64,000 bases of DNA, taken from contig JAKQDQ010000178.1 in assembly GCA_029573725.1 (NCBI GenBank), positions 655,929-719,928 on the forward strand, given 5' to 3'. The DNA is from Verrucomicrobiota bacterium (GTDB lineage: Bacteria > Verrucomicrobiota > Verrucomicrobiia > Limisphaerales > JADLHS01). The translations under genes were made by a program, and so were the position numbers. Below the pieces are notes generated by a model, which saw only the letters and a program-made list of their open reading frames with translations, was not told where the DNA came from and searched no databases. Below, in pieces: positions 1 to 64,000 of this stretch (its first letter is position 1; the number at the start of each line of letters is the position of its first letter).

Positions 1-76
1 TGGTGGTGAACTGCCCCAATGCGAGCAGCGCGATCCCCACCAGTCGGGCGGCAGAAATCAAGCCGGGTGCTTTCAT
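1..76 (-). CDS. N-terminus of a secreted protein, cut by window edge
   Basis: Reading leftwards from an ATG at 74-76, the first 25 codons are open and encode MKAPGLISAARLVGIALL followed by ALGQFTT. This is a short basic N-region followed by a hydrophobic core, as in a signal peptide. The rest of the gene lies outside the window, so its function cannot be judged. No clear Shine-Dalgarno sequence precedes the ATG. The open frame is too short for certainty, but the composition is what an exported protein would show. Confidence 0.45.
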   Translation of the reverse strand, partial: MKAPGLISAARLVGIALLALGQFTT

Positions 77-271
77 CGGACAAAACGGGTGCGCGCGGCG
101 GGCGCTGCCGGCGACGCGGGTGGAGGCGGTTTGTTCATCGTGCTTCAGCTCTACCGCGAAATACCCGGGTTGACGAGCGCAAAAACCGGGAGGGAAAACA
201 GGAACTCGAACCGGAAGCAGTCGCGCGCACGGGTGGATTCCGGAGGCGGCCAACCCGCCTTCGGCTTGCCT

Positions 272-291
272 GCGGTCTTCAAACAGACCGC
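272..291. terminator. hairpin followed by C5T4 run
   Basis: GCGGTCT pairs perfectly with AGACCGC across a 6-nt loop, and the plus strand continues into CCCCCTTTT. This resembles an intrinsic terminator for rightward transcription, but no rightward gene is visible before it, so it may simply be part of the repeat-rich spacer. Confidence 0.25.
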
Positions 292-331
292 GTCCCCCTT
301 TTGCGCTGCGTCGGCGGCGCGCAGCGGCGCC

Positions 332-423
332 GGCGCTTTCGGACGGAGAAAGTTGACCGCGAACCACGCGAAAGGAGGAACTGGCAAGCGTCCACTCCGG
401 TGGGGCGAGGCTCCTGACGAGCC
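332..423 (+). repeat. dispersed direct repeat, copy 1
   Basis: This 92-nt stretch matches 1195-1295 over almost its full length. It begins with GGCGCTTTCGGACGGAGAAA and ends with CCTGACGAGCC. The main difference is a 9-nt insertion (CTACGCGAA) in copy 2. The two copies lie in the same orientation on either side of the toxin-antitoxin pair. Confidence 0.85.
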
Positions 424-469
424 CGGGCGCACGCGAACGGCCCGGAAGAAGAATGCGGATTGAAGTTGG

Positions 470-811
470 TTACGCGGCTCGGGAGACCACGCTTGCCAGC
501 CGCGCGGGCAAATCCTGGGCGGTATGTTCCAGGGTAATCACAGTCAGGATCTGTCCATCCCACCGATAGAAAAGTGCGAACACAGGAAAACCGGGCACGG
601 AGGCGCGCAAAATGTCTCCCAGTTCGGGTCCCTCAAATCCAGCGGGATGTCCACGACCGGGGTTTTTCAGCAGTTGAGTCACGAGCGCTTGCGCGGCCCG
701 GACAAACTTGGCGGCGACTCGTGGACGTCCGTCGCTGATGCCAATGCGGTCGCGGTAATGGCGGACGCGCCGGTAAAACGCCGGATGAACCTGGAGCTTG
801 TCAACGCCCAT
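470..811 (-). CDS. parE: ParE/RelE-type toxin
   Basis: A 113-residue protein of the ParE/RelE toxin fold. The N-terminal part has the helical hairpin (HPAFYRRVRHYRDRIG, then AAKFVRAAQALVTQLLKNPG). The C-terminal part has the beta-sheet (LRASVPGFPVFALFYRWDG, then ILTVITLEHTAQD) in the order expected for this family, with an Arg and Tyr in the sheet. ParE toxins poison DNA gyrase, whereas RelE toxins cleave mRNA on the ribosome; which applies here cannot be read from sequence. The start overlaps the end of the upstream antitoxin gene by 11 nt, the usual coupled arrangement with the antitoxin first. Confidence 0.8.
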   Translation of the reverse strand: MGVDKLQVHPAFYRRVRHYRDRIGISDGRPRVAAKFVRAAQALVTQLLKNPGRGHPAGFEGPELGDILRASVPGFPVFALFYRWDGQILTVITLEHTAQDLPARLASVVSRAA

Positions 812-1058
812 TGGCGATGGCCTTCATGGCCCGGTCGAACTCCTTGCGACTCGTCATTTCGGCGGGTTCGGTCAGCGCCTCGCGGATGCGCTCCTCCAGC
901 CATAACGGCGGTGGCTGAAAGCGGGCGGCGAACTGCGGCAACCCGATCCGCAGCGCCTGTCGAATGACGTCGGCCTTGCACAGTTCCGAGACGTTCATGC
1001 CTTCGGTGATCTGCGCGTCCAACGCGTCGCTGATTTCCATTTTCGGCAATGTTCTCAT
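801..1058 (-). CDS. antitoxin of the ParE-type module
   Basis: About 85 residues, translated immediately before and overlapping the toxin. The first part resembles a small DNA-binding region (MEISDALDAQITEGMNVSEL, then KADVIRQALRIGL). The acidic/basic helical tail would bind and neutralise the toxin. A longer start at 1067 is open, but that ATG overlaps the -10 hexamer of the only good promoter (1066-1071), so I chose the second in-frame ATG at 1058. Antitoxins of this type usually repress their own operon. I do not recognise the exact antitoxin subfamily. Confidence 0.7.
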   Translation of the reverse strand: MRTLPKMEISDALDAQITEGMNVSELCKADVIRQALRIGLPQFAARFQPPPLWLEERIREALTEPAEMTSRKEFDRAMKAIANGR

Positions 1059-1065
1059 TGAAGTC

Positions 1066-1093
1066 ATTTTAGCGTCAATTCGACTTTGATCAA
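1066..1093 (-). promoter_or_regulatory. sigma70-like promoter of the toxin-antitoxin operon
   Basis: On the minus strand TTGATC (1088-1093) and TAAAAT (1066-1071) are separated by 16 nt. Only 7 nt separate the -10 box from the ATG at 1058, so the transcript would begin at or next to the start codon. Confidence 0.55.
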
Positions 1094-1194
1094 GCAGAAC
1101 ATCCCATCCAGACTCGCCGAGGGTGCAACTTGCACCTCCATCAATGGCAGATTGGCAATTCCGTGACCTGCGCCGGCAGAGCGCCAGCGCCGAC

Positions 1195-1295
1195 GGCGCT
1201 TTCGGACGGAGAAAGTTGACCGCAGACCACGCGAACTACGCGAAAAGAAGAACTGGCAAGCGTCCACTCCGGTGGAACGAGGTTCCTGACGAGCC
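1195..1295 (+). repeat. dispersed direct repeat, copy 2
   Basis: Same-orientation counterpart of 332-423, 863 nt further right. It carries an internal duplication (GCGAACTACGCGAA) that copy 1 lacks. The minus strand of both copies reads as a similar Arg/Ser-rich peptide, but neither has family features and I regard them as non-coding. Confidence 0.85.
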
Positions 1296-1533
1296 GGCCG
1301 CGGCAGAGACGAAAAGCCACGGATCGTTGCCGCGAGAGAACTCAAAGAACGCAAAGCTCAGCCGTTTCCCTTGTGTGCCTCTTGTGCCTCTTTGCGGCCA
1401 TTGGATTTCATGCTGCTTTCGTGTATTTCGCCGTTCATTTCAAGCGGCATGGTATTTCGCGCATCGAATGCCCCCGGGTTTTTGTTGGCAATGCGACCAC
1501 GAATCCGGTCACAATCACGAAAATTTGCAACTC
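1296..1533. other. spacer with low-complexity dispersed-repeat character
   Basis: The stretch holds purine-rich and T-rich fragments such as CTCAAAGAACGCAAAG near 1341 and TTGTGCCTCTTTGCGGCC near 1382. The latter is partly complementary to the former. Phrases like these look like non-coding dispersed-repeat material rather than a gene. The open frame running through it from 1123 into the next gene has no start signal and no conserved sequence before 1534. Confidence 0.4.
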
Positions 1534-4500
1534 ATGAATCACGACCTCGACCATCGTCCGACCACACACTCCGAATCGCCTGTGCCGATCAACATCAGCG
1601 CCACACCGCCACGCCATCGGTTCGGTCGCGTGGCGCTGGCCGGCGGTTGGTTGCTGGGGGTGTTGCTGGTTCTGGCGCACGGCGCGAGTGCTCAGGAGGC
1701 GTTGCCGGTCGAATATCTCTCCGCCCATCCCGAGTTGTTCCTGGCACACGAGCAGGCCTGGGGACAACTCGGCCTCGACGTCGCCGCGCACGAAGCGCAC
1801 AAGACCGGCGACGTGCTCCGCATCGGTTCGCAAACCTACACCAACGGCCTCGGGCATCACGCCAATGGCCGGTTGGTGGTCTGGCTCGGCGGCGACTTCG
1901 CGCGGTTTGACGCCGAGGTGGGAGTGCAGCCCTGTGCGAACGGCAGTGTGATCTTCCGCGTGCTGGCGGATGGCAAAACGCTGTTTGACAGCGGCACGCT
2001 GCGCAGCGGCGACGCGCCCAAGACCGTCAGCGTTTCGGTGGCGGGTGCGCAGGAACTGGTGCTGGAAGCCGGCGACAACGGAGATGGCATCGCCTGCGAC
2101 ATGGCCAACTGGGCGAACGCCCGGCTGCTGCGCTCGCGCCCTGCGCACGCCCCGACGACGGCGGACATGGTGGACATCGCTCCCTTCGCCCAGGTGGTGG
2201 TCTCGGATCCGCAGCGTACGAATGGGGCGACCGCAGGCCGGTTGCAGGAGTTCCGCGCGGAGGACATCCTGCTGGAATCGGAACTGCGACCGGGCGCCGA
2301 CGGCGGTTATGTGGTGGAACCGGACGCCAGCGGCATCGCGTGTCCCGGCTTGAAATGGTTTGGCAATCGCGCGCTCCGGGAGGTGCGATTGCGTCTTGGC
2401 GACCGGACAAAAATGCCGGCGGCCGAGGCCGTGCGGGTTCAGGGCTGGTTCGGCGAGTCCGCGTGGCAGGGCAACTGGTGGCCGCTCGCGGGCGAGACGT
2501 TCATTGAGAACGATGAAATTGTCGTGCGCCTCGCCGCCAAATCGCCCACGGGCGGTTTGCTGCAAACGCGCAAAATCCGCTGGCTGCTGCCGACCCGGGA
2601 GTCATCCCTCACCGTCCGCGACTTGAAAGCTTTCACGCGCTCGCGCTGGGAGCGGGTGAGCGTGGTGGCCGAATTTGAAAATCCGCCCGCCGACGCGCTC
2701 GGCCAGGTCCGGGTGTTCAGTGGCAGACTGCTGTCGTGCGCCGGTCAATCACCCAGCTCCAGCACAAGCTGGAACGAATGCAAGCTGGATCAACCGCTCG
2801 CACTGGAGTTGCAGTTTGCGCTGCCGTCGTTTCTCAAAGGCGATGCGACCGTGCTGCAATTTCAGCTTCCGCGCGGCGGCATCGGCGTGGCGATCGAGGA
2901 TGTGTTGACCAACGGTTGCGTTTATGTGCCGAGTCGCGGATTGTATGTGCGGCTCGCGCAGGGGCCGGCGGCCGCGCCCACGCTGGCGGAATACAAAAAG
3001 CGGATCGCGGGTCGCCGGACGATTCTCGACGAGGTGCGGGCGTTGCCGGATCAAACCCTGGCGCAGGCAATGGCCCGGACGCATCACGACGCGCAGAACG
3101 AAGGGCCGGTGATGCTCTCGCTGGCCTGCGACAACACCAAATACGTGGTGGAGCGCAATGGCGAAGTGAGATTTCCCGACGCAGCAATCCGCAATGACGA
3201 CTGGTTTGGCAGCGCGGGGCGGCTTCGGGTCGTTTGTGCCGATGGTCAGCGCGACCAGGCGAGCCGCACACTCGAAAGCGGGTGGCTGCCGGTTCCCGTG
3301 ATGACGGTCGAACGCGATGGGGTGCGCTACACGGAACGTGTGTGGGTTGCTCCCACGGATGCCGATGGCGCGGATCCGGCGCGGTTGAACCGCGAATCGG
3401 TTTGCGTGGTCGAAACCACGATTGAAAATCCGGGCGAACAAGCCACCACCGCGAAACTTGCGTTGACTTTTCGCGGGGCCGGCGCATCCGCCGCGCCGGT
3501 GGAGTTGCGGTCGGAAGGCGCAACCCGTTGGTCGGCCAAGCTCGGGGCGACACATGCCTCAGTGGTCCTCGATGAAACGGGTTCCGTCACGGCAGCGAAT
3601 GAAGGCGGGACGCTCTCGTTATCATTCTCGTTGCCGGCCCGAAATCGCAGGCATGTCGTTGTGTATCTCGGTGATCCGAAGGTGAACGCACTGACATTCG
3701 CCGAGGCGACGAGGTTGCGCGCCGCAGTGGAGCGCTACTGGCAGGCGGTGCTGTCCCCGGCAACGCAGATTGAGACTCCGGACGAACTTCTCAACCGCGT
3801 GATCCGCTCGTCCCAGGTGCGCTGTCTCATCGCGGCGCGGAATGAAGCGGACGGCGCGCGCGTGGCGCCCTGGATCGCCGCGATGAGCTACGGTCCGCTG
3901 GAGAGCGAGGCGCATTCGGTAATTCGCGGAATGGATTTTCTGGGCCATCACGACTTCGCGCAACGGGGGCTGGATTATTTCATCCATCGCTACAACACGA
4001 ACGGCTTTCTCACCACCGGTTACACCACCTTCGGCACCGCGTGGCATCTCTGGACCGTGGGCGAGCACTATGAACTCACCCGCGATCAGGCGTGGTTGCG
4101 GCGGAACGCCCCGGAATTCCGCCGCGTCGGCGACTGGATTTTGCGCCAGACGGAAAAGACGAAGCTCCACAAAGCGGACGGCGAGCCATTGCCGGAGTTT
4201 GGGTTGATGCCGCCCGCGGTGATGGCGGACTGGAATGCCTACGCGTGCCATTTCATGTTGAATGGCTACTACTACGCCGCGTTGCGCGACCTCGGCGCGG
4301 TGCTCGCCAGCACGGGCGAACCGCGCGCCGCCGCCTACACCCGGGGCGCGGAGGAGTTGCGCCAAAACATCCGGCGCGCCTACCGGTGGACGCAAGCGCA
4401 GTCGCCCGCGCTGCCGTTGCGCGACGGGACGTGGATTCCGCTTTACCCGTCGCAAGTTCATAGTCCCGGAAAACTGGCGGACTTTTTCCCCGGCGACGAC

Positions 4501-5241
4501 GTCGGGCGCAGTTGGGCTTACGACGTCGAACTCGGCGCGCATCAACTCGTGCCCACCGGGGTGTTCGCAGCGGACGCCCCGGAAGTCACCCGCATGATCA
4601 ATCACCTGGAGGACGTGCAATTTCTGGGCGAGGGCTGGTTCGATTACCCGGCGGCGGCGAATGCGAAGGACTGGTTCAACCTCGGCGGTTTTGCGAAGGT
4701 GCAGCCCTACTACTGTCGCAACGCGGAAGTCTATGCGCTGCGGGACGACGTGCGCCCGTTTCTCCGCACCTACTTCAACAGTCTGGCGTCGCTGCTCAAC
4801 ACCGAGGTGCTGACGCTGTGGGAACACTTCCGGCACAGCGGCGCGTGGGACAAAACGCACGAGACCGGCTATTTCCTGCATCAAACGCGCGTCATGCTGG
4901 TCGAGGAACGCGGCAAGGATTTGTGGCTGGCCCCGTTGATCCCGAGCGACTGGTTGCGCGAGGGCAAGTCGCTCGAAGTGCGGAATGCCCCGACGCGGTT
5001 TGGCCCGGTGGGCTTTCGCATCGCCACGCGCGAGGCAGCGCGGGAAATGGCGGTGGACATCACCCCGCCGACCCGGAACCCACCGCAGCGAATTGCGGTG
5101 CGCCTGCGCCATCCGGACGGACGCGCCATCGCCAGCGTGACGCTGAACGGAACGCCGCACAGCGATTTCGATGCAAAGGCAGGAACGATTATCGTCCCGC
5201 CTGCCGCGAAACCGTTGGCGCTGGCGGTGCAATTCCGGTAA
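1534..5241 (+). CDS. secreted NPCBM-domain, six-hairpin glycosidase-like protein
   Basis: A 1235-residue exported protein, presumably acting on a polysaccharide outside the cytoplasm. The ATG at 1534 is chosen because it gives a long basic N-region, a hydrophobic core (VALAGGWLLGVLLVLAHG) and an ASA-Q cleavage site near residue 53. Residues about 60-200 read as an NPCBM carbohydrate-binding domain (IGSQTYTNGLGHHANGRLVV, later DNGDGIACDMANWANARLL). The middle (about 210-750) looks like beta-sandwich material. From about 755 to 1130 the aromatic-rich helical repeats (YGPLESEAHSVIRGMDFLGH, YTTFGTAWHLWTVGEHYELT, LTLWEHFRHSGAWDKTHETG) resemble an alpha/alpha six-hairpin glycosidase toroid. I cannot assign a glycoside hydrolase family or a catalytic acid with confidence. 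It is transcribed towards the GDPD gene and stands alone. Confidence 0.7.
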   Translation: MNHDLDHRPTTHSESPVPINISATPPRHRFGRVALAGGWLLGVLLVLAHGASAQEALPVEYLSAHPELFLAHEQAWGQLGLDVAAHEAHKTGDVLRIGSQTYTNGLGHHANGRLVVWLGGDFARFDAEVGVQPCANGSVIFRVLADGKTLFDSGTLRSGDAPKTVSVSVAGAQELVLEAGDNGDGIACDMANWANARLLRSRPAHAPTTADMVDIAPFAQVVVSDPQRTNGATAGRLQEFRAEDILLESELRPGADGGYVVEPDASGIACPGLKWFGNRALREVRLRLGDRTKMPAAEAVRVQGWFGESAWQGNWWPLAGETFIENDEIVVRLAAKSPTGGLLQTRKIRWLLPTRESSLTVRDLKAFTRSRWERVSVVAEFENPPADALGQVRVFSGRLLSCAGQSPSSSTSWNECKLDQPLALELQFALPSFLKGDATVLQFQLPRGGIGVAIEDVLTNGCVYVPSRGLYVRLAQGPAAAPTLAEYKKRIAGRRTILDEVRALPDQTLAQAMARTHHDAQNEGPVMLSLACDNTKYVVERNGEVRFPDAAIRNDDWFGSAGRLRVVCADGQRDQASRTLESGWLPVPVMTVERDGVRYTERVWVAPTDADGADPARLNRESVCVVETTIENPGEQATTAKLALTFRGAGASAAPVELRSEGATRWSAKLGATHASVVLDETGSVTAANEGGTLSLSFSLPARNRRHVVVYLGDPKVNALTFAEATRLRAAVERYWQAVLSPATQIETPDELLNRVIRSSQVRCLIAARNEADGARVAPWIAAMSYGPLESEAHSVIRGMDFLGHHDFAQRGLDYFIHRYNTNGFLTTGYTTFGTAWHLWTVGEHYELTRDQAWLRRNAPEFRRVGDWILRQTEKTKLHKADGEPLPEFGLMPPAVMADWNAYACHFMLNGYYYAALRDLGAVLASTGEPRAAAYTRGAEELRQNIRRAYRWTQAQSPALPLRDGTWIPLYPSQVHSPGKLADFFPGDDVGRSWAYDVELGAHQLVPTGVFAADAPEVTRMINHLEDVQFLGEGWFDYPAAANAKDWFNLGGFAKVQPYYCRNAEVYALRDDVRPFLRTYFNSLASLLNTEVLTLWEHFRHSGAWDKTHETGYFLHQTRVMLVEERGKDLWLAPLIPSDWLREGKSLEVRNAPTRFGPVGFRIATREAAREMAVDITPPTRNPPQRIAVRLRHPDGRAIASVTLNGTPHSDFDAKAGTIIVPPAAKPLALAVQFR

Positions 5242-5314
5242 AGCATCCGCCAGGCGAACAGGACTCGGGAAACCGGCTTGGCGTTGATCTTCCAGCCGCG
5301 CCGCTTTCGCCCAA

Positions 5315-5336
5315 CCGGCGGAGCATGGCCCGCCGG
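5315..5336. terminator. hairpin between convergent genes
   Basis: CCGGCGG (5315-5321) pairs perfectly with CCGCCGG (5330-5336) over an 8-nt loop, in the 100-nt gap between two convergent stop codons. There is no T-run, so it is a plausible but not classic bidirectional terminator. Confidence 0.35.
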
Positions 5337-5341
5337 CCTGG

Positions 5342-7126
5342 TTACTGCGCGCCGTAATACTGGCGCACGGCTTCCATGCCCGCGTCCGGATAATCGGTGG
5401 CGAAGCTCGCCACGCCCAAATCCATCAGGCGCTGGAAAATCGTTGCTTCGCGCCGGCCCCACGGCAGCGTTTGAAACAGCACGCCATGCGCGCGCAGTTC
5501 GGCGCCCACTTCGCGTAAAAACGCTTCACTGGGATAGAACGTGCCGTCCGGGGCGGTGTTCACGTGAATCTGCAGTTGATCAATGCTGGCGAAGTTTTCC
5601 GCCCGCAACGCGGCAATGCGTTGCGCCAGTTGCGCCTGCGGCCCCTGAGGATCATCCGGCGGACCACTCACCCAACTGCGCGGACCGCCCATCCAATGCA
5701 GCGTGCGTGAGCGCGGCGCGACCTGACGCCACAGTTTGATCTCCTCATATTTCGTGCTGGCCAGAATCAACTGTGGATGCACCGCAATGGTTTCGGCGGC
5801 GAGTTGATGAAAATCCACCTGCTTGATGTCAATGTAGAGCGAGCGCTCCGGGTGCGCTTTCAAAATCTGGACCATTCCGGCCAGACTGATCATGCGCTGT
5901 CCCGCAAATTCCTCACCGCGAAAACGGCCCACGTCCAGCTTTTCCACTTCGGCGTAGGTGAGGTCGGCGACGCCTTTCTTTCTCAAGTCCTCGGGCGCGT
6001 CCGGGAGAATGCGCGCGAAGTTGTTATCATGAAACGAAACGATCACGCCGTCCTTCGTGCACCTCAAATCCGCTTCCGGCACACAACCCAGTTTCCAGCC
6101 CAGCTCAAACGCTTCGCGCGAGCCTTCCGGCGCCAGGTCCCCCGCGCCGCGATGCGCCTGCATGGTAAAATCGCGCAACGGAATATGATCGCGCACGTTC
6201 CAATTGACCGCGCCTCGACGGTAGTATTCCCGCAACGCCGCCTGCGCCACATCGGGCCGATCCGTGCCGAATCCAGCCGTGCCCAGATCGAGCAGGCGAA
6301 AATAAGCTTCCGGCCGCTCCGGCGCATTCCACGGCATGGTTTGAAATTCGATGCCGTGCTGGCGCACTTCGACGGCCGCGCGACGAATAAAATCGTCACT
6401 CGGCACCATCGTGCCGGTGTTGGTGTTGAAGTGACAATGCACCTGCAGACGGTTGATGTTGGTGAACCCGCTGGCACGAAGTTTGGCAAAGCGTTTTTCC
6501 ACGGGCCCGTCATTGGTATTGCCCCAGGTCCCAACCCACAAGAACGCATCACTGCGCGGGGCCACCGCTTTCCAGCGTGCGCAATCCGCCTCCGAACCCG
6601 TGGCCAGAATCACCTGCTCCTGCACCTCGTCCGTTTCGCGGGCCAACTGCGCAAAGTCCACGTTCTTCACGTCCAAATAGGCGGAGCGTTGGCGATCTTT
6701 TTTCAACGCGGCCACGATCTCCGCAAGACTGACAATCCGTTGCCCGGCGAATTGCGCGCCGCGAAACGCGCCAATATCCAGTTCTTTTGCCTCGACGTAC
6801 GTCAGGTCTTCAAGCCGCTTTTTCTTCATCGCCTCGGGAGCGTTGGGGAGAATGCGCGTGAAATTACCATCGTGAAACATCATCACGTGGCCGTCCTTGG
6901 TGGTGCGCACATCCAGCTCGGGGATGCACCCCATGCTCCAGGAAAGCTCCAACGCTTCCATGGTGTTCTCCGGCGCGAGGAAACCCGCGCCGCGATGCGC
7001 CACCACCGAAACCCGTTCAAGCGGGATATTGCGCACGTTCCAAACCGGTTCGGCGGCGGGCGTAGTGGAAATACAGATCAGGGTGGCTGCGGCGACCCAG
7101 CCTGCCGGTTTAAATACAATGTTCAT
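5342..7126 (-). CDS. exported tandem-domain glycerophosphodiester phosphodiesterase
   Basis: A 594-residue protein with a signal peptide (VAAATLICISTTPAAE) and two consecutive GDPD domains. These TIM-barrel enzymes split glycerophosphodiesters to glycerol-3-phosphate and an alcohol. Domain 1 (about 38-300) has VVAHRGAGFLAPENT, PELDVRTTKDG and MMFHDGNF, giving the His-Arg, Glu-x-Asp and His-Asp catalytic set (His44, Glu70, Asp72, His85). Domain 2 (about 322-594) repeats it as QAHRGAGDLAPEGS, PEADLRCTKDG and SFHDNNF. Both halves therefore look active, unlike many duplicated enzymes. A usual GDPD is about 250-300 residues, so this is an internal duplication. It lies 66 nt after the CotH-type gene on the same strand. 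Confidence 0.85.
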   Translation of the reverse strand: MNIVFKPAGWVAAATLICISTTPAAEPVWNVRNIPLERVSVVAHRGAGFLAPENTMEALELSWSMGCIPELDVRTTKDGHVMMFHDGNFTRILPNAPEAMKKKRLEDLTYVEAKELDIGAFRGAQFAGQRIVSLAEIVAALKKDRQRSAYLDVKNVDFAQLARETDEVQEQVILATGSEADCARWKAVAPRSDAFLWVGTWGNTNDGPVEKRFAKLRASGFTNINRLQVHCHFNTNTGTMVPSDDFIRRAAVEVRQHGIEFQTMPWNAPERPEAYFRLLDLGTAGFGTDRPDVAQAALREYYRRGAVNWNVRDHIPLRDFTMQAHRGAGDLAPEGSREAFELGWKLGCVPEADLRCTKDGVIVSFHDNNFARILPDAPEDLRKKGVADLTYAEVEKLDVGRFRGEEFAGQRMISLAGMVQILKAHPERSLYIDIKQVDFHQLAAETIAVHPQLILASTKYEEIKLWRQVAPRSRTLHWMGGPRSWVSGPPDDPQGPQAQLAQRIAALRAENFASIDQLQIHVNTAPDGTFYPSEAFLREVGAELRAHGVLFQTLPWGRREATIFQRLMDLGVASFATDYPDAGMEAVRQYYGAQ

Positions 7127-7192
7127 CGTCGGGCTGTTGCGTCACTGGTGCGGTTTGCGTTGCCGTGATTGAATCGCTGATCTGTGCTCCAC

Positions 7193-10100
7193 TCACGGGC
7201 GGCGCGGGGTTACCAGCCGATAAAACCGGTTGGTGTGGTAATCGGAATCAATCACTGTTTCATCTCGATCCACGGGCTGGGCCACGCGATCAGCCAATCG
7301 CGTCCAGCTTGCCGCCGGAAGCGCGTCGGTAAATTCAATCGTGTAAGTTTTATCGGCACGAGCGTGAAAGGTTAATGCCGCCACCGCATCTGCGGTGATG
7401 GAATCAATTTTTAGATAACTGTTGGGATCGGCAGGATCCGTGCCGGCAAGATATTCCTGCCAGTTCAACAAGCCATCGCCATCCAGGTCCAGTTGGGCGT
7501 CCGCGGCGTTATTGGTCGCGAGACCATGCGCGCTTTCCCAAACGTCGGGCAAACCGTCCCCATCCGAGTCGGCCAGAAAGGTAAGAATGGCCGGCGCCTC
7601 CACGGTCTGAGCCACGCCGGCCGTGTTGGTCACCCAGACGGTGTAGTTGGTGAACGGCGGTTGCGCGTCGGGAATGGTGAGGAAGGCGATGTGACTCTGC
7701 AACCAGGCGGCACCATCGGGCACGGGCGTATGATTGCGCCACCAGGAATAGTGAATCGGCAAAGTGGCGGTATTGGTGATCGCCACACTCAAGGTAACCG
7801 CTGCCCCGGGCACAACCGACTGGCTGAGCGGTTTTTGGATGATGACGGGAGGTTCGCCGGCAAGGAAATGCTGGCCCGGGGTGGGGGCGCCGGAGGTCCA
7901 GTTGATCGGATCATTGCCGTACGCAGTCGGCAGGATTCGTTGCAATGATGCCCCGCTGCCAGCGGCGTCGGCCGGCCACGGAAATTCGTCGTCGTAGCGG
8001 ACCTCCTCGACGGTGATGTAGGGCACGCCGCTGTCATCGGGCCGATCGGGTCGTTGCAATTGTAATCGCTCGCCACCGTCTTGAAGCTGGCCGCTGACCG
8101 GCCCCAGCACCGGCACGCTCACCGGGACGGAATACTTGGTGCGAAACGCGACGGGGTCCGTATTGACAATCAGCGCGAGTCCCCCGGGCGGCAGCACGAC
8201 ATTTGGTGGAAAATCAAACGCCAATCCTTTCAACTTCCAGGTGTTGGTTGGATTATCAACATCGAACAGCGGCTGGGCGATGGCGCTGACGTTTTGCAAT
8301 TCAATGAATTCCTCATCGCCCGGCGCGGGATGATACATGATCTCGGTGAACACCACGGGGCCGACGCGCGGCCCGACATTCGTCCCCCCCAGCGTCGTGA
8401 GGATTTGCGCCGGAAATTGCTCCTCGCCCGCGCTGTTCACCTGACGCCCGAAGCTGACCCCGTTGGCGGCGGCGCCAAAGTTGAGGCCGTGTCCGTAGCC
8501 GGTGAAGTTTCCTGCCGCATCCGCAGCCGTGAGATAAAGGTCCTCACCGTGCGAGCTGAGCGAGAAGTTCAAGGCGGTCGGCGGCGTGGGGTTGAAGTCC
8601 GCTTCGGTAAAGACCAGATAACCACCCGCAGGGATGATGGTGTTATCGGGAATACGAAATTTTTTGGGCGCGGCGCCGTCGTCGCTGAGAAACCATCCCC
8701 CCACGTTGACCGGCTGCACGGCGGGATTGAACAACTCGATGGAATCCACCTCCGGCAGATCCGTGTGGGTCAGGATTTCATTGATGACCACGCCGGGCCA
8801 GGCGGGCGCAGGATCATCCGCTCCCGGCGAACCGCCCGGCGCGGCACTGGCGCGCCAATCGGCGCCGTTGCCGGAGTTGGGACGCGCGGCCGGATCACGC
8901 GGCACCACGGAGAAACCATAGCCATCCGCCAGGAGAGGCCAGGGCGCGCGATCGCTGTAATCAAAATCGAACAGCGGCGTGGCGCCACTCGAGACCCGGA
9001 GCGTCTCGCCGCTGTTGGCCAGCTTGCCGGTATAAACGCCTCCGATCGGCGCGCCCGGATATCGCGCCTGGAAGGCGGCGGGGTTGCGCACCAGCACGAG
9101 GCAGGCGCCGGGCGACAGCAAACTGCCGCTCGGGAAAGTGAAGGTGATTCCCGCCGTGAACGATACGCCAGCGAGGTTGAGCGTTTCGACACCGGTGTTT
9201 TTAAGTTCGATAAACTCCAAATCGTCGCTGGTCCACGAACCAAACGGCGCGGGATTATACATGATTTCAGTAACGACCAGCGTCGTCAGGTTCTGCGGCG
9301 TATAAAAGAAAGCCGAGGTTAATCCACTCCAATCGGCGCCGTTCCTGATTCGCGCCCGGACCTGCGTCGATGCGTGGATAACGAGGGGAGCGGAATAAAC
9401 GTGCGCCGCCACGGACAGGCCGCCGCCGCTGGCCCGTGGATCCGAACCGTCCGTGGTGTAATAGATCGTGCCACCGCCGCCGGTGAGCGTGACGTTGAAG
9501 CCATCGGGGACCGTGCCGCCATCCTGATTGAATGACGGCGGGCGCAGGTAATTGCCATCAATCCAATCGGCGCGTTCGGTGAGCCAGGTTTTGAGCTGGG
9601 CCAGGCGGCTGGTCCATTCGGCCTCGCTGGGCAGGCCGTTGAGCAACGCTTCGGCCGGAGTGATTTCCGCCGCCTGCCTGTCCACGATGGCGGTCATGTC
9701 CGCATTGCGCAGCGGCCCGCGCCGCAGTTCCCACCAACGATCAATGTAGGCTTGCTGGAAGTCGGGATCCGCAAACAGGCGCGGATACCACAGCCGGTTC
9801 GCGCGGTGCATCAGTGAACCGGTGGGACCGCCCGAGACGTAATACGAATTCCAATTGTAATCCCAGCACGGCCCCATCCGCAGTTTGCCATCGTCACCCT
9901 TCCACGGGAACATGCTGATGAGCAGGCCGTCGCCGTTGCGCGTCAGCACGTTCATGATGAAGTAATCAATGAAGTCCCCCTCGACGAGGTAGCGACGATA
10001 TCCGTTGGTGGGATGGCGCCAGAGGGAATCGTTGTAGAGGACGTCCTCGAACTGGGTGAACCAGCCCTCGATGGCCGCGCGCTGCGCCGGATTAATGGTG

Positions 10101-12697
10101 TACCCCTTCGGATGGTCGAAGTTGAAATAAGCGTTCCACTGTTGCGGCTGGTCGTCGCCCGGCACGGGGCTGTAGGAGGTGTTGGGGGCGGTTTCCACGA
10201 TGCGATTCGGTCCCGCCGTGTGAAAGAACTGCGGCTGGGTGGCGCCGTTGGCCGCGGGCCAGCCGGTCTCCGGCTCGGCGTCCATGCGATTGATGTTGAG
10301 GAGCCAGCCTCCGGTGGTGCCATCGGCGGAGAGTTTTTGAAAATCCAGCCGGTTTTTGCCCCGGGCAACGCGTTCCATGATGGCATAAACGCCGCGGCGG
10401 TCGGCGAGGGAAAGGTCGCCCCCGTCCTCGTTGACGAACGCCTCCACCCAACGGAAGCGCACCGCGTAGTTGCCCATGTGCTGGCTGAGTTCATAGGCAA
10501 AGGTGTTGAACAACAAGGTCGGGTCGCGGGTTTGATCCGGGTCCGGATAATACAACACCCAATCCGCATGGGCCGGCAGATCAAGCGGCGCCACGTCCGC
10601 TTCCTCCCCCGCTTCGTCCCAGGCTTCGACGCTGTAGGGTTTCTGTTGCCACTGTGAGGAGTAAGCGCCCCGCCCGCGAATGCCGACGGGGGTGAGCATC
10701 TGCGGCGCATTGGTCAGCGTGCTCACTCCGTTCGTGCCGCGCGCAAACGTGACCCAGGTGGCGGGCTGGCGCGGCACTTGTTGGATTCCCGCGCCGCTCC
10801 CGCTCCAGCCTTTTTGCGGAACGACTCCGGCACCGAAATTTTCGATGACCATGATGGGCAGCGGCGACGTGTAACCGGCCAGTTCGGGCGCGAGTTTGAT
10901 GAAGCTGGTGCCGCTGACCGGACTCGTGCGTCCCTCCGCAATGGTGATGGCGCGAATACGGGTGGAGTTGGTAATGAGGACCGGCAGGGTGTAGGAGAGA
11001 CCGTTGGTGGCGGTGGGGACTGAACCATCCAGGGTGAAACGGATTTCCGCCCCCGGCTCAGTGGTGGAAAGGCCGAGCTGAAAGGATTGGGTGAAGGTGC
11101 CGCCCGGCAGGCTGAATTGCGGTGCGTCCGGGGGAGGCGGGGTTTCGTCATTCGCCTGGCCGGGAGTGGGCACGCCAAAATATTGAACGCGGGCCGGGTC
11201 CGCCCCGAGCAATCCATAGGAGATGTCGGCCCGTTGGGGGGGGAAGGCCGGATCAAACGCGTGCAGCACCACCGGGCCGGGGCCGACCAGCGCGAGATAT
11301 TCGCCTGAATTTTTCAAGCGGAAGTTTGTGTGCAGCGGCGCGCCCGGCGTGGCGCGGTCCTTGCCGGAGGCAAACACCACCAGATACGCGTGCGCCGGCA
11401 GATTGGTGGCGGGAAGGGCCCATTGTGTCGGATCGTTCTTCGCGTCGGTAAGAAAATACCCGTGCAAATTCACCGCGGTGGCGGTGGGATTATGGATTTC
11501 GAGCCAACCCGAATGCTCCTCATCCTCGTCAGCCAGAAGAGTCTGGTCATTGGCCATGAACTCGGAGATGACGAGGTGGCTGGCGGGTTGCACCAAATGC
11601 ACGGTCACCTGCGCATTGGTCGCACCGAATCCGTTGTTGGCGGTCAGCGTGTAGGTTGTGGTGGTCGTGGGCTGAAGGTTGGTGGCGCCCATTCCGTTGC
11701 TGGTCTGCGCGATTACGCTGCCGATGCCCGGCGTGATGGTGATGGCCTGGGCAAAATTGACGTGCCAGGCGAGCGTGGTGGTCTGGCCGGCATTCAAGTA
11801 TCCGGGGGTGGCGGAAAAGCTTTTAATGACCGGAGGGGGGTTCACCGGTACCGTCAGTGACTGGGTTGTCGAGCCACCGCTGTTCGTGGCCAGCAGCACG
11901 TAAGTGGTCGTGACGCCGGGCGAAAAGACGATTCCCGGCAATCCCGAGACATTTGCTCCATTCAACAATACCGCCTCGGCATTTTGCACCTCCCACGTCA
12001 GCGTGGTGGAGCCGGGCGTGAACACGACGTCCGGCGCGGCCTGAAAGCTGACAATGACCGGTGGGGGCACCTTGTCGTTGAAGGTGTCCGCGTGGTGTTG
12101 GAGGATCTCCGGGGACACCCGCCCCGGATAAACGGTGAGCCGGTGGATGGTGCCGACCATGTTTTCAGAGTTGTTCACGTTGGCCCCGAGCCAGCCTGCG
12201 CCGGTCGGCATGGCGAATCCGGCATCCACGTCGGCGCGCGTGCCGGCCAGCGCCCCGTTGCGATAAAGACTCATCGTCCGGCTGCCGGCGTTCCACACGT
12301 AGGCGAGGTGCGTGGCCACGGTTGGCGAAGGGACGGCCGGGGTGAACGCGTAATCCGCCACGCCCAGCTGCGTGAACCCGAGCTGGCCGGTGTTGTTGTA
12401 CAATTCGTAACGCAGATTGCTGGCGGCGTTGGTCCCCACCGCCAGGTAGGCGGAAGAAGTCGCCGCCGGATCGCCTTCCAAGATGAATTCCATCGTCACG
12501 TCGCCCGCGCTGACGCCAAAATCGAACGCGGCGCGATCCGTTCCGGCAAACGTCAGCGCCGAGGTCAGCCGCGCGCTGGGCACCAACCCCCCTGCGGCGT
12601 CACTGGTGATCAGTGCGTCATAGGTGGCCAGGGAGGCCGGTGCGGAGACGACCTGCCCGGCGAGTGCGAAGATTCCGAGCCAGCGCTTCATGTTCAT
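7193..12697 (-). CDS. giant secreted LamG/LTD/CotH surface protein
   Basis: 1834 residues with an N-terminal signal peptide (MNMKRWLGIFALAGQVVSAP). Approximate domains in order are: LamG-like 22-215; two Ig-like modules 215-375; lamin-tail (LTD) 378-500; chitobiase-like 520-605; CotH kinase-like 612-1050 (VGIRGRGAYSSQWQQKPYSV, GVYAIMERVARGKNRLDFQK, GPCWDYNWNSYY); a second chitobiase-like module; and LTD modules near 1139, 1300 and 1442 (VVTEIMYNPAP, VVINEILTHTD, VFTEIMYHPAP). These are followed by an Ig module, a calcium-binding DSDGDGLPDVW / DLDGDGLLNWQEYLAG segment near 1710-1755, and a C-terminal beta domain ending FYRLVTPRRP. CotH proteins are atypical protein kinases in spore formers; their role in this setting is unknown. 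It follows the LamG protein gene on the same strand. Confidence 0.8.
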   Translation of the reverse strand: MNMKRWLGIFALAGQVVSAPASLATYDALITSDAAGGLVPSARLTSALTFAGTDRAAFDFGVSAGDVTMEFILEGDPAATSSAYLAVGTNAASNLRYELYNNTGQLGFTQLGVADYAFTPAVPSPTVATHLAYVWNAGSRTMSLYRNGALAGTRADVDAGFAMPTGAGWLGANVNNSENMVGTIHRLTVYPGRVSPEILQHHADTFNDKVPPPVIVSFQAAPDVVFTPGSTTLTWEVQNAEAVLLNGANVSGLPGIVFSPGVTTTYVLLATNSGGSTTQSLTVPVNPPPVIKSFSATPGYLNAGQTTTLAWHVNFAQAITITPGIGSVIAQTSNGMGATNLQPTTTTTYTLTANNGFGATNAQVTVHLVQPASHLVISEFMANDQTLLADEDEEHSGWLEIHNPTATAVNLHGYFLTDAKNDPTQWALPATNLPAHAYLVVFASGKDRATPGAPLHTNFRLKNSGEYLALVGPGPVVLHAFDPAFPPQRADISYGLLGADPARVQYFGVPTPGQANDETPPPPDAPQFSLPGGTFTQSFQLGLSTTEPGAEIRFTLDGSVPTATNGLSYTLPVLITNSTRIRAITIAEGRTSPVSGTSFIKLAPELAGYTSPLPIMVIENFGAGVVPQKGWSGSGAGIQQVPRQPATWVTFARGTNGVSTLTNAPQMLTPVGIRGRGAYSSQWQQKPYSVEAWDEAGEEADVAPLDLPAHADWVLYYPDPDQTRDPTLLFNTFAYELSQHMGNYAVRFRWVEAFVNEDGGDLSLADRRGVYAIMERVARGKNRLDFQKLSADGTTGGWLLNINRMDAEPETGWPAANGATQPQFFHTAGPNRIVETAPNTSYSPVPGDDQPQQWNAYFNFDHPKGYTINPAQRAAIEGWFTQFEDVLYNDSLWRHPTNGYRRYLVEGDFIDYFIMNVLTRNGDGLLISMFPWKGDDGKLRMGPCWDYNWNSYYVSGGPTGSLMHRANRLWYPRLFADPDFQQAYIDRWWELRRGPLRNADMTAIVDRQAAEITPAEALLNGLPSEAEWTSRLAQLKTWLTERADWIDGNYLRPPSFNQDGGTVPDGFNVTLTGGGGTIYYTTDGSDPRASGGGLSVAAHVYSAPLVIHASTQVRARIRNGADWSGLTSAFFYTPQNLTTLVVTEIMYNPAPFGSWTSDDLEFIELKNTGVETLNLAGVSFTAGITFTFPSGSLLSPGACLVLVRNPAAFQARYPGAPIGGVYTGKLANSGETLRVSSGATPLFDFDYSDRAPWPLLADGYGFSVVPRDPAARPNSGNGADWRASAAPGGSPGADDPAPAWPGVVINEILTHTDLPEVDSIELFNPAVQPVNVGGWFLSDDGAAPKKFRIPDNTIIPAGGYLVFTEADFNPTPPTALNFSLSSHGEDLYLTAADAAGNFTGYGHGLNFGAAANGVSFGRQVNSAGEEQFPAQILTTLGGTNVGPRVGPVVFTEIMYHPAPGDEEFIELQNVSAIAQPLFDVDNPTNTWKLKGLAFDFPPNVVLPPGGLALIVNTDPVAFRTKYSVPVSVPVLGPVSGQLQDGGERLQLQRPDRPDDSGVPYITVEEVRYDDEFPWPADAAGSGASLQRILPTAYGNDPINWTSGAPTPGQHFLAGEPPVIIQKPLSQSVVPGAAVTLSVAITNTATLPIHYSWWRNHTPVPDGAAWLQSHIAFLTIPDAQPPFTNYTVWVTNTAGVAQTVEAPAILTFLADSDGDGLPDVWESAHGLATNNAADAQLDLDGDGLLNWQEYLAGTDPADPNSYLKIDSITADAVAALTFHARADKTYTIEFTDALPAASWTRLADRVAQPVDRDETVIDSDYHTNRFYRLVTPRRP

Positions 12698-12817
12698 TTC
12701 GCGAGCGGATAAAGATTCACGACAAGGGGGGCGAAGTCAAAAGGAGTCAAACCTTGGTGACCCGGCGGCGGGCGAGATCATCGGTGGAACCGTGGGGCGG
12801 GCTTGACGCCATCTGCG

Positions 12818-12855
12818 CCCGCGCCTCCCTGCGGAGCAGCCCCGGGAGGCGCGGG
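12818..12855 (-). terminator. perfect 12-bp hairpin after the LamG gene
   Basis: CCCGCGCCTCCC (12818-12829) pairs without mismatch with GGGAGGCGCGGG (12844-12855) over a 14-nt loop. It begins 19 nt after the stop codon of the minus-strand LamG gene and lies upstream of the CotH gene. There is no T-run, so it may terminate, attenuate or protect the 3' end of the LamG mRNA. Confidence 0.5.
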
Positions 12856-12874
12856 TCCAGCCGACGGCTTTGAA

Positions 12875-15712
12875 TTATCGCACCCACACGGCCCGGTAGT
12901 AACGATGCGTACGGGTGTTGAGGGGGGTGGGATCGGTTATGCTGGCCGTGGTGCCGCTCAACGCGGGGATGTCCTGCAACAACTGCCAACCGTCCCCGGC
13001 GGCCCAGCCGTCGCGATACTCCACCCGGTAGTGCAGACCGGGCGTGCCCTGGCTCAAGGTGACGGTGGCTGTCGGGCCGCTCAACGTCAGGCCGAGCGCC
13101 GGCGGCAACACGGCGAAAGCCTGGCCGTGATCCAGCAGCACCGCGTCGGACAGCACGCTGTCATAGACGGTGACCCGATGGATGGTGCCCACCAACGGGC
13201 TTTCCGTGGGAATGTTGTCACCCAGGACACCGAGGTCGTTGGGCAGCGTGAAGCCTGAATAAACACCGGTCTTCGTGCCGGCCAGGGTCCCGTTGACGTA
13301 GGCTTTCATCGTGGCGGTCATGGCCTCCCAGACGTAGGTCACATGGGTGGCGGTTGTGGGCGCGGCCACCGGCGGCGTGAAGGAATAATCTTCAACCCCC
13401 GTTTGGGCGAACCCGAGCTGGCCGGGGTTGGCGGTGAACTGATACAGCAACTGGCTGTAGGGGTTGTTTACGCCGGTGGCCAATGTGGCCGTCGCGGTGG
13501 CGGCCGGGTCGCCTTCCAGAATGAACTCCATGGTGGCGTCTCCCGCGCTGCCGCCGAACCAGAAGTTCACACCACCGTCTCCGGTGAGAATGATCGGGGC
13601 CAGGAGCCGGGCGGAGGCACTTAATCCGCCCTGCGCACTGGTGGCAATGGCGTGGTCGTACGCATGCAAGGAAGGCCGGGCCGCCCCGAGAAACGCCCCG
13701 GCGTGATGCTGAATTTTGTCTTCCGACAAAATGCTGTCGTACACCGTGGCCCGGAAGATGGTGCCTTCCATTCCCTGGTCGCCCAATAATCCGTCGCCGT
13801 TGGGCAGCGCGAAGCCGGGATCCACGGCCGTGGTTTCACCGGCGAACGTGCCGTTGACATAGATTTTCATCGTGGTGGCGGCCGCATTCCAAACGAAGGC
13901 CACATGCGTCGGCCAGTTGGGGGAGGGCACCAAGGGCGTGAAGGTGTAATCCGCCACCCCGCGTTTGGTGAAACCGAGCTGCCAGGCCGCATTCCATTGT
14001 GAATAGCGCAAACTATGGCGGAACAAGGGGTCTCCTGCGACAAAATCACTGGCGATGGCCGTGCCGGGGCGCGGATTGGGATTGCCTTCCAGGATGAATT
14101 CCATCGTTCCATCTCCACTGTTCGTGCCAAAATTAAATGGCGACCCGGTGCCATCGGCCGGAACCAGACTGGTCAGCTTCGCGATGGGAGCAAGGCCATT
14201 GGCGGCGTCGGCGGCGATCGCCGCGTCGTAGGCGCCCAAGTCCGGCTGGACGCGGACCAGCAAATCGGCATGCACGTCGCCCAATGAATTCTCCGCTTTC
14301 AAGCGGAACTTGGTCGAGTGCTCGATCGTCACACTGGCTTGATTCGTCCCCGTGTAATCAATGCCGTTGATGGAGACGTGCGTGGCATTTTTCACCTGCC
14401 AGTTGAGGGTGACGGGCTGGTTGGGCGCCGTTACGCCCGCGGCCGCGCTGAAGGACTCAATGGTTGGCGGGGCCAGCAAATCGGCGAACGTCTTCGCATG
14501 CGCCAGAATGGTCGCGTCCGGCAAAATCGAGGCGTAGGCGGTGACCCGGTAAATTGCGCCGAACATCGGTTCCGCTCCGTCCCAACGGCTGCCCAGGGTG
14601 CCGTTGCCGTAGGGCATGGTGAAATCCGTGGCCACTCCCGTGGTTGTGCCGGATAACACTCCGTTGACGTATAATTTCATCGTGAACGTGCCGGCATCCC
14701 AAGTGTAGGTGATGTGCGTGGGCAGGCCGGGCGAGTTTACTCCCGGGGTGAAGCCGTAGTCGGCCACCGCGCTGCGGGTGAAACCCATTTGTCCGGTGTC
14801 ATTCCATAGCTCGAAGCGCAAGCTGGAAAGCTGGTTCTCACCGACGGCCAGCCAGGAACTGTTGTTGGCCGCCGGGTCGCCTTCGAGGATGAACTCCATC
14901 GTCGCACTGTCGTAATTCGCGCCAAAGTCAAACGACGTTCCCAGCCCGCCGTTCAAGATGATCGTGGTGTCCATGCGGGCGGTGGGCGTGGCCGAGAGGT
15001 CGTTGGTGATGCCCGCATCGTAGGCGGCCAGAGCAGGACGCACGTGCGCACCGAAGGCGCTGGAGTGGCGTCGAATTGCGCCATCCGACAGCACCCCGTC
15101 ATAAACGGTAACCCGCTGGATCGTGCCCGTCATGGCTTCCGCGCCGGTCGCCCCGCTGCCGCCCAGCCAGCCTTGTCCCTGGGGCAGGCCAAAACCGGCG
15201 TTGATGCCTGTCGCGGTGCCGGCCAGCTTCCCATTGACAAAGACCTTCATCGTCAGCGTCGTGGCATTCCAGACATAGGCAAGGTGGGTGTCCGTTGCCG
15301 GCGAGGGCACCCCGGGCGTAAAGAGATAGTCGGCCACGCCTCCCTGGGTGAAGCCCAGTTGTCCGGTGTCGTTATACACCTCGAACATCAGGCGGCTGAG
15401 CGGGTTCTCCCCCACCGCCAGAAAGGCACTGGCGCCCGCCGCCGGGTTTCCATTCAAAATGAATTCAATCGTGGCGCTGCCCGAATTGTATCCAAAGTAA
15501 AAGGCGCTGCCACTGGTGCCGGTGAGCACCACCGGTTCGGTCAGCATCGCAATCGGCGTCAGCGGGGCGGTGGCGCTGTAGGCGTCCGCAGTGATGGTGG
15601 CATCGTAGATTTCCAGGGGGGATTGCGCGAGGAGGGCGGTCGTCAGGACCGTCGTCGCGGCAATGCCGGCCAGTCCGCGCGTCAGGAATTTGGATCGAAT
15701 TGTTGTTTGCAT
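12875..15712 (-). CDS. secreted four-module LamG-like protein
   Basis: 945 residues from the ATG at 15712, which is chosen because it starts a clean signal peptide (residues about 10-32, ending TTALLAQS) and lies about 50 nt downstream of a promoter. Four homologous concanavalin/LamG-type modules follow. Each has the same order of phrases: YDAxI, TMEFILEGDPAA, NDTGQLGFT, GVADYxFTP, THxxYVWNA, YVNGxLAGT and a closing GTIxRVTVYDxxLS. An Ig-like module (SFSAAAGVTAPNQPVTLNWQ) separates modules 2 and 3. The C-terminal 60 residues form a small domain ending YYRAVWVR, similar to three other secreted proteins in this window. LamG domains commonly bind glycans; a role in surface adhesion or polysaccharide binding is inference. 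The longer open frame up to 15823 has no signal-peptide logic. Confidence 0.8.
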   Translation of the reverse strand: MQTTIRSKFLTRGLAGIAATTVLTTALLAQSPLEIYDATITADAYSATAPLTPIAMLTEPVVLTGTSGSAFYFGYNSGSATIEFILNGNPAAGASAFLAVGENPLSRLMFEVYNDTGQLGFTQGGVADYLFTPGVPSPATDTHLAYVWNATTLTMKVFVNGKLAGTATGINAGFGLPQGQGWLGGSGATGAEAMTGTIQRVTVYDGVLSDGAIRRHSSAFGAHVRPALAAYDAGITNDLSATPTARMDTTIILNGGLGTSFDFGANYDSATMEFILEGDPAANNSSWLAVGENQLSSLRFELWNDTGQMGFTRSAVADYGFTPGVNSPGLPTHITYTWDAGTFTMKLYVNGVLSGTTTGVATDFTMPYGNGTLGSRWDGAEPMFGAIYRVTAYASILPDATILAHAKTFADLLAPPTIESFSAAAGVTAPNQPVTLNWQVKNATHVSINGIDYTGTNQASVTIEHSTKFRLKAENSLGDVHADLLVRVQPDLGAYDAAIAADAANGLAPIAKLTSLVPADGTGSPFNFGTNSGDGTMEFILEGNPNPRPGTAIASDFVAGDPLFRHSLRYSQWNAAWQLGFTKRGVADYTFTPLVPSPNWPTHVAFVWNAAATTMKIYVNGTFAGETTAVDPGFALPNGDGLLGDQGMEGTIFRATVYDSILSEDKIQHHAGAFLGAARPSLHAYDHAIATSAQGGLSASARLLAPIILTGDGGVNFWFGGSAGDATMEFILEGDPAATATATLATGVNNPYSQLLYQFTANPGQLGFAQTGVEDYSFTPPVAAPTTATHVTYVWEAMTATMKAYVNGTLAGTKTGVYSGFTLPNDLGVLGDNIPTESPLVGTIHRVTVYDSVLSDAVLLDHGQAFAVLPPALGLTLSGPTATVTLSQGTPGLHYRVEYRDGWAAGDGWQLLQDIPALSGTTASITDPTPLNTRTHRYYRAVWVR

Positions 15713-15770
15713 GGATGGTTGGTGATGTTGATGGACGAATCTGCTCCCGGTTTGGTGTTGTTCCCAGAGA

Positions 15771-15799
15771 CATCTACCAGTTTGCCTCCGTTGTGTAAA
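15771..15799 (-). promoter_or_regulatory. promoter of the LamG gene
   Basis: On the minus strand TTTACA (15794-15799) and TAGATG (15771-15776) are separated by 17 nt. This would give a leader of roughly 50 nt before the ATG at 15712 and rules out the upstream in-frame ATG at 15823. Confidence 0.5.
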
Positions 15800-15844
15800 C
15801 GAAAATGGCGTGGTGCCCGGCACCGGGCATGGGAAAATTTCCGG

Positions 15845-15873
15845 TGTCTTTCAATTCTGCCGTTGGTTAAGCT
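15845..15873 (+). promoter_or_regulatory. candidate promoter of the DUF6941-type gene
   Basis: TGTCTT (15845-15850), a 17-nt spacer and TAAGCT (15868-15873), ending 9 nt before the ATG. The -35 match is weak; the -10 position fits the short-leader pattern seen elsewhere in the window. Confidence 0.35.
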
Positions 15874-15882
15874 CGCCCGTGC

Positions 15883-16287
15883 ATGAACATTCAGGTTGCC
15901 GTGTTGTGTGATGCCGCCACCAACGACAATGAAAAGCTCAGCCTGCTCGGGGCTTTTGACACCATCTATGCGCGGGAATTGCCGGCCATCCATCCCCAGT
16001 GCGCCGTGGCGTTGCGCATCACCTTCTCAAGCGCGGACGAAGGACCGCACCAGTTGCGCCTGAACTTTGTGGATGCCGATGGCGGTTCCATCATGCCGCC
16101 CCTGGATTTTCCCGTGGAAGTGTCGCTGCCTGACGATCTGCATTTTGGCACCCGCAACTTCATTCTCACCATTCAGCAATTGAAATTCGACGCGCCGGGG
16201 GTGTATTCGATGGACGTGATCTATGACGGGCAGGTGCGCACCAACATTCCCCTCCTCGTGCGGCACGTGCCGGCCCCGGCCGCGTAG
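15883..16287 (+). CDS. small DUF6941-type protein of unknown function
   Basis: 134 residues with no signal peptide or membrane segment. The start MNIQVAVLCDAATNDNEKLS and the phrase LLGAFDTIYARELPAIHPQC are characteristic of a short bacterial family that I recognise as DUF6941. Members are common in Verrucomicrobia and related bacteria and have no known function. The predicted fold is mainly beta (LRLNFVDADGG, LDFPVEVSLPDDLHFGTRNF, GVYSMDVIYDG). It is divergent from the LamG gene and stands alone, so the context gives no clue to its job. Confidence 0.75.
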   Translation: MNIQVAVLCDAATNDNEKLSLLGAFDTIYARELPAIHPQCAVALRITFSSADEGPHQLRLNFVDADGGSIMPPLDFPVEVSLPDDLHFGTRNFILTIQQLKFDAPGVYSMDVIYDGQVRTNIPLLVRHVPAPAA

Positions 16288-16545
16288 CGGCGCGCCCGGC
16301 CCCACCCACCCTCCTGTCGCCACTGGGTCACGCCCGTTCTTCTTGGGGGGCTTCCGAAGCGGGGGAGGCGGGTGTGTGCCGGCCAGGATTTTCATTGCGG
16401 TGCGCCGCGAGGTGGGGTGGGGCAAGATGTTGGCCGGGCCCGGTCTTCCGTCCGGCCGCGGGAGCAGCCGCGGGCGTCGGCAGGGGCGGGAGGCGCCCCG
16501 GAGACTGGCGGACAACAGCGGTGGGCGCAATGGCAGCATGGAGAT
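16288..16545. other. spacer before the aldo/keto reductase gene
   Basis: No gene and no clear promoter here. The left end (about 16293-16309) is imperfectly complementary to about 16412-16440, but the match is broken. The frame open through it continues into the reductase without any conserved sequence before the ATG at 16546. Confidence 0.4.
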
Positions 16546-17727
16546 ATGAGATATCGTCGTTTCGGTCGGACCGGGTTGCAGATGCCGGTGATCTCGTGCG
16601 GCGGCATGCGGTATCAATTTCGCTGGCGCGAGGCGCAGTGGGAGGAGATTCCCGCCGCCGGACAGGCCAACCTCGAGGCGTGCGTCCAACGTGCGTGGGA
16701 GTTGGGCATCAATCACTTTGAAACCGCGCGCAGTTACGGCACCTCGGAGCTGCAACTGGGCCGGATTTTGCCGCGTCTGCCGCGCGAGCGGCTGATCGTG
16801 CAGACCAAAATTGCGCCCCAACCTGACGGAAAAAAGTTCCGGCAACTGTTCGAAACGTCGTTGCAACACCTGCGGCTCGAATACGTGGATCTGCTCAGTT
16901 TGCATGGCGTGAACAACCGCGAGTTGCTCGACTGGTCGTTGAAAAAGGGCGGGGCGTTGGAGGTCATGCGTCAACTGCAGCGTGAGGGACGTTGCCGTTT
17001 TGTCGGTTTCAGCACCCACGCGACGCCCGCCCTCATCGGCGCGATGATCCACACCGGGGAATTCGATTACGTGAACCTGCACTGGTATTTCGTCAACGAA
17101 CTGACTTGGTCGTGCCTCCAGGCGGCGCAGGCCCGCGACATGGGAGTGTTCATCATCAGCCCCAATGACAAGGGGGGAAGGCTGTATGATCCTCCCCGGA
17201 AAATGGCGCAATTATGCGCGCCGCTGACGCCGATGGGTTTCAACGATCTGTATTGTCTGGCGCGCCCCGAAGTCCACACGCTGAGTTGCGGAGTCGCGCG
17301 GCCAACGGACTTCGATGAACACGTCGCCGCGCTGGCGCATTACGAGGATGCGGCGGCGGTCATTGCGCCAGTTGAACAGCGCCTGCGCGCGGAGATGCGC
17401 CGGACGTTGGGGGAGGATTGGTGTGCCCGCTGGTTTGAGGGATTGCCGGATTACGAGGAAGTGCCTGGGGGCATCAATGTTGGCGAGATTCTTCGCTGTT
17501 GGACTTATGCCAAGTCCCTGGACCTGGTGGCGTGGGGACGGATGCGGTACAACCTGCTCGGTCAGGGGGATCATTGGCATCCGGGTGCGAATGCCGCCCG
17601 GGCGTCCCAGTTGGACCTCGCGGCGGCCCTCCGGCACAGTCCGTTTGCCGCGCGCATTCCCGGCATCCTGGCGGAAGCGCACCGGTGGCTGTACACCGCT
17701 CCGGCGAAGCGACTCAGTCAAAGTTGA
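16546..17727 (+). CDS. aldo/keto reductase family protein
   Basis: 393 residues from ATG 16546 ([20 protein letters not shown]), the usual N-terminus of this NADPH-dependent oxidoreductase family. It has the TIM-barrel motifs [28 protein letters not shown] and DLLSLHGV, which place the Tyr, Lys and His of the catalytic tetrad. The tetrad Asp is replaced by Glu (FETA instead of the usual FDTA), a variant seen in a subset of the family. The C-terminal part (about 270-393) is longer than a plain barrel, with [21 protein letters not shown] see no intact 4Fe-4S cysteine cluster of the CxxCxxC type found in some relatives. The substrate is unknown. It ends 5 nt from the convergent ompH stop. Confidence 0.8.
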
Positions 17728-17732
17728 CGGCC

Positions 17733-18329
17733 CTACCGGCCGGCGTCCGCCGGCGCGGTGACATTCAGTTCGTCAATCACCGGTTTGGTGAGATCGAAGT
17801 CCCCCGCATTGAACAGGAAAATTTCCGCCGAGGAAACCGAGCGGGCGGAGCTGTCCAGCACGTAGGAATAGCCGGCGGTGCGCGCCTTGTTGCCGATTAC
17901 AGTTTTGATGTCCTTGATGACATCCTCCATCATGCGGTCGGTTTTCACCTTCAATTCCGCCTCCCGGCTGCTGACAAACTGCTTCAAGGTCTCCTCGCTG
18001 TCGCGGAGTTCCTTCAGCCTGGGTTCAAGCGCCTTTTTGCGCCGGTCCCGTTCTTCATTCGAGACGGCCTGGTCGTTCGCCTCCGCAACGGCCTTCTGGT
18101 AGGCCTGCACCAATTTCCGATGTGCTTCCTGCATCGAATCAATTTCCTTCTTGGTGTCGTTCTTGCTTTCCGCCAGCGCCAGCTTGGCCTGTTTGGTTTT
18201 CCAATAATTGTCAAAGACCTCGACCAGATTCACGGTGGCCATCCGGCCTTGCGCCACCACGGCGTGCGCGCCGAGCAGGCTCAGAACACCCGTCACTAGG
18301 ACAATTCGCAACAGTCGATTCATCCGCAT
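17733..18329 (-). CDS. ompH: OmpH/Skp-family periplasmic chaperone
   Basis: 198 residues from ATG 18329 (18323 is also possible). A signal peptide (LLRIVLVTGVLSLLGAHAVV, then AQ) precedes MATVNLVEVFDNYWKTKQAK, the conserved opening of OmpH/Skp proteins. A long charged helical region follows, predicted coiled coil (about residues 55-140: EIDSMQEAHRKLVQAYQKAV and onwards). It ends with the small C-terminal beta part (AGYSYVLDSSARSVS). Skp forms a trimeric jellyfish that carries unfolded outer-membrane proteins to the Bam complex. The gene is the last of a run with bamA, separated from it by the SBBP gene. The C-terminal extension after the Skp core is short. Confidence 0.85.
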   Translation of the reverse strand: MRMNRLLRIVLVTGVLSLLGAHAVVAQGRMATVNLVEVFDNYWKTKQAKLALAESKNDTKKEIDSMQEAHRKLVQAYQKAVAEANDQAVSNEERDRRKKALEPRLKELRDSEETLKQFVSSREAELKVKTDRMMEDVIKDIKTVIGNKARTAGYSYVLDSSARSVSSAEIFLFNAGDFDLTKPVIDELNVTAPADAGR

Positions 18330-18421
18330 AGGGAAGCAGAATCGCGCCAATCCGCCAATCTCTTTTCGTCCAGCCATGGGAGTAGTGACAGTGTTCCGCC
18401 GGATTACGTTCAGAATTGCCT

Positions 18422-20833
18422 TCAGCGTCGCAGCCGGAAGAATTGCGCCGGATTGGTGGCCGGCACGCTCAGCTGGCTCTGGAAGTTGGTCCATGTGGCA
18501 GAGATGCCCAGGTCCAGCCAGCTGTTCCCGTTGGTCAGACTGGTGGTGGTTTGCACCGTCAGTTCGGGAAACAAACCGCTCCAAAAAAGCAGCAGATTGG
18601 TCTGGACCAGATTCGCGCCCAACACCGGCAGCTCTTCCGCCAGCATCTTGACGATGAAGCCGTTTTTATTGCCGCCGCCGCTGGTTTCGCCGCAATAGTA
18701 CACGTTTCCCGCGCTGTCCGCTGCCGCGCCGTACGCCCGATCATCGCCCAGGCTGCCGATGTACCCCGAATAGATGAATCCGGTGCCCGTCGCGTCCAGC
18801 TGCGCGATAAACGCGTCCACTCCGCCGACGTTGCGACCATCAATATCCGCCGCCACGGTTTGATTGGTGGGAAAATCGGTGGAGGCGGTTTCTCCGGCCA
18901 CTGCGGCCCGGCCGAGGGCATCCACCGCAATACCCCAGGCCGTCTCCGCGTTGCCGCCGCCAAACACCACCGAATAATCCCAGTGGGGAGCGCCCGGCTC
19001 CCATCGGGTCACAAACACGTCTGCCAGACCCGAACCTTTGTCCATGACCGCCGACGGGAAATTGGTGCTGGTGCGGGGAAAGTCCCGCGACCAGGTATGC
19101 CCCACGACGTAAAGTCGGTTGGACGAATCCAGCGCCAGTCCGAAGGCTTCATCATTGCCCCCGCCGCCGAGGTACGTGGCGTGTTCGATTGCGCCGGTAT
19201 TCGCTTCCAACTGGCAGAGGAAGGCGTCTTCCGCGGTGGTCACGGCGTTGGTCACGGCGTTGAGCGCAGTTTGTGGCGCGTTGGTCGGGATCGGGAAATT
19301 GCTTGAAGTGGTGTAGCCCACCACCAGCGGATGGCCGGAGTGGCTCACCGCCACCGCGCGCGCGGAATCATGCCCGCTGCCGCCGAGGTAGCGGGAGTAG
19401 AGCAGATTGGTGCCGCTGGCCGCCAGTTTCACGACAAAGGCGTCCTCGAATCCGCCCGGGGTTGCATTGGTGGAATTGGCCGTGGGGAAGTTGGTGGAGA
19501 GGGTCTGGCCGACCACGTAGATGTTCGTCGCAGCGTCCAACGCGATGCCCAGACCGACGTCATCCGCGTGGCCTCCGAGGAAAGTGGAGAAGAGCAGCTC
19601 GCTGCCTGACGCCGAGAGCTTGGCCACAAAGGCATCCAGAGGCGGTGTGCCAAAGCCGGGCGTAACCCTGCCCCCGATTTCCGGTTGCAGTGCCTGGTGG
19701 ACCGGGAAATTGGTGGAGCCGGTGTACCCCGTCACATAAGCGTTCCCGCCGGCATCCACGGCAATGGCGAACGCCGCCTCGTAGGCGGCCCCGCCGAGGT
19801 AGGTCAGGTAGTTCGTCGTTTGGCACTGGTTGTCCACCTTGGCCACCAGAACGTCGCCGTGTCCAAAAAGCGTGCCGGCCAGGTTGGTTTGTGCCGCGCC
19901 GGCCGTCGCCAGCCCGGGACTGAGGGTCTCGCCTGCGACGTAGATGCTGCCGTGTGCGTCCAGGGCGATCGCCCAGAACACATCGTCGCTTGACCCGCCC
20001 CAGGCGCGGGCATAGCTGAGCACGGGATCAATGATCAACGGTCGGGTGGAATCATACGCGCCGATGGCAAAATGCACCGTGCCATCCGCGGCGATTCGGT
20101 ACCCGCCCGGCACGGGCAGCCGCTCGCCATTTACCTGCTGGTAGATGACCGGTTTGGGCTGGCGCAGTTCTGCTTCGCCCAGGGTGACGATCAACTCGCC
20201 GGTCACCGGGTCGTGCCGCAGTTCGCGGGCGCCGGCAAACACCATGCAGATCAATTCCGGGTCCGCCCCGGGCCGGACCTCGAAATCATATTCCAGCTGA
20301 TTTTGGGTGCCGTAGTGGACGAGGTTGATGCCGGGGTACACGTCCTGCACCCGGACGCGGGCGTAGCAGGGCACGCCGGTGCGCCACCGCGCCGGGTCGC
20401 TGCCGAGAAAGTAATTGGCCCGGTTCGCCGGCGCTCCGTCCCCCGCGATGCCAGCCTGCGGATTGGCGCCGCGCAATTTCACGGCAAGGGTCTCAAACCG
20501 GCGCGTCGGGACCGATGCCGGCCAGGAGCGGGAAGCCTGGCTCTGTTCCCGGGCGGCCGGGACCGGGCGGAACACGGTGACCGTGACCTTTGTCGGGGTC
20601 AACGCCAGGTGGTAATGCGGGCCCCGGGCGACGAAGTTTGCCGTGCCGGGATATTGCCCCAGGTTTTGTTCAAAGGTCATCGGAGAAGGACTGGCGCGAT
20701 GGGCCAGGGCGCCCATGGCAGATGCCGGACCAACGGCTGGCGTGGCCAGCCAGCCGGCCAGGCCAAGGCAAATGACCAGCCGCCGCGCGATCCAGCCTCC
20801 GTTTTCACCCCAGAATTGCAACTGCGTTTTCAT
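18422..20833 (-). CDS. secreted SBBP beta-propeller protein
   Basis: 803 residues. A signal peptide lies at about 15-40 (LVICLGLAGWLATPAVGPAS). Residues about 50-290 form the N-terminal domain that usually precedes SBBP repeats (FEQNLGQYPGTANFVARGPH, ARVRVQDVYPGINLVHYGTQ). From about 290 to 720 there are repeated SBBP units of the type FLGGxxxDxGxxIAxDAxxN followed by YVxGxTxSTNFPT, predicting a beta-propeller. The last 60 residues form a small beta domain ending AQFFRLRR. Its ATG lies 2 nt after the bamA stop, so translation is probably coupled. SBBP proteins are exported; no enzymatic function is known. The position between bamA and ompH is unusual. Confidence 0.8.
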   Translation of the reverse strand: MKTQLQFWGENGGWIARRLVICLGLAGWLATPAVGPASAMGALAHRASPSPMTFEQNLGQYPGTANFVARGPHYHLALTPTKVTVTVFRPVPAAREQSQASRSWPASVPTRRFETLAVKLRGANPQAGIAGDGAPANRANYFLGSDPARWRTGVPCYARVRVQDVYPGINLVHYGTQNQLEYDFEVRPGADPELICMVFAGARELRHDPVTGELIVTLGEAELRQPKPVIYQQVNGERLPVPGGYRIAADGTVHFAIGAYDSTRPLIIDPVLSYARAWGGSSDDVFWAIALDAHGSIYVAGETLSPGLATAGAAQTNLAGTLFGHGDVLVAKVDNQCQTTNYLTYLGGAAYEAAFAIAVDAGGNAYVTGYTGSTNFPVHQALQPEIGGRVTPGFGTPPLDAFVAKLSASGSELLFSTFLGGHADDVGLGIALDAATNIYVVGQTLSTNFPTANSTNATPGGFEDAFVVKLAASGTNLLYSRYLGGSGHDSARAVAVSHSGHPLVVGYTTSSNFPIPTNAPQTALNAVTNAVTTAEDAFLCQLEANTGAIEHATYLGGGGNDEAFGLALDSSNRLYVVGHTWSRDFPRTSTNFPSAVMDKGSGLADVFVTRWEPGAPHWDYSVVFGGGNAETAWGIAVDALGRAAVAGETASTDFPTNQTVAADIDGRNVGGVDAFIAQLDATGTGFIYSGYIGSLGDDRAYGAAADSAGNVYYCGETSGGGNKNGFIVKMLAEELPVLGANLVQTNLLLFWSGLFPELTVQTTTSLTNGNSWLDLGISATWTNFQSQLSVPATNPAQFFRLRR

Positions 20834-20835
20834 GC

Positions 20836-23427
20836 TTAGAAAGGCCGTTGCCAGCCGACTCCGAACTGGATCCGCCCGCGGCCATTGCTGAACTGGTCGT
20901 GATGAATCGGGATGCCGTAGTCGAGGCGCAGCGGGCCGAGTTGAGGAATGTTCAGGCGGATGCCGAATCCCCAGTTGTCGCTGTAGCCACTTGAGTTGAA
21001 GCTGTACGCATTGCCACCCACGCTGCCAATGTCGTAAAAGGCCGCCAGGCGGACGCCTGCGCCGGTTTCCGTGTCGATCAGCGGTATGCTGTATTCCACG
21101 GAGCCGAACCAGTACGAACTGCCGCCGATGGGCTCGTTGAAGTAGCTGCCGGTCTGGGTGTTGAACTCGCGCGGACTGATTGCGCGGTAGCGAAAGCCGC
21201 GCAACGAGTATAAACCGCCCAGGTAATAGCGTTCATAAAACGGCACGCTGTCGCCGCGCAGGCCATCAGTCACGCCGCTCCGCGCGCCCACTTCCAGCAC
21301 ATGCCCCTTGGCCGGCCCGGGAAAGAACCACATGGACTGCAATTCCAGTTTGTAAAAATCCTTTTCGCCGCCCAGCGCGCTGGTGGTGACTTCGGCGCGC
21401 AATTCTGTCCGTTGGCCGCCGTTGGGCAAGCGGATCGCATTGCGCGTGTCATACGCCAGGCTCGCCCCGACGCGCGTCAGGACCGAATAGCCGCCCTCGC
21501 GCACGATGGCGTAGGGGGCATTGTGGCCGTCCTGCACCGGCCACGGCTGGCCCGGCACCGTCACGAGCCGGTCATCGTGAATGCCGTTTTCCAGGAGGAT
21601 CCCGGTGTTTTCGACATTGAAGTAAACCCCGCCGATCAAATCCCCCTTGCCGAAGAGGTCATCCAATAACAGCGGACGCGGCAATGCCTGGCTCAAACTG
21701 AGCCGCAAGCCGCCCCGCACTTCATCGTAGAGGTTGTCGAGGCTCTGGTAATCGGCGCGCCGATAATACAACTCCGTTCCAAACTGCAGCCGCCGGTCCA
21801 GAAACCAGGGTTCAGTCAGCGAGAGCACGTAGTCCTGCCGACGGGTGCCGGCCTGCAATTGCAGACGGAATTTCTGTCCGCCACCGGTGAACAGCGGCGG
21901 ATGGAACAGGTCGAAATTGCCCTGGGTGACTTCGGTAAAGGCGACGAACGAATCGATCGAGCTGAAGCCCGCGCCAAAGGTGAGCTTGCCGGTGCGTTGT
22001 TCCTCCACGCTTACCAGCAGATTCTTGCGGTTGGGGACGTCGGTATCCTCCGGTCGCGCATCCACCTTGCTGAAGTATTCGAGATTTTGCAGGCGTTGCT
22101 GACTGAGCCGGACCCGGGTCATGTCGAACGTTTCGCCTGGGGAGATGGCCAGCTCCCGGCGGATCACCTTGTCCTTGGTTTTTGTGTTGCCCCGGATGGT
22201 GATTTTTTCCACGTAAGATTTCTGACCCTCCTCGATTTGATACTGCAGATCCATCGTGCCGGTTTCGACATTGGGAATGCGCCGGGTCTTCAGGTTGCCG
22301 CCCCGGGCGACATCAATGTGCCCGCGCGCATCGTAGAAATTTTCAATGGCCTGGGCGTCCTGCGCCATGCCTTTGAAGGTGAAGACGTCGCCGGGCTTCA
22401 TTTTGAAGTCCTGATGCAGGGTCACGGCTTCACTCCAATTGCGCAGTTCCGCGGGGTCCTTGGGTGCGGGCCCGGCCTGGAAATCGGTGCTGACGGCGTT
22501 GGTGGGCAGCATCGTCGTCCCGATGAAGGTCACCGCTCCCAGCCGGTATTGGCGCCCCTCGAAAACGTGAAGCCGCAGCGTCATGCTGTTGGTTGCGGTG
22601 TGAACAAACTCGACATTTTGCAGGTCAAAGTCGAGGTAGCCGTGGCCCCGGTAGAACTCCTTCAACAACTCCTTGTCGTCCGCGAATTTTTCATCCCGAA
22701 AAAAACCATTGCGGGTGATCCAGGAAAAGAGCCAGTGCCGGCGCGTGCCCTTGAGGACTTTCCGCAGCTTGGATTGTGAGAACGCCTCGGCGCCAACGAA
22801 TTCCACGTCGCGAATCTTGATTTTCGGGCTCTCCTTGATTTCGAAGGTGGCGGTGCCGCGCCCGGACGCCTCGTCAATGTCCAGCACGTATTTGACCTCG
22901 GTCTGCGGGTAGCCCTTTTTCTGGTACAGCTCCTGGATGGCGCGTGAATCGGTGAACAATTTCCGTTCGTTCAGTGCTTCGCCGATCTTGGAGGTGATTT
23001 TTTTACGGATGGCGGAATCCTTCAGTTTGGCGTTGCCCGCCAGTTTGATGTCCACCAGGCGGGGGTTGGCTTGGACCACGTAGGTGAGGATCATGGTGCC
23101 GTCCGCGGCCTTTTCGCGCGTGACCCGGACGTTGTAAATCAAATCGGTTTTGTAAAGATTGCGGATGTCATCGTCCACCGTGATGGGTCGGTAAGGCTCG
23201 CCGACCCGCGAACGGAGATTGTCCCGGATGATGGCTTCGCTGATGGTGGCCGGTCCGGCGAACCTGATCTCGATGCGCGAAATCTTCGGCAATTCCGCCG
23301 CCTCCTGGGCCGGCACCGGGAGCATCCAGCCGCCGCACACGATCAGGAGGCAAAGCCGCAGCACCGCTCGCACTCGAACGGTCCTATTCCGGCAGATCTT
23401 CGTCGCCAACTCTCGCTGCGCTTTCAA
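20836..23427 (-). CDS. bamA: outer membrane protein assembly factor BamA
   Basis: 863 residues. After a signal peptide (LRLCLLIVCGGWMLPVPAQE) come five POTRA domains (about 48-440; for example PKISRIEIRFAGPATISEAI, then EKITIRGNTKTKDKVIRREL). An Omp85 beta-barrel follows from about 470 to the end, with the conserved YYLGGLYSLRGFRYR motif (the VRGF-type Arg loop) and a C-terminal Phe (QFGVGWQRPF) that acts as the beta-signal. BamA inserts beta-barrel proteins into the outer membrane, so the organism is diderm. The ATG at 23427 lies inside the end of dnaB (44-nt overlap). GTG codons about 15-20 residues later are alternative starts. The gene heads a run bamA > SBBP > ompH. Confidence 0.93.
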   Translation of the reverse strand: MKAQRELATKICRNRTVRVRAVLRLCLLIVCGGWMLPVPAQEAAELPKISRIEIRFAGPATISEAIIRDNLRSRVGEPYRPITVDDDIRNLYKTDLIYNVRVTREKAADGTMILTYVVQANPRLVDIKLAGNAKLKDSAIRKKITSKIGEALNERKLFTDSRAIQELYQKKGYPQTEVKYVLDIDEASGRGTATFEIKESPKIKIRDVEFVGAEAFSQSKLRKVLKGTRRHWLFSWITRNGFFRDEKFADDKELLKEFYRGHGYLDFDLQNVEFVHTATNSMTLRLHVFEGRQYRLGAVTFIGTTMLPTNAVSTDFQAGPAPKDPAELRNWSEAVTLHQDFKMKPGDVFTFKGMAQDAQAIENFYDARGHIDVARGGNLKTRRIPNVETGTMDLQYQIEEGQKSYVEKITIRGNTKTKDKVIRRELAISPGETFDMTRVRLSQQRLQNLEYFSKVDARPEDTDVPNRKNLLVSVEEQRTGKLTFGAGFSSIDSFVAFTEVTQGNFDLFHPPLFTGGGQKFRLQLQAGTRRQDYVLSLTEPWFLDRRLQFGTELYYRRADYQSLDNLYDEVRGGLRLSLSQALPRPLLLDDLFGKGDLIGGVYFNVENTGILLENGIHDDRLVTVPGQPWPVQDGHNAPYAIVREGGYSVLTRVGASLAYDTRNAIRLPNGGQRTELRAEVTTSALGGEKDFYKLELQSMWFFPGPAKGHVLEVGARSGVTDGLRGDSVPFYERYYLGGLYSLRGFRYRAISPREFNTQTGSYFNEPIGGSSYWFGSVEYSIPLIDTETGAGVRLAAFYDIGSVGGNAYSFNSSGYSDNWGFGIRLNIPQLGPLRLDYGIPIHHDQFSNGRGRIQFGVGWQRPF

Positions 23428-24841
23428 ATCGCGTAAACTGTTTCAAAAACGTCAAGGGCACATCGCCGGTCGGTCCGTTGCGCTGTTTGGCGATCAACAG
23501 GTTTATGGCCAGGCCCTCGCCCCCCTCATCCACTCGTGTCACGTCGTCCTCCTCGCTGTTGGGCTTGTAAAGCAGCCCGACGAGGTCCGCGTCCTGCTCG
23601 ATGCTGCCGGATTCGCGCAGATCGGACATGCGGGGCTTTCGGGACTTGTCCTTTTCCACATCCCGATTCAACTGCGCGAGCACAATCACCGGCACGTTCA
23701 ATTCCTTGGCCAGCGCCTTGAGGCCGCTGGAGATTTCGGCGATTTCCTGCTGCCGATTGTCCTGTGCCCGGCGCGAAGTAGAGTTAAGCAACTGCAGATA
23801 ATCAATCACAAAAAGCTTGATCCCATGTTGTTGCCACAGCCGCCGCGCCCGGGTGCGCAGTTGAAAAACCGAGAGTCCCGGTGTGTCGTCAATGTGCAAC
23901 GGGGCCTGGGACATCTCGCCCGCCGACCGGGCGATTCCCGCAAAATCTGACTCGCTCATGAAGCCCTCACGGATGCTCCGCAGGTTCACCCGCGCGTTGG
24001 AGCACAGCATCCGCAGCACCAGGGATTCCGCGGTCATCTCCAGGCTGAAGACGCCGACCGGCAACTTCTGGCTGATGGCGACGTGGGCGGCAATGTTCAT
24101 CGCGAGGCTGGTTTTGCCCATGCTGGGGCGCGCGGCGATCACCACCATTTCGCCGCCATGCAGGCCGTCGGTCATCCGGTCCAGGTCGGGAAAACCCGTT
24201 GCCAGTCCGGTCAACTGACCCTGGCGCTGGAAAAAAACCTCCACGTTGTCAATGGCCTTGCTGACGAGCTGCTGCATGGGCTGGGTGCGGCCGCCGGCGC
24301 GGTTCTGGCCCACCCGCAAAATATCGCGTTCCACCTCGTCCAACAGGGCGTTGAGTTCGCCCTGGTGTTCGTGGATTTTGCCCACCGTCTCAGTGCATAC
24401 TTGGATCAGCTGGCGGAGCAGAAATTTCTCCTCCACGATCTCGGTGTAGTGGCCCAGGTTGGCCGTGGACGGGACGGCGTCCTGCAGGGCGTTGAGATAG
24501 ACAATGCCGCCGATCTGATCCAACGCGCCGCGATCCTTCAGGCGCTGCTGCACGGTGATGAGATCAATCGTCTCACGCCGGTCAAACATGGCCAGCAACG
24601 TTTCGTAAATCGTCTGGTGGCGCAGGTCGTAAAAGACCTTGGCGTTGGCCTGAAGTTTCTCAACGCACAAGGGCAGGCAGGTGTTCGGATCCAGCAGCGC
24701 GCACCCGAGCACCCCCTGCTCGGCCCCGACCGAGTGGGGCGGCAGACGGTCCAATGGAACAACTGCTTTTGGCGCGGGCCGCCGTCGCGTTTTCTTGAAG
24801 TCTTCCGCCGGCAGGGAGGTGTCGGAAACAGTATCAATCAT
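23384..24841 (-). CDS. dnaB: replicative DNA helicase DnaB
   Basis: 485 residues from ATG 24841; an in-frame ATG at 24862 (7 residues longer) is equally possible, and neither has a good Shine-Dalgarno. The N-terminal helicase-loader/primase-interacting domain starts PPHSVGAEQGVLGCALLDPN. The RecA-like domain has Walker A ARPSMGKTS, Walker B LFVIDYLQLL, and the conserved LKALAKELNVPVIVLAQLNR and DLRESGSIEQDADLVG. The hexamer unwinds DNA at the replication fork. No intein is present. The 3' end overlaps the bamA start, which is not a standard gene pairing. Confidence 0.95.
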   Translation of the reverse strand: MIDTVSDTSLPAEDFKKTRRRPAPKAVVPLDRLPPHSVGAEQGVLGCALLDPNTCLPLCVEKLQANAKVFYDLRHQTIYETLLAMFDRRETIDLITVQQRLKDRGALDQIGGIVYLNALQDAVPSTANLGHYTEIVEEKFLLRQLIQVCTETVGKIHEHQGELNALLDEVERDILRVGQNRAGGRTQPMQQLVSKAIDNVEVFFQRQGQLTGLATGFPDLDRMTDGLHGGEMVVIAARPSMGKTSLAMNIAAHVAISQKLPVGVFSLEMTAESLVLRMLCSNARVNLRSIREGFMSESDFAGIARSAGEMSQAPLHIDDTPGLSVFQLRTRARRLWQQHGIKLFVIDYLQLLNSTSRRAQDNRQQEIAEISSGLKALAKELNVPVIVLAQLNRDVEKDKSRKPRMSDLRESGSIEQDADLVGLLYKPNSEEDDVTRVDEGGEGLAINLLIAKQRNGPTGDVPLTFLKQFTRFESAARVGDEDLPE

Positions 24842-24862
24842 GCCGCGGATATGTGACCTCAT

Positions 24863-25118
24863 TCCGCCGGTTCGCGCAAAACTTTCTTTCTCACAAGCTA
24901 TTCCCAGGCGCGGCGGCGCGGCCGCCGTTGCCGGAAACCGCGGTTTTTCGCCGGGCCGTCCCGGTTGGCACAAGCCGGTTTTGGTGTGCGCCGGCATGGG
25001 CCGGTCCGGAGTCACGGGTGGACGGGCGGCGTCGGGGGAAAGGGCGGTAAAAGCCGGGAACGATTTTCCTCCGGGTGGTGGCGCCGGGCATTTCCCGCGC
25101 GTCATCCGACTGCGCGGG
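24863..25118. other. spacer upstream of dnaB
   Basis: No gene. A 7-bp hairpin (25094-25100 with 25112-25118) lies directly after the response-regulator stop codon but has no T-run. A TAGCTT hexamer on the minus strand (24895-24900) could be a -10 for dnaB, but I see no matching -35. Confidence 0.35.
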
Positions 25119-25817
25119 TCAATTGGCGTGCAGCGGAGCCGGCGTTGGGCTTAACGGGCTGGTGAGGAGCGACACCATGCCTTGGGAAATTGCGAATCGT
25201 GTCAGGCCGGCAATGCTGTGAATGTCCAGTTTGCGCATGATGCGTTCCCGGTGGGTTTCCACCGTGCGGACGCCGATGCCCAGCTGCATGGCGATCTCCT
25301 TGTTGCTGAATCCCTCCGCAATGTACAGAAGCACGTCCCGCTCACGGTTGGTCAAACGGGTGAGCGAGGGATCCCGCTTTTCCGCACCTTGCACCACGCG
25401 GTTCAAGGCGATGCGCGCAACGTCGGGGCTGAAATACGGCGCGCCCGCATGGACGGCTTCGATGGCCCGCAACACTTCCTCGGGAGGGGCTTCCTTGAGC
25501 AGGAAACCGCGGACGCCGCTGCGGATGATGCGCATCACGTAGTCCGGCTTGGAATAACCGGAAAACACGAGGACTTTGAGCCCGGGCTGTTCGCGATGCA
25601 ACAAATCCACCGCCATCAAACCACTCATTTCCGGCAGGTCAAGATCCATCAACACCACGTCGGGCTTGAGTTGTTGCGCCAGGGCCAACGCTTCCCGGCC
25701 GTTGCGGCCTTCACCAACAATCTGGATCCGCGGACTGCCCGCCAAGGCCAGGCGGACACCCTGTCGGACCACGGGATGGTCATCCACGATCAGCAGGCGA
25801 ATGTTTGCACTCATCAT
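25119..25817 (-). CDS. NarL/FixJ-type response regulator A
   Basis: 232 residues. The receiver domain (1-120) has the acidic pair in LLIVDDHPVVRQG, the phospho-acceptor Asp in VVLMDLDLPEMSG and the Lys in GFLLKEAPPEE. The C-terminal LuxR-type helix-turn-helix (about 155-215) reads LTNRERDVLLYIAEGFSNKE, then RTVETHRERIMRKL. It should act as a DNA-binding transcription regulator once phosphorylated. No histidine kinase gene is in the window. It starts 3 nt after the stop of a 62-residue membrane protein gene, implying one transcript. Confidence 0.9.
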   Translation of the reverse strand: MMSANIRLLIVDDHPVVRQGVRLALAGSPRIQIVGEGRNGREALALAQQLKPDVVLMDLDLPEMSGLMAVDLLHREQPGLKVLVFSGYSKPDYVMRIIRSGVRGFLLKEAPPEEVLRAIEAVHAGAPYFSPDVARIALNRVVQGAEKRDPSLTRLTNRERDVLLYIAEGFSNKEIAMQLGIGVRTVETHRERIMRKLDIHSIAGLTRFAISQGMVSLLTSPLSPTPAPLHAN

Positions 25818-25820
25818 CGT

Positions 25821-26009
25821 TCAGGAATTCTTCGGGATCCGGGTGGCGGACGGGGACCAGCGCAGGCGGTCCAGGCGGCGCACCCCGTCGCGGCTGACCC
25901 GCAACCGGGAGGCTTTCCGTTGTAATGCCCGCATTCCCCAGATCACCATGATCAGGTACGCCGTCTGGATGAGGACCAGTTTGACCAACCACCAATGGGA
26001 ATCGTGCAT
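25821..26009 (-). CDS. 62-residue single-pass membrane protein
   Basis: The ATG at 26009 has a convincing Shine-Dalgarno (AAGGA, about 10 nt upstream). The protein starts MHDSHWWLVKLVLIQTAYLI, then MVIWGMRALQ, one hydrophobic helix of about 20 residues. A strongly basic tail follows (RKASRLRVSRDGVRRLDRLR), so the C-terminus is predicted to be cytoplasmic. The stop codon lies 3 nt before the response-regulator ATG. I do not recognise the family. A role as a membrane partner of the regulator is inference from position only. Confidence 0.6.
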   Translation of the reverse strand: MHDSHWWLVKLVLIQTAYLIMVIWGMRALQRKASRLRVSRDGVRRLDRLRWSPSATRIPKNS

Positions 26010-26154
26010 GTCAGTTCTTCCTTGCTGCCAATCCGGATGCCGGATTTACGAAGAACCGGTAACTCCGAGGGGAGCGGCGCTCAACAAGGGAAAGCCGGTC
26101 CCGTCTCCACGGATGAAAAGCCCGGCGACCTCCCGGGGCCGCCCCGGGGGCAAG

Positions 26155-26189
26155 AAAAAACCCTCATCCGGAAAGGCCCCGGATGAGGG
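26155..26189 (-). terminator. intrinsic terminator after response regulator B
   Basis: On the minus strand an 11-bp perfect stem (26161-26171 with 26179-26189, loop 7 nt) is followed by TTTTTT. It lies 34 nt after the stop of the 26224-26916 gene. This is the clearest Rho-independent terminator in the window. It separates response regulator B from the 62-residue protein/response regulator A transcript. Confidence 0.9.
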
Positions 26190-26223
26190 AAATGACAAAC
26201 CTACCAGCGGACGCGACTGGAAA

Positions 26224-26916
26224 TTACGTGGGAACTTCGCGCTGAACCCAGGCGGTGGCGTACTGGGTCAATTCCGCGGCGTCGCGCAGGTTCAGCTTTC
26301 GTTTGATCTGCTCGCGATAGTACTCCACGGTTTTGACGCTGAGATGCAGTTCACCCGCGATTTCCTTCGTCTTCTTCCATTGCCCGATCAGATGGAACAC
26401 TTCCACTTCGCGGTCGCTGAGGGACTTGATGGCGGGTTGCTGGACGTCGGTGTTGCCGCGGACCTGCTGCTGGAGCATTTTGGCGGCGAGGGCGTCGCTG
26501 ACGTAGACATTGCCGTTGAGCACCCGGCGGATGGCGAGAATGATTTTTTCCAGCGCCTCTTGTTTCATCAGGTAGCCGAGCGCGCCGGCGCGGAAGGCGA
26601 TTTCGGCGTAAATGGATTCGTCATGCACACTGACGACGAGAATGGGCAACCCCGGATATTGCGCCTTGACGTTGCGGATCAGTTCCAGTCCGCTGCTGTC
26701 CCGGAGCGATAAATCCGCCACGACCAGATCGGGTTTGAGTTGCAGGATGGCATCCAGCCCGCGCCGGGCGTCCTCCTGCTCGCCGCAGACGACCAGATCG
26801 GCCTGGCGATTGATCAATTGGGCGATGCCGAAGCGCACCACGGCATGATCATCCACCAGCAAAATCCGTTTTCTCACGTCGTTCGGCGCCGTTGGCTTCA
26901 CGTCTTTCGTTTGCAT
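26224..26916 (-). CDS. NarL/FixJ-type response regulator B
   Basis: 230 residues. Receiver motifs are [13 protein letters not shown], the phospho-acceptor Asp in [13 protein letters not shown], and the Lys in [11 protein letters not shown]. The LuxR-type DNA-binding domain reads [20 protein letters not shown], then [16 protein letters not shown]. It is clearly related to regulator A but not a recent duplicate. There is no kinase beside it, and it is divergent from the MFS permease gene, which it could control (inference). It is followed by a strong intrinsic terminator. Confidence 0.9.
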
Positions 26917-27145
26917 TATTCGTCAAAAATCCAGCACTCTCCTGACTTTGGGTCGCAACGACGCAAGTTGGAAGCCAACCCAATCTGCCGCGGGGAATTG
27001 GGGAATATCCCCGTATCCGGCCGGGGAACCGCGGTGGCGTTGTCCCGTCCACAGACACGCCGCCTGCAAAGCAGGACAACGCGGCAGTCGGGAGCGTCCG
27101 CGGCCGGGTGTACGTTGCCGGCGCAGGAAGGCGTTACTTCACCGC

Positions 27146-27175
27146 TTGCCGTCGGGGGGGCGCTCTCCTTATCCT
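27146..27175 (+). promoter_or_regulatory. candidate promoter of the MFS gene
   Basis: TTGCCG (27146-27151), 18-nt spacer, TATCCT (27170-27175), ending 9 nt before the ATG at 27185. It fits the short-leader pattern seen at other genes here. Confidence 0.45.
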
Positions 27176-27184
27176 GAGCCCACC

Positions 27185-28537
<1,353 letters not shown>

Positions 28538-28545
28538 ACCGCGGA

Positions 28546-29040
28546 TTACGGGTTTAATTTGACCACGATTTCCTTGCTGGTCAGCGTGGCCAGCAGTTGC
28601 GCGATGGTCGCGCGTTGCCCCGGTAAAATGAGTTCCGGCGCGATTTCACTCAGCGGTTGCAGCACGAAGCGGCGCAAATGCACGCGCGGATGCGGCAACA
28701 CCAGTTCCGGACGCGTGGAGATTTCACCGCCGTAGGCAATCAAGTCCAGGTCCAGGCGGCGGGGTTCATTGAGCAGTTTCTTTGGCAACCGCCCAAATTC
28801 TTTTTCCAGGGCTTGCAGCTGGCGCAGCAACGACCAGGAGGTCTCGTCCGGCAACGGGTCCAGGGCCACCACGGCATTGATGAACAATGGAGAACCCGGC
28901 GGACAGTCCACGGGCGTGGTCTGCCAGAGAGACGAGCGTCTCAGGGGTTGACGGGACAGCGCTTCCAAGCGCGCCATGACCTGTTTCAGGATCGTCGGCG
29001 AGTCGCCCAAATTTGATCCCAGTGCAATGTAGGCCGTCAT
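28546..29040 (-). CDS. folK: HPPK, folate biosynthesis pyrophosphokinase
   Basis: 164 residues from ATG 29040 (MTAYIALGSNLGDSPTIL). 2-Amino-4-hydroxy-6-hydroxymethyldihydropteridine pyrophosphokinase transfers pyrophosphate from ATP to the pterin, a cytoplasmic step in folate synthesis. Conserved signatures are the N-terminal ALGSNLGD, the EPRRLDLDLIAYGG motif with its two catalytic/metal Asp, and LPHPRVHLRRFVLQPLSEIA. The length is typical. A frame extension to 29100 has no family match. It lies 196 nt after dapB on the same strand and may be transcribed with it. Confidence 0.93.
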   Translation of the reverse strand: MTAYIALGSNLGDSPTILKQVMARLEALSRQPLRRSSLWQTTPVDCPPGSPLFINAVVALDPLPDETSWSLLRQLQALEKEFGRLPKKLLNEPRRLDLDLIAYGGEISTRPELVLPHPRVHLRRFVLQPLSEIAPELILPGQRATIAQLLATLTSKEIVVKLNP

Positions 29041-29236
29041 GTGGTTCAAAATCCTTGCCCGGTGGTTCCGCTCATCGGCGACTGCGCCCGCCGCGTTCAA
29101 TGATCCGCTGCTCGTTGTCCGGAATCTGACGGACGGCGGTGGTGATCCCGGTATTCATCCGCCATTCGGGCTGTTGCCTCCGGGCCATAACGCATTTGTG
29201 CCTTGGACGCCGCCGGCGGCTGCGGCGCGCGGGCGG

Positions 29237-29971
29237 TCATTTCAGCCCCAGCACATCCTGCATGTCATAGAGGCCGGGAGGCTGCCGGATCACCCATTGT
29301 GCGGCGCGCAGCGCGCCGTGCGCAAAGGTGTCCCGGCTGGAGGCCCGGTGCGTCAATTCCACCCGCTCGCCGTTGGCGGCAAAAATGACGGTGTGGTCCC
29401 CCACCACATCGCCGCCGCGAATGGCGTGAACTCCGATTTCGTTGCGGGTGCGCTCGCCCACAATTCCCGCGCGTCCATGCCGGAGCGCGTCCCGCAGTTG
29501 CACCTGGCGCACGGCACTCAAAATTTCGAGCAGCGTCGTCGCCGTGCCGCTCGGCGCGTCTTTTTTCAAACGATGATGCATCTCGACGACTTCGAGATCG
29601 AAATCCGGACCGAGGATTTCCACCGCCTTGCGGGTCAGCCAGAACAAGGCGTTGATTCCGGTAGAGAAGTTGGAGGCCATCACCACGGGAATCCGGCCGG
29701 CGGCCGCATGGATTTCCTCCTTCTCGCCGGCACTGTGGCCGGTCGTACCGATGACCAGGGCCTTGCGCTGTTGCGCGCACAGCGCCGCGACCCCTGGGGT
29801 GACGGTATGAAAGCTGAATTCAATGACCACCTCGGCGCGCGGCAGGATGGCGGCCAGATCGTCGCCCTGGTCAATCGCGCCGGCGACCTCGATTTCCGGC
29901 CGGTTGGCGGCGCAGGCCAGCAACGCCCGCCCCATGCGCCCTTTGGCGCCGTTGATGATGATTTTTGTCAT
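29237..29971 (-). CDS. dapB: 4-hydroxy-tetrahydrodipicolinate reductase
   Basis: 244 residues. Reduces hydroxy-tetrahydrodipicolinate with NAD(P)H in the diaminopimelate/lysine pathway. The N-terminal Rossmann motif is GAKGRMG. Also visible are VIGTTGHS, ASNFSTGINALFWL and the catalytic block VEMHHRLKKDAPSGTA with the His-His and Lys of the DapB active site. The length is normal (about 240-270). It follows dapA by 25 nt, so the two are almost certainly co-transcribed. Confidence 0.95.
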   Translation of the reverse strand: MTKIIINGAKGRMGRALLACAANRPEIEVAGAIDQGDDLAAILPRAEVVIEFSFHTVTPGVAALCAQQRKALVIGTTGHSAGEKEEIHAAAGRIPVVMASNFSTGINALFWLTRKAVEILGPDFDLEVVEMHHRLKKDAPSGTATTLLEILSAVRQVQLRDALRHGRAGIVGERTRNEIGVHAIRGGDVVGDHTVIFAANGERVELTHRASSRDTFAHGALRAAQWVIRQPPGLYDMQDVLGLK

Positions 29972-29996
29972 AAGGACAATTCACCCGTGTCGCAGC

Positions 29997-30878
29997 TCAT
30001 TTCAACAGGCCCACGGCCTTCATGGTTTTCCGGAGTTTTTCGCGGCTGCCGGCGCTGATCGGCACCAGGGGCAGCCGCAGTTCCTCCTCCAGCTGTCCCA
30101 ACAGGGCCAGGGCCGCCTTCACGGGGGCCGGATTGGTTTCCACGAAGAGGTCCTTGAACAGGGCGTAATACTTCTCGTGAATCTTCAGCGCGAGCGAAGT
30201 GTTGCCGCGTTGATACGTCCGCACCAGCCGCGACACCTCATGTGGGATCACGTTGGATGCCACGCTGACCACGCCGTGTGCGCCAACGGCTAAAAATGGC
30301 AGGGTCAGCGAATCGTCACCGCTCAGGATTGTGAATTTGGCCCCCAGCGCGGCGCGCAATTGGGAAATCCGATCCGCGTTGCCACCAGCCTCCTTGATGC
30401 CGACAATGTTCACGCTGTCGTGCGCCAGACGGTTCACCGTTTCCACGCCGATTTCGATGCCGCACCGGCCGGGAATGCTGTACAGGAGGATGGGAAGCCG
30501 GGTGGCCCGGGCGACGGCATGGAAGTGGCGGAACAACCCTTCCGGCGTCGGCTTGTTGTAATACGGGGCCACCTGCAGCGAGGCGTCGGCACCCGCCTTT
30601 TCCGCCGCCCGGGTCAGAAAGATGGCTTCCTGGGTGGAGTTGCCGCCGGTGCCGGCGATAACCTTGATCCGGCCGGCGGCGAATTTGACCGCCAACGCAA
30701 TGACGTGGATGTGTTCCTCATAGTCCAGGGTGGCGGATTCGCCAGTCGTGCCGACAGGCACGATCCCGTCCACCCCACCCTTGATTTGGGCCTTGATCAG
30801 CTTCTCCAGGGCGGCTTCGTCGAGCTTGCCCTTCTTGAACGGGGTGACGATTGCGGTGTAGGTGCCAGTGAATTGCAT
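29997..30878 (-). CDS. dapA: 4-hydroxy-tetrahydrodipicolinate synthase
   Basis: 293 residues, a TIM-barrel lyase that condenses pyruvate with aspartate semialdehyde at the head of the diaminopimelate branch. Motifs are VPVGTTGESATL, APYYNKPTPEGLFRHF, LLYSIPGRCG with the catalytic Tyr, and VGIKEAGGN with the Schiff-base Lys. The length is typical. It sits between dapF (64 nt upstream) and dapB (25 nt downstream). Confidence 0.95.
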   Translation of the reverse strand: MQFTGTYTAIVTPFKKGKLDEAALEKLIKAQIKGGVDGIVPVGTTGESATLDYEEHIHVIALAVKFAAGRIKVIAGTGGNSTQEAIFLTRAAEKAGADASLQVAPYYNKPTPEGLFRHFHAVARATRLPILLYSIPGRCGIEIGVETVNRLAHDSVNIVGIKEAGGNADRISQLRAALGAKFTILSGDDSLTLPFLAVGAHGVVSVASNVIPHEVSRLVRTYQRGNTSLALKIHEKYYALFKDLFVETNPAPVKAALALLGQLEEELRLPLVPISAGSREKLRKTMKAVGLLK

Positions 30879-30942
30879 TGTTGGTTTTCTGGTTCAGACG
30901 AAACAATTGCCGGGCGTGCGGAGGGTGGCCGTCATTGGGTGG

Positions 30943-31752
30943 TTAAATTTCAATTTGACCTGTAAAAACGAATTCGGCGGGACCGGTCAGGCTCACGGAT
31001 CGGAATTGGCCGTGCGTTTCGGTGAAACTTACGGTCAGCTGATCGCCGCTCTGCACCTGCACCTGGACGGGGGAGGAAAACCCATGAACCCGCGCGGCAA
31101 TCATGGCCGCCGCGCTGACGCCGGTGCCGCAGGCCAGGGTTTCGCCTTCGACGCCGCGTTCAAAGGTGCGGACGCGGATGTGATTCGGGCCAAGCACCTG
31201 GACAAAATTCACATTCGTTCCCTGCGGCGCGAAATGTTGATGGTGGCGGATCTCCGGTCCCCTCTGGCTCACCATGGCCCGGTCCGCATCGGGCACGAAC
31301 AGCACCGTGTGCGGCACCCCCGTGTTGAGCGAGTGCAGCGTCACCGTTTCCTGCGCAAGCTTTACGACCTGATGCAGTTCCAGCGCTCTCGGTGTGGTGA
31401 GATTCACCGTGACGCGGGCGCCGTCGAAGCTGGCGGAGATCAGGCCGGCAGCCGTTTCAAAGGTAAAATCGTGGTTGCTTCCGGTGATTTTCTGCACATA
31501 CCGGGCAAAGCAGCGCGCTCCGTTGCCGCACATCTCGGCCGCGCTGCCGTCGCGATTATAGAAATCCCAGGCCCAGTCCGCCTGCGCGCCCCGCGCCGGC
31601 ACCAGCAGCATGACCCCATCCGCGCCCACGCCGCGGTGCCGGTCACAGAGGCGGACGATTTGCGGCGGGGTCAGCTTGAGCCGGCCCGCGCGATTATCCA
31701 ACAGCACGAAGTCGTTGCCCGCTCCGTTCATTTTCGTGAAGTCCAATACCAT
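30943..31752 (-). CDS. dapF: diaminopimelate epimerase
   Basis: 269 residues. Converts LL- to meso-diaminopimelate for peptidoglycan and lysine. It has both active-site cysteines in context: CGNGARCFARY in the first half and ACGTGVSAAAMI in the second. It also has the N-terminal GAGNDFVLLDN and GVPHTVLFV, where GNPHxV is more usual. An AAGGAG Shine-Dalgarno (minus strand, 31757-31762) supports the ATG at 31752. First gene of dapF-dapA-dapB. Confidence 0.95.
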   Translation of the reverse strand: MVLDFTKMNGAGNDFVLLDNRAGRLKLTPPQIVRLCDRHRGVGADGVMLLVPARGAQADWAWDFYNRDGSAAEMCGNGARCFARYVQKITGSNHDFTFETAAGLISASFDGARVTVNLTTPRALELHQVVKLAQETVTLHSLNTGVPHTVLFVPDADRAMVSQRGPEIRHHQHFAPQGTNVNFVQVLGPNHIRVRTFERGVEGETLACGTGVSAAAMIAARVHGFSSPVQVQVQSGDQLTVSFTETHGQFRSVSLTGPAEFVFTGQIEI

Positions 31753-31756
31753 ACAA

Positions 31757-31791
31757 CTCCTTCAGTATAGGCGGGGATTTGCGCCAATAAA
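31757..31791 (-). promoter_or_regulatory. promoter and ribosome-binding site of the dap operon
   Basis: On the minus strand TATACT (31764-31769) is a good -10, with TTTATT (31786-31791) 16 nt upstream as a weak -35. AAGGAG (31757-31762) follows at once, 4 nt before the ATG. The leader is thus very short but keeps a Shine-Dalgarno. Confidence 0.55.
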
Positions 31792-31877
31792 CACAAAAAC
31801 CCGGCCCATTCGCACCGCCGCGGGCCAGCCGGAGGGGCCGGGCCGGACGCCGCCATTTGCCCCCGCCCGGCCGGTGA

Positions 31878-33269
<1,392 letters not shown>

Positions 33270-33313
33270 GGGCGCCCGCTTGAAACGTCCGCCCAGGGGC
33301 CGCCGCATTGCGC

Positions 33314-33342
33314 TCGTCAGCGCCCTCGCCCGGGGGCATAAT
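33314..33342 (+). promoter_or_regulatory. candidate promoter of uppS
   Basis: TCGTCA (33314-33319), 17-nt spacer and CATAAT (33337-33342), the latter 5 of 6 bases to consensus. The -10 lies 11 nt before the ATG at 33354. Confidence 0.4.
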
Positions 33343-33353
33343 GGCCGGCGTGG

Positions 33354-34100
33354 ATGGTTGATATGAGCGCGGCTTCGTCCCAATTGAATCTGGTTGCCCC
33401 GGAGAAACGGCCACAGCACGTCGCCATCATCATGGACGGCAACGGACGATGGGCCAGGCAGCGGCGGCTGCCCCGCATTGAGGGGCACCGGCAGGGTGCG
33501 GAATCCGCCCGTAGTGTCATCCGGGCAGCGGGAGAACTCGGGATCCGTTACCTCACCCTGTACGCCTTCTCCGTGGAAAACTGGCACCGCCCCAGGAGTG
33601 AAGTGGATGCCCTGATGAAGTATCTGCTGCGCTATTTGAAGACGGAAACCTCCGAGTTGCATCGTAACAACGTGCGCCTCGAAGTGATTGGTCAGGTGGG
33701 GCGGTTGCCCAGCCGGGTGCAGGTCCAGCTCGAAAAAACCCGGGTGGCCCTGTCCAAGAACACCGGGTTGACGCTCATCCTCGCGCTGAGTTACGGCGGG
33801 CGCACGGAAATTGTGGATGCCGTGCGCAGCATCGCGGCCGAAGTGCAGGCGGGCACGTTGACGGCATCGCAGATCAATGAGCAGGTGGTCGCCGGCCATT
33901 TATACACGCGCGATTTTCCCGACCCGGATTTGCTGATCCGCACCAGCGGCGAGATGCGCGTCAGCAATTTCCTGCTGTGGCAAATTTCCTACGCCGAATT
34001 CGTCATCACTCCCACCCTCTGGCCGGATTTTCGTGAGCCGCAATTTTACGCGGCCCTGAAGGAATACGCGCAACGCCACCGCCGGTTCGGCGGGATTTGA
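33354..34100 (+). CDS. uppS: undecaprenyl diphosphate synthase
   Basis: 248 residues (ATG 33354; 33363 is also possible). Cis-prenyltransferase that makes the C55 lipid carrier for peptidoglycan and surface glycans. Motifs are HVAIIMDGNGRWARQR with the essential Asp, GHRQGAESARSV, LTLYAFSVENWHRP and PDLLIRTSGEMRVSNFLLWQ, then SYAEF. The length is typical. Its product is the carrier that the glycan genes at 39-61 kb would need. Confidence 0.95.
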   Translation: MVDMSAASSQLNLVAPEKRPQHVAIIMDGNGRWARQRRLPRIEGHRQGAESARSVIRAAGELGIRYLTLYAFSVENWHRPRSEVDALMKYLLRYLKTETSELHRNNVRLEVIGQVGRLPSRVQVQLEKTRVALSKNTGLTLILALSYGGRTEIVDAVRSIAAEVQAGTLTASQINEQVVAGHLYTRDFPDPDLLIRTSGEMRVSNFLLWQISYAEFVITPTLWPDFREPQFYAALKEYAQRHRRFGGI

Positions 34101-34115
34101 TCGGGGCGGTGGGCC

Positions 34116-34131
34116 CGCCGGACGCCCGGCG
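34116..34131. terminator. hairpin between convergent uppS and lipoprotein genes
   Basis: CGCCGG (34116-34121) pairs with CCGGCG (34126-34131) across 4 nt, in a 33-nt gap between two convergent stops. There is no T-run. Confidence 0.3.
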
Positions 34132-34133
34132 TG

Positions 34134-35129
34134 CTACTTCGGTTGCGGCACGTAAATCACCCGCGTCGGCTGGGTGGGAGCGTAGGCGTTGCGGACCGGA
34201 ATCTCGGCACGGTTGAACGGGCGATAATCTTGGATGGCCCCGACGCGCGCAATTTTGAGGGAGTTGCGCAGAATCCCGCGGCCTCCGTTCGCGTCGCTGA
34301 ACTTGCCCTGGCCATAGCCCACTCCTTTGGAACCAGACAGGTTGGAGGAGAAGTATTTCAGGCCGACGATGTGGTGTTGCGCATCGCGCAGCCAGTCAAT
34401 GAAGATCACTGCATGTCCGCCGGGCGGCGTGGTGCTGTAACTGAGAAAATCACCGGGACGCGCCGTTTCCAGCTGCGTGATCGCCCGGCCCAGCCCATAA
34501 CCCACAATGCCGCGTTGCTCCGAATCGCCTTTGCCTTCGATATACCAGAGTTGCAGCATGTTGAACAAATCGTTGAAGGTCATGCCGTTGAAATCATCCG
34601 GTTCGAGGCCTTTTTGGATGTTGCGCAGTTTCATGGCGCGGATGAACACCTCGAAGGTGAAGCCACAACAGTAGCTGCACCGCGACCCGTCGGGATACGC
34701 CTTGGCGACCACCATGCCCTGGTACCACATGTCCTGGGTCACGCCGTTGTAAATGTCGTATTCGCGCGGTTTCCAGCCGCAATGGTAAGGATAGGAGCCG
34801 TCCAGGGGATAACCGGAAATCACTTTGAGCACGTACGGATTCAGCGATCCCTCATCATCATCGGCAATCAGTTCTTCGCGCGCGTACGCCCGGGCCAGCG
34901 CCTTGTCCACCGGTGAGAATCCGCGTTCATCCACGGGATACACCCGCGGGATGTAGCTGTAGCGCTTCGGAAGTTTGTTGGTATAAGTGACGCCGTTTTC
35001 CGAGGTGATGGCCGGGATGCGCCCCCCGGTGGCGTCCGCAGTCGCCGGGCAGCTGTCGCTCCGGGGGGCCCGGCATCCGGCCAGCCCGAGCGCCATCAAT
35101 CCGCCCGCAATGAGGAGTGGAAACTTCAT
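34134..35129 (-). CDS. lipoprotein with NlpC/P60-like signature
   Basis: 331 residues from ATG 35129. The N-terminus MKFPLLIAGGLMALGLAGC is a type II signal peptide with the lipobox LAGC. The body has GSRCSYCCGFTFEVFIRAMK, RPGDFLSYSTTPPGGHAVIF, then IDW. A Cys at the start of a helix followed later by G-D-F and a G-H-A-V-I-F-I-D segment is the layout of NlpC/P60-type Cys-His peptidases. This suggests a cell-wall or peptide hydrolase, but the match is only at motif level. The membrane-anchored location is well supported. A promoter 11 nt upstream supports this start over the frame extension to 35249. It is divergent from the Ig-domain gene. Confidence 0.7.
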   Translation of the reverse strand: MKFPLLIAGGLMALGLAGCRAPRSDSCPATADATGGRIPAITSENGVTYTNKLPKRYSYIPRVYPVDERGFSPVDKALARAYAREELIADDDEGSLNPYVLKVISGYPLDGSYPYHCGWKPREYDIYNGVTQDMWYQGMVVAKAYPDGSRCSYCCGFTFEVFIRAMKLRNIQKGLEPDDFNGMTFNDLFNMLQLWYIEGKGDSEQRGIVGYGLGRAITQLETARPGDFLSYSTTPPGGHAVIFIDWLRDAQHHIVGLKYFSSNLSGSKGVGYGQGKFSDANGGRGILRNSLKIARVGAIQDYRPFNRAEIPVRNAYAPTQPTRVIYVPQPK

Positions 35130-35140
35130 AGCTTTGTGCG

Positions 35141-35170
35141 ACTGTAGCTGCGCCCGCGGTGCGCCGGCAA
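35141..35170 (-). promoter_or_regulatory. promoter of the lipoprotein gene
   Basis: On the minus strand TTGCCG (35165-35170), 18-nt spacer and TACAGT (35141-35146), ending 11 nt before the ATG at 35129. Confidence 0.5.
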
Positions 35171-35233
35171 GATTGGAAATGACATGAACATGCGGCAGAC
35201 AACCACTGGCCGGCTGGCCACGCGACTGGCCCA

Positions 35234-37441
35234 ATGACCGGTAAAGCAAATTACAGACTTGTGAGAGTGCGTCGCTGGTTCATGCTGTGTTTGTTGGCGG
35301 CGGGGCCGGTGCCGGCCCCGGCCCAGCTATTGGATTTGCCGCCCCGCCCCGCGAACGCGCCGACCGGCACGCAGTTCACCAACATCATTGCCACGCTTTC
35401 CCGCAGCGAACGCGAACAGTGGATCTATGCCCAGATCATCAGTGGCAACGTGCCCGGCTGGCTGCGCGTCCTGCAGCCGGTTTCCGTCAGCGGCGGCGGT
35501 CACACCGCCACGTATTACGTCACGCCGGATTATCTGGCGATCGGTTCGGAGACTGATTATTTCCGGACGCCGATGACGCCGTTGCTCGCGCAGCGGCTGG
35601 CCGATCGCCTGGGGTGCTCCCTGCCGACCCGGCGGATGGTCAACCAAATCTGGACCAATGCTCCCGTCAAGCTCAGCCCGGTTCCGTTCAATCCGGCGGT
35701 TTATGACATCCAGAGCGTGGCGGTGTTCGCTGCGTCCAATTTCGCCATTGACGGGCAGCGCAACCTGTTGACCAACGCCCATCCATTGGGTGCGCTGGTG
35801 GGCGGCTCAAAAAAAGATGTAATCATTTCAGCCCGGATTTACACCAATTTTGCCAATGGTCCGACCATTACCAAGCCGGTGGTGATCTATGGCTGGCATT
35901 ACCTGAACGGGACGTACATTCAACCGTTGTACAACGGACACGAGGAAACGTACGTGGATTACTCGCACGGCATCCGGCTGGTCCAGATGAATCTGCTCGT
36001 GGATGGTCACCCCGACACTCTCACCAACGTCCTGACCAGTCCCGCGCTGTGCCAGTTGTTGAGCGACGATGGGGCGGCCGAAGGTTCGTCCGATGGCACG
36101 ATTCCCGTTCCGCGCTACACCGTCGCCTCCCAGGCCCCGGTCATGATGCGCCATCCGGCCAGCCATTCGGCGTTGCCGGGGGCAACGGTGGAGCTTGCCG
36201 CCCTGGCGATTGGCGACCCACCGTTGCACTATCAATGGCGGCACAACCAGGCTGACCTGCCGCAGGCAACCAATGCCACACTGAGCATCTCCAGCCTGAC
36301 CCCGGCCAGTGCCGGTGCTTACACGGTTGTGGCCGCCAATGCCGTGGGCGCCACGACGAGTCGCGTGGCCGTGGTGCGCCTCCGGACTTCCGCTTTTCCC
36401 CTGTTGTTCCAGGACGATTTGGACCTCGGTGCCGCCGAACGCTGGGACATCTTTTGGGGGGCGAATAATGGGATACCGGATTATACGGTGGCGTACGATT
36501 TCGACTATGGTGTCATTCCCTACACCTTCAACGGGGTGACGGCGTTGATCCCGCCCGCCCCCAACACGACCGACGGCTGCACCCGCGGGCTGAGGCTTGC
36601 GGTGAACACCGATGGAGTCGGCGCCAACGCGGCGGTCAATCTCTATCCGCGGGAGGTCTCGGTGAGCGGCAATTTTGCCCTGAAATTTGATCTGTGGATC
36701 AATTACCCCGGCAACACCGGCGGCACCGGCAGCGGCGTGGCCGGCAGCACCCAGCATGCTTTGTGCGGAATTGATCATTGGGGCACGCAGGTGAATTGGG
36801 CCGCGCCCGCGGCCCCGGCGAGCGATGGCATTTGGTTTGCCGTGACCGGCGAGGGGGGGGACAGTCGCGACTACCGCGCCTACGTGGGGAATCCCGCCGG
36901 ACCGCCGGTGGAACTGGTCACGCCCGCCTTGAGTGGACTGGTGGGCACAAATCATCTGCAGACGGTTTACCAGAATTTTTTTCCAGCCGGCCGGTTCGAA
37001 ACCCCCGGCGCCCCCGGGAAGAACTGGGTGGAGGTCGAATTGCGCCAGACGAACAACACGGTTCTGTGGCTGATGGATGGGAACCTGATCGCCCAGCGTC
37101 CCAATGCGACACCCTTCACCCAGGGAAACGTCATGCTGGGATTGATGGACCTTTTCCCCTCCATTGCCGCACCGGCACGAGATTCCTTTGTGCTTATTGA
37201 CAATGTGCGCGTGGAAAACCTGTCTCCGCCGATTCACTTCACCGCGATCTCCATCACGGAGGCCGCCGCGGTCCGGCTGACGATCAGCAGCGCGCTGGGC
37301 GATCAATTCCAGCTGGAGGTGTCTGACGATCTGCTGGCCTGGCGGCCGCTGGTCGGCGTCGTCATGACCAACCAGCCGCTGACGTTTGTGGACCCGCAGC
37401 CGGCAGCCGGTGCGCCGCGCTACTATCGCGCCCGACGTTAG
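35234..37441 (+). CDS. secreted Ig-domain protein with C-terminal tail domain
   Basis: 735 residues with an N-terminal signal peptide (WFMLCLLAAGPVPAPAQ). The start is uncertain: ATG 35234 is used, but GTG codons at about residues 10 and 12 would give a more compact signal. Residues 30-280 form an unrecognised beta-rich domain (GHTATYYVTPDYLAIGSETD). An Ig-like module follows at about 300-385 (HPASHSALPGATVELAALAI, AGAYTVVAANAVGATTSR). Next is a LamG-like or jelly-roll part at about 390-665 (LLFQDDLDLGAAERWDIFWG, DSFVLIDNVRVENL). The last 60 residues form the small domain ending PRYYRARR shared with other secreted proteins here. Function unknown. Confidence 0.75.
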   Translation: MTGKANYRLVRVRRWFMLCLLAAGPVPAPAQLLDLPPRPANAPTGTQFTNIIATLSRSEREQWIYAQIISGNVPGWLRVLQPVSVSGGGHTATYYVTPDYLAIGSETDYFRTPMTPLLAQRLADRLGCSLPTRRMVNQIWTNAPVKLSPVPFNPAVYDIQSVAVFAASNFAIDGQRNLLTNAHPLGALVGGSKKDVIISARIYTNFANGPTITKPVVIYGWHYLNGTYIQPLYNGHEETYVDYSHGIRLVQMNLLVDGHPDTLTNVLTSPALCQLLSDDGAAEGSSDGTIPVPRYTVASQAPVMMRHPASHSALPGATVELAALAIGDPPLHYQWRHNQADLPQATNATLSISSLTPASAGAYTVVAANAVGATTSRVAVVRLRTSAFPLLFQDDLDLGAAERWDIFWGANNGIPDYTVAYDFDYGVIPYTFNGVTALIPPAPNTTDGCTRGLRLAVNTDGVGANAAVNLYPREVSVSGNFALKFDLWINYPGNTGGTGSGVAGSTQHALCGIDHWGTQVNWAAPAAPASDGIWFAVTGEGGDSRDYRAYVGNPAGPPVELVTPALSGLVGTNHLQTVYQNFFPAGRFETPGAPGKNWVEVELRQTNNTVLWLMDGNLIAQRPNATPFTQGNVMLGLMDLFPSIAAPARDSFVLIDNVRVENLSPPIHFTAISITEAAAVRLTISSALGDQFQLEVSDDLLAWRPLVGVVMTNQPLTFVDPQPAAGAPRYYRARR

Positions 37442-37523
37442 GCGCGGCTTCCCGTGGAGGCCGGCGGCCGTCCCCGGTCCCATTTTCCTTTCACGTGGTG
37501 TGGTGTTCCCGCATCTTGACGAC

Positions 37524-39101
37524 ATGTCAGGATTAATCGCCATTGTCGGCCGGCCTAATGTCGGCAAGTCGGCATTGTTCAATCGCATGGTCGGCAGACG
37601 CATCGCCATCGTGCACGATATGCCGGGCGTCACGCGCGATCGTGTCAGCGCGGAGGCGGAATGGCGGGGACGTGCCTTTACGCTGGTGGATACCGGGGGC
37701 ATCGGCCTGCTCCGCAAGGAGCGCTCCACCGATGTGATCGCCCGGGCCGCGGTCGAGCAGGTGGACCTCGCCATTGCGGCCGCGGATGCCATCATCCTGG
37801 TCGTCAATGTGCAGGAAGGCGTCGTGCCGTTGGATCGCGAAGTGGCGCAGCGCCTGCGCAAATCGGGCAAGCCGGTGTTGGTGGCGGTCAACAAGGTGGA
37901 CAACGCCGGGATGGAGCCGCAGGCGACGGAATTTGCGGAACTCGGATTCGAGAAGCTCTTCCCGGTGACGGCGATTCATGGGGAGGGGATTGACGATCTG
38001 CTGCAGGCGGCCATGGCGCTGCTTCCCGGGGGCGCGGCAGGCGCGGCGGAAACGGAGACCTCCAGGGAGGCTGCTGCGCCGGTGGCGGCCCCGCCGGGGG
38101 GCCCGTTGAAACTCGCCATCGTGGGGCGGCCCAATGTTGGGAAATCCTCGATCATCAATGCGCTGACCCGGTCCGAGCGGGTGATCGTCAGCCCCATTGC
38201 CGGCACCACGCGGGATGCCGTGGACGTGCCGTTGGAGATCGACACGGAGGGCGGCAAACAGCAATACCTGCTGATTGACACCGCCGGCATGCGCAAAAGC
38301 CGGCGGGTGAATGATGCGGTGGAATTGTTCAGTGTGCAGCGCGCCGAACAATCCATCGAACGCAGCGATATTTGCGTGCTCGTGCTGGACGCGCAGGAGG
38401 GCATTTTGGAGCAGGATAAAAAAATCGCCGACGCCATCGTCGCGAACCGCAAGGCGTGCATCCTGGTGGTGAACAAGTGGGACCTTTATGCCGATGCCGT
38501 GCGCCAGGCGCGGGCGGAGGAAATCCGGCGGCGGGCGAAAAAGCAGCATTACGAAGGCAACGAAGTGCCGTTGACCCTGCTGGCCGAATTCGGCCAATGG
38601 GTGCAGCGCCAGTTGTTTTTTCTCGACTACGCGCCGGTGATTTTCACCTCCGCCCGCTCGGGTTTCCATCTGGACCGCTTGCTGGAGGTGGTGCGCTACG
38701 TGGCGGCACAATTGCAGCAGAAGATTCCCACGGCCTTGCTGAACCGCACCCTCAATGATGCCGTGGAGCGCCGCCAACCCATCAGCGCCCTGGGACACCG
38801 TTTGAAATTCTTCTATGCGACCCAGGTCAAATCGGCGCCGCCGACTTTTCTGCTCTTCGTGAATCGCGACGAACTCTTTTCCGATCCCTACAAAAAGTAT
38901 CTGGCGGGTGAAATGCGCAAGGCGTTCGGTTACGAAGGCTGTCCCATCGTGTTCGTTCCCAAACCGCGCCCCAAGACAATCGAACCTGTGCGCAAATCTG
39001 CGCCGGCGAAATCCGACGCCGGCCCGGCGCGCCCCCGGCGGACGAACCCGCGCCGCGGACGCCTTCGCCGTCCCGGACGACCGGCGGCGGCGGCGGACTG
39101 A
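37524..39101 (+). CDS. der: ribosome assembly GTPase Der (EngA)
   Basis: 525 residues from ATG 37524 (MSGLIAIVGRPNVGKSALFN). The two tandem GTPase domains that define Der are present. Domain 1 has GRPNVGKS, a DTGG switch and NKVD. Domain 2 starts near residue 195 with a second GRPNVGKS, then DTAGM and NKWD. A C-terminal KH-like domain follows (about 385-480). Der assists 50S subunit maturation. Compared with the usual 435-490 residues, this one carries a basic Pro/Arg/Ala-rich tail of about 45 residues, which may bind rRNA (inference). It converges on the GT9 gene with a 5-nt gap. Confidence 0.95.
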   Translation: MSGLIAIVGRPNVGKSALFNRMVGRRIAIVHDMPGVTRDRVSAEAEWRGRAFTLVDTGGIGLLRKERSTDVIARAAVEQVDLAIAAADAIILVVNVQEGVVPLDREVAQRLRKSGKPVLVAVNKVDNAGMEPQATEFAELGFEKLFPVTAIHGEGIDDLLQAAMALLPGGAAGAAETETSREAAAPVAAPPGGPLKLAIVGRPNVGKSSIINALTRSERVIVSPIAGTTRDAVDVPLEIDTEGGKQQYLLIDTAGMRKSRRVNDAVELFSVQRAEQSIERSDICVLVLDAQEGILEQDKKIADAIVANRKACILVVNKWDLYADAVRQARAEEIRRRAKKQHYEGNEVPLTLLAEFGQWVQRQLFFLDYAPVIFTSARSGFHLDRLLEVVRYVAAQLQQKIPTALLNRTLNDAVERRQPISALGHRLKFFYATQVKSAPPTFLLFVNRDELFSDPYKKYLAGEMRKAFGYEGCPIVFVPKPRPKTIEPVRKSAPAKSDAGPARPRRTNPRRGRLRRPGRPAAAAD

Positions 39102-39106
39102 TTTCT

Positions 39107-40123
39107 TCACCCCGGCACGGGGGGCGAACCGGACGCCGGCGCGCCGGCGCGCGGCAGGTTCACCAATAGGAACCGTTGCACGGCCTCCCAGACTTCCGGC
39201 TCGGAGATGTTCCACAGGCAATGAGGCGTGGGAAAGCGGCAGTAATCGGAGCAGGGTTTGTACGGGCAGGGCTTGCCTTCGATGAAGGTCGCCCGGGGAT
39301 GCAAAGGCACAAACCACTCCGGCAATTGCGGACCAAACAGGGTAAACGTGGGCAGCCCATGGATCGCCGCGATGTGACCGGGGCCGGAATCGTTGCCGAT
39401 GAACACCTGGGCCGCATTCATGAGGCTGAACAGTTCCGCCACCGAGCGCGGTACGGTCACCGCCGGCTCGCCGTGGTGGGTCCACCAGGCTTGCTGGTCC
39501 GGGTCGCAGGCAATGATGACCTGGTGATGATTTTCCCGAAGCCGCCGCGCCAATCGCTGGTAGCGATCCAACGGCCAGACCCGCACGGGTTGCGCCGCCC
39601 CGCTGTGGATGAGGATGGTGTTTCCCTTTGTCCCGGCGCCGGCCACCCGATCGTGCCGCTCCGGCAGCTCCAGCTGCAGCGCGCGCCCCAACGCGCGCCA
39701 GTATTCATAACGATGCTCCCAGGGCGCGGGGCGGGCGATGGGGTCGGTGAGAAAAACGCTGCTGCGCAACCGGGAGAATCCGAGGCGGCGCCGGACACGA
39801 CAGGCCCGGAGCAGAAAATGATCGCGGGGATCCCATCGCGCAGAGAGTCCCACCTCAAAGTGGCGGCGGGCGATTTGACTGCGGATGCGGACCATGTCGC
39901 CCCACGGCCAGTTCCAGAGATGGTACTTGGCTTGAAACGCCGTCCAGGGTGCCACGAACGGGATGACCTCGACCTCCGGCCAGAGTTGATCGCGCAGGTC
40001 CTGGGCGTAAGGTTTGGCCAGCAAGGTGACGGCGAACTGTTTGCACGCCGCCTGGAGAAACGCGCTGGCGATCACCAGATCGCCCAACCCCCACAGCTCG
40101 ATGATCAACAATTGCGGTTTCAT
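39107..40123 (-). CDS. glycosyltransferase family 9, heptosyltransferase-like
   Basis: 338 residues from ATG 40123 (MKPQLLIIELWGLGDLVIAS), the GT9 opening. The C-terminal half has ILIHSGAAQPVRVWPLDRYQ, RLARRL and IGNDSGPGHIAAIHGLPTFT, then LFGPQ, the sugar-nucleotide binding region of the ADP-heptose:LPS transferase family. A cysteine-rich end (GKPCPYKPCSDYCRFPTPHC) is common in this branch. It acts at the cytoplasmic face on lipopolysaccharide-core or other surface glycans. Its ATG overlaps the TGA of the preceding methyltransferase gene (ATGA), so the two are translationally coupled. Last gene of a five-gene operon. Confidence 0.88.
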   Translation of the reverse strand: MKPQLLIIELWGLGDLVIASAFLQAACKQFAVTLLAKPYAQDLRDQLWPEVEVIPFVAPWTAFQAKYHLWNWPWGDMVRIRSQIARRHFEVGLSARWDPRDHFLLRACRVRRRLGFSRLRSSVFLTDPIARPAPWEHRYEYWRALGRALQLELPERHDRVAGAGTKGNTILIHSGAAQPVRVWPLDRYQRLARRLRENHHQVIIACDPDQQAWWTHHGEPAVTVPRSVAELFSLMNAAQVFIGNDSGPGHIAAIHGLPTFTLFGPQLPEWFVPLHPRATFIEGKPCPYKPCSDYCRFPTPHCLWNISEPEVWEAVQRFLLVNLPRAGAPASGSPPVPG

Positions 40124-40764
40124 GGCAGGCGCTGCGCGATCAGATAGGCGGACCAGCCGATCCAATGCACACGGGCGGTGAACTTTTTCCGGCTCTCCCG
40201 GCAAAAATAGAAAAACGGATACGCGGCGGCAAACAGCCAGTTGCGGGAGATGCCGCTGGCGCGGGGCTGCAAGGGGGTGTGCGCCAGGGCCCGGCTTAAC
40301 ACCTCCACCGGGACGACCTGGACGTGGGTGGCGTCGTCGTGGAAATTGAGCGTGAATTTTCCGGCCGCGCTGGGCAGGTGCACCGTTTTGGGATGGGGCG
40401 TTTCAAAGTAAACGCGGCCGCCGGGCTTCAGCACACGTCCGATTTCCGACAGGAGATTGTGCAACGAAGGCAGGTGTTCGATGACGTGCATGCAGGTGAT
40501 GGCATCGAAAACGCCGGCCGGCCAGGGCAGATGATCAGCAACGAAGTCAACCCGGCGGAACTCGCAGTGCGCGGGATATTTTTCCGGCTGTCCGCATTTG
40601 TCCGCAGCGCACAACTTCAAGTCCGGCCGCAGCTCCGCCAGGTGCCGCAGGGTTTCGCCGTCGGAGGCACCAAGGTCGAGCAGCCGTCCGCACCGTGGCG
40701 TCTGGGCCACGAAATGTGCGCGGGTGTCCAACCACGAAAAGTAACGCAGCGCTGCCCAGTTCAT
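40120..40764 (-). CDS. class I SAM-dependent methyltransferase
   Basis: 214 residues. The SAM-binding motif is RLLDLGASDGETLRHLAELR, followed by FDAITCMHVIEHLPSLHNLL (motif II region) and VLKPGGRVYFETPHPK. This is the Methyltransf_11/UbiE-like pattern. The substrate is unknown, but the position between a GT2 and a coupled GT9 gene suggests a sugar or lipid-linked glycan. The operon order is membrane proteins > GT2 > this gene > GT9. Confidence 0.85.
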   Translation of the reverse strand: MNWAALRYFSWLDTRAHFVAQTPRCGRLLDLGASDGETLRHLAELRPDLKLCAADKCGQPEKYPAHCEFRRVDFVADHLPWPAGVFDAITCMHVIEHLPSLHNLLSEIGRVLKPGGRVYFETPHPKTVHLPSAAGKFTLNFHDDATHVQVVPVEVLSRALAHTPLQPRASGISRNWLFAAAYPFFYFCRESRKKFTARVHWIGWSAYLIAQRLP

Positions 40765-40849
40765 TCAGATTGCTTCGGTCATCCGCCACATGATTGCTCC
40801 GCCCGGACCGCAGTTGATTTTACGGGAAGATTTGCGTCCGTAAAGCCGG

Positions 40850-41740
40850 CTAAGGCGGAGAAAGCCGATCCAGTCCGCTGTTGGATGAAAACTGGCTTTG
40901 TTCCCGCAGATGCGGCCGCAGCTTCCACTTTCCGGGGACGAGATCGCAGCGGCCGCGGTGCCAGAGTTTTTGCAATTGTCGTTTGACCTTGTAAATGAGT
41001 TTCGGTCCCGGCGCGGCCCAGCCGCCGGAATTGCCGTAGGCGCGCTTGATGGCCTCCGCCTCCTGAATGCTGTTGTGAATCAGGCGCCGGTCGGCCGATT
41101 GCCCGTGCTGGTGATACCGGTAATTCACGAGGAAATGCGGCACGTGGCCAACCGGGCAGTGCTCCCGGCCCAGCCGCAGTTTGAATTCATAATCTGCTGA
41201 ACTGCGGAATTCCTGCTGCCGGTAGCCGCCCAGCCGCTGATAGACGTGGCGGCGCACAAACAGCGTTTGATGGCAGACATAGTCCACCGCGTACAGCAGG
41301 ACCCGGTAATCGTAGCGCGCTTCGGCGCGGCGGTAAATTTCCCGTCCGGCGGCGTCCACATAAACGACGTCGCCAAACAGGGCGTCCCACTCGGGGTGCT
41401 GCGTGATGGCCCGGGCGACCGTGCTGAGGGCTTCCTGGCGGAAGCAATCGTCCGCATTCAGAATGACGATCCATTCGCCGCGCGCGCGGGCGATGCCCTT
41501 GTTCATGGCGTCATAATTGCCGGCGTCAGTCTCTGAAACCCAGCGCAAATGCGGGTACTCCGCGAGGATCCGGGGGGTGGCATCCGTCGAACCTCCGTCC
41601 AGCACCCAGTGTTCCCAATCCCGATACTCCTGGGAGAGCACGCTTTCAATCGTCGCCCGGATGGTGCGCTCACTGTTGAGGCAGGGGGTGACGATGGTGA
41701 TGTTGGGGGACGTGTTCAAGGGGCGACTTGTGCCTGACAT
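40850..41740 (-). CDS. glycosyltransferase family 2
   Basis: 296 residues from ATG 41740. GT-A fold motifs are ITIVTPCLNSERTIRATIES, VLDGGSTDATPRIL and the metal-binding Asp pair in WIVILNADDCFRQEAL. The C-terminal part (LVNYRYHQHGQSADRR) resembles the common WcaA-like GT2 enzymes of exopolysaccharide clusters. There is no membrane helix. Donor and acceptor are unknown. Upstream in-frame ATGs up to 41896 would add a non-conserved stretch. Confidence 0.88.
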   Translation of the reverse strand: MSGTSRPLNTSPNITIVTPCLNSERTIRATIESVLSQEYRDWEHWVLDGGSTDATPRILAEYPHLRWVSETDAGNYDAMNKGIARARGEWIVILNADDCFRQEALSTVARAITQHPEWDALFGDVVYVDAAGREIYRRAEARYDYRVLLYAVDYVCHQTLFVRRHVYQRLGGYRQQEFRSSADYEFKLRLGREHCPVGHVPHFLVNYRYHQHGQSADRRLIHNSIQEAEAIKRAYGNSGGWAAPGPKLIYKVKRQLQKLWHRGRCDLVPGKWKLRPHLREQSQFSSNSGLDRLSPP

Positions 41741-41807
41741 CGGGGAGGATATTTCCGTCTTTGCCCGATGGCAACTGCGCCCTTGTGTTCCCATGGTGGC
41801 GGTCGCG

Positions 41808-43379
41808 TCACAACCGCGCCGGTTTGGGAAGGCGGAAGGGCAGGTAGGCGGGATTGGGTCTGGCCGGGGCCAGGGCGGGTTTGCGCACTCCCGCATTGAG
41901 GCTGAGACTTAACGCCACGATGCCGGTGAAGGTCGCCAGGTCATTTTGAAAGGACCCGTAAATCACGAGGAACATGAAGGTGCGGACGAGAAAGAAGGCA
42001 AAGAGGAACGTGTTCAGCTTCTGATACTCCGGCGGGCCATAACGGTAATTGTTGCGCAGCACGCGATACGCCGCCAGGAGAAACCAGACGAATCCGATGG
42101 TCCCGAAACTGCCCAGGGGAATCAACAACGACAACGGACCGCTGTGATAGTCCTGGGCAAATTCCGCGGTGGCCAGGTTGCTGGATTCCCCGGTGGCCCG
42201 GATCTTTTCAAATTCCCGCACGTCAATCGAGTAGCCCTTGCCGATGAACAGGTACTTCGGAATGGTGGGGATGACCTGTTCCCAAATCTTTTTCCGCCAT
42301 TCCGAGGAGTTTTCCGCGTCCAATTCGGCGCGCGGATCAATTTCGATCGGCAGAAAACTCAGGGAGCGCTGGATGGTCAAGGGCAGCCGGTCCGCCAGCG
42401 GCAGGGCCACCGCCGGGATCAGCACCGCCAGCAGCAGCAACACCGGCGACAGTCGGGAGCGGAACAACCCTTCAAGGAAGAACAGGGCGGCGCAATAAAG
42501 AATGATGGTGATCAGGTAGGAGCGGTATCCGCCGCTGGCCGCCACCACCACCAGCGCGAGGAAAACCACCAGACGCCAGGGTTGATTGATGCTGAAGCCG
42601 CCGCGAAATTGCAGCGGCAGAAACCGCGCCCGCTCGCCGACCCCGAGCAGTCCGCTCAATCCATGCAGGGCGAAGATGAAGCACAATGCGCTCATGGCGG
42701 CCACGGTCAAACCATTCAAGCGCAAATATTCGGAGTTTACCTCCCCAAAAAACAGCCGGGAGTCGTCCACCGGAAACAAAGCGTAGATCAGGCGGAGCCC
42801 CCCCGGCACCCAGGGGGCCAAACTGCCGACCAGGCTTGTCACGCCGGCAAGAAAATACAGACCGACATACAGATTGGCGCGTTCGGGTGGAATGCGGTGA
42901 CTGGCGATCGCAAAAAATCCGGCGATGGCGACCAGCAGCTGGATATATCGCTTGCCACCAAAGGAATCCCCGCCAAAGGCCGCCAGGCCGATTCCACCGG
43001 TCAGCTGGGCGGTGCCCACAATGATCAGGGCGAGGAAAATCAGAGCCAACACCGGTGAGCGCGGTGCGTTAAAATGCACGTTGCGCTTCAAGACTTGCTG
43101 CAGCACGGTCAGGGTCAGGCTCAGCGCGGTCATCACCATCCAAAGGTAGGGGGCGCCCTGCACGAAAAAGAGCACCATGCTCATGTTCCAGCTGACAATC
43201 AGCAGCAGGTGATGCCAGCGCATCAGCGCCGGAATCAAGGGCAACAGGCACGCCACCGCGATGATGGCCAGACTGACGCGATCGGCCGGATTGGCCAGCA
43301 GGTAGCCCAGATAGATCGCCAACGGCAGGCAGAGGCCGTAGATGACGATGGAGCGGATGATCGCCAGGGTGTTATTCAT
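41808..43379 (-). CDS. O-antigen ligase/polymerase-like membrane protein 2
   Basis: 523 residues, about 12 hydrophobic helices, opening MNNTLAIIRSIVIYGLCLPL. The large periplasmic loop and flanks have the Wzy/WaaL-type pattern: VVAASGGYRSYLITIILYC, EWRKKIWEQVIPTIPKYLFI, then GKGYSID, and DYHSGPLSLLIPLGSFGTIG. These proteins polymerise repeat units or ligate glycan to a lipid or protein acceptor on the outer face of the inner membrane. It is a tandem paralogue of the next gene upstream, whose stop it overlaps by 8 nt. It has a Pro-rich cytoplasmic tail. Confidence 0.8.
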   Translation of the reverse strand: MNNTLAIIRSIVIYGLCLPLAIYLGYLLANPADRVSLAIIAVACLLPLIPALMRWHHLLLIVSWNMSMVLFFVQGAPYLWMVMTALSLTLTVLQQVLKRNVHFNAPRSPVLALIFLALIIVGTAQLTGGIGLAAFGGDSFGGKRYIQLLVAIAGFFAIASHRIPPERANLYVGLYFLAGVTSLVGSLAPWVPGGLRLIYALFPVDDSRLFFGEVNSEYLRLNGLTVAAMSALCFIFALHGLSGLLGVGERARFLPLQFRGGFSINQPWRLVVFLALVVVAASGGYRSYLITIILYCAALFFLEGLFRSRLSPVLLLLAVLIPAVALPLADRLPLTIQRSLSFLPIEIDPRAELDAENSSEWRKKIWEQVIPTIPKYLFIGKGYSIDVREFEKIRATGESSNLATAEFAQDYHSGPLSLLIPLGSFGTIGFVWFLLAAYRVLRNNYRYGPPEYQKLNTFLFAFFLVRTFMFLVIYGSFQNDLATFTGIVALSLSLNAGVRKPALAPARPNPAYLPFRLPKPARL

Positions 43380-44925
43380 TGCTCATGGGTGCGATCGTCA
43401 TGTTGTGCGCTTGATTCAGTTCACCTTCAGCAACCTCCGCCGCCGACTCCGCACGGGATTGCCGTTCCGTTGAATTTAGCGCAACGCTCATACCCAGGAT
43501 GCCAGTAAAATAGTAAAACTCGGTGTAAAGTGCGCCAAACACGAAGAGGAAGAACAAAATACGTGCCACAAACAGCGCAAACAACAAACGGTTGATGGTT
43601 CTCAGGGACTCTGCCCCATCCCGATACACCCGGTAGAGGTGTCGTGTCCCGGCATAAAGCACCCAACCGAAGGCGAGCCCCCCCCAGACTCCGAAGGGAA
43701 TGATGACGGATAGCGGACCGCTGTGGTAATCGCCGGCCAGCGCCGCGCCACTCCACAATTCGCTGAAGCCCCGCAGCGCGTCCTGTCGCTCCATGTACAT
43801 ATCCTCTGCCGAGAGGCTGTAACCTTTGCCAAGCAAGAGGTATTGCGGGACCAGATGGATCACCGATCGCCACATTTGCACCCGCCATTCCGTGGAAGAG
43901 TCGACCCCGATTCGCACGACGGGGTCCACCTCCACGGGCAAAAACGCGAGGGTGCGTTGCACCGGCAGGGGCAATTTGTTGGCAAAAAAGACGATGCCGA
44001 CGCCGCTGATCAGCAAGCCCATCAGGAAAATCAAGAAGGCCGGCCCCCTCCAAATGCGCTCCAGGTACAGCAGGATGAGGAAAATCAAGCCCATCAAGAC
44101 CAGCATGGACCGAAATCCGCCGAAGCATCCCATGCCCACGACGCCGGCCAGAACCAGCACCCGCCACGGCCGGTTCCAGGCCAGGATTCCCGTGGCCCCG
44201 TATCGCGCCAGCAGCCAGCAATAAATCAGCACTGCTGCCGGCATCAATCCGTCAATGCGTTCGCCGCCAGACTCGAAGGTTGGCCCCACCGGTCCGCCGC
44301 CGGAGTCGGAAGTGAGGGGAAAGAGATAGGTCAAAAACTCCGCCCCGGACCCGGTCCGTAACGCCAGGTAACCGAAGGTGCAGGTGATGCCGGACAGGAA
44401 AAAGAGCGCGATGGCCCATTGGGCGCGCCGGGGTTGAATACTACGGCTCGACAGCACGAAGTAGCCCACGATGGCCGCCAGCAACAGGACGTAACCCCGG
44501 CCCCCGATTTCCTTCGAGCCTAGAATGCGCAGACCGATGCCTCCGGTGGCCACGGCAGTCGCGATGATCACCAGGGCAAAAACCAACAGCGGCGTGGTCA
44601 GCGACGGCTCATGATTCCAGCGATAGTTGGCATCCACCGACCGGTGCAAAATCACAAACAACAGACCGGCCAGGGCCATCGGCACCCACAACGCCACCCG
44701 GCCCGGGAAAAAGATGGGATACATCGCCATGTGCCAGCTGAGGATCAGGAGCGGATGATACCAGCGCAGCATGATCGGCACCATCAACACCGCCGCGAGC
44801 ACAGCGACGACGACGACCGTGGTGGAAGCAAACGGCTCGGCCAACAGATACCCCAGCAGCACGGCCAGCGGCAGGCAGAGTCCGAAGATCAAATGGTTTC
44901 GAGTTGCAGCGAATGTACTGGCCAT
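43372..44925 (-). CDS. O-antigen ligase/polymerase-like membrane protein 1
   Basis: 517 residues, about 12 helices, opening NHLIFGLCLPLAVLLGYLLA, closely matching its tandem paralogue downstream. The shared signature blocks are CFGGFRSMLVLMGLIFLILL, STEWRVQMWRSVIHLVPQYL, then LLGKGYSLS, and DYHSGPLSVIIPFGVWGGLA. First gene of the five-gene glycan operon, preceded by a good promoter. The pair could be a polymerase and a ligase, or two ligases of different specificity; the sequence alone does not decide. Confidence 0.8.
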   Translation of the reverse strand: MASTFAATRNHLIFGLCLPLAVLLGYLLAEPFASTTVVVVAVLAAVLMVPIMLRWYHPLLILSWHMAMYPIFFPGRVALWVPMALAGLLFVILHRSVDANYRWNHEPSLTTPLLVFALVIIATAVATGGIGLRILGSKEIGGRGYVLLLAAIVGYFVLSSRSIQPRRAQWAIALFFLSGITCTFGYLALRTGSGAEFLTYLFPLTSDSGGGPVGPTFESGGERIDGLMPAAVLIYCWLLARYGATGILAWNRPWRVLVLAGVVGMGCFGGFRSMLVLMGLIFLILLYLERIWRGPAFLIFLMGLLISGVGIVFFANKLPLPVQRTLAFLPVEVDPVVRIGVDSSTEWRVQMWRSVIHLVPQYLLLGKGYSLSAEDMYMERQDALRGFSELWSGAALAGDYHSGPLSVIIPFGVWGGLAFGWVLYAGTRHLYRVYRDGAESLRTINRLLFALFVARILFFLFVFGALYTEFYYFTGILGMSVALNSTERQSRAESAAEVAEGELNQAHNMTIAPMSNE

Positions 44926-44942
44926 AATTCTTAAGGAACGAC

Positions 44943-44972
44943 ATTGTACCGACGCCCCCTTTGCCTGTTCAA
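44943..44972 (-). promoter_or_regulatory. promoter of the minus-strand glycan operon
   Basis: On the minus strand TTGAAC (44967-44972), 18-nt spacer and TACAAT (44943-44948; 5 of 6 to consensus). The -10 ends 17 nt before the ATG at 44925, giving a leader of about 10 nt without a Shine-Dalgarno. Confidence 0.6.
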
Positions 44973-45039
44973 GAACCGAACTGCCCGGACCCGGCCGGAA
45001 GCGTCGGGGGGCGGGTAGCCCTTCGCGGCCATAAAAACA

Positions 45040-45067
45040 TTGAGTTGTTTCCGCCAGCGACTAGCTT
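45040..45067 (+). promoter_or_regulatory. promoter of the TMK-like gene pair
   Basis: TTGAGT (45040-45045), 16-nt spacer and TAGCTT (45062-45067), ending 9 nt before the ATG at 45077. Divergent from the glycan-operon promoter. Confidence 0.5.
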
Positions 45068-45076
45068 GAGCGCCAG

Positions 45077-45838
45077 ATGAAAGCTTTCGCTGACCTGGGT
45101 TTTCCGGGGCGCCTGATTGCCGTCGAGGGCCTGGACGGCTCCGGCAAATCCACCCAGATTTACCTGCTCCGGCGCTGGCTGGAAGCGGAGGGAGTGAAGG
45201 TTTATTTCAGCGAGTGGAATTCATCGGAACTGGTCAAATCGGCCACGAGCAAGGGCAAGAAGCGCGAACTGCTTTCCCCCACCACGTTCAGTCTGATCCA
45301 CGCGACGGATTTCGCGGACCGTTACGAGCGGCACCTGCTGCCGCTGTTGCGCGCGGGGTATGTGGTCTTGTGCGATCGCTACGTCTTCACCGCCTTCGCG
45401 CGCGATGTCGTCCGCGGCTGTTCCCCGAACTGGGTTCGGGGAATTTATAGCTTTGCCGCCGCGCCGGACCTCACCTTTTTCTTCAAGGCGGATCTGGAAG
45501 TGTCCCTGGGCCGCATTCTGGAGGGGCGCCCCAAGTTGAAATTTTTCGAAGCCGGCATGGACCTGCGTTTGTCGCCGGATCCCTACGAAAGCTTTCGGAT
45601 CTTCCAAGGCCGCATTCTGGACCAGTACCTGGCGATGAGTGCGGAGTTCAGCTTCGTAACCATTGACGCGAACCAGCGCGTGGAAACGCAGCAAACCACC
45701 GTCCGCCGCCTGGTCAATCAGCGCATTGATTTTGACCAGTTCCGCCGCAACAGTCCGCTGCCCCTGCCTCCGCCGGTCGAACGTTTGGCGGGCCGCAACC
45801 GGCGCCCCCAAGAAATCGAGGAGGACTCCGCCGCATGA
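45077..45838 (+). CDS. thymidylate-kinase-like P-loop kinase, first of pair
   Basis: 253 residues. The N-terminus LIAVEGLDGSGKSTQIYLLR is the TMK-type Walker A (Lys24), and LCDRYVFTAFARD holds the DRY motif of TMK. The phrase that normally follows the P-loop in dTMP kinase (R-E-P-G-G-T) is absent; VYFSEWNSSELVKSATSKGK stands there. The LID region also differs (EGRPKLKFFEAGMDLRLSPD). It is longer than the usual 205-215 residues. It probably phosphorylates a nucleotide or nucleotide-like substrate, but canonical dTMP kinase activity is doubtful. The stop overlaps the ATG of a paralogue (ATGA). Confidence 0.75.
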   Translation: MKAFADLGFPGRLIAVEGLDGSGKSTQIYLLRRWLEAEGVKVYFSEWNSSELVKSATSKGKKRELLSPTTFSLIHATDFADRYERHLLPLLRAGYVVLCDRYVFTAFARDVVRGCSPNWVRGIYSFAAAPDLTFFFKADLEVSLGRILEGRPKLKFFEAGMDLRLSPDPYESFRIFQGRILDQYLAMSAEFSFVTIDANQRVETQQTTVRRLVNQRIDFDQFRRNSPLPLPPPVERLAGRNRRPQEIEEDSAA

Positions 45839-46563
45839 ACAAGGCGCATCCGAAACTCGAGGTGCCCTCGCGCAGTGATCGCAGTTTTTATGGCGAGGGC
45901 ATTCCACGTATCAGACCGGAGGAACTCGCCGGCAAACTGATCGTGGTGGAGGGAGCGGATGGTTCGGGACGTTCAACGCAGATCGAACTGCTGGTGCAAT
46001 GGCTGGAGATTTCCGGCCACGCCACCGTGCAGGTGGGGCTGAAACGTTCGACCCTCGTGAGTGAGGAACTGGCGCGCGCCCAGAACGGAAACATCCTCAG
46101 CCATACCACGCTGAGCCTTTTTTACGCGACCGACTTCGCCGATCAGTTGGAGAACGTGATCCTGCCGTCGCTCAAGGCCGGCTTCATCGTGCTGGCCGAC
46201 CGTTACATTTACACCTTGATGGCGCGCGACATGGTGCGCGGGATGGATGCGGCCTGGTTGAGAAACCTGTATGGCATCGCGCTGAAGCCGGATGCCGTTT
46301 TCTATCTGGCCATTGAGCCGGCGGAACTGCTCCAAAGGGTGTTGGCCAAGGCGGCCACGCTGGATTACTGGGAAAGCGGGATGGACCTCGGGTTGTCGCG
46401 CGACTTGTACGACAGTTTCATTGAGTACCAGACCCTGATGCGCCTCGCCTTCCGCAAGCTGCAAAAATCTTATGGTTTCACCGTGGTGGACGGGCATCGC
46501 GCGGTGGACGAAGTCAACCGGGAGCTGAAGCAGAACATCGAAACGGTTTTGACGGGCCAATGA
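45835..46563 (+). CDS. thymidylate-kinase-like protein with altered P-loop, second of pair
   Basis: 242 residues, starting inside the stop of the previous gene behind a GAGGAGGA Shine-Dalgarno. It is homologous to its neighbour along its length (ATDFADQLENVILPSLKAGF, LADRYIYTLMARDMVRGMDA, DYWESGMDLGLSRDLYDSF). Its Walker A reads GADGSGRST: Arg46 replaces the Lys that contacts the ATP phosphates. A 30-residue N-terminal extension precedes the P-loop. The R-E-P-G-G-T block is missing here too. It may be a regulatory or weakly active subunit that pairs with the first protein, as TMKs are dimers (inference). Confidence 0.75.
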   Translation: MNKAHPKLEVPSRSDRSFYGEGIPRIRPEELAGKLIVVEGADGSGRSTQIELLVQWLEISGHATVQVGLKRSTLVSEELARAQNGNILSHTTLSLFYATDFADQLENVILPSLKAGFIVLADRYIYTLMARDMVRGMDAAWLRNLYGIALKPDAVFYLAIEPAELLQRVLAKAATLDYWESGMDLGLSRDLYDSFIEYQTLMRLAFRKLQKSYGFTVVDGHRAVDEVNRELKQNIETVLTGQ

Positions 46564-46603
46564 TTGACGCCGGGCCGTTGCGCCGAGGCACTGCTGCCTG
46601 GTC

Positions 46604-46627
46604 CCGTCGGCCGGACCGGCCGGACGG
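46604..46627. terminator. hairpin between convergent TMK-like and dus genes
   Basis: A nine-pair stem with one bulged G (46604-46612 with 46618-46627) and a 5-nt loop, in a 75-nt gap between convergent genes. GC-rich, no T-run; plausible bidirectional terminator. Confidence 0.35.
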
Positions 46628-46638
46628 CTGAAGGATGG

Positions 46639-47745
46639 TTACCAGACCTCCACGGGACCGCGGGGCACCGGAATCGCACCCTGCGGCGCGGCTTCCGCCG
46701 GCGTACACATGAAGGACGCCTGCAGGGGGGCGGATTGAAAGCGTGGCAGCAACTCGCCGGTCGCATCCAGAAACTGCCGCCGCCACTGGAAATAGTTTGC
46801 CAGAATCGTGTGAAATTGCGCCCGGGAGCTGACGGTGACCACCTGCTTGTTGAATTCACCGGCCGGACCAAAGCGCCGGGCATACCACGGTGCCACCTTG
46901 CGGAACATGCGACATCCCAACTCTTCTCCGAAGACTGCGACCATCAAGTCCAGGTGCCGGCACATCACCCGGATCCGTTCCGCGAAGGAGGCTTCCGGCA
47001 GCAGGTTGCCAGTCGTCAGGAAGTGCTGGGTCTGCTGGAAAATCCAGGGATTGTAAAAGGCGCCACGGCCGATGCTCACCCCCGCGCAGCCGGTTTCATC
47101 GAGCATTTTTTTGGCGGCCTGCGGCGTGACCACATCGCCATTGCCAATCACCGGGATGGTTTTCACGGCCGCGACCACCTGGCGGATTCCGGCCAGATTG
47201 ACCGTGCCGCGGAAACCCTGCTCCCGGGTCCGGCCATGCACGAAGATCGCCGCCACGCCCACCTCTTCCAGGGCGCGGGCCAGATCCGGCGCGGTTAAAT
47301 TGTCCGCATCCCAGCCCAGTCGCATTTTGGCCGTGATGGGGATCTTTACGGCGTTGACCATGCCCGCGACCAGCGCCGCGGTTTTCCGCAAGGTGGTCAT
47401 CATTGCCGAACCGCCGCCGACGTGGACCACCTTGCGCACCGGGCAGCCCATGTTGATGTCCACCGCCGCCACGCCGCGGGAGGCCAGAACGATCGCCGCG
47501 TCGCGCATTTCCTCAGGAACGCTGCCGAACAATTGCACGGCCAACGGGGTGTCGGCGGCGTTCGTTTCAATCAGCTTGAAGGCCTTCGCACGTTTTTCGA
47601 GCAGCGAACGTGCGTTGACCAGGTCGGTGGTGCAAAGCCCCACCCCGCCAACCTCCCGGATGACCAGGCGAAAGGGCAGGTTGGTGTAGCCCGCCAGCGG
47701 CGAGAGAAACAGCGGCGTTTTCACCGTGAGCGGACCGATTCGCAT
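46639..47745 (-). CDS. dus: tRNA-dihydrouridine synthase
   Basis: 368 residues. FMN-dependent reduction of uridine in the tRNA D-loop. Motifs are LSPLAGYTNLPFRLVIREVG, INMGCPVRKVV with the catalytic Cys, ITAKMRLGWD, IFVHGRTREQGFRG, VIGNGDVV and GRGAFYNPWIF, as in the DusB group. The length exceeds the DusB core (about 320-330) by a C-terminal 40-residue tail. A TAATCT hexamer ends 9 nt before the ATG. It lies 45 nt after dprA on the same strand. Confidence 0.93.
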   Translation of the reverse strand: MRIGPLTVKTPLFLSPLAGYTNLPFRLVIREVGGVGLCTTDLVNARSLLEKRAKAFKLIETNAADTPLAVQLFGSVPEEMRDAAIVLASRGVAAVDINMGCPVRKVVHVGGGSAMMTTLRKTAALVAGMVNAVKIPITAKMRLGWDADNLTAPDLARALEEVGVAAIFVHGRTREQGFRGTVNLAGIRQVVAAVKTIPVIGNGDVVTPQAAKKMLDETGCAGVSIGRGAFYNPWIFQQTQHFLTTGNLLPEASFAERIRVMCRHLDLMVAVFGEELGCRMFRKVAPWYARRFGPAGEFNKQVVTVSSRAQFHTILANYFQWRRQFLDATGELLPRFQSAPLQASFMCTPAEAAPQGAIPVPRGPVEVW

Positions 47746-47790
47746 GTCGTTCCTAGATTAACAGCTGGTGGGACGGGAAGGAAGGACGGT

Positions 47791-48900
47791 TCAACGGTGG
47801 CGCACGAACAGCCGGCCGGGCAGCTGCCGGACAATGCGTTTCATCTCCAGGCTCAACAGCGCCACGCTCGCCGTCGCGCTGGGCAGCCCGCTGCGCCGGA
47901 TCACCTCGTCAATGCTCGTTTCCCGTGCCGGGGTCAGGGTGTCCAACACCGCCTGCTCGTTCGCGGACAATTCCAGCGCGGGCAACACCCCGGTCTCGGC
48001 CGGCCCCGGCGGCCGGTTGCTGGGGGGAAACAGATATTCAAATTCACTCAGCACGTCTTCGGCGCTTTCGCAAAGTTTTGCGCCCTTCTTGATCAACTCA
48101 TGGCAGCCCTTGCTGCGCGGCGAATCAATCCGTCCGGGCACGGCAAAAACCTGTCTGCCGTATTCGGTGGCAAAATTGGCGGTGATCAGTGCGCCGCTGT
48201 GCAGATCCGCTTCCACGACCACGGTGCCGAGCGCCAGGCCGGCCACGATGCGGTTGCGGATGGCGAAGGATTGTCGGTCGCCGTTCCGGTTGATCGGGAA
48301 TTGGGAGATGACGGCCCCCTGTTCCGCGATGCGCGCAAACAGGTCCTGATTTTCCGGCGGGAACACAAGGTTGATGCCGGTGCCCAGAACACAGAGGGTC
48401 CGGCCCTTGGCGGCCAGCGCACCCTGGTGGGCGGCGGTGTCGATCCCCCGCGCGCCGCCGCTCACCACCGTTACCCCCACGTAGGCCAGTTGGTAGGCCA
48501 GCTTGCGCGCCGTCTCGAGTCCGTAATGCGTGGTCTGCCGCGAGCCCACCATGGCCACGCAATTTTTGTCCTGGGCCGTCAGTGTGCCCTTGACGTAAAG
48601 GACCAGTGGCGGGTCGTAAATTTCCCGCAGGGCGGCCGGATACTCCGCGTCCGAGGGGATCACCACCCGGCAGCCGAAATCGTTGAGGCGCTTCATTTCC
48701 CCCGCCAAATCAACGCTTTTCTCCCATCCGCAAATCGCGGCGGCGGTTTCCTCTCCCAGGTTGCGCACCTGGAGCAACTGCGACCGGGAGGCGCGCAAAA
48801 TCGCCGGAGCCTCCCCGAAATGCTCGAGCAGTGCCCGTGCGCGCACCGGCCCGACGCCTTCAATAAGATTGAGCGCGACGAGTGCTTCCCGGGAATCCAT
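47791..48900 (-). CDS. dprA: DNA-processing protein DprA
   Basis: 369 residues. Single-stranded-DNA-binding, RecA-loading protein of natural transformation. A SAM/HhH-like N-terminus (ALNLIEGVGPVRARALLEHF) precedes the Rossmann-like core: MVGSRQTTHYGLETARKLAY, VVSGGARGIDTAAHQGALAA, VLGTGINLVFPPENQDLF and the SNRP-like INRNGDRQSFAIRNRIVAGL. A C-terminal winged-helix domain (about 300-365) is also present. The length is typical. It suggests competence, though no other com genes are in the window. A -10-like TAGATT sits 6 nt before the ATG. Confidence 0.94.
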   Translation of the reverse strand: MDSREALVALNLIEGVGPVRARALLEHFGEAPAILRASRSQLLQVRNLGEETAAAICGWEKSVDLAGEMKRLNDFGCRVVIPSDAEYPAALREIYDPPLVLYVKGTLTAQDKNCVAMVGSRQTTHYGLETARKLAYQLAYVGVTVVSGGARGIDTAAHQGALAAKGRTLCVLGTGINLVFPPENQDLFARIAEQGAVISQFPINRNGDRQSFAIRNRIVAGLALGTVVVEADLHSGALITANFATEYGRQVFAVPGRIDSPRSKGCHELIKKGAKLCESAEDVLSEFEYLFPPSNRPPGPAETGVLPALELSANEQAVLDTLTPARETSIDEVIRRSGLPSATASVALLSLEMKRIVRQLPGRLFVRHR

Positions 48901-48906
48901 GGCCGT

Positions 48907-48912
48907 AATCTA
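48907..48912 (-). promoter_or_regulatory. -10 hexamer of dprA at leaderless spacing
   Basis: TAGATT on the minus strand ends 6 nt before the dprA ATG. The -35 candidate (TGGTGT, 16 nt further) is weak, so this rests mainly on position. Confidence 0.35.
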
Positions 48913-48963
48913 CCAGAGCCGGGGGCGAACACCAGCGCAGAACCGCTGGACGCCGGCGGGGGA

Positions 48964-50946
<1,983 letters not shown>

Positions 50947-51000
50947 AATGCGCTTGCTCGTGAGTCTGGTTTGAATTCTTGGTGAAGTGTAGCGGTGGTG

Positions 51001-51318
51001 TCAACTGCCAGGGTCGGTTCCCCCCAGCAACCGTTTCAATTGGTCGCGGGCCCGGTCGGCGCGGAACTGCGCTTCGGCCGGCGCCATGTAAACCCGGCGC
51101 GCCAGCTCGAACCATTCGCAATAATTGGCGACATCCTTGTCCATCACCGGTTCCGCCCGCCGCTCCCGGCATTGATACGCCACGGTGCGATCGTAATGCG
51201 CACAGTTCAGGCAAACCTTCAGATCCGCTCCGCAGAGGCACGTCTCCGACCGGCCGGGCGACCGTCGCTCCGGATACTCCGCACCGCACTTCCAGCAATG
51301 TCGTGTGGCCACGCTCAT
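51001..51318 (-). CDS. small zinc-ribbon protein of unknown function
   Basis: 105 residues. It has a cluster of cysteine pairs: HCWKCGAEYP, then TCLCGADLKVCLNCAHYDRT, then a further Cys in VAYQCRERRAEPVMDKDVAN and NYCEWFELA. This predicts one or two zinc-ribbon sites, with a helical, charged C-terminal part. I recognise the type as a conserved hypothetical family but cannot name a function. A sigma70-like promoter ends 6 nt before the ATG, supporting the start at 51318. Divergent from the hydroxyacid dehydrogenase gene across 71 nt. Confidence 0.75.
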   Translation of the reverse strand: MSVATRHCWKCGAEYPERRSPGRSETCLCGADLKVCLNCAHYDRTVAYQCRERRAEPVMDKDVANYCEWFELARRVYMAPAEAQFRADRARDQLKRLLGGTDPGS

Positions 51319-51324
51319 GGGCCG

Positions 51325-51352
51325 ATTTTACCACGAAACCCCGCCGCGCCAA
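51325..51352 (-). promoter_or_regulatory. promoter of the zinc-ribbon gene
   Basis: On the minus strand TTGGCG (51347-51352), 16-nt spacer and TAAAAT (51325-51330; 5 of 6 to consensus). It ends 6 nt before the ATG, so the mRNA should start at the AUG. Confidence 0.65.
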
Positions 51353-51354
51353 GC

Positions 51355-51383
51355 TTTCCCTCCACGCCGGCACCGGGTACGCT
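51355..51383 (+). promoter_or_regulatory. candidate promoter of the hydroxyacid dehydrogenase gene
   Basis: TTTCCC (51355-51360), 17-nt spacer and TACGCT (51378-51383), ending 6 nt before the ATG at 51390. The -35 is weak. It is packed back to back with the divergent promoter at 51325-51352. Confidence 0.4.
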
Positions 51384-51389
51384 GCGCGG

Positions 51390-52349
51390 ATGGAAATCTG
51401 TGTGCTGGACGGGTACACGCTCAATCCCGGTGACTTGAGCTGGGCGGAATTGCAGCAGCTGGGCGACTGCCGGATTTACGACCGCACGCCGGTGTCCGAA
51501 ATCGGGAGGCGGGCGGCCAACGCGGAAATTGTCCTGACCAACAAGGCGCCCCTGTCAGGTGAAACCCTCGCCCGGCTGCCCCGCTTGCGGTACATCGGCG
51601 TGCTGGCCACCGGCACCAACGTGGTGGATCTGACGGCGGCCCGGGAACGGGGAATTCCGGTGACCAACATCCCCGCCTACGGCACCCGCTCCGTGGCGCA
51701 GGCCACGTTCGCCCTGCTGCTGGAGCTCACGAACCGCGTGGGCCACCACGCCGGACGGGTGCGGGCCGGCGCCTGGACGCAGGCTGCCGATTGGTGCTTT
51801 TGGGATGCCCCGCTGATCGAGCTGGCCGATCGGACCCTGGGCGTCATCGGCTACGGGCGGATCGGCGCGGCCGTGGCGCAACTGGGCACCGCATTCGGCA
51901 TGAACGTCGTCGCGTATCATCCGCGGCGGCCACCGGCGCCGGCCCCGGTACGGTTTGTGGATCTGGCCGAACTGTTGCGCGCCAGTGACGTGGTGAGTTT
52001 GCATTGCCCGCTGACGTCGCAAACGCACCAGCTCATCAACGCCGAACGGCTGGGCTGGATGAAGCCGACCGCATTGCTGTTGAACACCGGGCGTGGTGCG
52101 CTGGTGGACGAAGCAGCCCTGGCCGCCGCCCTGAATTCCGGGCGCCTGGCGGGTGCCGGGCTGGATGTCTTGTCGGTCGAACCCCCTACGGCCACCAATC
52201 CGCTGCTGACCGCCCACCACTGCTTGATCACGCCCCACCACGCCTGGGCGACCCAGGCGGCGCGCCGGCGCCTGATGGAGACCGCCGTGGCCAACCTCCG
52301 GGCGTTTCTGAATGGAACGCCGCAAAATGTGGTCGGGTTGAACCGTTGA
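51390..52349 (+). CDS. D-2-hydroxyacid dehydrogenase
   Basis: 319 residues from ATG 51390 (MEICVLDGYTLNPGDLSWAE). NAD-dependent dehydrogenase of the D-isomer family (glycerate/hydroxypyruvate reductase-like). Motifs are LGVIGYGRIGAAVAQLG, LLNTGRGALVDEAALAAALN with the catalytic Arg, LDVLSVEPPTATNPLL with the Glu, and ITPHHAWATQAARRRL with the His. The phrase LDGYTLNPGDLSW is shared with glycerate dehydrogenases. The short length without an ACT domain argues against a full SerA. It could supply hydroxypyruvate/glycerate metabolism. It precedes the glycan run. Confidence 0.88.
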   Translation: MEICVLDGYTLNPGDLSWAELQQLGDCRIYDRTPVSEIGRRAANAEIVLTNKAPLSGETLARLPRLRYIGVLATGTNVVDLTAARERGIPVTNIPAYGTRSVAQATFALLLELTNRVGHHAGRVRAGAWTQAADWCFWDAPLIELADRTLGVIGYGRIGAAVAQLGTAFGMNVVAYHPRRPPAPAPVRFVDLAELLRASDVVSLHCPLTSQTHQLINAERLGWMKPTALLLNTGRGALVDEAALAAALNSGRLAGAGLDVLSVEPPTATNPLLTAHHCLITPHHAWATQAARRRLMETAVANLRAFLNGTPQNVVGLNR

Positions 52350-52448
52350 CCGCACCGGTGGCGCCGCCGCCTTTTCTGATTGCTGCGTTTCGCAAGTTTC
52401 TGCATAAAACGGCTGCCAATCGGCCGGGCGTCACGCCCCGGCCCTGAG

Positions 52449-53525
52449 ATGAAAATACTGGTCATATCACTCGCCGGCATTGGAGACACCCTGCTGGCCA
52501 CGCCCTTGATCGCCGAGCTGCGGGCCAACTTTCCCGGGGCCCGCATTGACGCCCTGACGTTGTGGCCGGGGGCGAAGGATCTGCTCGAGACGAATCCCCA
52601 TCTCGACACCGTCTATCAAAAAAATCTGCTCCACAGCCCGAAAGCGGGGGCCTGGCGTTTTCTGCGCGAACTGCGGAGCCGGCGTTATGACGTTTCGATC
52701 AACACCCATCCGCAGAGCCGGATTCATTACCGCTTCATCGCGCGGCTCATTGGTGCGCGCGAACGTCTGAGCCATGAATACGACTGCTCCGGATGTCTGG
52801 ATCATTTGCTGGTAAACCAGACCCTGCCCCAGGATTACGCCCGGCACACCGTCGAGCAGAATCTTGATTTTTTGCGCTGCCTCGGCGGCAAACCCAGACT
52901 GGCGCCGCACCGCACCGAAGTGCATCCAACCGCGGACGATGAGCGCTGGGCCGGGGACTTTTTTTCCGCGCACGAGCTCGCCCGTTTTTTTTGCCTCGGG
53001 GTGCACATCGGGAGCGGCGGCACCAAGAATCTGGCCCTGAAGCGCTGGCCGCTGGAGCGCTACCGGCAATTGTTCCAAAGGCTGAACCGGGAGCAGCCCG
53101 GGATTAAAATCCTCCTGTTTGGCGGCGGCGCGGAATTGCGCCAGCATCAGCATCTCTGCGCCGCAACGGAGCCGCGCCGGGTGGTTTCGGTGGAGACCGG
53201 CAATCTGCGTCAGGCCGCGGCCCTGCTGCGGCGCTGCCAGATGTTCCTCAGTGTGGACACGGCGCTGATGCATCTGGCGGCGGCGATGCACACCCCCAAC
53301 CAGATCGTGATCGAAGCGCCCACGCTGAACCCCACCAATCTGCCCTACGGCAATCCGTTCACCGTGGTGCCCAATCCCGTTTCGCATGGACGCTCACTGG
53401 AGTACTATCGCTACGACGGCCATGGCATCCGTGGCACCACCGCCGAATTGCTGGCCTGCATGCAATCCGTGACGGTGGACGCGGTCTGGGCGGCGGTGAC
53501 TGCGGCGCTCGCGCGGCGCGGTTAG
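52449..53525 (+). CDS. glycosyltransferase family 9, heptosyltransferase-like
   Basis: 358 residues from ATG 52449 (MKILVISLAGIGDTLLATPL), the classic GT9 opening. The C-terminal domain has FCLGVHIGSGGTKNLALKRW, PLERYRQLFQRL and FLSVDTALMHLAAAMHTPN, which bind the nucleotide sugar. It is similar in type to the GT9 at 39107-40123 but not a close copy. Likely substrate: ADP-heptose or a related sugar for a surface glycan. It starts a plus-strand run with the C-methyltransferase and GDP-mannose dehydratase genes. Confidence 0.88.
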   Translation: MKILVISLAGIGDTLLATPLIAELRANFPGARIDALTLWPGAKDLLETNPHLDTVYQKNLLHSPKAGAWRFLRELRSRRYDVSINTHPQSRIHYRFIARLIGARERLSHEYDCSGCLDHLLVNQTLPQDYARHTVEQNLDFLRCLGGKPRLAPHRTEVHPTADDERWAGDFFSAHELARFFCLGVHIGSGGTKNLALKRWPLERYRQLFQRLNREQPGIKILLFGGGAELRQHQHLCAATEPRRVVSVETGNLRQAAALLRRCQMFLSVDTALMHLAAAMHTPNQIVIEAPTLNPTNLPYGNPFTVVPNPVSHGRSLEYYRYDGHGIRGTTAELLACMQSVTVDAVWAAVTAALARRG

Positions 53526-53583
53526 CGACTGCGCGCTGGCGTTCATTCTTGATTCCGCCGGTGGTCTTCGCCAGTGTTTGAGC

Positions 53584-54870
53584 ATGTCGACGCCGCTGTT
53601 TTCGCCGATTCTCGTGACGCGCAATACGTGCCGCATTTGTGGCAGCCGGGCGTTGACCCCCGTGCTGTCCCTGGGCGACCAGTACATTGCCGGGGCCTTT
53701 GCCTCTCCGGATGGCCGGCCGCCGGTGGGCCGCCGGATTCCGCTGGACCTGGTGCGGTGTGATCCGGCCCGCGACCAGGAAGCGTGCGGCCTGGTGCAGC
53801 TGCGGCACAGCGTGCCTCCGCGCATTTTGTATCGCGCCTATTTTTACCGCTCCGGCATCAATCAGAGCATGCGCGAGCATCTTGCGGGCATCGCCGGTTT
53901 TGGCGAGAGCCTGATCAAGCTCGCCGCGGGAGACCTGGTGCTGGACATCGGTTGCAATGACGGAACGCTGCTCAAGTCCTACCGCACCCGGGGGCTCAAA
54001 CGCCTCGGAATTGATCCCTCGAACATGGTGGAGCACGCCCGGGCGGCGGGATTGCAGGTGGTCAATGATTTCTTCTCCGCCGCGGCGTTGCGTTCGGCGT
54101 ATCCGTACGAAAAGCCGAAAATCATCACCTCGATCGCCATGTTTTATGACCTGGAGAATCCCCACGCCTTCGTCAGCGACATCCAGGCCTGCCTGCACGA
54201 GGAAGGCGTCTGGATATTGGAGCTGAGCTATCTGCCGCTGATGCTCAAGATGAACAGCTTCGACACGATCTGTCACGAACACCTGGAGTACTACTCGCTC
54301 GCCCCGTTTGAGCGTCTGCTCGCCGAACATGATTTGGAGGTGGTGGATATTACGTTGAATGATTGCAACGGAGGCAGTTTCCGGATTGCGGTCGGTCATA
54401 AGGGCCGGGTGCAGCCGGGCGCCGCCGCCGGCGAACGGGTGCAACAGTTGCGGCTGGAGGAATTTGAGCTGGCGCTCGACACGGATGCGCCCTACGCCGC
54501 ATTTCGCCGGCACATCGAAAAAATCCGCAAGGACCTGCGCGCGTTTTTGTTGAAGGCCAGGCGGCAGAAGAAGCTCGTGCATGGATACGGGGCGTCCACC
54601 AAGGGCAATACGACCCTGCAATACATCGGCATCACGCCGGATTTGGTGCCCGCTGTGGCCGATCGCAATCCGATCAAGCACGGCAGTTTCACGATCGGCA
54701 CCAACATTCCGATTATTTCCGAGGAGGCCTCCCGCCAGCAAAAGCCGGATTATTATCTCGTCCTGCCGTGGCATTTCCTGGAGGAATTCAAGCAGCGCGA
54801 GGCGGCCTTTCTGCAGCGCGGCGGCAAATTTCTGCTGCCCATGCCCACCGTCCACCTGGTGGGCCAGTAG
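53584..54870 (+). CDS. sugar-nucleotide C-methyltransferase (Methyltransf_13/14 type)
   Basis: 428 residues. The ATG at 53584 is preferred over a TTG two codons earlier. The N-terminal zinc site is CRICGSRALTPVLSLG with a later Cys pair (VRCDPARDQEACGLVQL). The SAM domain has DLVLDIGCNDGTLLKSYRTR and ILELSYLPLMLKMNSFDTIC, then HEHLEYYSL. The C-terminal Rossmann-like domain has HGYGASTKGNTTLQYIGI. This three-part layout is that of the TylC3/EvaC-type C-methyltransferases, which make branched-chain deoxysugars on 4-keto nucleotide sugars. Next to a GDP-mannose dehydratase it could act on a GDP-4-keto-6-deoxy sugar (inference). 6 nt separate it from that gene. Confidence 0.88.
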   Translation: MSTPLFSPILVTRNTCRICGSRALTPVLSLGDQYIAGAFASPDGRPPVGRRIPLDLVRCDPARDQEACGLVQLRHSVPPRILYRAYFYRSGINQSMREHLAGIAGFGESLIKLAAGDLVLDIGCNDGTLLKSYRTRGLKRLGIDPSNMVEHARAAGLQVVNDFFSAAALRSAYPYEKPKIITSIAMFYDLENPHAFVSDIQACLHEEGVWILELSYLPLMLKMNSFDTICHEHLEYYSLAPFERLLAEHDLEVVDITLNDCNGGSFRIAVGHKGRVQPGAAAGERVQQLRLEEFELALDTDAPYAAFRRHIEKIRKDLRAFLLKARRQKKLVHGYGASTKGNTTLQYIGITPDLVPAVADRNPIKHGSFTIGTNIPIISEEASRQQKPDYYLVLPWHFLEEFKQREAAFLQRGGKFLLPMPTVHLVGQ

Positions 54871-54876
54871 GACGTC

Positions 54877-55881
54877 ATGAAATGCGCGGCAATCACGGGC
54901 ATCCTGGGGCAGGACGGCACCTACCTGGCCCGTTGGCTCTTGCACCAGGGTTACGCGGTGCATGGTCTGTTGCGCCTCCCTTTCGATCGTGAAGAGGCGC
55001 GGGTGCGCCGCCGGTTTCCGGCCGCACAGATCCGCGCCATCCAGTGGCACACGGGTTCGCTGACGGACCCCTTTGCGCTGCTGCGGTTCTTGCAGACGGC
55101 GCAACCAACGGAACTGTATCATCTGGCCGGCGTCAGCGATTCCCGGCAAAGCTTCGTCATTCCCGAGGAAACGCTCGCCAGCATCACGCTGGGCACCTTG
55201 CGGTTGCTGGAAGCCGCCCGCGCGGCCTGTCCGGCCGCCCGCATTTTTCTCGCCTCCTCCGCCGAGGTGTTTGGTGCCCCCGCCGAGACTCCCCAATGCG
55301 AATCCACCTTGCGCCAGCCGGCAACCCCGTACGGCATCGCCAAACTGGCCGCGGATCAACTGGGGCGTTTGCATCGCACCCACTACCAGCAATTTGTGGT
55401 CAGCGGCATTCTCTATAATCACGAATCCCCCCTGCGTCCGGCGAATTATCTCAGCCGTCGTGTCGCCCAGGCGGTGGCCGCCATCAAGGCCGGCCGCGCG
55501 CGGGAACTGGAACTGGCCGACCTGAGCGCGGCGCGGGACTGGTCGGACGCGCGCGATGTGGTGCGCGGGTATCAGCTGGCGTTGCAGGCCCCGGCGCCCG
55601 CGGATTACATTTTTGCCTCCGGACGGCAGCACCAGGTGGCCGAGCTGGTGGACCGCGCGTTCCGGACGGCGGATTTGGACTATCGCGAATTTGTCAGGGT
55701 CACCGATCGCACGTCCAATACGCAGCAGGTGGTCAATGGTCTCCGTGGCAATCCGGCCAGGGCCGAGACGGAATTGGGCTGGCGGCGCAACTGGACCTTC
55801 ATCCGGACCATTGAAGACATGGTGCGGGCGGAGCTGGAAGCGCGTCCGGAACTGGAACGGGCCGATCCGTTATGGCAATAA
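54877..55881 (+). CDS. gmd: GDP-mannose 4,6-dehydratase
   Basis: 334 residues. SDR-family enzyme converting GDP-mannose to GDP-4-keto-6-deoxymannose. Motifs are AAITGILGQDGTYLARWLL with the NADP-binding glycines, ASSAEVFG (Ser in the place of the usual Thr, and the catalytic Glu), TPYGIAKLAADQL with the YxxxK pair, and GILYNHESPLRP, which is specific to GMD. It is slightly shorter than the usual 345-370. No GDP-fucose synthase gene is in the window, so the end product is open. The preceding C-methyltransferase gene suggests a branched sugar. Confidence 0.9.
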   Translation: MKCAAITGILGQDGTYLARWLLHQGYAVHGLLRLPFDREEARVRRRFPAAQIRAIQWHTGSLTDPFALLRFLQTAQPTELYHLAGVSDSRQSFVIPEETLASITLGTLRLLEAARAACPAARIFLASSAEVFGAPAETPQCESTLRQPATPYGIAKLAADQLGRLHRTHYQQFVVSGILYNHESPLRPANYLSRRVAQAVAAIKAGRARELELADLSAARDWSDARDVVRGYQLALQAPAPADYIFASGRQHQVAELVDRAFRTADLDYREFVRVTDRTSNTQQVVNGLRGNPARAETELGWRRNWTFIRTIEDMVRAELEARPELERADPLWQ

Positions 55882-55888
55882 TACGACT

Positions 55889-56773
55889 ATGAGTGCGCTC
55901 TTTCGCCGTCTGGCCTACCAGTTCTCCCTGTTCGGTTATTTCAAGGAGACGTGCCGGAAATTTTACCAGATGCCGGCGAACATCGAGCGGCAGACGCTGC
56001 TGGCGCAGCACCAGTTCCTGCGCGATCTGCTCAAGGAACCGCGCTACGCGGAACCCCGGCGGCTCTGTCGCCATGAGCAGCAGGTGTTTTCGCAGAACGG
56101 CGAGGATGGTGCCGTGGCGGAGATCTTCCGCCGCATCGGGATCCGGGATCGGACCTTCGTGGAGATTGGGGTCAGCGAGGGGCTGGAAAACAACACCACC
56201 TCCCTGCTGGTGCAAGGCTGGAAAGGTTTCTGGTTTGACGGTGATGACGGCGCCATTGCCAGGATCCAACGGCATTTTTGGCAACCCCTGGCGCGGGGCG
56301 ATTTGAAGCTGAAACGCGCCTTTATCAATGCCGAGAACGCCGGAAGCCTGCTGGACGGGGCCGGCGTCCCCCGGGAATTCGACTTGTTGTCCGTGGACAT
56401 TGACCGGAACACCTATTATGTCTGGCAGGCGTTGGCGGGGATCCGCCCCCGGGTGGCGGTGATCGAATACAATTCCTTGTTTCCGCCCGACGTGGATTGG
56501 AAGGTCGAGTACCGCCCCGACCTGGTGTTCAACTGCACCAGCTACATGGGTGCCAGCCTGAAAGCCTACGAACGGCTGGGGGCGGAAAAAGGGTACGCCC
56601 TGGTCGGCTGCGATCTCTCCGGCATGAATGCTTATTTTGTGCGCCAGGATTTGGTGGGCGACAAGTTTGCCGCCCCGTTCACGGCTGAAAACCATTACGA
56701 ACCGCCGCGGCCCTTCCTGATCCATCGCAACGGCCTGCCCCGCTGTTTTTCCGACCTCCCCCCGCCCGGGTGA
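55889..56773 (+). CDS. FkbM-like protein of a glycan cluster
   Basis: 294 residues from ATG 55889, 7 nt after gmd. The core reads VFSQNGEDGAVAEIFRRIGI, TFVEIGVSEGLENNTTSLLV, then QGWKGFWFDGDDGAIARI. This is the layout of FkbM-type SAM-methyltransferase-fold proteins found in polysaccharide loci (acidic FVEIG motif I). Downstream are FDLLSVDIDRNTYYVWQALA and VAVIEYNSLFPPDVDWKVEY. No classic GxGxG is present, so catalysis is uncertain. There is no signal peptide. It ends 2 nt from the convergent GT4 gene. Confidence 0.7.
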   Translation: MSALFRRLAYQFSLFGYFKETCRKFYQMPANIERQTLLAQHQFLRDLLKEPRYAEPRRLCRHEQQVFSQNGEDGAVAEIFRRIGIRDRTFVEIGVSEGLENNTTSLLVQGWKGFWFDGDDGAIARIQRHFWQPLARGDLKLKRAFINAENAGSLLDGAGVPREFDLLSVDIDRNTYYVWQALAGIRPRVAVIEYNSLFPPDVDWKVEYRPDLVFNCTSYMGASLKAYERLGAEKGYALVGCDLSGMNAYFVRQDLVGDKFAAPFTAENHYEPPRPFLIHRNGLPRCFSDLPPPG

Positions 56774-56775
56774 GC

Positions 56776-57948
56776 TCAGCGCGCGCGCAGTTGCCGGTAA
56801 ATTTCCAGGTGGCGGATGAAGATGCGTTCCATGGCAAACGTGTCCGCATTGGCCTGGGTGCGCCGCGTGGCGGCCGCAAGAAATTGAGGGTCATCCAGCA
56901 GCGCGGTCATTTGGTCCGCCAGATCCGTGGCGTTTTTTTCTTCAAAGCTCGGCAGGTCTTCATATTCCTCAAAACAGGGGATGCGTGAAACCAGCACCGG
57001 CTTGCGTGTGGCCAGCACCGTCGAGATCGCGCCGGACGGGAAGTTCCGGTTCAGGTAGGGAAACAGAAAACAAAAGGTCTCGGCAAAAATGTCTTCGAGC
57101 AGCGGGTCGGTGTTGGCCAGGTAACCCGTGAAAATCACCCGGGTTTCGAGTTGCCGCTCGCGCGTGAGCCGCTGCAAATAGCCGATGTAGGATTCGCCCT
57201 GTCCTCCGCCGGGGAAGCTGCTTTTCCCGGTTTCCCCGCTGACAATCACCAGGCGGGGCGCGGGGCGGCCGCGTTGATGCACCAGCAGATCCAGCGCAAA
57301 AATTGCATGCTCATAACCCTTGTTGGGGAAGGCAAAGCCGAACAGGGTGAATATTTTGTCCTCCGGCGCGACGCCGTAGCGTTGTGCCAGCAGCCCATGC
57401 CTTCGCATTTGAATGTTGGCCTGATAGTTGCCCAGATGCACCCGCACCACCTTGCGCTCGAACTGCCGGCGGGAAATGGCGCGCTGCAAGTGCGCCGCGC
57501 CGATTTTGCTCAGCAGCACGATGCGATCCGACAACGCCACCACCAGCCGGAAATGCAGCTTGAGATAGAGCCGGCCCAGGGGGAAGAGCGCGCGGTAGCG
57601 GGCAAAATGCGGCAGCGCGCCGGGCAGGTCGTCAATGTTGTAGGTGGAATGAATTGTGGTTGCCAGCTTGACGCCGAAGCAGCGGCTCCAGAACCAGAGG
57701 TACGGATAAAACAACAGGGCCGTCACACCCACGAGCCGGTCAAACAAAAAAAACTCGTGCTGCACATGGACGATGTCCGGCCGGGTGAACGGTGCGGTTA
57801 ACAAATTGAGCGGCGAAACATTCCGGACCTCAATTTGCACGTTTCGCCCGGGCAGGAAGGCCGGATTGAACAGCTGGCGCGTATATTCGGCGATGCCATC
57901 GCGTTCCCGGCGCGTGGACGAAAGCACCAGCACTCTGAGGGTGCCCAT
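56776..57948 (-). CDS. glycosyltransferase family 4-type (GT-B)
   Basis: 390 residues from ATG 57948 (MGTLRVLVLSSTRRERDGIA), with an alternative start at 57966. GT-B fold: an N-terminal acceptor domain with DGIAEYTRQL and IVHVQHEFFLFDRLVG, and a C-terminal donor domain with DKIFTLFGFAFPNKGYEHAI and FAETFCFLFPYLNRNFPSGA, then ISTVLATRKPVLVSRIPCFE. This is the E-x7-E region of the GT1/GT4 superfamily, here partly altered. It acts in the cytoplasm on a lipid-linked glycan. It is the only minus-strand gene in this part and is divergent from the next GT2. Confidence 0.85.
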   Translation of the reverse strand: MGTLRVLVLSSTRRERDGIAEYTRQLFNPAFLPGRNVQIEVRNVSPLNLLTAPFTRPDIVHVQHEFFLFDRLVGVTALLFYPYLWFWSRCFGVKLATTIHSTYNIDDLPGALPHFARYRALFPLGRLYLKLHFRLVVALSDRIVLLSKIGAAHLQRAISRRQFERKVVRVHLGNYQANIQMRRHGLLAQRYGVAPEDKIFTLFGFAFPNKGYEHAIFALDLLVHQRGRPAPRLVIVSGETGKSSFPGGGQGESYIGYLQRLTRERQLETRVIFTGYLANTDPLLEDIFAETFCFLFPYLNRNFPSGAISTVLATRKPVLVSRIPCFEEYEDLPSFEEKNATDLADQMTALLDDPQFLAAATRRTQANADTFAMERIFIRHLEIYRQLRAR

Positions 57949-58048
57949 TGCGTCATTGCCGTTCATCCGCCCGCCGTCGCATGTCTTCAGGAAAACGTCT
58001 GCCGGCTTCCGATACAAGAAAGAACTGACAACTTCCAGCACATTGCGC

Positions 58049-59110
58049 ATGTTTTCGGCCGTGCGGGTCGCCGAAGATTCCACCGTGCTGGTCAGCGTGA
58101 TCATTGTCCTCTACAACGATGGAGCGTGGCTGCCCCGCTGTCTGGAGTCGCTGCGGCAACAAACCCTGGCGTCCCGGTGTGAGGTCATCGTGGCGGACAA
58201 CGCGTCCACGGATGATTCGGCGCAAATCGCGCAGCAGTTGCTGGCCGGCTGGCCCGGCGGACGCTTCCTGTCCACTGGCGGCAACGTGGGCTTCGGCCCC
58301 GGCAACAATCGGGCGGCCGCCGTCGCGCGCGGCCGCTATCTCTACTTCATCAACTGCGACACCTGGTTTGAGCCGGACTGTCTGGAGCAGCTGTACACGG
58401 CCGCCGAGCGCAGGGCGGCCGCGGCGGCGGGCGCCACGATCCTGGAATACGCCGATGACACCCTGACCGCGCGCGGCAGCGACGGGATGGACCTTTGCGG
58501 CAATCCGGTGGCGCCGCGGCGCGACGGCGTTCCGGACCGGCTGTTTTGCATCGCGGGTTTTTACTTCATCCGGCGGGAGGTTTTTGCGCGGATCGGACAG
58601 TTTGATGAGCGTTATTTCATGTACGGGGAGGAACTGGACCTTTCCTGGCGGCTGTGGGCATGTGGCGAGCAGGTGGTGTATGCCGGCCGGGCCCGCGTGC
58701 ATCACCGCGGCGCGGTGGGCGTGAATCCCGATGGTGGCGTCAAACCGCGCGTCCATCGCACCAGTGAACTCAAACGCTATTACGCCAATCGCAACCAGTT
58801 GTTGACGATTGCCAAGAACGCCCAGCACCTGTTGCTGGGCCTGTTGATTCCCGCCGTCTTGTTGACTTGTGCCGAAGGGGTGTTGACGCTGGCCATGACC
58901 CGCCGGTGGCAGACATTTCGGCGGATCAGCCTGGCACCGCTGGCGGATTTTTTCCGTCTGCTGCCACAAACGCTGGCCGCCCGCCGCCGCCTGGCCGCAG
59001 TCCGCCGGCATGGTGATTTCTGGATGTTGCGCTTTTTGCGCTGCCGCTTCGGCCGGATGCACGAAGTGCAGCAGATTTTGCGCAAGGGATTTCCGCGGTT
59101 CGATGCCTAG
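58049..59110 (+). CDS. glycosyltransferase family 2, rhamnosyl-type
   Basis: 353 residues from ATG 58049. Motifs are VLVSVIIVLYNDGAWLPRCL, VIVADNASTDDSAQIAQQLL, NVGFGPGNNRAAAVARGRYL, the metal-binding YFINCDTWFEPDCLEQL and YFMYGEELDLSWRLWACGEQ. These are typical of GT2 enzymes related to rhamnosyltransferases (WbbL-like). A hydrophobic stretch (about residues 258-280: LLLGLLIPAVLLTCAEG) suggests membrane association. The next gene on this strand is the PEP-CTERM gene. Confidence 0.9.
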   Translation: MFSAVRVAEDSTVLVSVIIVLYNDGAWLPRCLESLRQQTLASRCEVIVADNASTDDSAQIAQQLLAGWPGGRFLSTGGNVGFGPGNNRAAAVARGRYLYFINCDTWFEPDCLEQLYTAAERRAAAAAGATILEYADDTLTARGSDGMDLCGNPVAPRRDGVPDRLFCIAGFYFIRREVFARIGQFDERYFMYGEELDLSWRLWACGEQVVYAGRARVHHRGAVGVNPDGGVKPRVHRTSELKRYYANRNQLLTIAKNAQHLLLGLLIPAVLLTCAEGVLTLAMTRRWQTFRRISLAPLADFFRLLPQTLAARRRLAAVRRHGDFWMLRFLRCRFGRMHEVQQILRKGFPRFDA

Positions 59111-59194
59111 CCAGCAGGCGGCCGGCGAGCGATGCTGGCGCATCTGCCGCCGGCGCCCGCGGCGGCGGTTAATACGGACCTTCGGAAGCTTTGC

Positions 59195-59222
59195 TTGAGG
59201 ACCTCCATCAGTCGGTTAGAGA
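59195..59222 (+). promoter_or_regulatory. candidate promoter of the PEP-CTERM gene
   Basis: TTGAGG (59195-59200), 16-nt spacer and TAGAGA (59217-59222). The predicted leader is about 35 nt. Confidence 0.4.
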
Positions 59223-59261
59223 TATTGTCGAATCGAGCAACCAGCAGCCAAAACTCACCTC

Positions 59262-59942
59262 ATGAAAAATAACATCAAAATCCTTATTGTATCCACTGTG
59301 GCCCTCGCCTGTACCTTTGACGCCCCGGGCGCGAATGTGAATATCGGATTGGTCAACGGTGATTTTGAATCGCCTTCGATCGGCACTGGCGCCACCTTCA
59401 ATTCCACTACCGCTCCCACTGGGTTCGGATGGACGATAGCCTCAGGCGAGATAGATTTGTTGGGCGCATCCTACTGGCAGCCAGCCAGTGGTACTCAATC
59501 CCTGGATTTAAGTGGCTATTTTTTGCCTGGGTCCATCTACCAAGATTTCGTTTTCCCGAGTGCCGGAACCTGGGTCATCAAATTCGCCCTGTCGGCAAAT
59601 CCAGACTTTACCTGGCAGGGCGATGGGCAGGGTGCTGGCGTCAAGAACCTGCGCGTGGATTTCGGCATCCCCGGGCAGATGTCCTCCTTGGGAACTTTTG
59701 GAGTGGATGCGGACTCACGTTCAATCTGGGACATGAACTGGGTGATCATCACGACGCCGGAGTTGCTCATCCCGGACGCCACCACCTACCGGCTCCAATT
59801 TACCTCGTTGGTGCCGGGAGCGGCCGGTCCGGCACTGGACCGCGTTGAACTGCAAATCGTGCCCGAGCCCTCGGTTGCTGGCCTGCTGCTTGTCCTGGCT
59901 GTTGGCGGGGCGTTCCATCAACGCCGCCTGAAGCGCGCTTGA
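59262..59942 (+). CDS. PEP-CTERM surface protein with choice-of-anchor C domain
   Basis: 226 residues. Signal peptide MKNNIKILIVSTVALACTFD, then APGAN. The body reads NVNIGLVNGDFESPS, GFGWTIASGEIDLLGASYWQ, then PASGTQSLDLSGYFLPGSIY, the pattern of the choice-of-anchor C domain found on diverse surface proteins. The C-terminus is a full PEP-CTERM signal: VPEPS, a hydrophobic helix (VAGLLLVLAVGGAF), then HQRRLKRA. Such proteins are processed by an exosortase (EpsH), which is not in this window. Its position beside glycan genes fits the known link between PEP-CTERM proteins and exopolysaccharide. Confidence 0.9.
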   Translation: MKNNIKILIVSTVALACTFDAPGANVNIGLVNGDFESPSIGTGATFNSTTAPTGFGWTIASGEIDLLGASYWQPASGTQSLDLSGYFLPGSIYQDFVFPSAGTWVIKFALSANPDFTWQGDGQGAGVKNLRVDFGIPGQMSSLGTFGVDADSRSIWDMNWVIITTPELLIPDATTYRLQFTSLVPGAAGPALDRVELQIVPEPSVAGLLLVLAVGGAFHQRRLKRA

Positions 59943-60019
59943 GCCTCGCTGGCTCAACGCTCCGGACCACCGGCGCTTGCGGCGGAAACCTCAACAAACG
60001 TGTTTGTCGAGTCCAGATG

Positions 60020-60865
60020 CTAGGATTTCCGCCAGAAGCGTCCCGTGTGATCGATTTCAACCAGCGGGGCGGTGATTTTTTCGCGGGTGCGAAAGTCATC
60101 CACCGCTTTTTGGCAGCCCGCCAGGGCGTAGTCGTCAATGATGCAAAACCCGCCGGCGGATAATTTCGGGTAGAGATGAACCAGGGCATCCATGGTGGAT
60201 TCGTACATGTCGCCGTCCAGGCGCATGAGCGCCAGTTGTTGAATCGGGGCCACGGGCAGGGTGTCCTTGAACCATCCCTTGAGAAAAACCACCCGCTCGT
60301 CCAGCAATCCATACTTGCGAAAGTTCTCCTCCACCTGCTCCCGGGACACCGCAAGGAAGTCATGCACGTGATGTTCGTCCCCGGCGTCGGAGGGATACTG
60401 CGCGGCATTGGGCTTGGGCAGGCCGGCGAATGAGTCGGCCACAAAAACCCGGCGCGTGGCCTCCCCGTGGACCGCCAGAATTGCCTTCATGAAAATGCAC
60501 GAGCCGCCGCGCCACACGCCGGTTTCGATCAAATCCCCCGGCACGTTTTCTTGCAACACGGTGGTGACCAGTTGCTGCAGATTGTCCAGGCGTTGCCGGC
60601 TGACCATGGTGTGGGCGTAAGCCGGCCAGGTGCTGCCCGGGTAGCGCCGTTCCTGGTCCATGTCCCGCAGCACGACGAGCCGCAGTCGCACTTTCTTCAG
60701 CAAGGCGGCCACTCCCCGCACGAGCGCCGCCCCCACGCCGGCCCGATACGCCACGGATTCGATGGGTTTGCCCGGGTCCTCCCACAAGGAAAAATGCAGC
60801 GTTTTTTTCAGCAAATCCAAATAAAGCTGACCCGGTGAACGATCCGTGAGCGCGTCTTGCGGCAT
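60020..60865 (-). CDS. TylF/MycF-family O-methyltransferase
   Basis: 281 residues. SAM-dependent, metal-dependent sugar O-methyltransferase type (macrocin O-methyltransferase family). Motifs are GDLIETGVWRGGSCIFMKAI, VFVADSFAGLPKPNA, MRLDGDMYESTMDALVHLYP and KLSAGGFCIIDDYALAGCQK with the acidic metal ligands. There is no membrane segment. It probably methylates a sugar of the glycan made by the neighbouring genes. A promoter (TTGACG, 18 nt, CATACT) ends 6 nt before the ATG at 60865, so that start is well placed. Confidence 0.9.
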   Translation of the reverse strand: MPQDALTDRSPGQLYLDLLKKTLHFSLWEDPGKPIESVAYRAGVGAALVRGVAALLKKVRLRLVVLRDMDQERRYPGSTWPAYAHTMVSRQRLDNLQQLVTTVLQENVPGDLIETGVWRGGSCIFMKAILAVHGEATRRVFVADSFAGLPKPNAAQYPSDAGDEHHVHDFLAVSREQVEENFRKYGLLDERVVFLKGWFKDTLPVAPIQQLALMRLDGDMYESTMDALVHLYPKLSAGGFCIIDDYALAGCQKAVDDFRTREKITAPLVEIDHTGRFWRKS

Positions 60866-60871
60866 GCAAAA

Positions 60872-60901
60872 AGTATGTCAGGCGCCGCCGCCGCCCGTCA
60901 A
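60872..60901 (-). promoter_or_regulatory. promoter of the TylF-type gene
   Basis: On the minus strand TTGACG (60896-60901), 18-nt spacer and CATACT (60872-60877), ending 6 nt before the ATG. Confidence 0.55.
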
Positions 60902-60977
60902 GCGGCGCCGGGGTGGCGGCGGCCTCCGGCTGCCGGGAAAGTGACGCCGGTGCCTGGGCGGCGGGGGCAATCGCTTC

Positions 60978-61005
60978 TTGCCTTCATGTCTTCAAACCTT
61001 AGCCT
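60978..61005 (+). promoter_or_regulatory. promoter of the YfhO-like gene
   Basis: TTGCCT (60978-60983), 16-nt spacer and TAGCCT (61000-61005). Transcription would start about 61012, so the ATG at 61025 is used and the open frame back to 60857 is not translated. Confidence 0.5.
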
Positions 61006-61024
61006 GACACGAATTTGGGACTGT

Positions 61025-63925
61025 ATGAATTTGCGTCGCGATCCGCGCCCTGCGGGAGAGGGAGGGTTTCCTCCGTTGGTGCGCTTCAATGTGCTCCTGT
61101 TTCTGGTTCTGGCGGTGTTGTTTGGCAGTGGCTGGCGGCCCGGGTACCTCGTGTTTTCCAATGATGCTCCGTTGGGGGCGCTGCACGCGGAGTACCACGA
61201 CATTGCCACTTCGCTCACGGGCACCTGGGCGGATTTGAACTGGCTCGGCCTGAATGGCGGGTTGCAATCCATCAGCATCACGAACCTGCTGCTGCTGCTG
61301 CTCCGGCCCGTGGTGTTTTCCAAGGTGTTTGCGCCGATCGCGTTGTGTCTCGTGGGGAATGGGGCGCGGTTTTTGTGCCGGCGCCTGGGTTTTTCCGAAC
61401 TGGTGGGTGGCGTGGTGGGACTGGCGGCGGCGCTGAACGGTGATTTCATGGCCACGGCGTGCTGGGGGGTGGCCAATCAACCGATCTGCTTTGCCCTGGG
61501 GTATTTTGCGCTGGGCGTGCTGGTCGGACCCCGCCAGCGGCCCTGGGCGCGGGTCATGCTCGCCGGCCTGCTGGTGGGGATGGGGGTGGTCGAAGCGTCT
61601 GATATTGGCGCGATGTTCAGCATTTTCATTGCCGCCTGGGTGGTGGCGCACGCGCTGGCCCAGGAGGGGGCGTGGGGGACAAAACTCCTTCTCGCTGCCG
61701 GCCGTTTGTTGGTGGTTGCGGCGTTTGCCGGATTCATTGCCGCCAACGCGGTGAGCTCCCTGGTGGCCACCCAGATCAAAGGCGTCGTCGGAATGGCGCA
61801 GGACGAGCAGACCCGCGCCCAGCGGTGGAGCGAAGCCACGCAGTGGAGTCTGCCCAAGCGCGAGGCGCTGGACATTGTCGTGCCGGGCTTCTTTGGTTTC
61901 CGCATGGATACACCGCTCAATCTGCCCCCGTGGGCGCAGAAGTGGTTTGCCGATGGCAGCTATTGGGGGTTCGCCGGCCGCGGGCCGGAGTGGGACACCT
62001 TTTTGCAGACGGACCGTCAGGGACCGCTGCCGGGGAATTTTTTCCGTTACGGCATGGGCGCCGGTTACGCGGGCATTCTGGTGCTGTTGGTGGCCGGCTG
62101 GGCCCTGGGCCAAGCGCTGCGGGGGGGGCGGTCGTTTTTCTCCGGCGAGCAACGTAAAATGATTGGGTTCTGGCTGGCTGTGCTGCTCGTCAGCACCGCG
62201 TTCATGTTCGGCCGGTTTGCGCCGTTTTATCAGTTCCTGTACGCACTGCCATACGCTTCGATGTTCCGCAATCCGGCCAAATTTTTGCACGTGTTTTCGT
62301 GGGCGTTGATCGTCTTGTTTGCCTATGGCCTGCACGGATTAACCACCCTGTATTTGGACCGGGCGACCGCCACGACGCGCGGGGCGGTGGAGCAGTTCAG
62401 GACGTGGTGGAAAACGGCGGCCGGATTTGACCGGCGGTGGGTGACCGGATTGTTCCTCACGCTCGGTGGCGTCGGGCTCGTCTGGATCGGGCTGATCAAA
62501 TTCCGCGGGGCGCTGGAGACCTACGCGGCCGGTTATTTTCACTTTCTAAGTTTGTCGCAGGGGGAGAACCCGGATCCGGGCGTCACCGCCGGCGCCGCCG
62601 CGCGCACCATCAGTTTCAGCCTGGGGCAGTACGCTTGGACGCTGGTGTTCGTGCTGGTTTCGGTGGCCTTTCTGGCCCTGCTGACCAGTGGGGCGTTCGC
62701 GGGCAAACGCCGGCGCTTCGCGGGGATGTTGCTGGGATTGCTGGTCGTGGTGGACCTTGGCTGGCAGGCGCAGCCGTGGGTGATCGCGCAAAACTGGACC
62801 GGCCGCTATGTGGAAGCGGCGCAAAATCCGGTGTTCGACCTGCTGCGCGACCGGCCCTACGAGCGCCGCGTCGGCAATGTGGACTCCTTCTATCTGCGCG
62901 CGTTTCAACTGGACCCGCGCCTCGTGGACATGGAAAGCATGTTCCAGTCGGTCTATGGCAGCGAATGGACGCAGCACCTGTTTCCGTACTACAACATCCA
63001 ATCCATCAACGTCGTGCAAATGCCGCGGCGTCCGCTGGATTATGATGTCTTTGAAACCGCGTTTCGCTTCTGGGGTACGACCAGCACGCTGGCCCATGTG
63101 ACGCGCCGCTGGCAGTTGACCAGCACCCGCTACATCGCCGCCGCCGCGCCCCTCGTCGGACTGTTGAATCAAGGTTTCGACGCGGCGCAACAACGCTTCC
63201 AGGTGCGCCTGCCGTTCGACTTCTACCAGAATCGTCCAGGCGGACCGATTCTGATCCGCACCAATGAAAATGGGCGTTACGCCATCCTTGAATTCACCGG
63301 GGCGTTGCCACGCGCCAAAATGTACGCGCACTGGGAAACGCCCGCTTACAACTCGAATCGCGTGGATCAATGGCTGGAGACGATTCCTCCGTCGCTGCAC
63401 GGACCGTTCACCGGGGTGGCGACCAATGATCTGGCGACTCTCGCATTGCTGGCCAGTCCCAACTTTGATCCGGCCCACACGGTTCTGCCCGCGCAAGTCG
63501 TTCCAGGAGGTTCGGACAGCAACGCCCCCGCCGGGACGGTGGACTACGTCAGCTATCATCCCAAGCAAATCGTGCTCAAAACCAAAAGTGCAGCGCCAAA
63601 TGTCCTGCTGTTGAACGACCGTTACGATCCCAACTGGCGGGTGACGATTGATGGTCAGCCCGCCGAGTTGTTGCGCTGCAATTACCTGATGCGCGGGGTG
63701 GCCGTGCCCGCTGGTGAACATGTGGTTGAATTCAACTTCCAACCCGATGTCCAATTTCTCTTTGTCAGCCTGGCGGCAATCGCGTTGGGATTGGTTTTGA
63801 TCGGCTTTCTGGCGGTGCCGGGGCGGACTGAACCGAAACCAGGGGCGGAGCCCGCTCGTCCGAAACCAGCGAAAGCGGACGCCGCCGGAAAAACCGGCAG
63901 GCCCCCCAAACCTGCGCAACAATAA
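61025..63925 (+). CDS. large YfhO-like membrane protein
   Basis: 966 residues from ATG 61025. Twelve or more hydrophobic helices lie in the first 600 residues (VRFNVLLFLVLAVLFGSGW, ITNLLLLLLRPVVFSKVFAP, IGFWLAVLLVSTAFMFGRFA, FSWALIVLFAYGLHGLTTLY). A periplasmic domain follows, with the typical YfhO end: VLLLNDRYDPNWRVTIDGQP, AGEHVVEFNFQPDVQF and a last helix (LAAIALGLVLIGFLAV). A Pro/Lys-rich tail of about 30 residues closes it. YfhO proteins are GT-C-like and are implicated in lipoteichoic-acid or glycolipid glycosylation in Firmicutes. A glycosyltransferase role here is inference, supported by the adjacent glycan genes. Confidence 0.8.
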   Translation: MNLRRDPRPAGEGGFPPLVRFNVLLFLVLAVLFGSGWRPGYLVFSNDAPLGALHAEYHDIATSLTGTWADLNWLGLNGGLQSISITNLLLLLLRPVVFSKVFAPIALCLVGNGARFLCRRLGFSELVGGVVGLAAALNGDFMATACWGVANQPICFALGYFALGVLVGPRQRPWARVMLAGLLVGMGVVEASDIGAMFSIFIAAWVVAHALAQEGAWGTKLLLAAGRLLVVAAFAGFIAANAVSSLVATQIKGVVGMAQDEQTRAQRWSEATQWSLPKREALDIVVPGFFGFRMDTPLNLPPWAQKWFADGSYWGFAGRGPEWDTFLQTDRQGPLPGNFFRYGMGAGYAGILVLLVAGWALGQALRGGRSFFSGEQRKMIGFWLAVLLVSTAFMFGRFAPFYQFLYALPYASMFRNPAKFLHVFSWALIVLFAYGLHGLTTLYLDRATATTRGAVEQFRTWWKTAAGFDRRWVTGLFLTLGGVGLVWIGLIKFRGALETYAAGYFHFLSLSQGENPDPGVTAGAAARTISFSLGQYAWTLVFVLVSVAFLALLTSGAFAGKRRRFAGMLLGLLVVVDLGWQAQPWVIAQNWTGRYVEAAQNPVFDLLRDRPYERRVGNVDSFYLRAFQLDPRLVDMESMFQSVYGSEWTQHLFPYYNIQSINVVQMPRRPLDYDVFETAFRFWGTTSTLAHVTRRWQLTSTRYIAAAAPLVGLLNQGFDAAQQRFQVRLPFDFYQNRPGGPILIRTNENGRYAILEFTGALPRAKMYAHWETPAYNSNRVDQWLETIPPSLHGPFTGVATNDLATLALLASPNFDPAHTVLPAQVVPGGSDSNAPAGTVDYVSYHPKQIVLKTKSAAPNVLLLNDRYDPNWRVTIDGQPAELLRCNYLMRGVAVPAGEHVVEFNFQPDVQFLFVSLAAIALGLVLIGFLAVPGRTEPKPGAEPARPKPAKADAAGKTGRPPKPAQQ

Positions 63926-63927
63926 AC

Positions 63928-63959
63928 ACCGCGCACCCTTGGTGCTGCGCTCGCGCGGT
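63928..63959. terminator. hairpin after the YfhO-like gene
   Basis: ACCGCGC (63928-63934) pairs with GCGCGGT (63953-63959), and the loop holds CACC/GGTG, which can form an inner stem. It lies directly after the stop codon. No strong T-run. Confidence 0.35.
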
Positions 63960-64000
63960 TAGGAACCGCCGGAAAAATTCTGCTGCCGGAGCGCCTCGAA
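63959..64000 (-). CDS. possible C-terminal end of a gene beyond the window
   Basis: Entering from the right edge on the minus strand, 13 codons (FEALRQQNFSGGS) are open and end in TAA at 63959-63961. The composition is protein-like, and the stop abuts the hairpin after the convergent YfhO-like gene. With so few residues this is only a suggestion. Confidence 0.25.
   Translation of the reverse strand, partial: FEALRQQNFSGGS

What the first reader, a model, noticed from the sequence alone, without database searches (positions are those of the whole stretch)
53584..55881. GDP-mannose dehydratase next to a branched-sugar C-methyltransferase, without a fucose synthase
gmd makes GDP-4-keto-6-deoxymannose. 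The adjacent three-domain C-methyltransferase belongs to a family acting on 4-keto sugars. Together with the TylF O-methyltransferase at 60 kb this predicts a methyl-branched, O-methylated deoxysugar in the surface glycan.
Basis: inference. Interest (0 to 1): 0.5.

Follow-up and report, generated by a model that had tools for sequence, protein, structure and literature searches.

The report
Sugar C-methyltransferase with divergent dehydratase-like partner
Two neighbouring bacterial genes probably help build a methyl-branched deoxysugar, but the gene read as the standard GDP-mannose dehydratase is a divergent cousin that more likely acts after the methylation step, while a standard dehydratase and a fucose synthase lie elsewhere in the same genome.

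Summary
The gene pair is real: a three-domain sugar C-methyltransferase (CMT, 53584-54870) and a GDP-mannose-dehydratase-family SDR (here GMDL, 54877-55881), 6 nt apart. The reading needs correction. GMDL scores 243.8 bits against the Gmd model (cut-off 415); the RR motif and the RPAE Arg/Glu pair are altered across 14 relatives, although the catalytic Ser-Glu-Tyr-Lys and one Arg remain. The genome holds a true Gmd (562 bits) near a GDP-L-fucose synthase on another contig, so 'without a fucose synthase' is only locally true. CMT-GMDL is conserved in 14 of 15 genomes of the order with a close CMT. Two of these carry the run Gmd-CMT-GMDL and have no detectable fucose synthase, which suggests that Gmd supplies the 4-keto sugar and GMDL acts later. 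I therefore favour: Gmd (encoded elsewhere) dehydrates GDP-mannose, CMT adds the methyl group (probably at C3), GMDL reduces the 4-keto group. It is a variant of the virenose-type pathway proposed for Coxiella, with a Gmd-derived subfamily as a possible ketoreductase. No activity was measured.

The parts
53584..54870 (+). CMT: sugar C-methyltransferase, 428 aa, N-terminal zinc-binding domain, SAM domain, C-terminal domain; the only PF08484 protein in the genome
   Evidence: closest solved relatives MtmC 4rv9 (E 7.8e-67) and TcaB9
54877..55881 (+). GMDL: divergent GDP-mannose-dehydratase-family SDR, 334 aa; catalytic Ser-x-Glu and YxxxK kept, RR loop and RPAE motif lost
55889..56773 (+). FKB: third gene of the run, 294 aa, probably a FkbM-like methyltransferase; follows GMDL in 4 relatives as well (G487, G650, G651, G467)
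   Evidence: a plasmid homologue is annotated as FkbM family; no Pfam, NCBIfam or PHROG hit to it; model pLDDT 42.7, not usable
52443..53525 (+). GT9-family (heptosyltransferase-like) glycosyltransferase upstream of CMT
   Evidence: PF01075 E 5.8e-21
56776..58104 (-). GT1/GT4-type glycosyltransferase; a 60% identical homologue lies downstream of GMDL in G610
58088..59110 (+). GT2 glycosyltransferase; a 53% identical homologue lies in the G610 locus
60020..60865 (-). TylF-family O-methyltransferase
   Evidence: PF05711 E 1.9e-104
61016..63925 (+). YfhO-like membrane protein; homologues near CMT-GMDL in G475, G588 and G647
   Evidence: PF09586 E 1.9e-6, 27.0 bits, just under its cut-off of 28.5

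Best explanation
CMT and GMDL form a two-gene module of a GDP-linked, virenose-like pathway. [quoted passage not shown] CMT adds a methyl group next to the ketone, most likely at C3. GMDL, a SDR derived from the Gmd family, then reduces the C4 ketone and gives a GDP-3-C-methyl-6-deoxyhexose. FKB, and perhaps TylF, may O-methylate it, and the nearby glycosyltransferases may build it into a surface glycan. Shown by sequence: families, gene order, conservation, true Gmd and fucose synthase in the genome, residue changes. Inferred: the nucleotide, the methylated carbon, the reductase role, the product and its place in a glycan.
For: 1) GMDL follows CMT on the same strand in 14 of 15 genomes with a close CMT among 320 of the order. 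2) In G610 and G588 the order is canonical Gmd - CMT - GMDL with about 60-70 and 10 nt between genes; in G491 a canonical Gmd lies 4 kb away. 3) G610 and G588 show no fucose synthase at E <= 1e-60, so their Gmd is not explained by fucose. 4) In G530 the CMT neighbour is a fucose synthase, an enzyme that uses Gmd's product, and there is no GMDL. 5) In five loci the order RfbG-like dehydratase - CMT - second SDR shows the same logic, and that second SDR keeps a Glu although a dehydratase-like gene stands upstream. 6) GMDL alters residues invariant in 11 canonical Gmds: RR-loop R34/R35, D64 to Ser (14 of 14), R284/E287 of RPAEV. 7) GMDL is the only SDR in the 64 kb window, and the only one within about 5 kb of CMT (as far as contigs reach) in 10 of 14 loci, so no other local reductase is seen there. 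8) Gmd-like proteins in an actinobacterial class, the sister of GMDL in one tree (95/84), lie within 7.7 kb of a canonical Gmd in 22 of 24 loci.
Against: GMDL keeps the dehydratase Glu, the Ser-Tyr-Lys triad and the Arg tied to dehydration in 14 of 14, and it is nearer to Gmd than to the known reductase RMD (39% against 25%). Three of 14 CMT-GMDL genomes show no canonical Gmd (G461, G487, G648; 91, 80 and 86% complete), and G648 shows no fucose synthase either. Canonical Gmd is common in the order (190 of 320), so 10 of 14 is no clear enrichment. Only 2 of 14 loci have Gmd in the run. The link to the actinobacterial proteins is unresolved in a second tree. CMT itself could reduce, as reported for one relative (PMC3539893).
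Confidence: 0.5

Rival explanations
1. One reading: GMDL is a dedicated GDP-mannose 4,6-dehydratase that feeds CMT. The later reductase is encoded elsewhere (for example the fucose synthase) or is CMT itself.
For: Dehydratase Glu, Ser-Tyr-Lys and Arg kept in 14 of 14; nearest solved structures are all Gmds; three genomes show GMDL without a detectable true Gmd, one of them without a fucose synthase too.
Against: A true Gmd in the same genome; true Gmd directly in front of CMT-GMDL in two genomes without a detectable fucose synthase; [quoted passage not shown] 171 bits below the equivalog cut-off.
Confidence: 0.3
2. GMDL is bifunctional like some known Gmds: it dehydrates GDP-mannose and later reduces the methylated 4-keto product, so CMT and GMDL suffice.
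For: GMDL is the only SDR near CMT in 10 of 14 loci; bifunctional Gmds are reported (PMC3584063; PMC3539893); dehydratase residues kept while other conserved residues changed.
Against: It does not explain why G610 and G588 have a Gmd in the same run.
Confidence: 0.12
3. GMDL is an epimerase, or a C4 oxidoreductase without dehydration, so the sugar may not be 6-deoxy.
For: In six more distant loci the Gmd-like SDR next to CMT has lost the dehydratase Glu (L, H, H, I, M, L), and four of these have Arg for the catalytic Lys.
Against: GMDL itself keeps both residues in 14 of 14.
Confidence: 0.08

Closest known systems
[quoted passage not shown] solved: 1n7g, 1rpn, 1db3)
   Same: Same SDR subfamily, about 39% identity to the genome's own Gmd, catalytic Ser/Thr-Glu-Tyr-Lys, NHESP motif with one Arg
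   Different: Below the gmd equivalog cut-off; GXXRR and RR loop lost; RPAE Arg and Glu replaced; Asp of the GDL motif is Ser
[quoted passage not shown] solved: 2pk3)
   Same: The proposed reaction type
   Different: Only 25% identity; GMDL groups with Gmds, not with RMD
Proposed virenose pathway of Coxiella burnetii (Gmd CBU0689, GMER CBU0688, TylCIII-like CBU0691)
   Same: GDP-mannose, Gmd, a TylCIII-type C-methyltransferase, then a reductase or epimerase/reductase (PMC3539893, passages; PMC3204966, passages)
   Different: Here Gmd and the fucose synthase are on another contig and a Gmd-like paralogue stands next to the methyltransferase
TylCIII/MtmC/TcaB9 sugar 3-C-methyltransferases
   Same: Three domains, SAM motif, conserved Glu-His pair
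   Different: CMT has Asp and Cys where MtmC and TcaB9 have His and Tyr; it lies in another branch (100/100) that also holds a Streptomyces plasmid gene beside dTDP-sugar and tailoring genes

Membership tests
[quoted passage not shown]
   243.8 bits; the genome's true Gmd reaches 562.5
[quoted passage not shown]
   GILGQDG at residues 8-14
[quoted passage not shown]
   own protein GLLRL; none of 14 GMDLs has RR; second Arg is F, L, A or S
[quoted passage not shown]
   aligned with 11 canonical Gmds
[quoted passage not shown]
   NHESPLRP keeps the second Arg
[quoted passage not shown]
   needs purified enzyme
Sugar C-methyltransferase (TylCIII/MtmC/TcaB9 kind) | Methyltransf_13, _23 and _14 domains over cut-off | tested here: met
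   56.2, 59.7 and 170.9 bits against 31.3, 27 and 23.5
Sugar C-methyltransferase (TylCIII/MtmC/TcaB9 kind) | Active-site His, Tyr and Glu-His of TcaB9 | tested here: inconclusive
   Glu-His kept; His is Asp and Tyr is Cys, as in most of its branch
RMD reductase | Groups with RMD 2pk3 | tested here: not met
   GMDL lies on the Gmd side of a starred branch
RMD reductase | NAD(P)H-dependent reduction of the 4-keto sugar | not testable with these tools
   needs purified enzyme
Virenose-type pathway | Gmd, C-methyltransferase and GMER in one genome | tested here: met
   Gmd and fucose synthase on C87, CMT in the window; the three are not in one cluster here

The most novel reading that the evidence does not exclude
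GMDL represents an unrecognised branch of the Gmd family that changed from dehydratase to 4-ketoreductase for C-methylated GDP-sugars, with a rebuilt cofactor and nucleotide site. The Verrucomicrobiota that carry it make a 3-C-methyl-6-deoxyhexose of the virenose kind, a sugar that PMC3204966 (2011) reports as known on no surface other than that of Coxiella.
Probability: 0.35. Interest if true: 0.55.

Novelty: new variant of a known kind. Interest (0 to 1): 0.4.

Why it matters
Genes of this kind can be labelled GDP-mannose 4,6-dehydratase by default: two plasmid neighbours of CMT relatives carry that label although one is RMD-like and the other has only 94.5 bits on the gmd model. If the role is post-methylation reduction, that label misleads pathway models. 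The pair also points to branched deoxysugars in a phylum whose surface glycans are little known (recalled, not searched), and could inform the unassigned reductase step discussed for virenose.

Tried and rejected
Fold of FKB: pLDDT 42.7, so no fold search was made. GMDL model with four sequences: pLDDT 64.8, not used for function. A co-occurrence test of CMT-GMDL with canonical Gmd was not informative (10 of 14 against 190 of 320).

The idea that a kept Glu proves a dehydratase was rejected: second SDRs next to CMT keep it where a dehydratase-like gene stands upstream. The reverse idea, that partners without Glu are all non-dehydratases, was weakened: the CDP-glucose dehydratase RfbG has Lys there, so the Azospirillum thermophilum partner with Lys was not counted as lacking it. 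Methylation at another carbon because of the Asp/Cys change in CMT was considered and left open: the identity pattern (44% to the pSGRIFU1 gene, 33% to MtmC) resembles that given for CBU0691 with TylCIII/EryBIII and with the S. argillaceus protein (PMC3539893). The GDP-heptose dehydratase reading was rejected: 7us5 matches at E 5e-22 against 7e-57 for Gmd.

Papers: PMC3539893 and PMC3204966 were seen as passages; PMC3584063 as passages and section 17; King 2009 (PMC4381037) and Webb 2004 (PMC2286695) are not held. I found no paper on this gene pair in the listings of searches; these cover only the held open library.

Full report
What is there. The window is part of a 4.28 Mb draft genome (contig C71). 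Its order includes G487, which is the genome of locus L007, Verrucomicrobia bacterium ADurb.Bin118 (same contig and coordinates), so it is a Verrucomicrobiota genome. CMT (53584-54870) has the Methyltransf_13, _23 and _14 domains and is the only protein with the last domain in the genome. GMDL (54877-55881) starts 6 nt after the CMT stop; FKB (55889-56773) starts 7 nt after GMDL. A GT9 glycosyltransferase precedes CMT; GT4, GT2, TylF and a YfhO-like membrane protein follow.

GMDL is not a standard Gmd. It matches Pfam GDP_Man_Dehyd well but reaches only 243.8 bits on the NCBI gmd model, whose cut-off is 415. The same genome has a protein of 562.5 bits on contig C87, and about 1.4 kb on, past an IS-type transposase gene, a GDP-L-fucose synthase of 486.5 bits (cut-off 500) on the other strand. 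RmlB and RmlD lie together on C64. A search of the genome with the gmd model gave only the two Gmd-family proteins at E <= 1e-30, so no RMD-like protein was found at that level. Four strong DegT-family aminotransferase matches were found; scanned as matched stretches, none reached an equivalog cut-off, so ColD was neither shown nor excluded.

The pair is conserved. Among 320 genomes of the order, 150 have some CMT relative at E <= 1e-30 and 15, including this one, have a close one (66% or more). In 14 of these 15 GMDL (60-70% identical) follows on the same strand, within about 16 nt in eight of them and at up to 2.4 kb in G463. FKB follows in G487, G650, G651 and G467 as well. In the fifteenth, G530, a fucose-synthase-like protein (55%) stands directly upstream of CMT and there is no GMDL in the 15 kb read.

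Which step does GMDL do? In G610 and G588 a canonical Gmd precedes CMT by about 60-70 nt and GMDL follows by about 10 nt. Neither genome shows a fucose synthase at E <= 1e-60, although 11 of the 15 genomes do. The simplest account is that Gmd makes the 4-keto sugar for CMT there and that GMDL does something else. G491 has a canonical Gmd 4 kb away on the other strand. In more distant loci an RfbG-like gene precedes CMT and a second SDR follows (L079, L082, L083, L084, L086). In Azospirillum oryzae the order is mannose-1-phosphate guanylyltransferase, CMT relative, RMD-like SDR.

Residues. Alignment of 14 GMDLs with 11 canonical Gmds shows the catalytic Ser, Glu, Tyr and Lys and one NHESP-region Arg kept. 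Changed are the two arginines that open the RR loop, the Asp of GDL (Ser in 14 of 14), the QSHV region, the first NHESP Arg (Leu in 14 of 14), and the Arg and Glu of RPAEV. That the RPAE pair binds the GDP ribose and that this Asp binds adenine is recalled, not taken from a call. PMC3584063 lists six Gmd features; GMDL meets four and fails the GXXRR motif and the RR loop.

Trees. GMDL is one clade (100/100). In one tree its sister (95/84) is a set of actinobacterial proteins; in a second tree with more of these the deep order is unresolved. Of 249 genomes of that actinobacterial class, 24 carry such a protein (E <= 1e-90), and a canonical Gmd lies within 7.7 kb in 22 of 24 fetched stretches, not in G893 and G860. 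Four of the 24, and L008, have lost the dehydratase Glu.

Against this reading. GMDL keeps all the dehydratase residues tested. G461, G487 and G648 show no canonical Gmd, though they are 80-91% complete and fragmented; G475 has only a Gmd fragment at a contig end. G648 has neither Gmd nor fucose synthase. Canonical Gmd is present in 190 of 320 genomes of the order, so its presence in 10 of 14 carriers proves nothing.

CMT. It belongs to a branch (100/100) whose members mostly have Asp and Cys where TcaB9, MtmC and an RfbG-linked paralogue have His and Tyr; the Glu-His pair is kept. Of 40 loci compared, four are of the His/Tyr type; among the other 36, four have Ser for the Cys and two have Gly for the Asp. 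The solved TcaB9 series includes sequences changed at exactly these His and Tyr positions (4e2w and 4e2x). No solved member of this branch was found. Methylation at C3 is therefore likely by family but not shown.

Comparison with the known. The proposed Coxiella virenose pathway uses GDP-mannose, Gmd, a TylCIII-type methyltransferase and GMER or another reductase, and for the dTDP route its authors could not confidently name the reductase (PMC3539893); Gmd activity of CBU0689 was measured (PMC3204966). The present locus works like that pathway on paper, but adds a Gmd-derived partner. It is a variant of a known kind, of moderate interest.

Noticed in passing
window 45077-46563 +: Two adjacent P-loop proteins that both look like thymidylate kinases (GLDGSGKST and GADGSGRST) in tandem.
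   Followed up: no
G000:C87, L003 2750-3901: An IS-type transposase gene sits between the canonical Gmd and the fucose synthase of this genome.
   Followed up: partly
window 59262-59942 +: Choice-of-anchor/DUF642 protein with a PEP-CTERM-like end next to the glycan genes.
   Followed up: no
L123 7928-8182 - and 5369-6487 -: In G463 a GMDL fragment lies between CMT and an intact GMDL, as if one copy decayed after duplication.
   Followed up: no
L125 3062-7595 +: In G610 an RfbF-RfbG-CMT2-epimerase-SDR set, with a His/Tyr-type C-methyltransferase, lies directly upstream of Gmd-CMT-GMDL: two C-methyl sugar routes side by side.
   Followed up: partly
L204 3933-10135: An actinobacterial locus (G941) with a distant CMT relative, a canonical Gmd and a Gmd-like protein together.
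   Followed up: no
L155 5738-7763 +: G530 has a canonical Gmd followed in tandem by a Gmd-like protein (395 bits on the gmd model), apart from its CMT locus.
   Followed up: no
L008: The record is titled Bifidobacterium breve, but its Gmd-like gene groups with other actinobacterial metagenome genomes; the label may be wrong.
   Followed up: no
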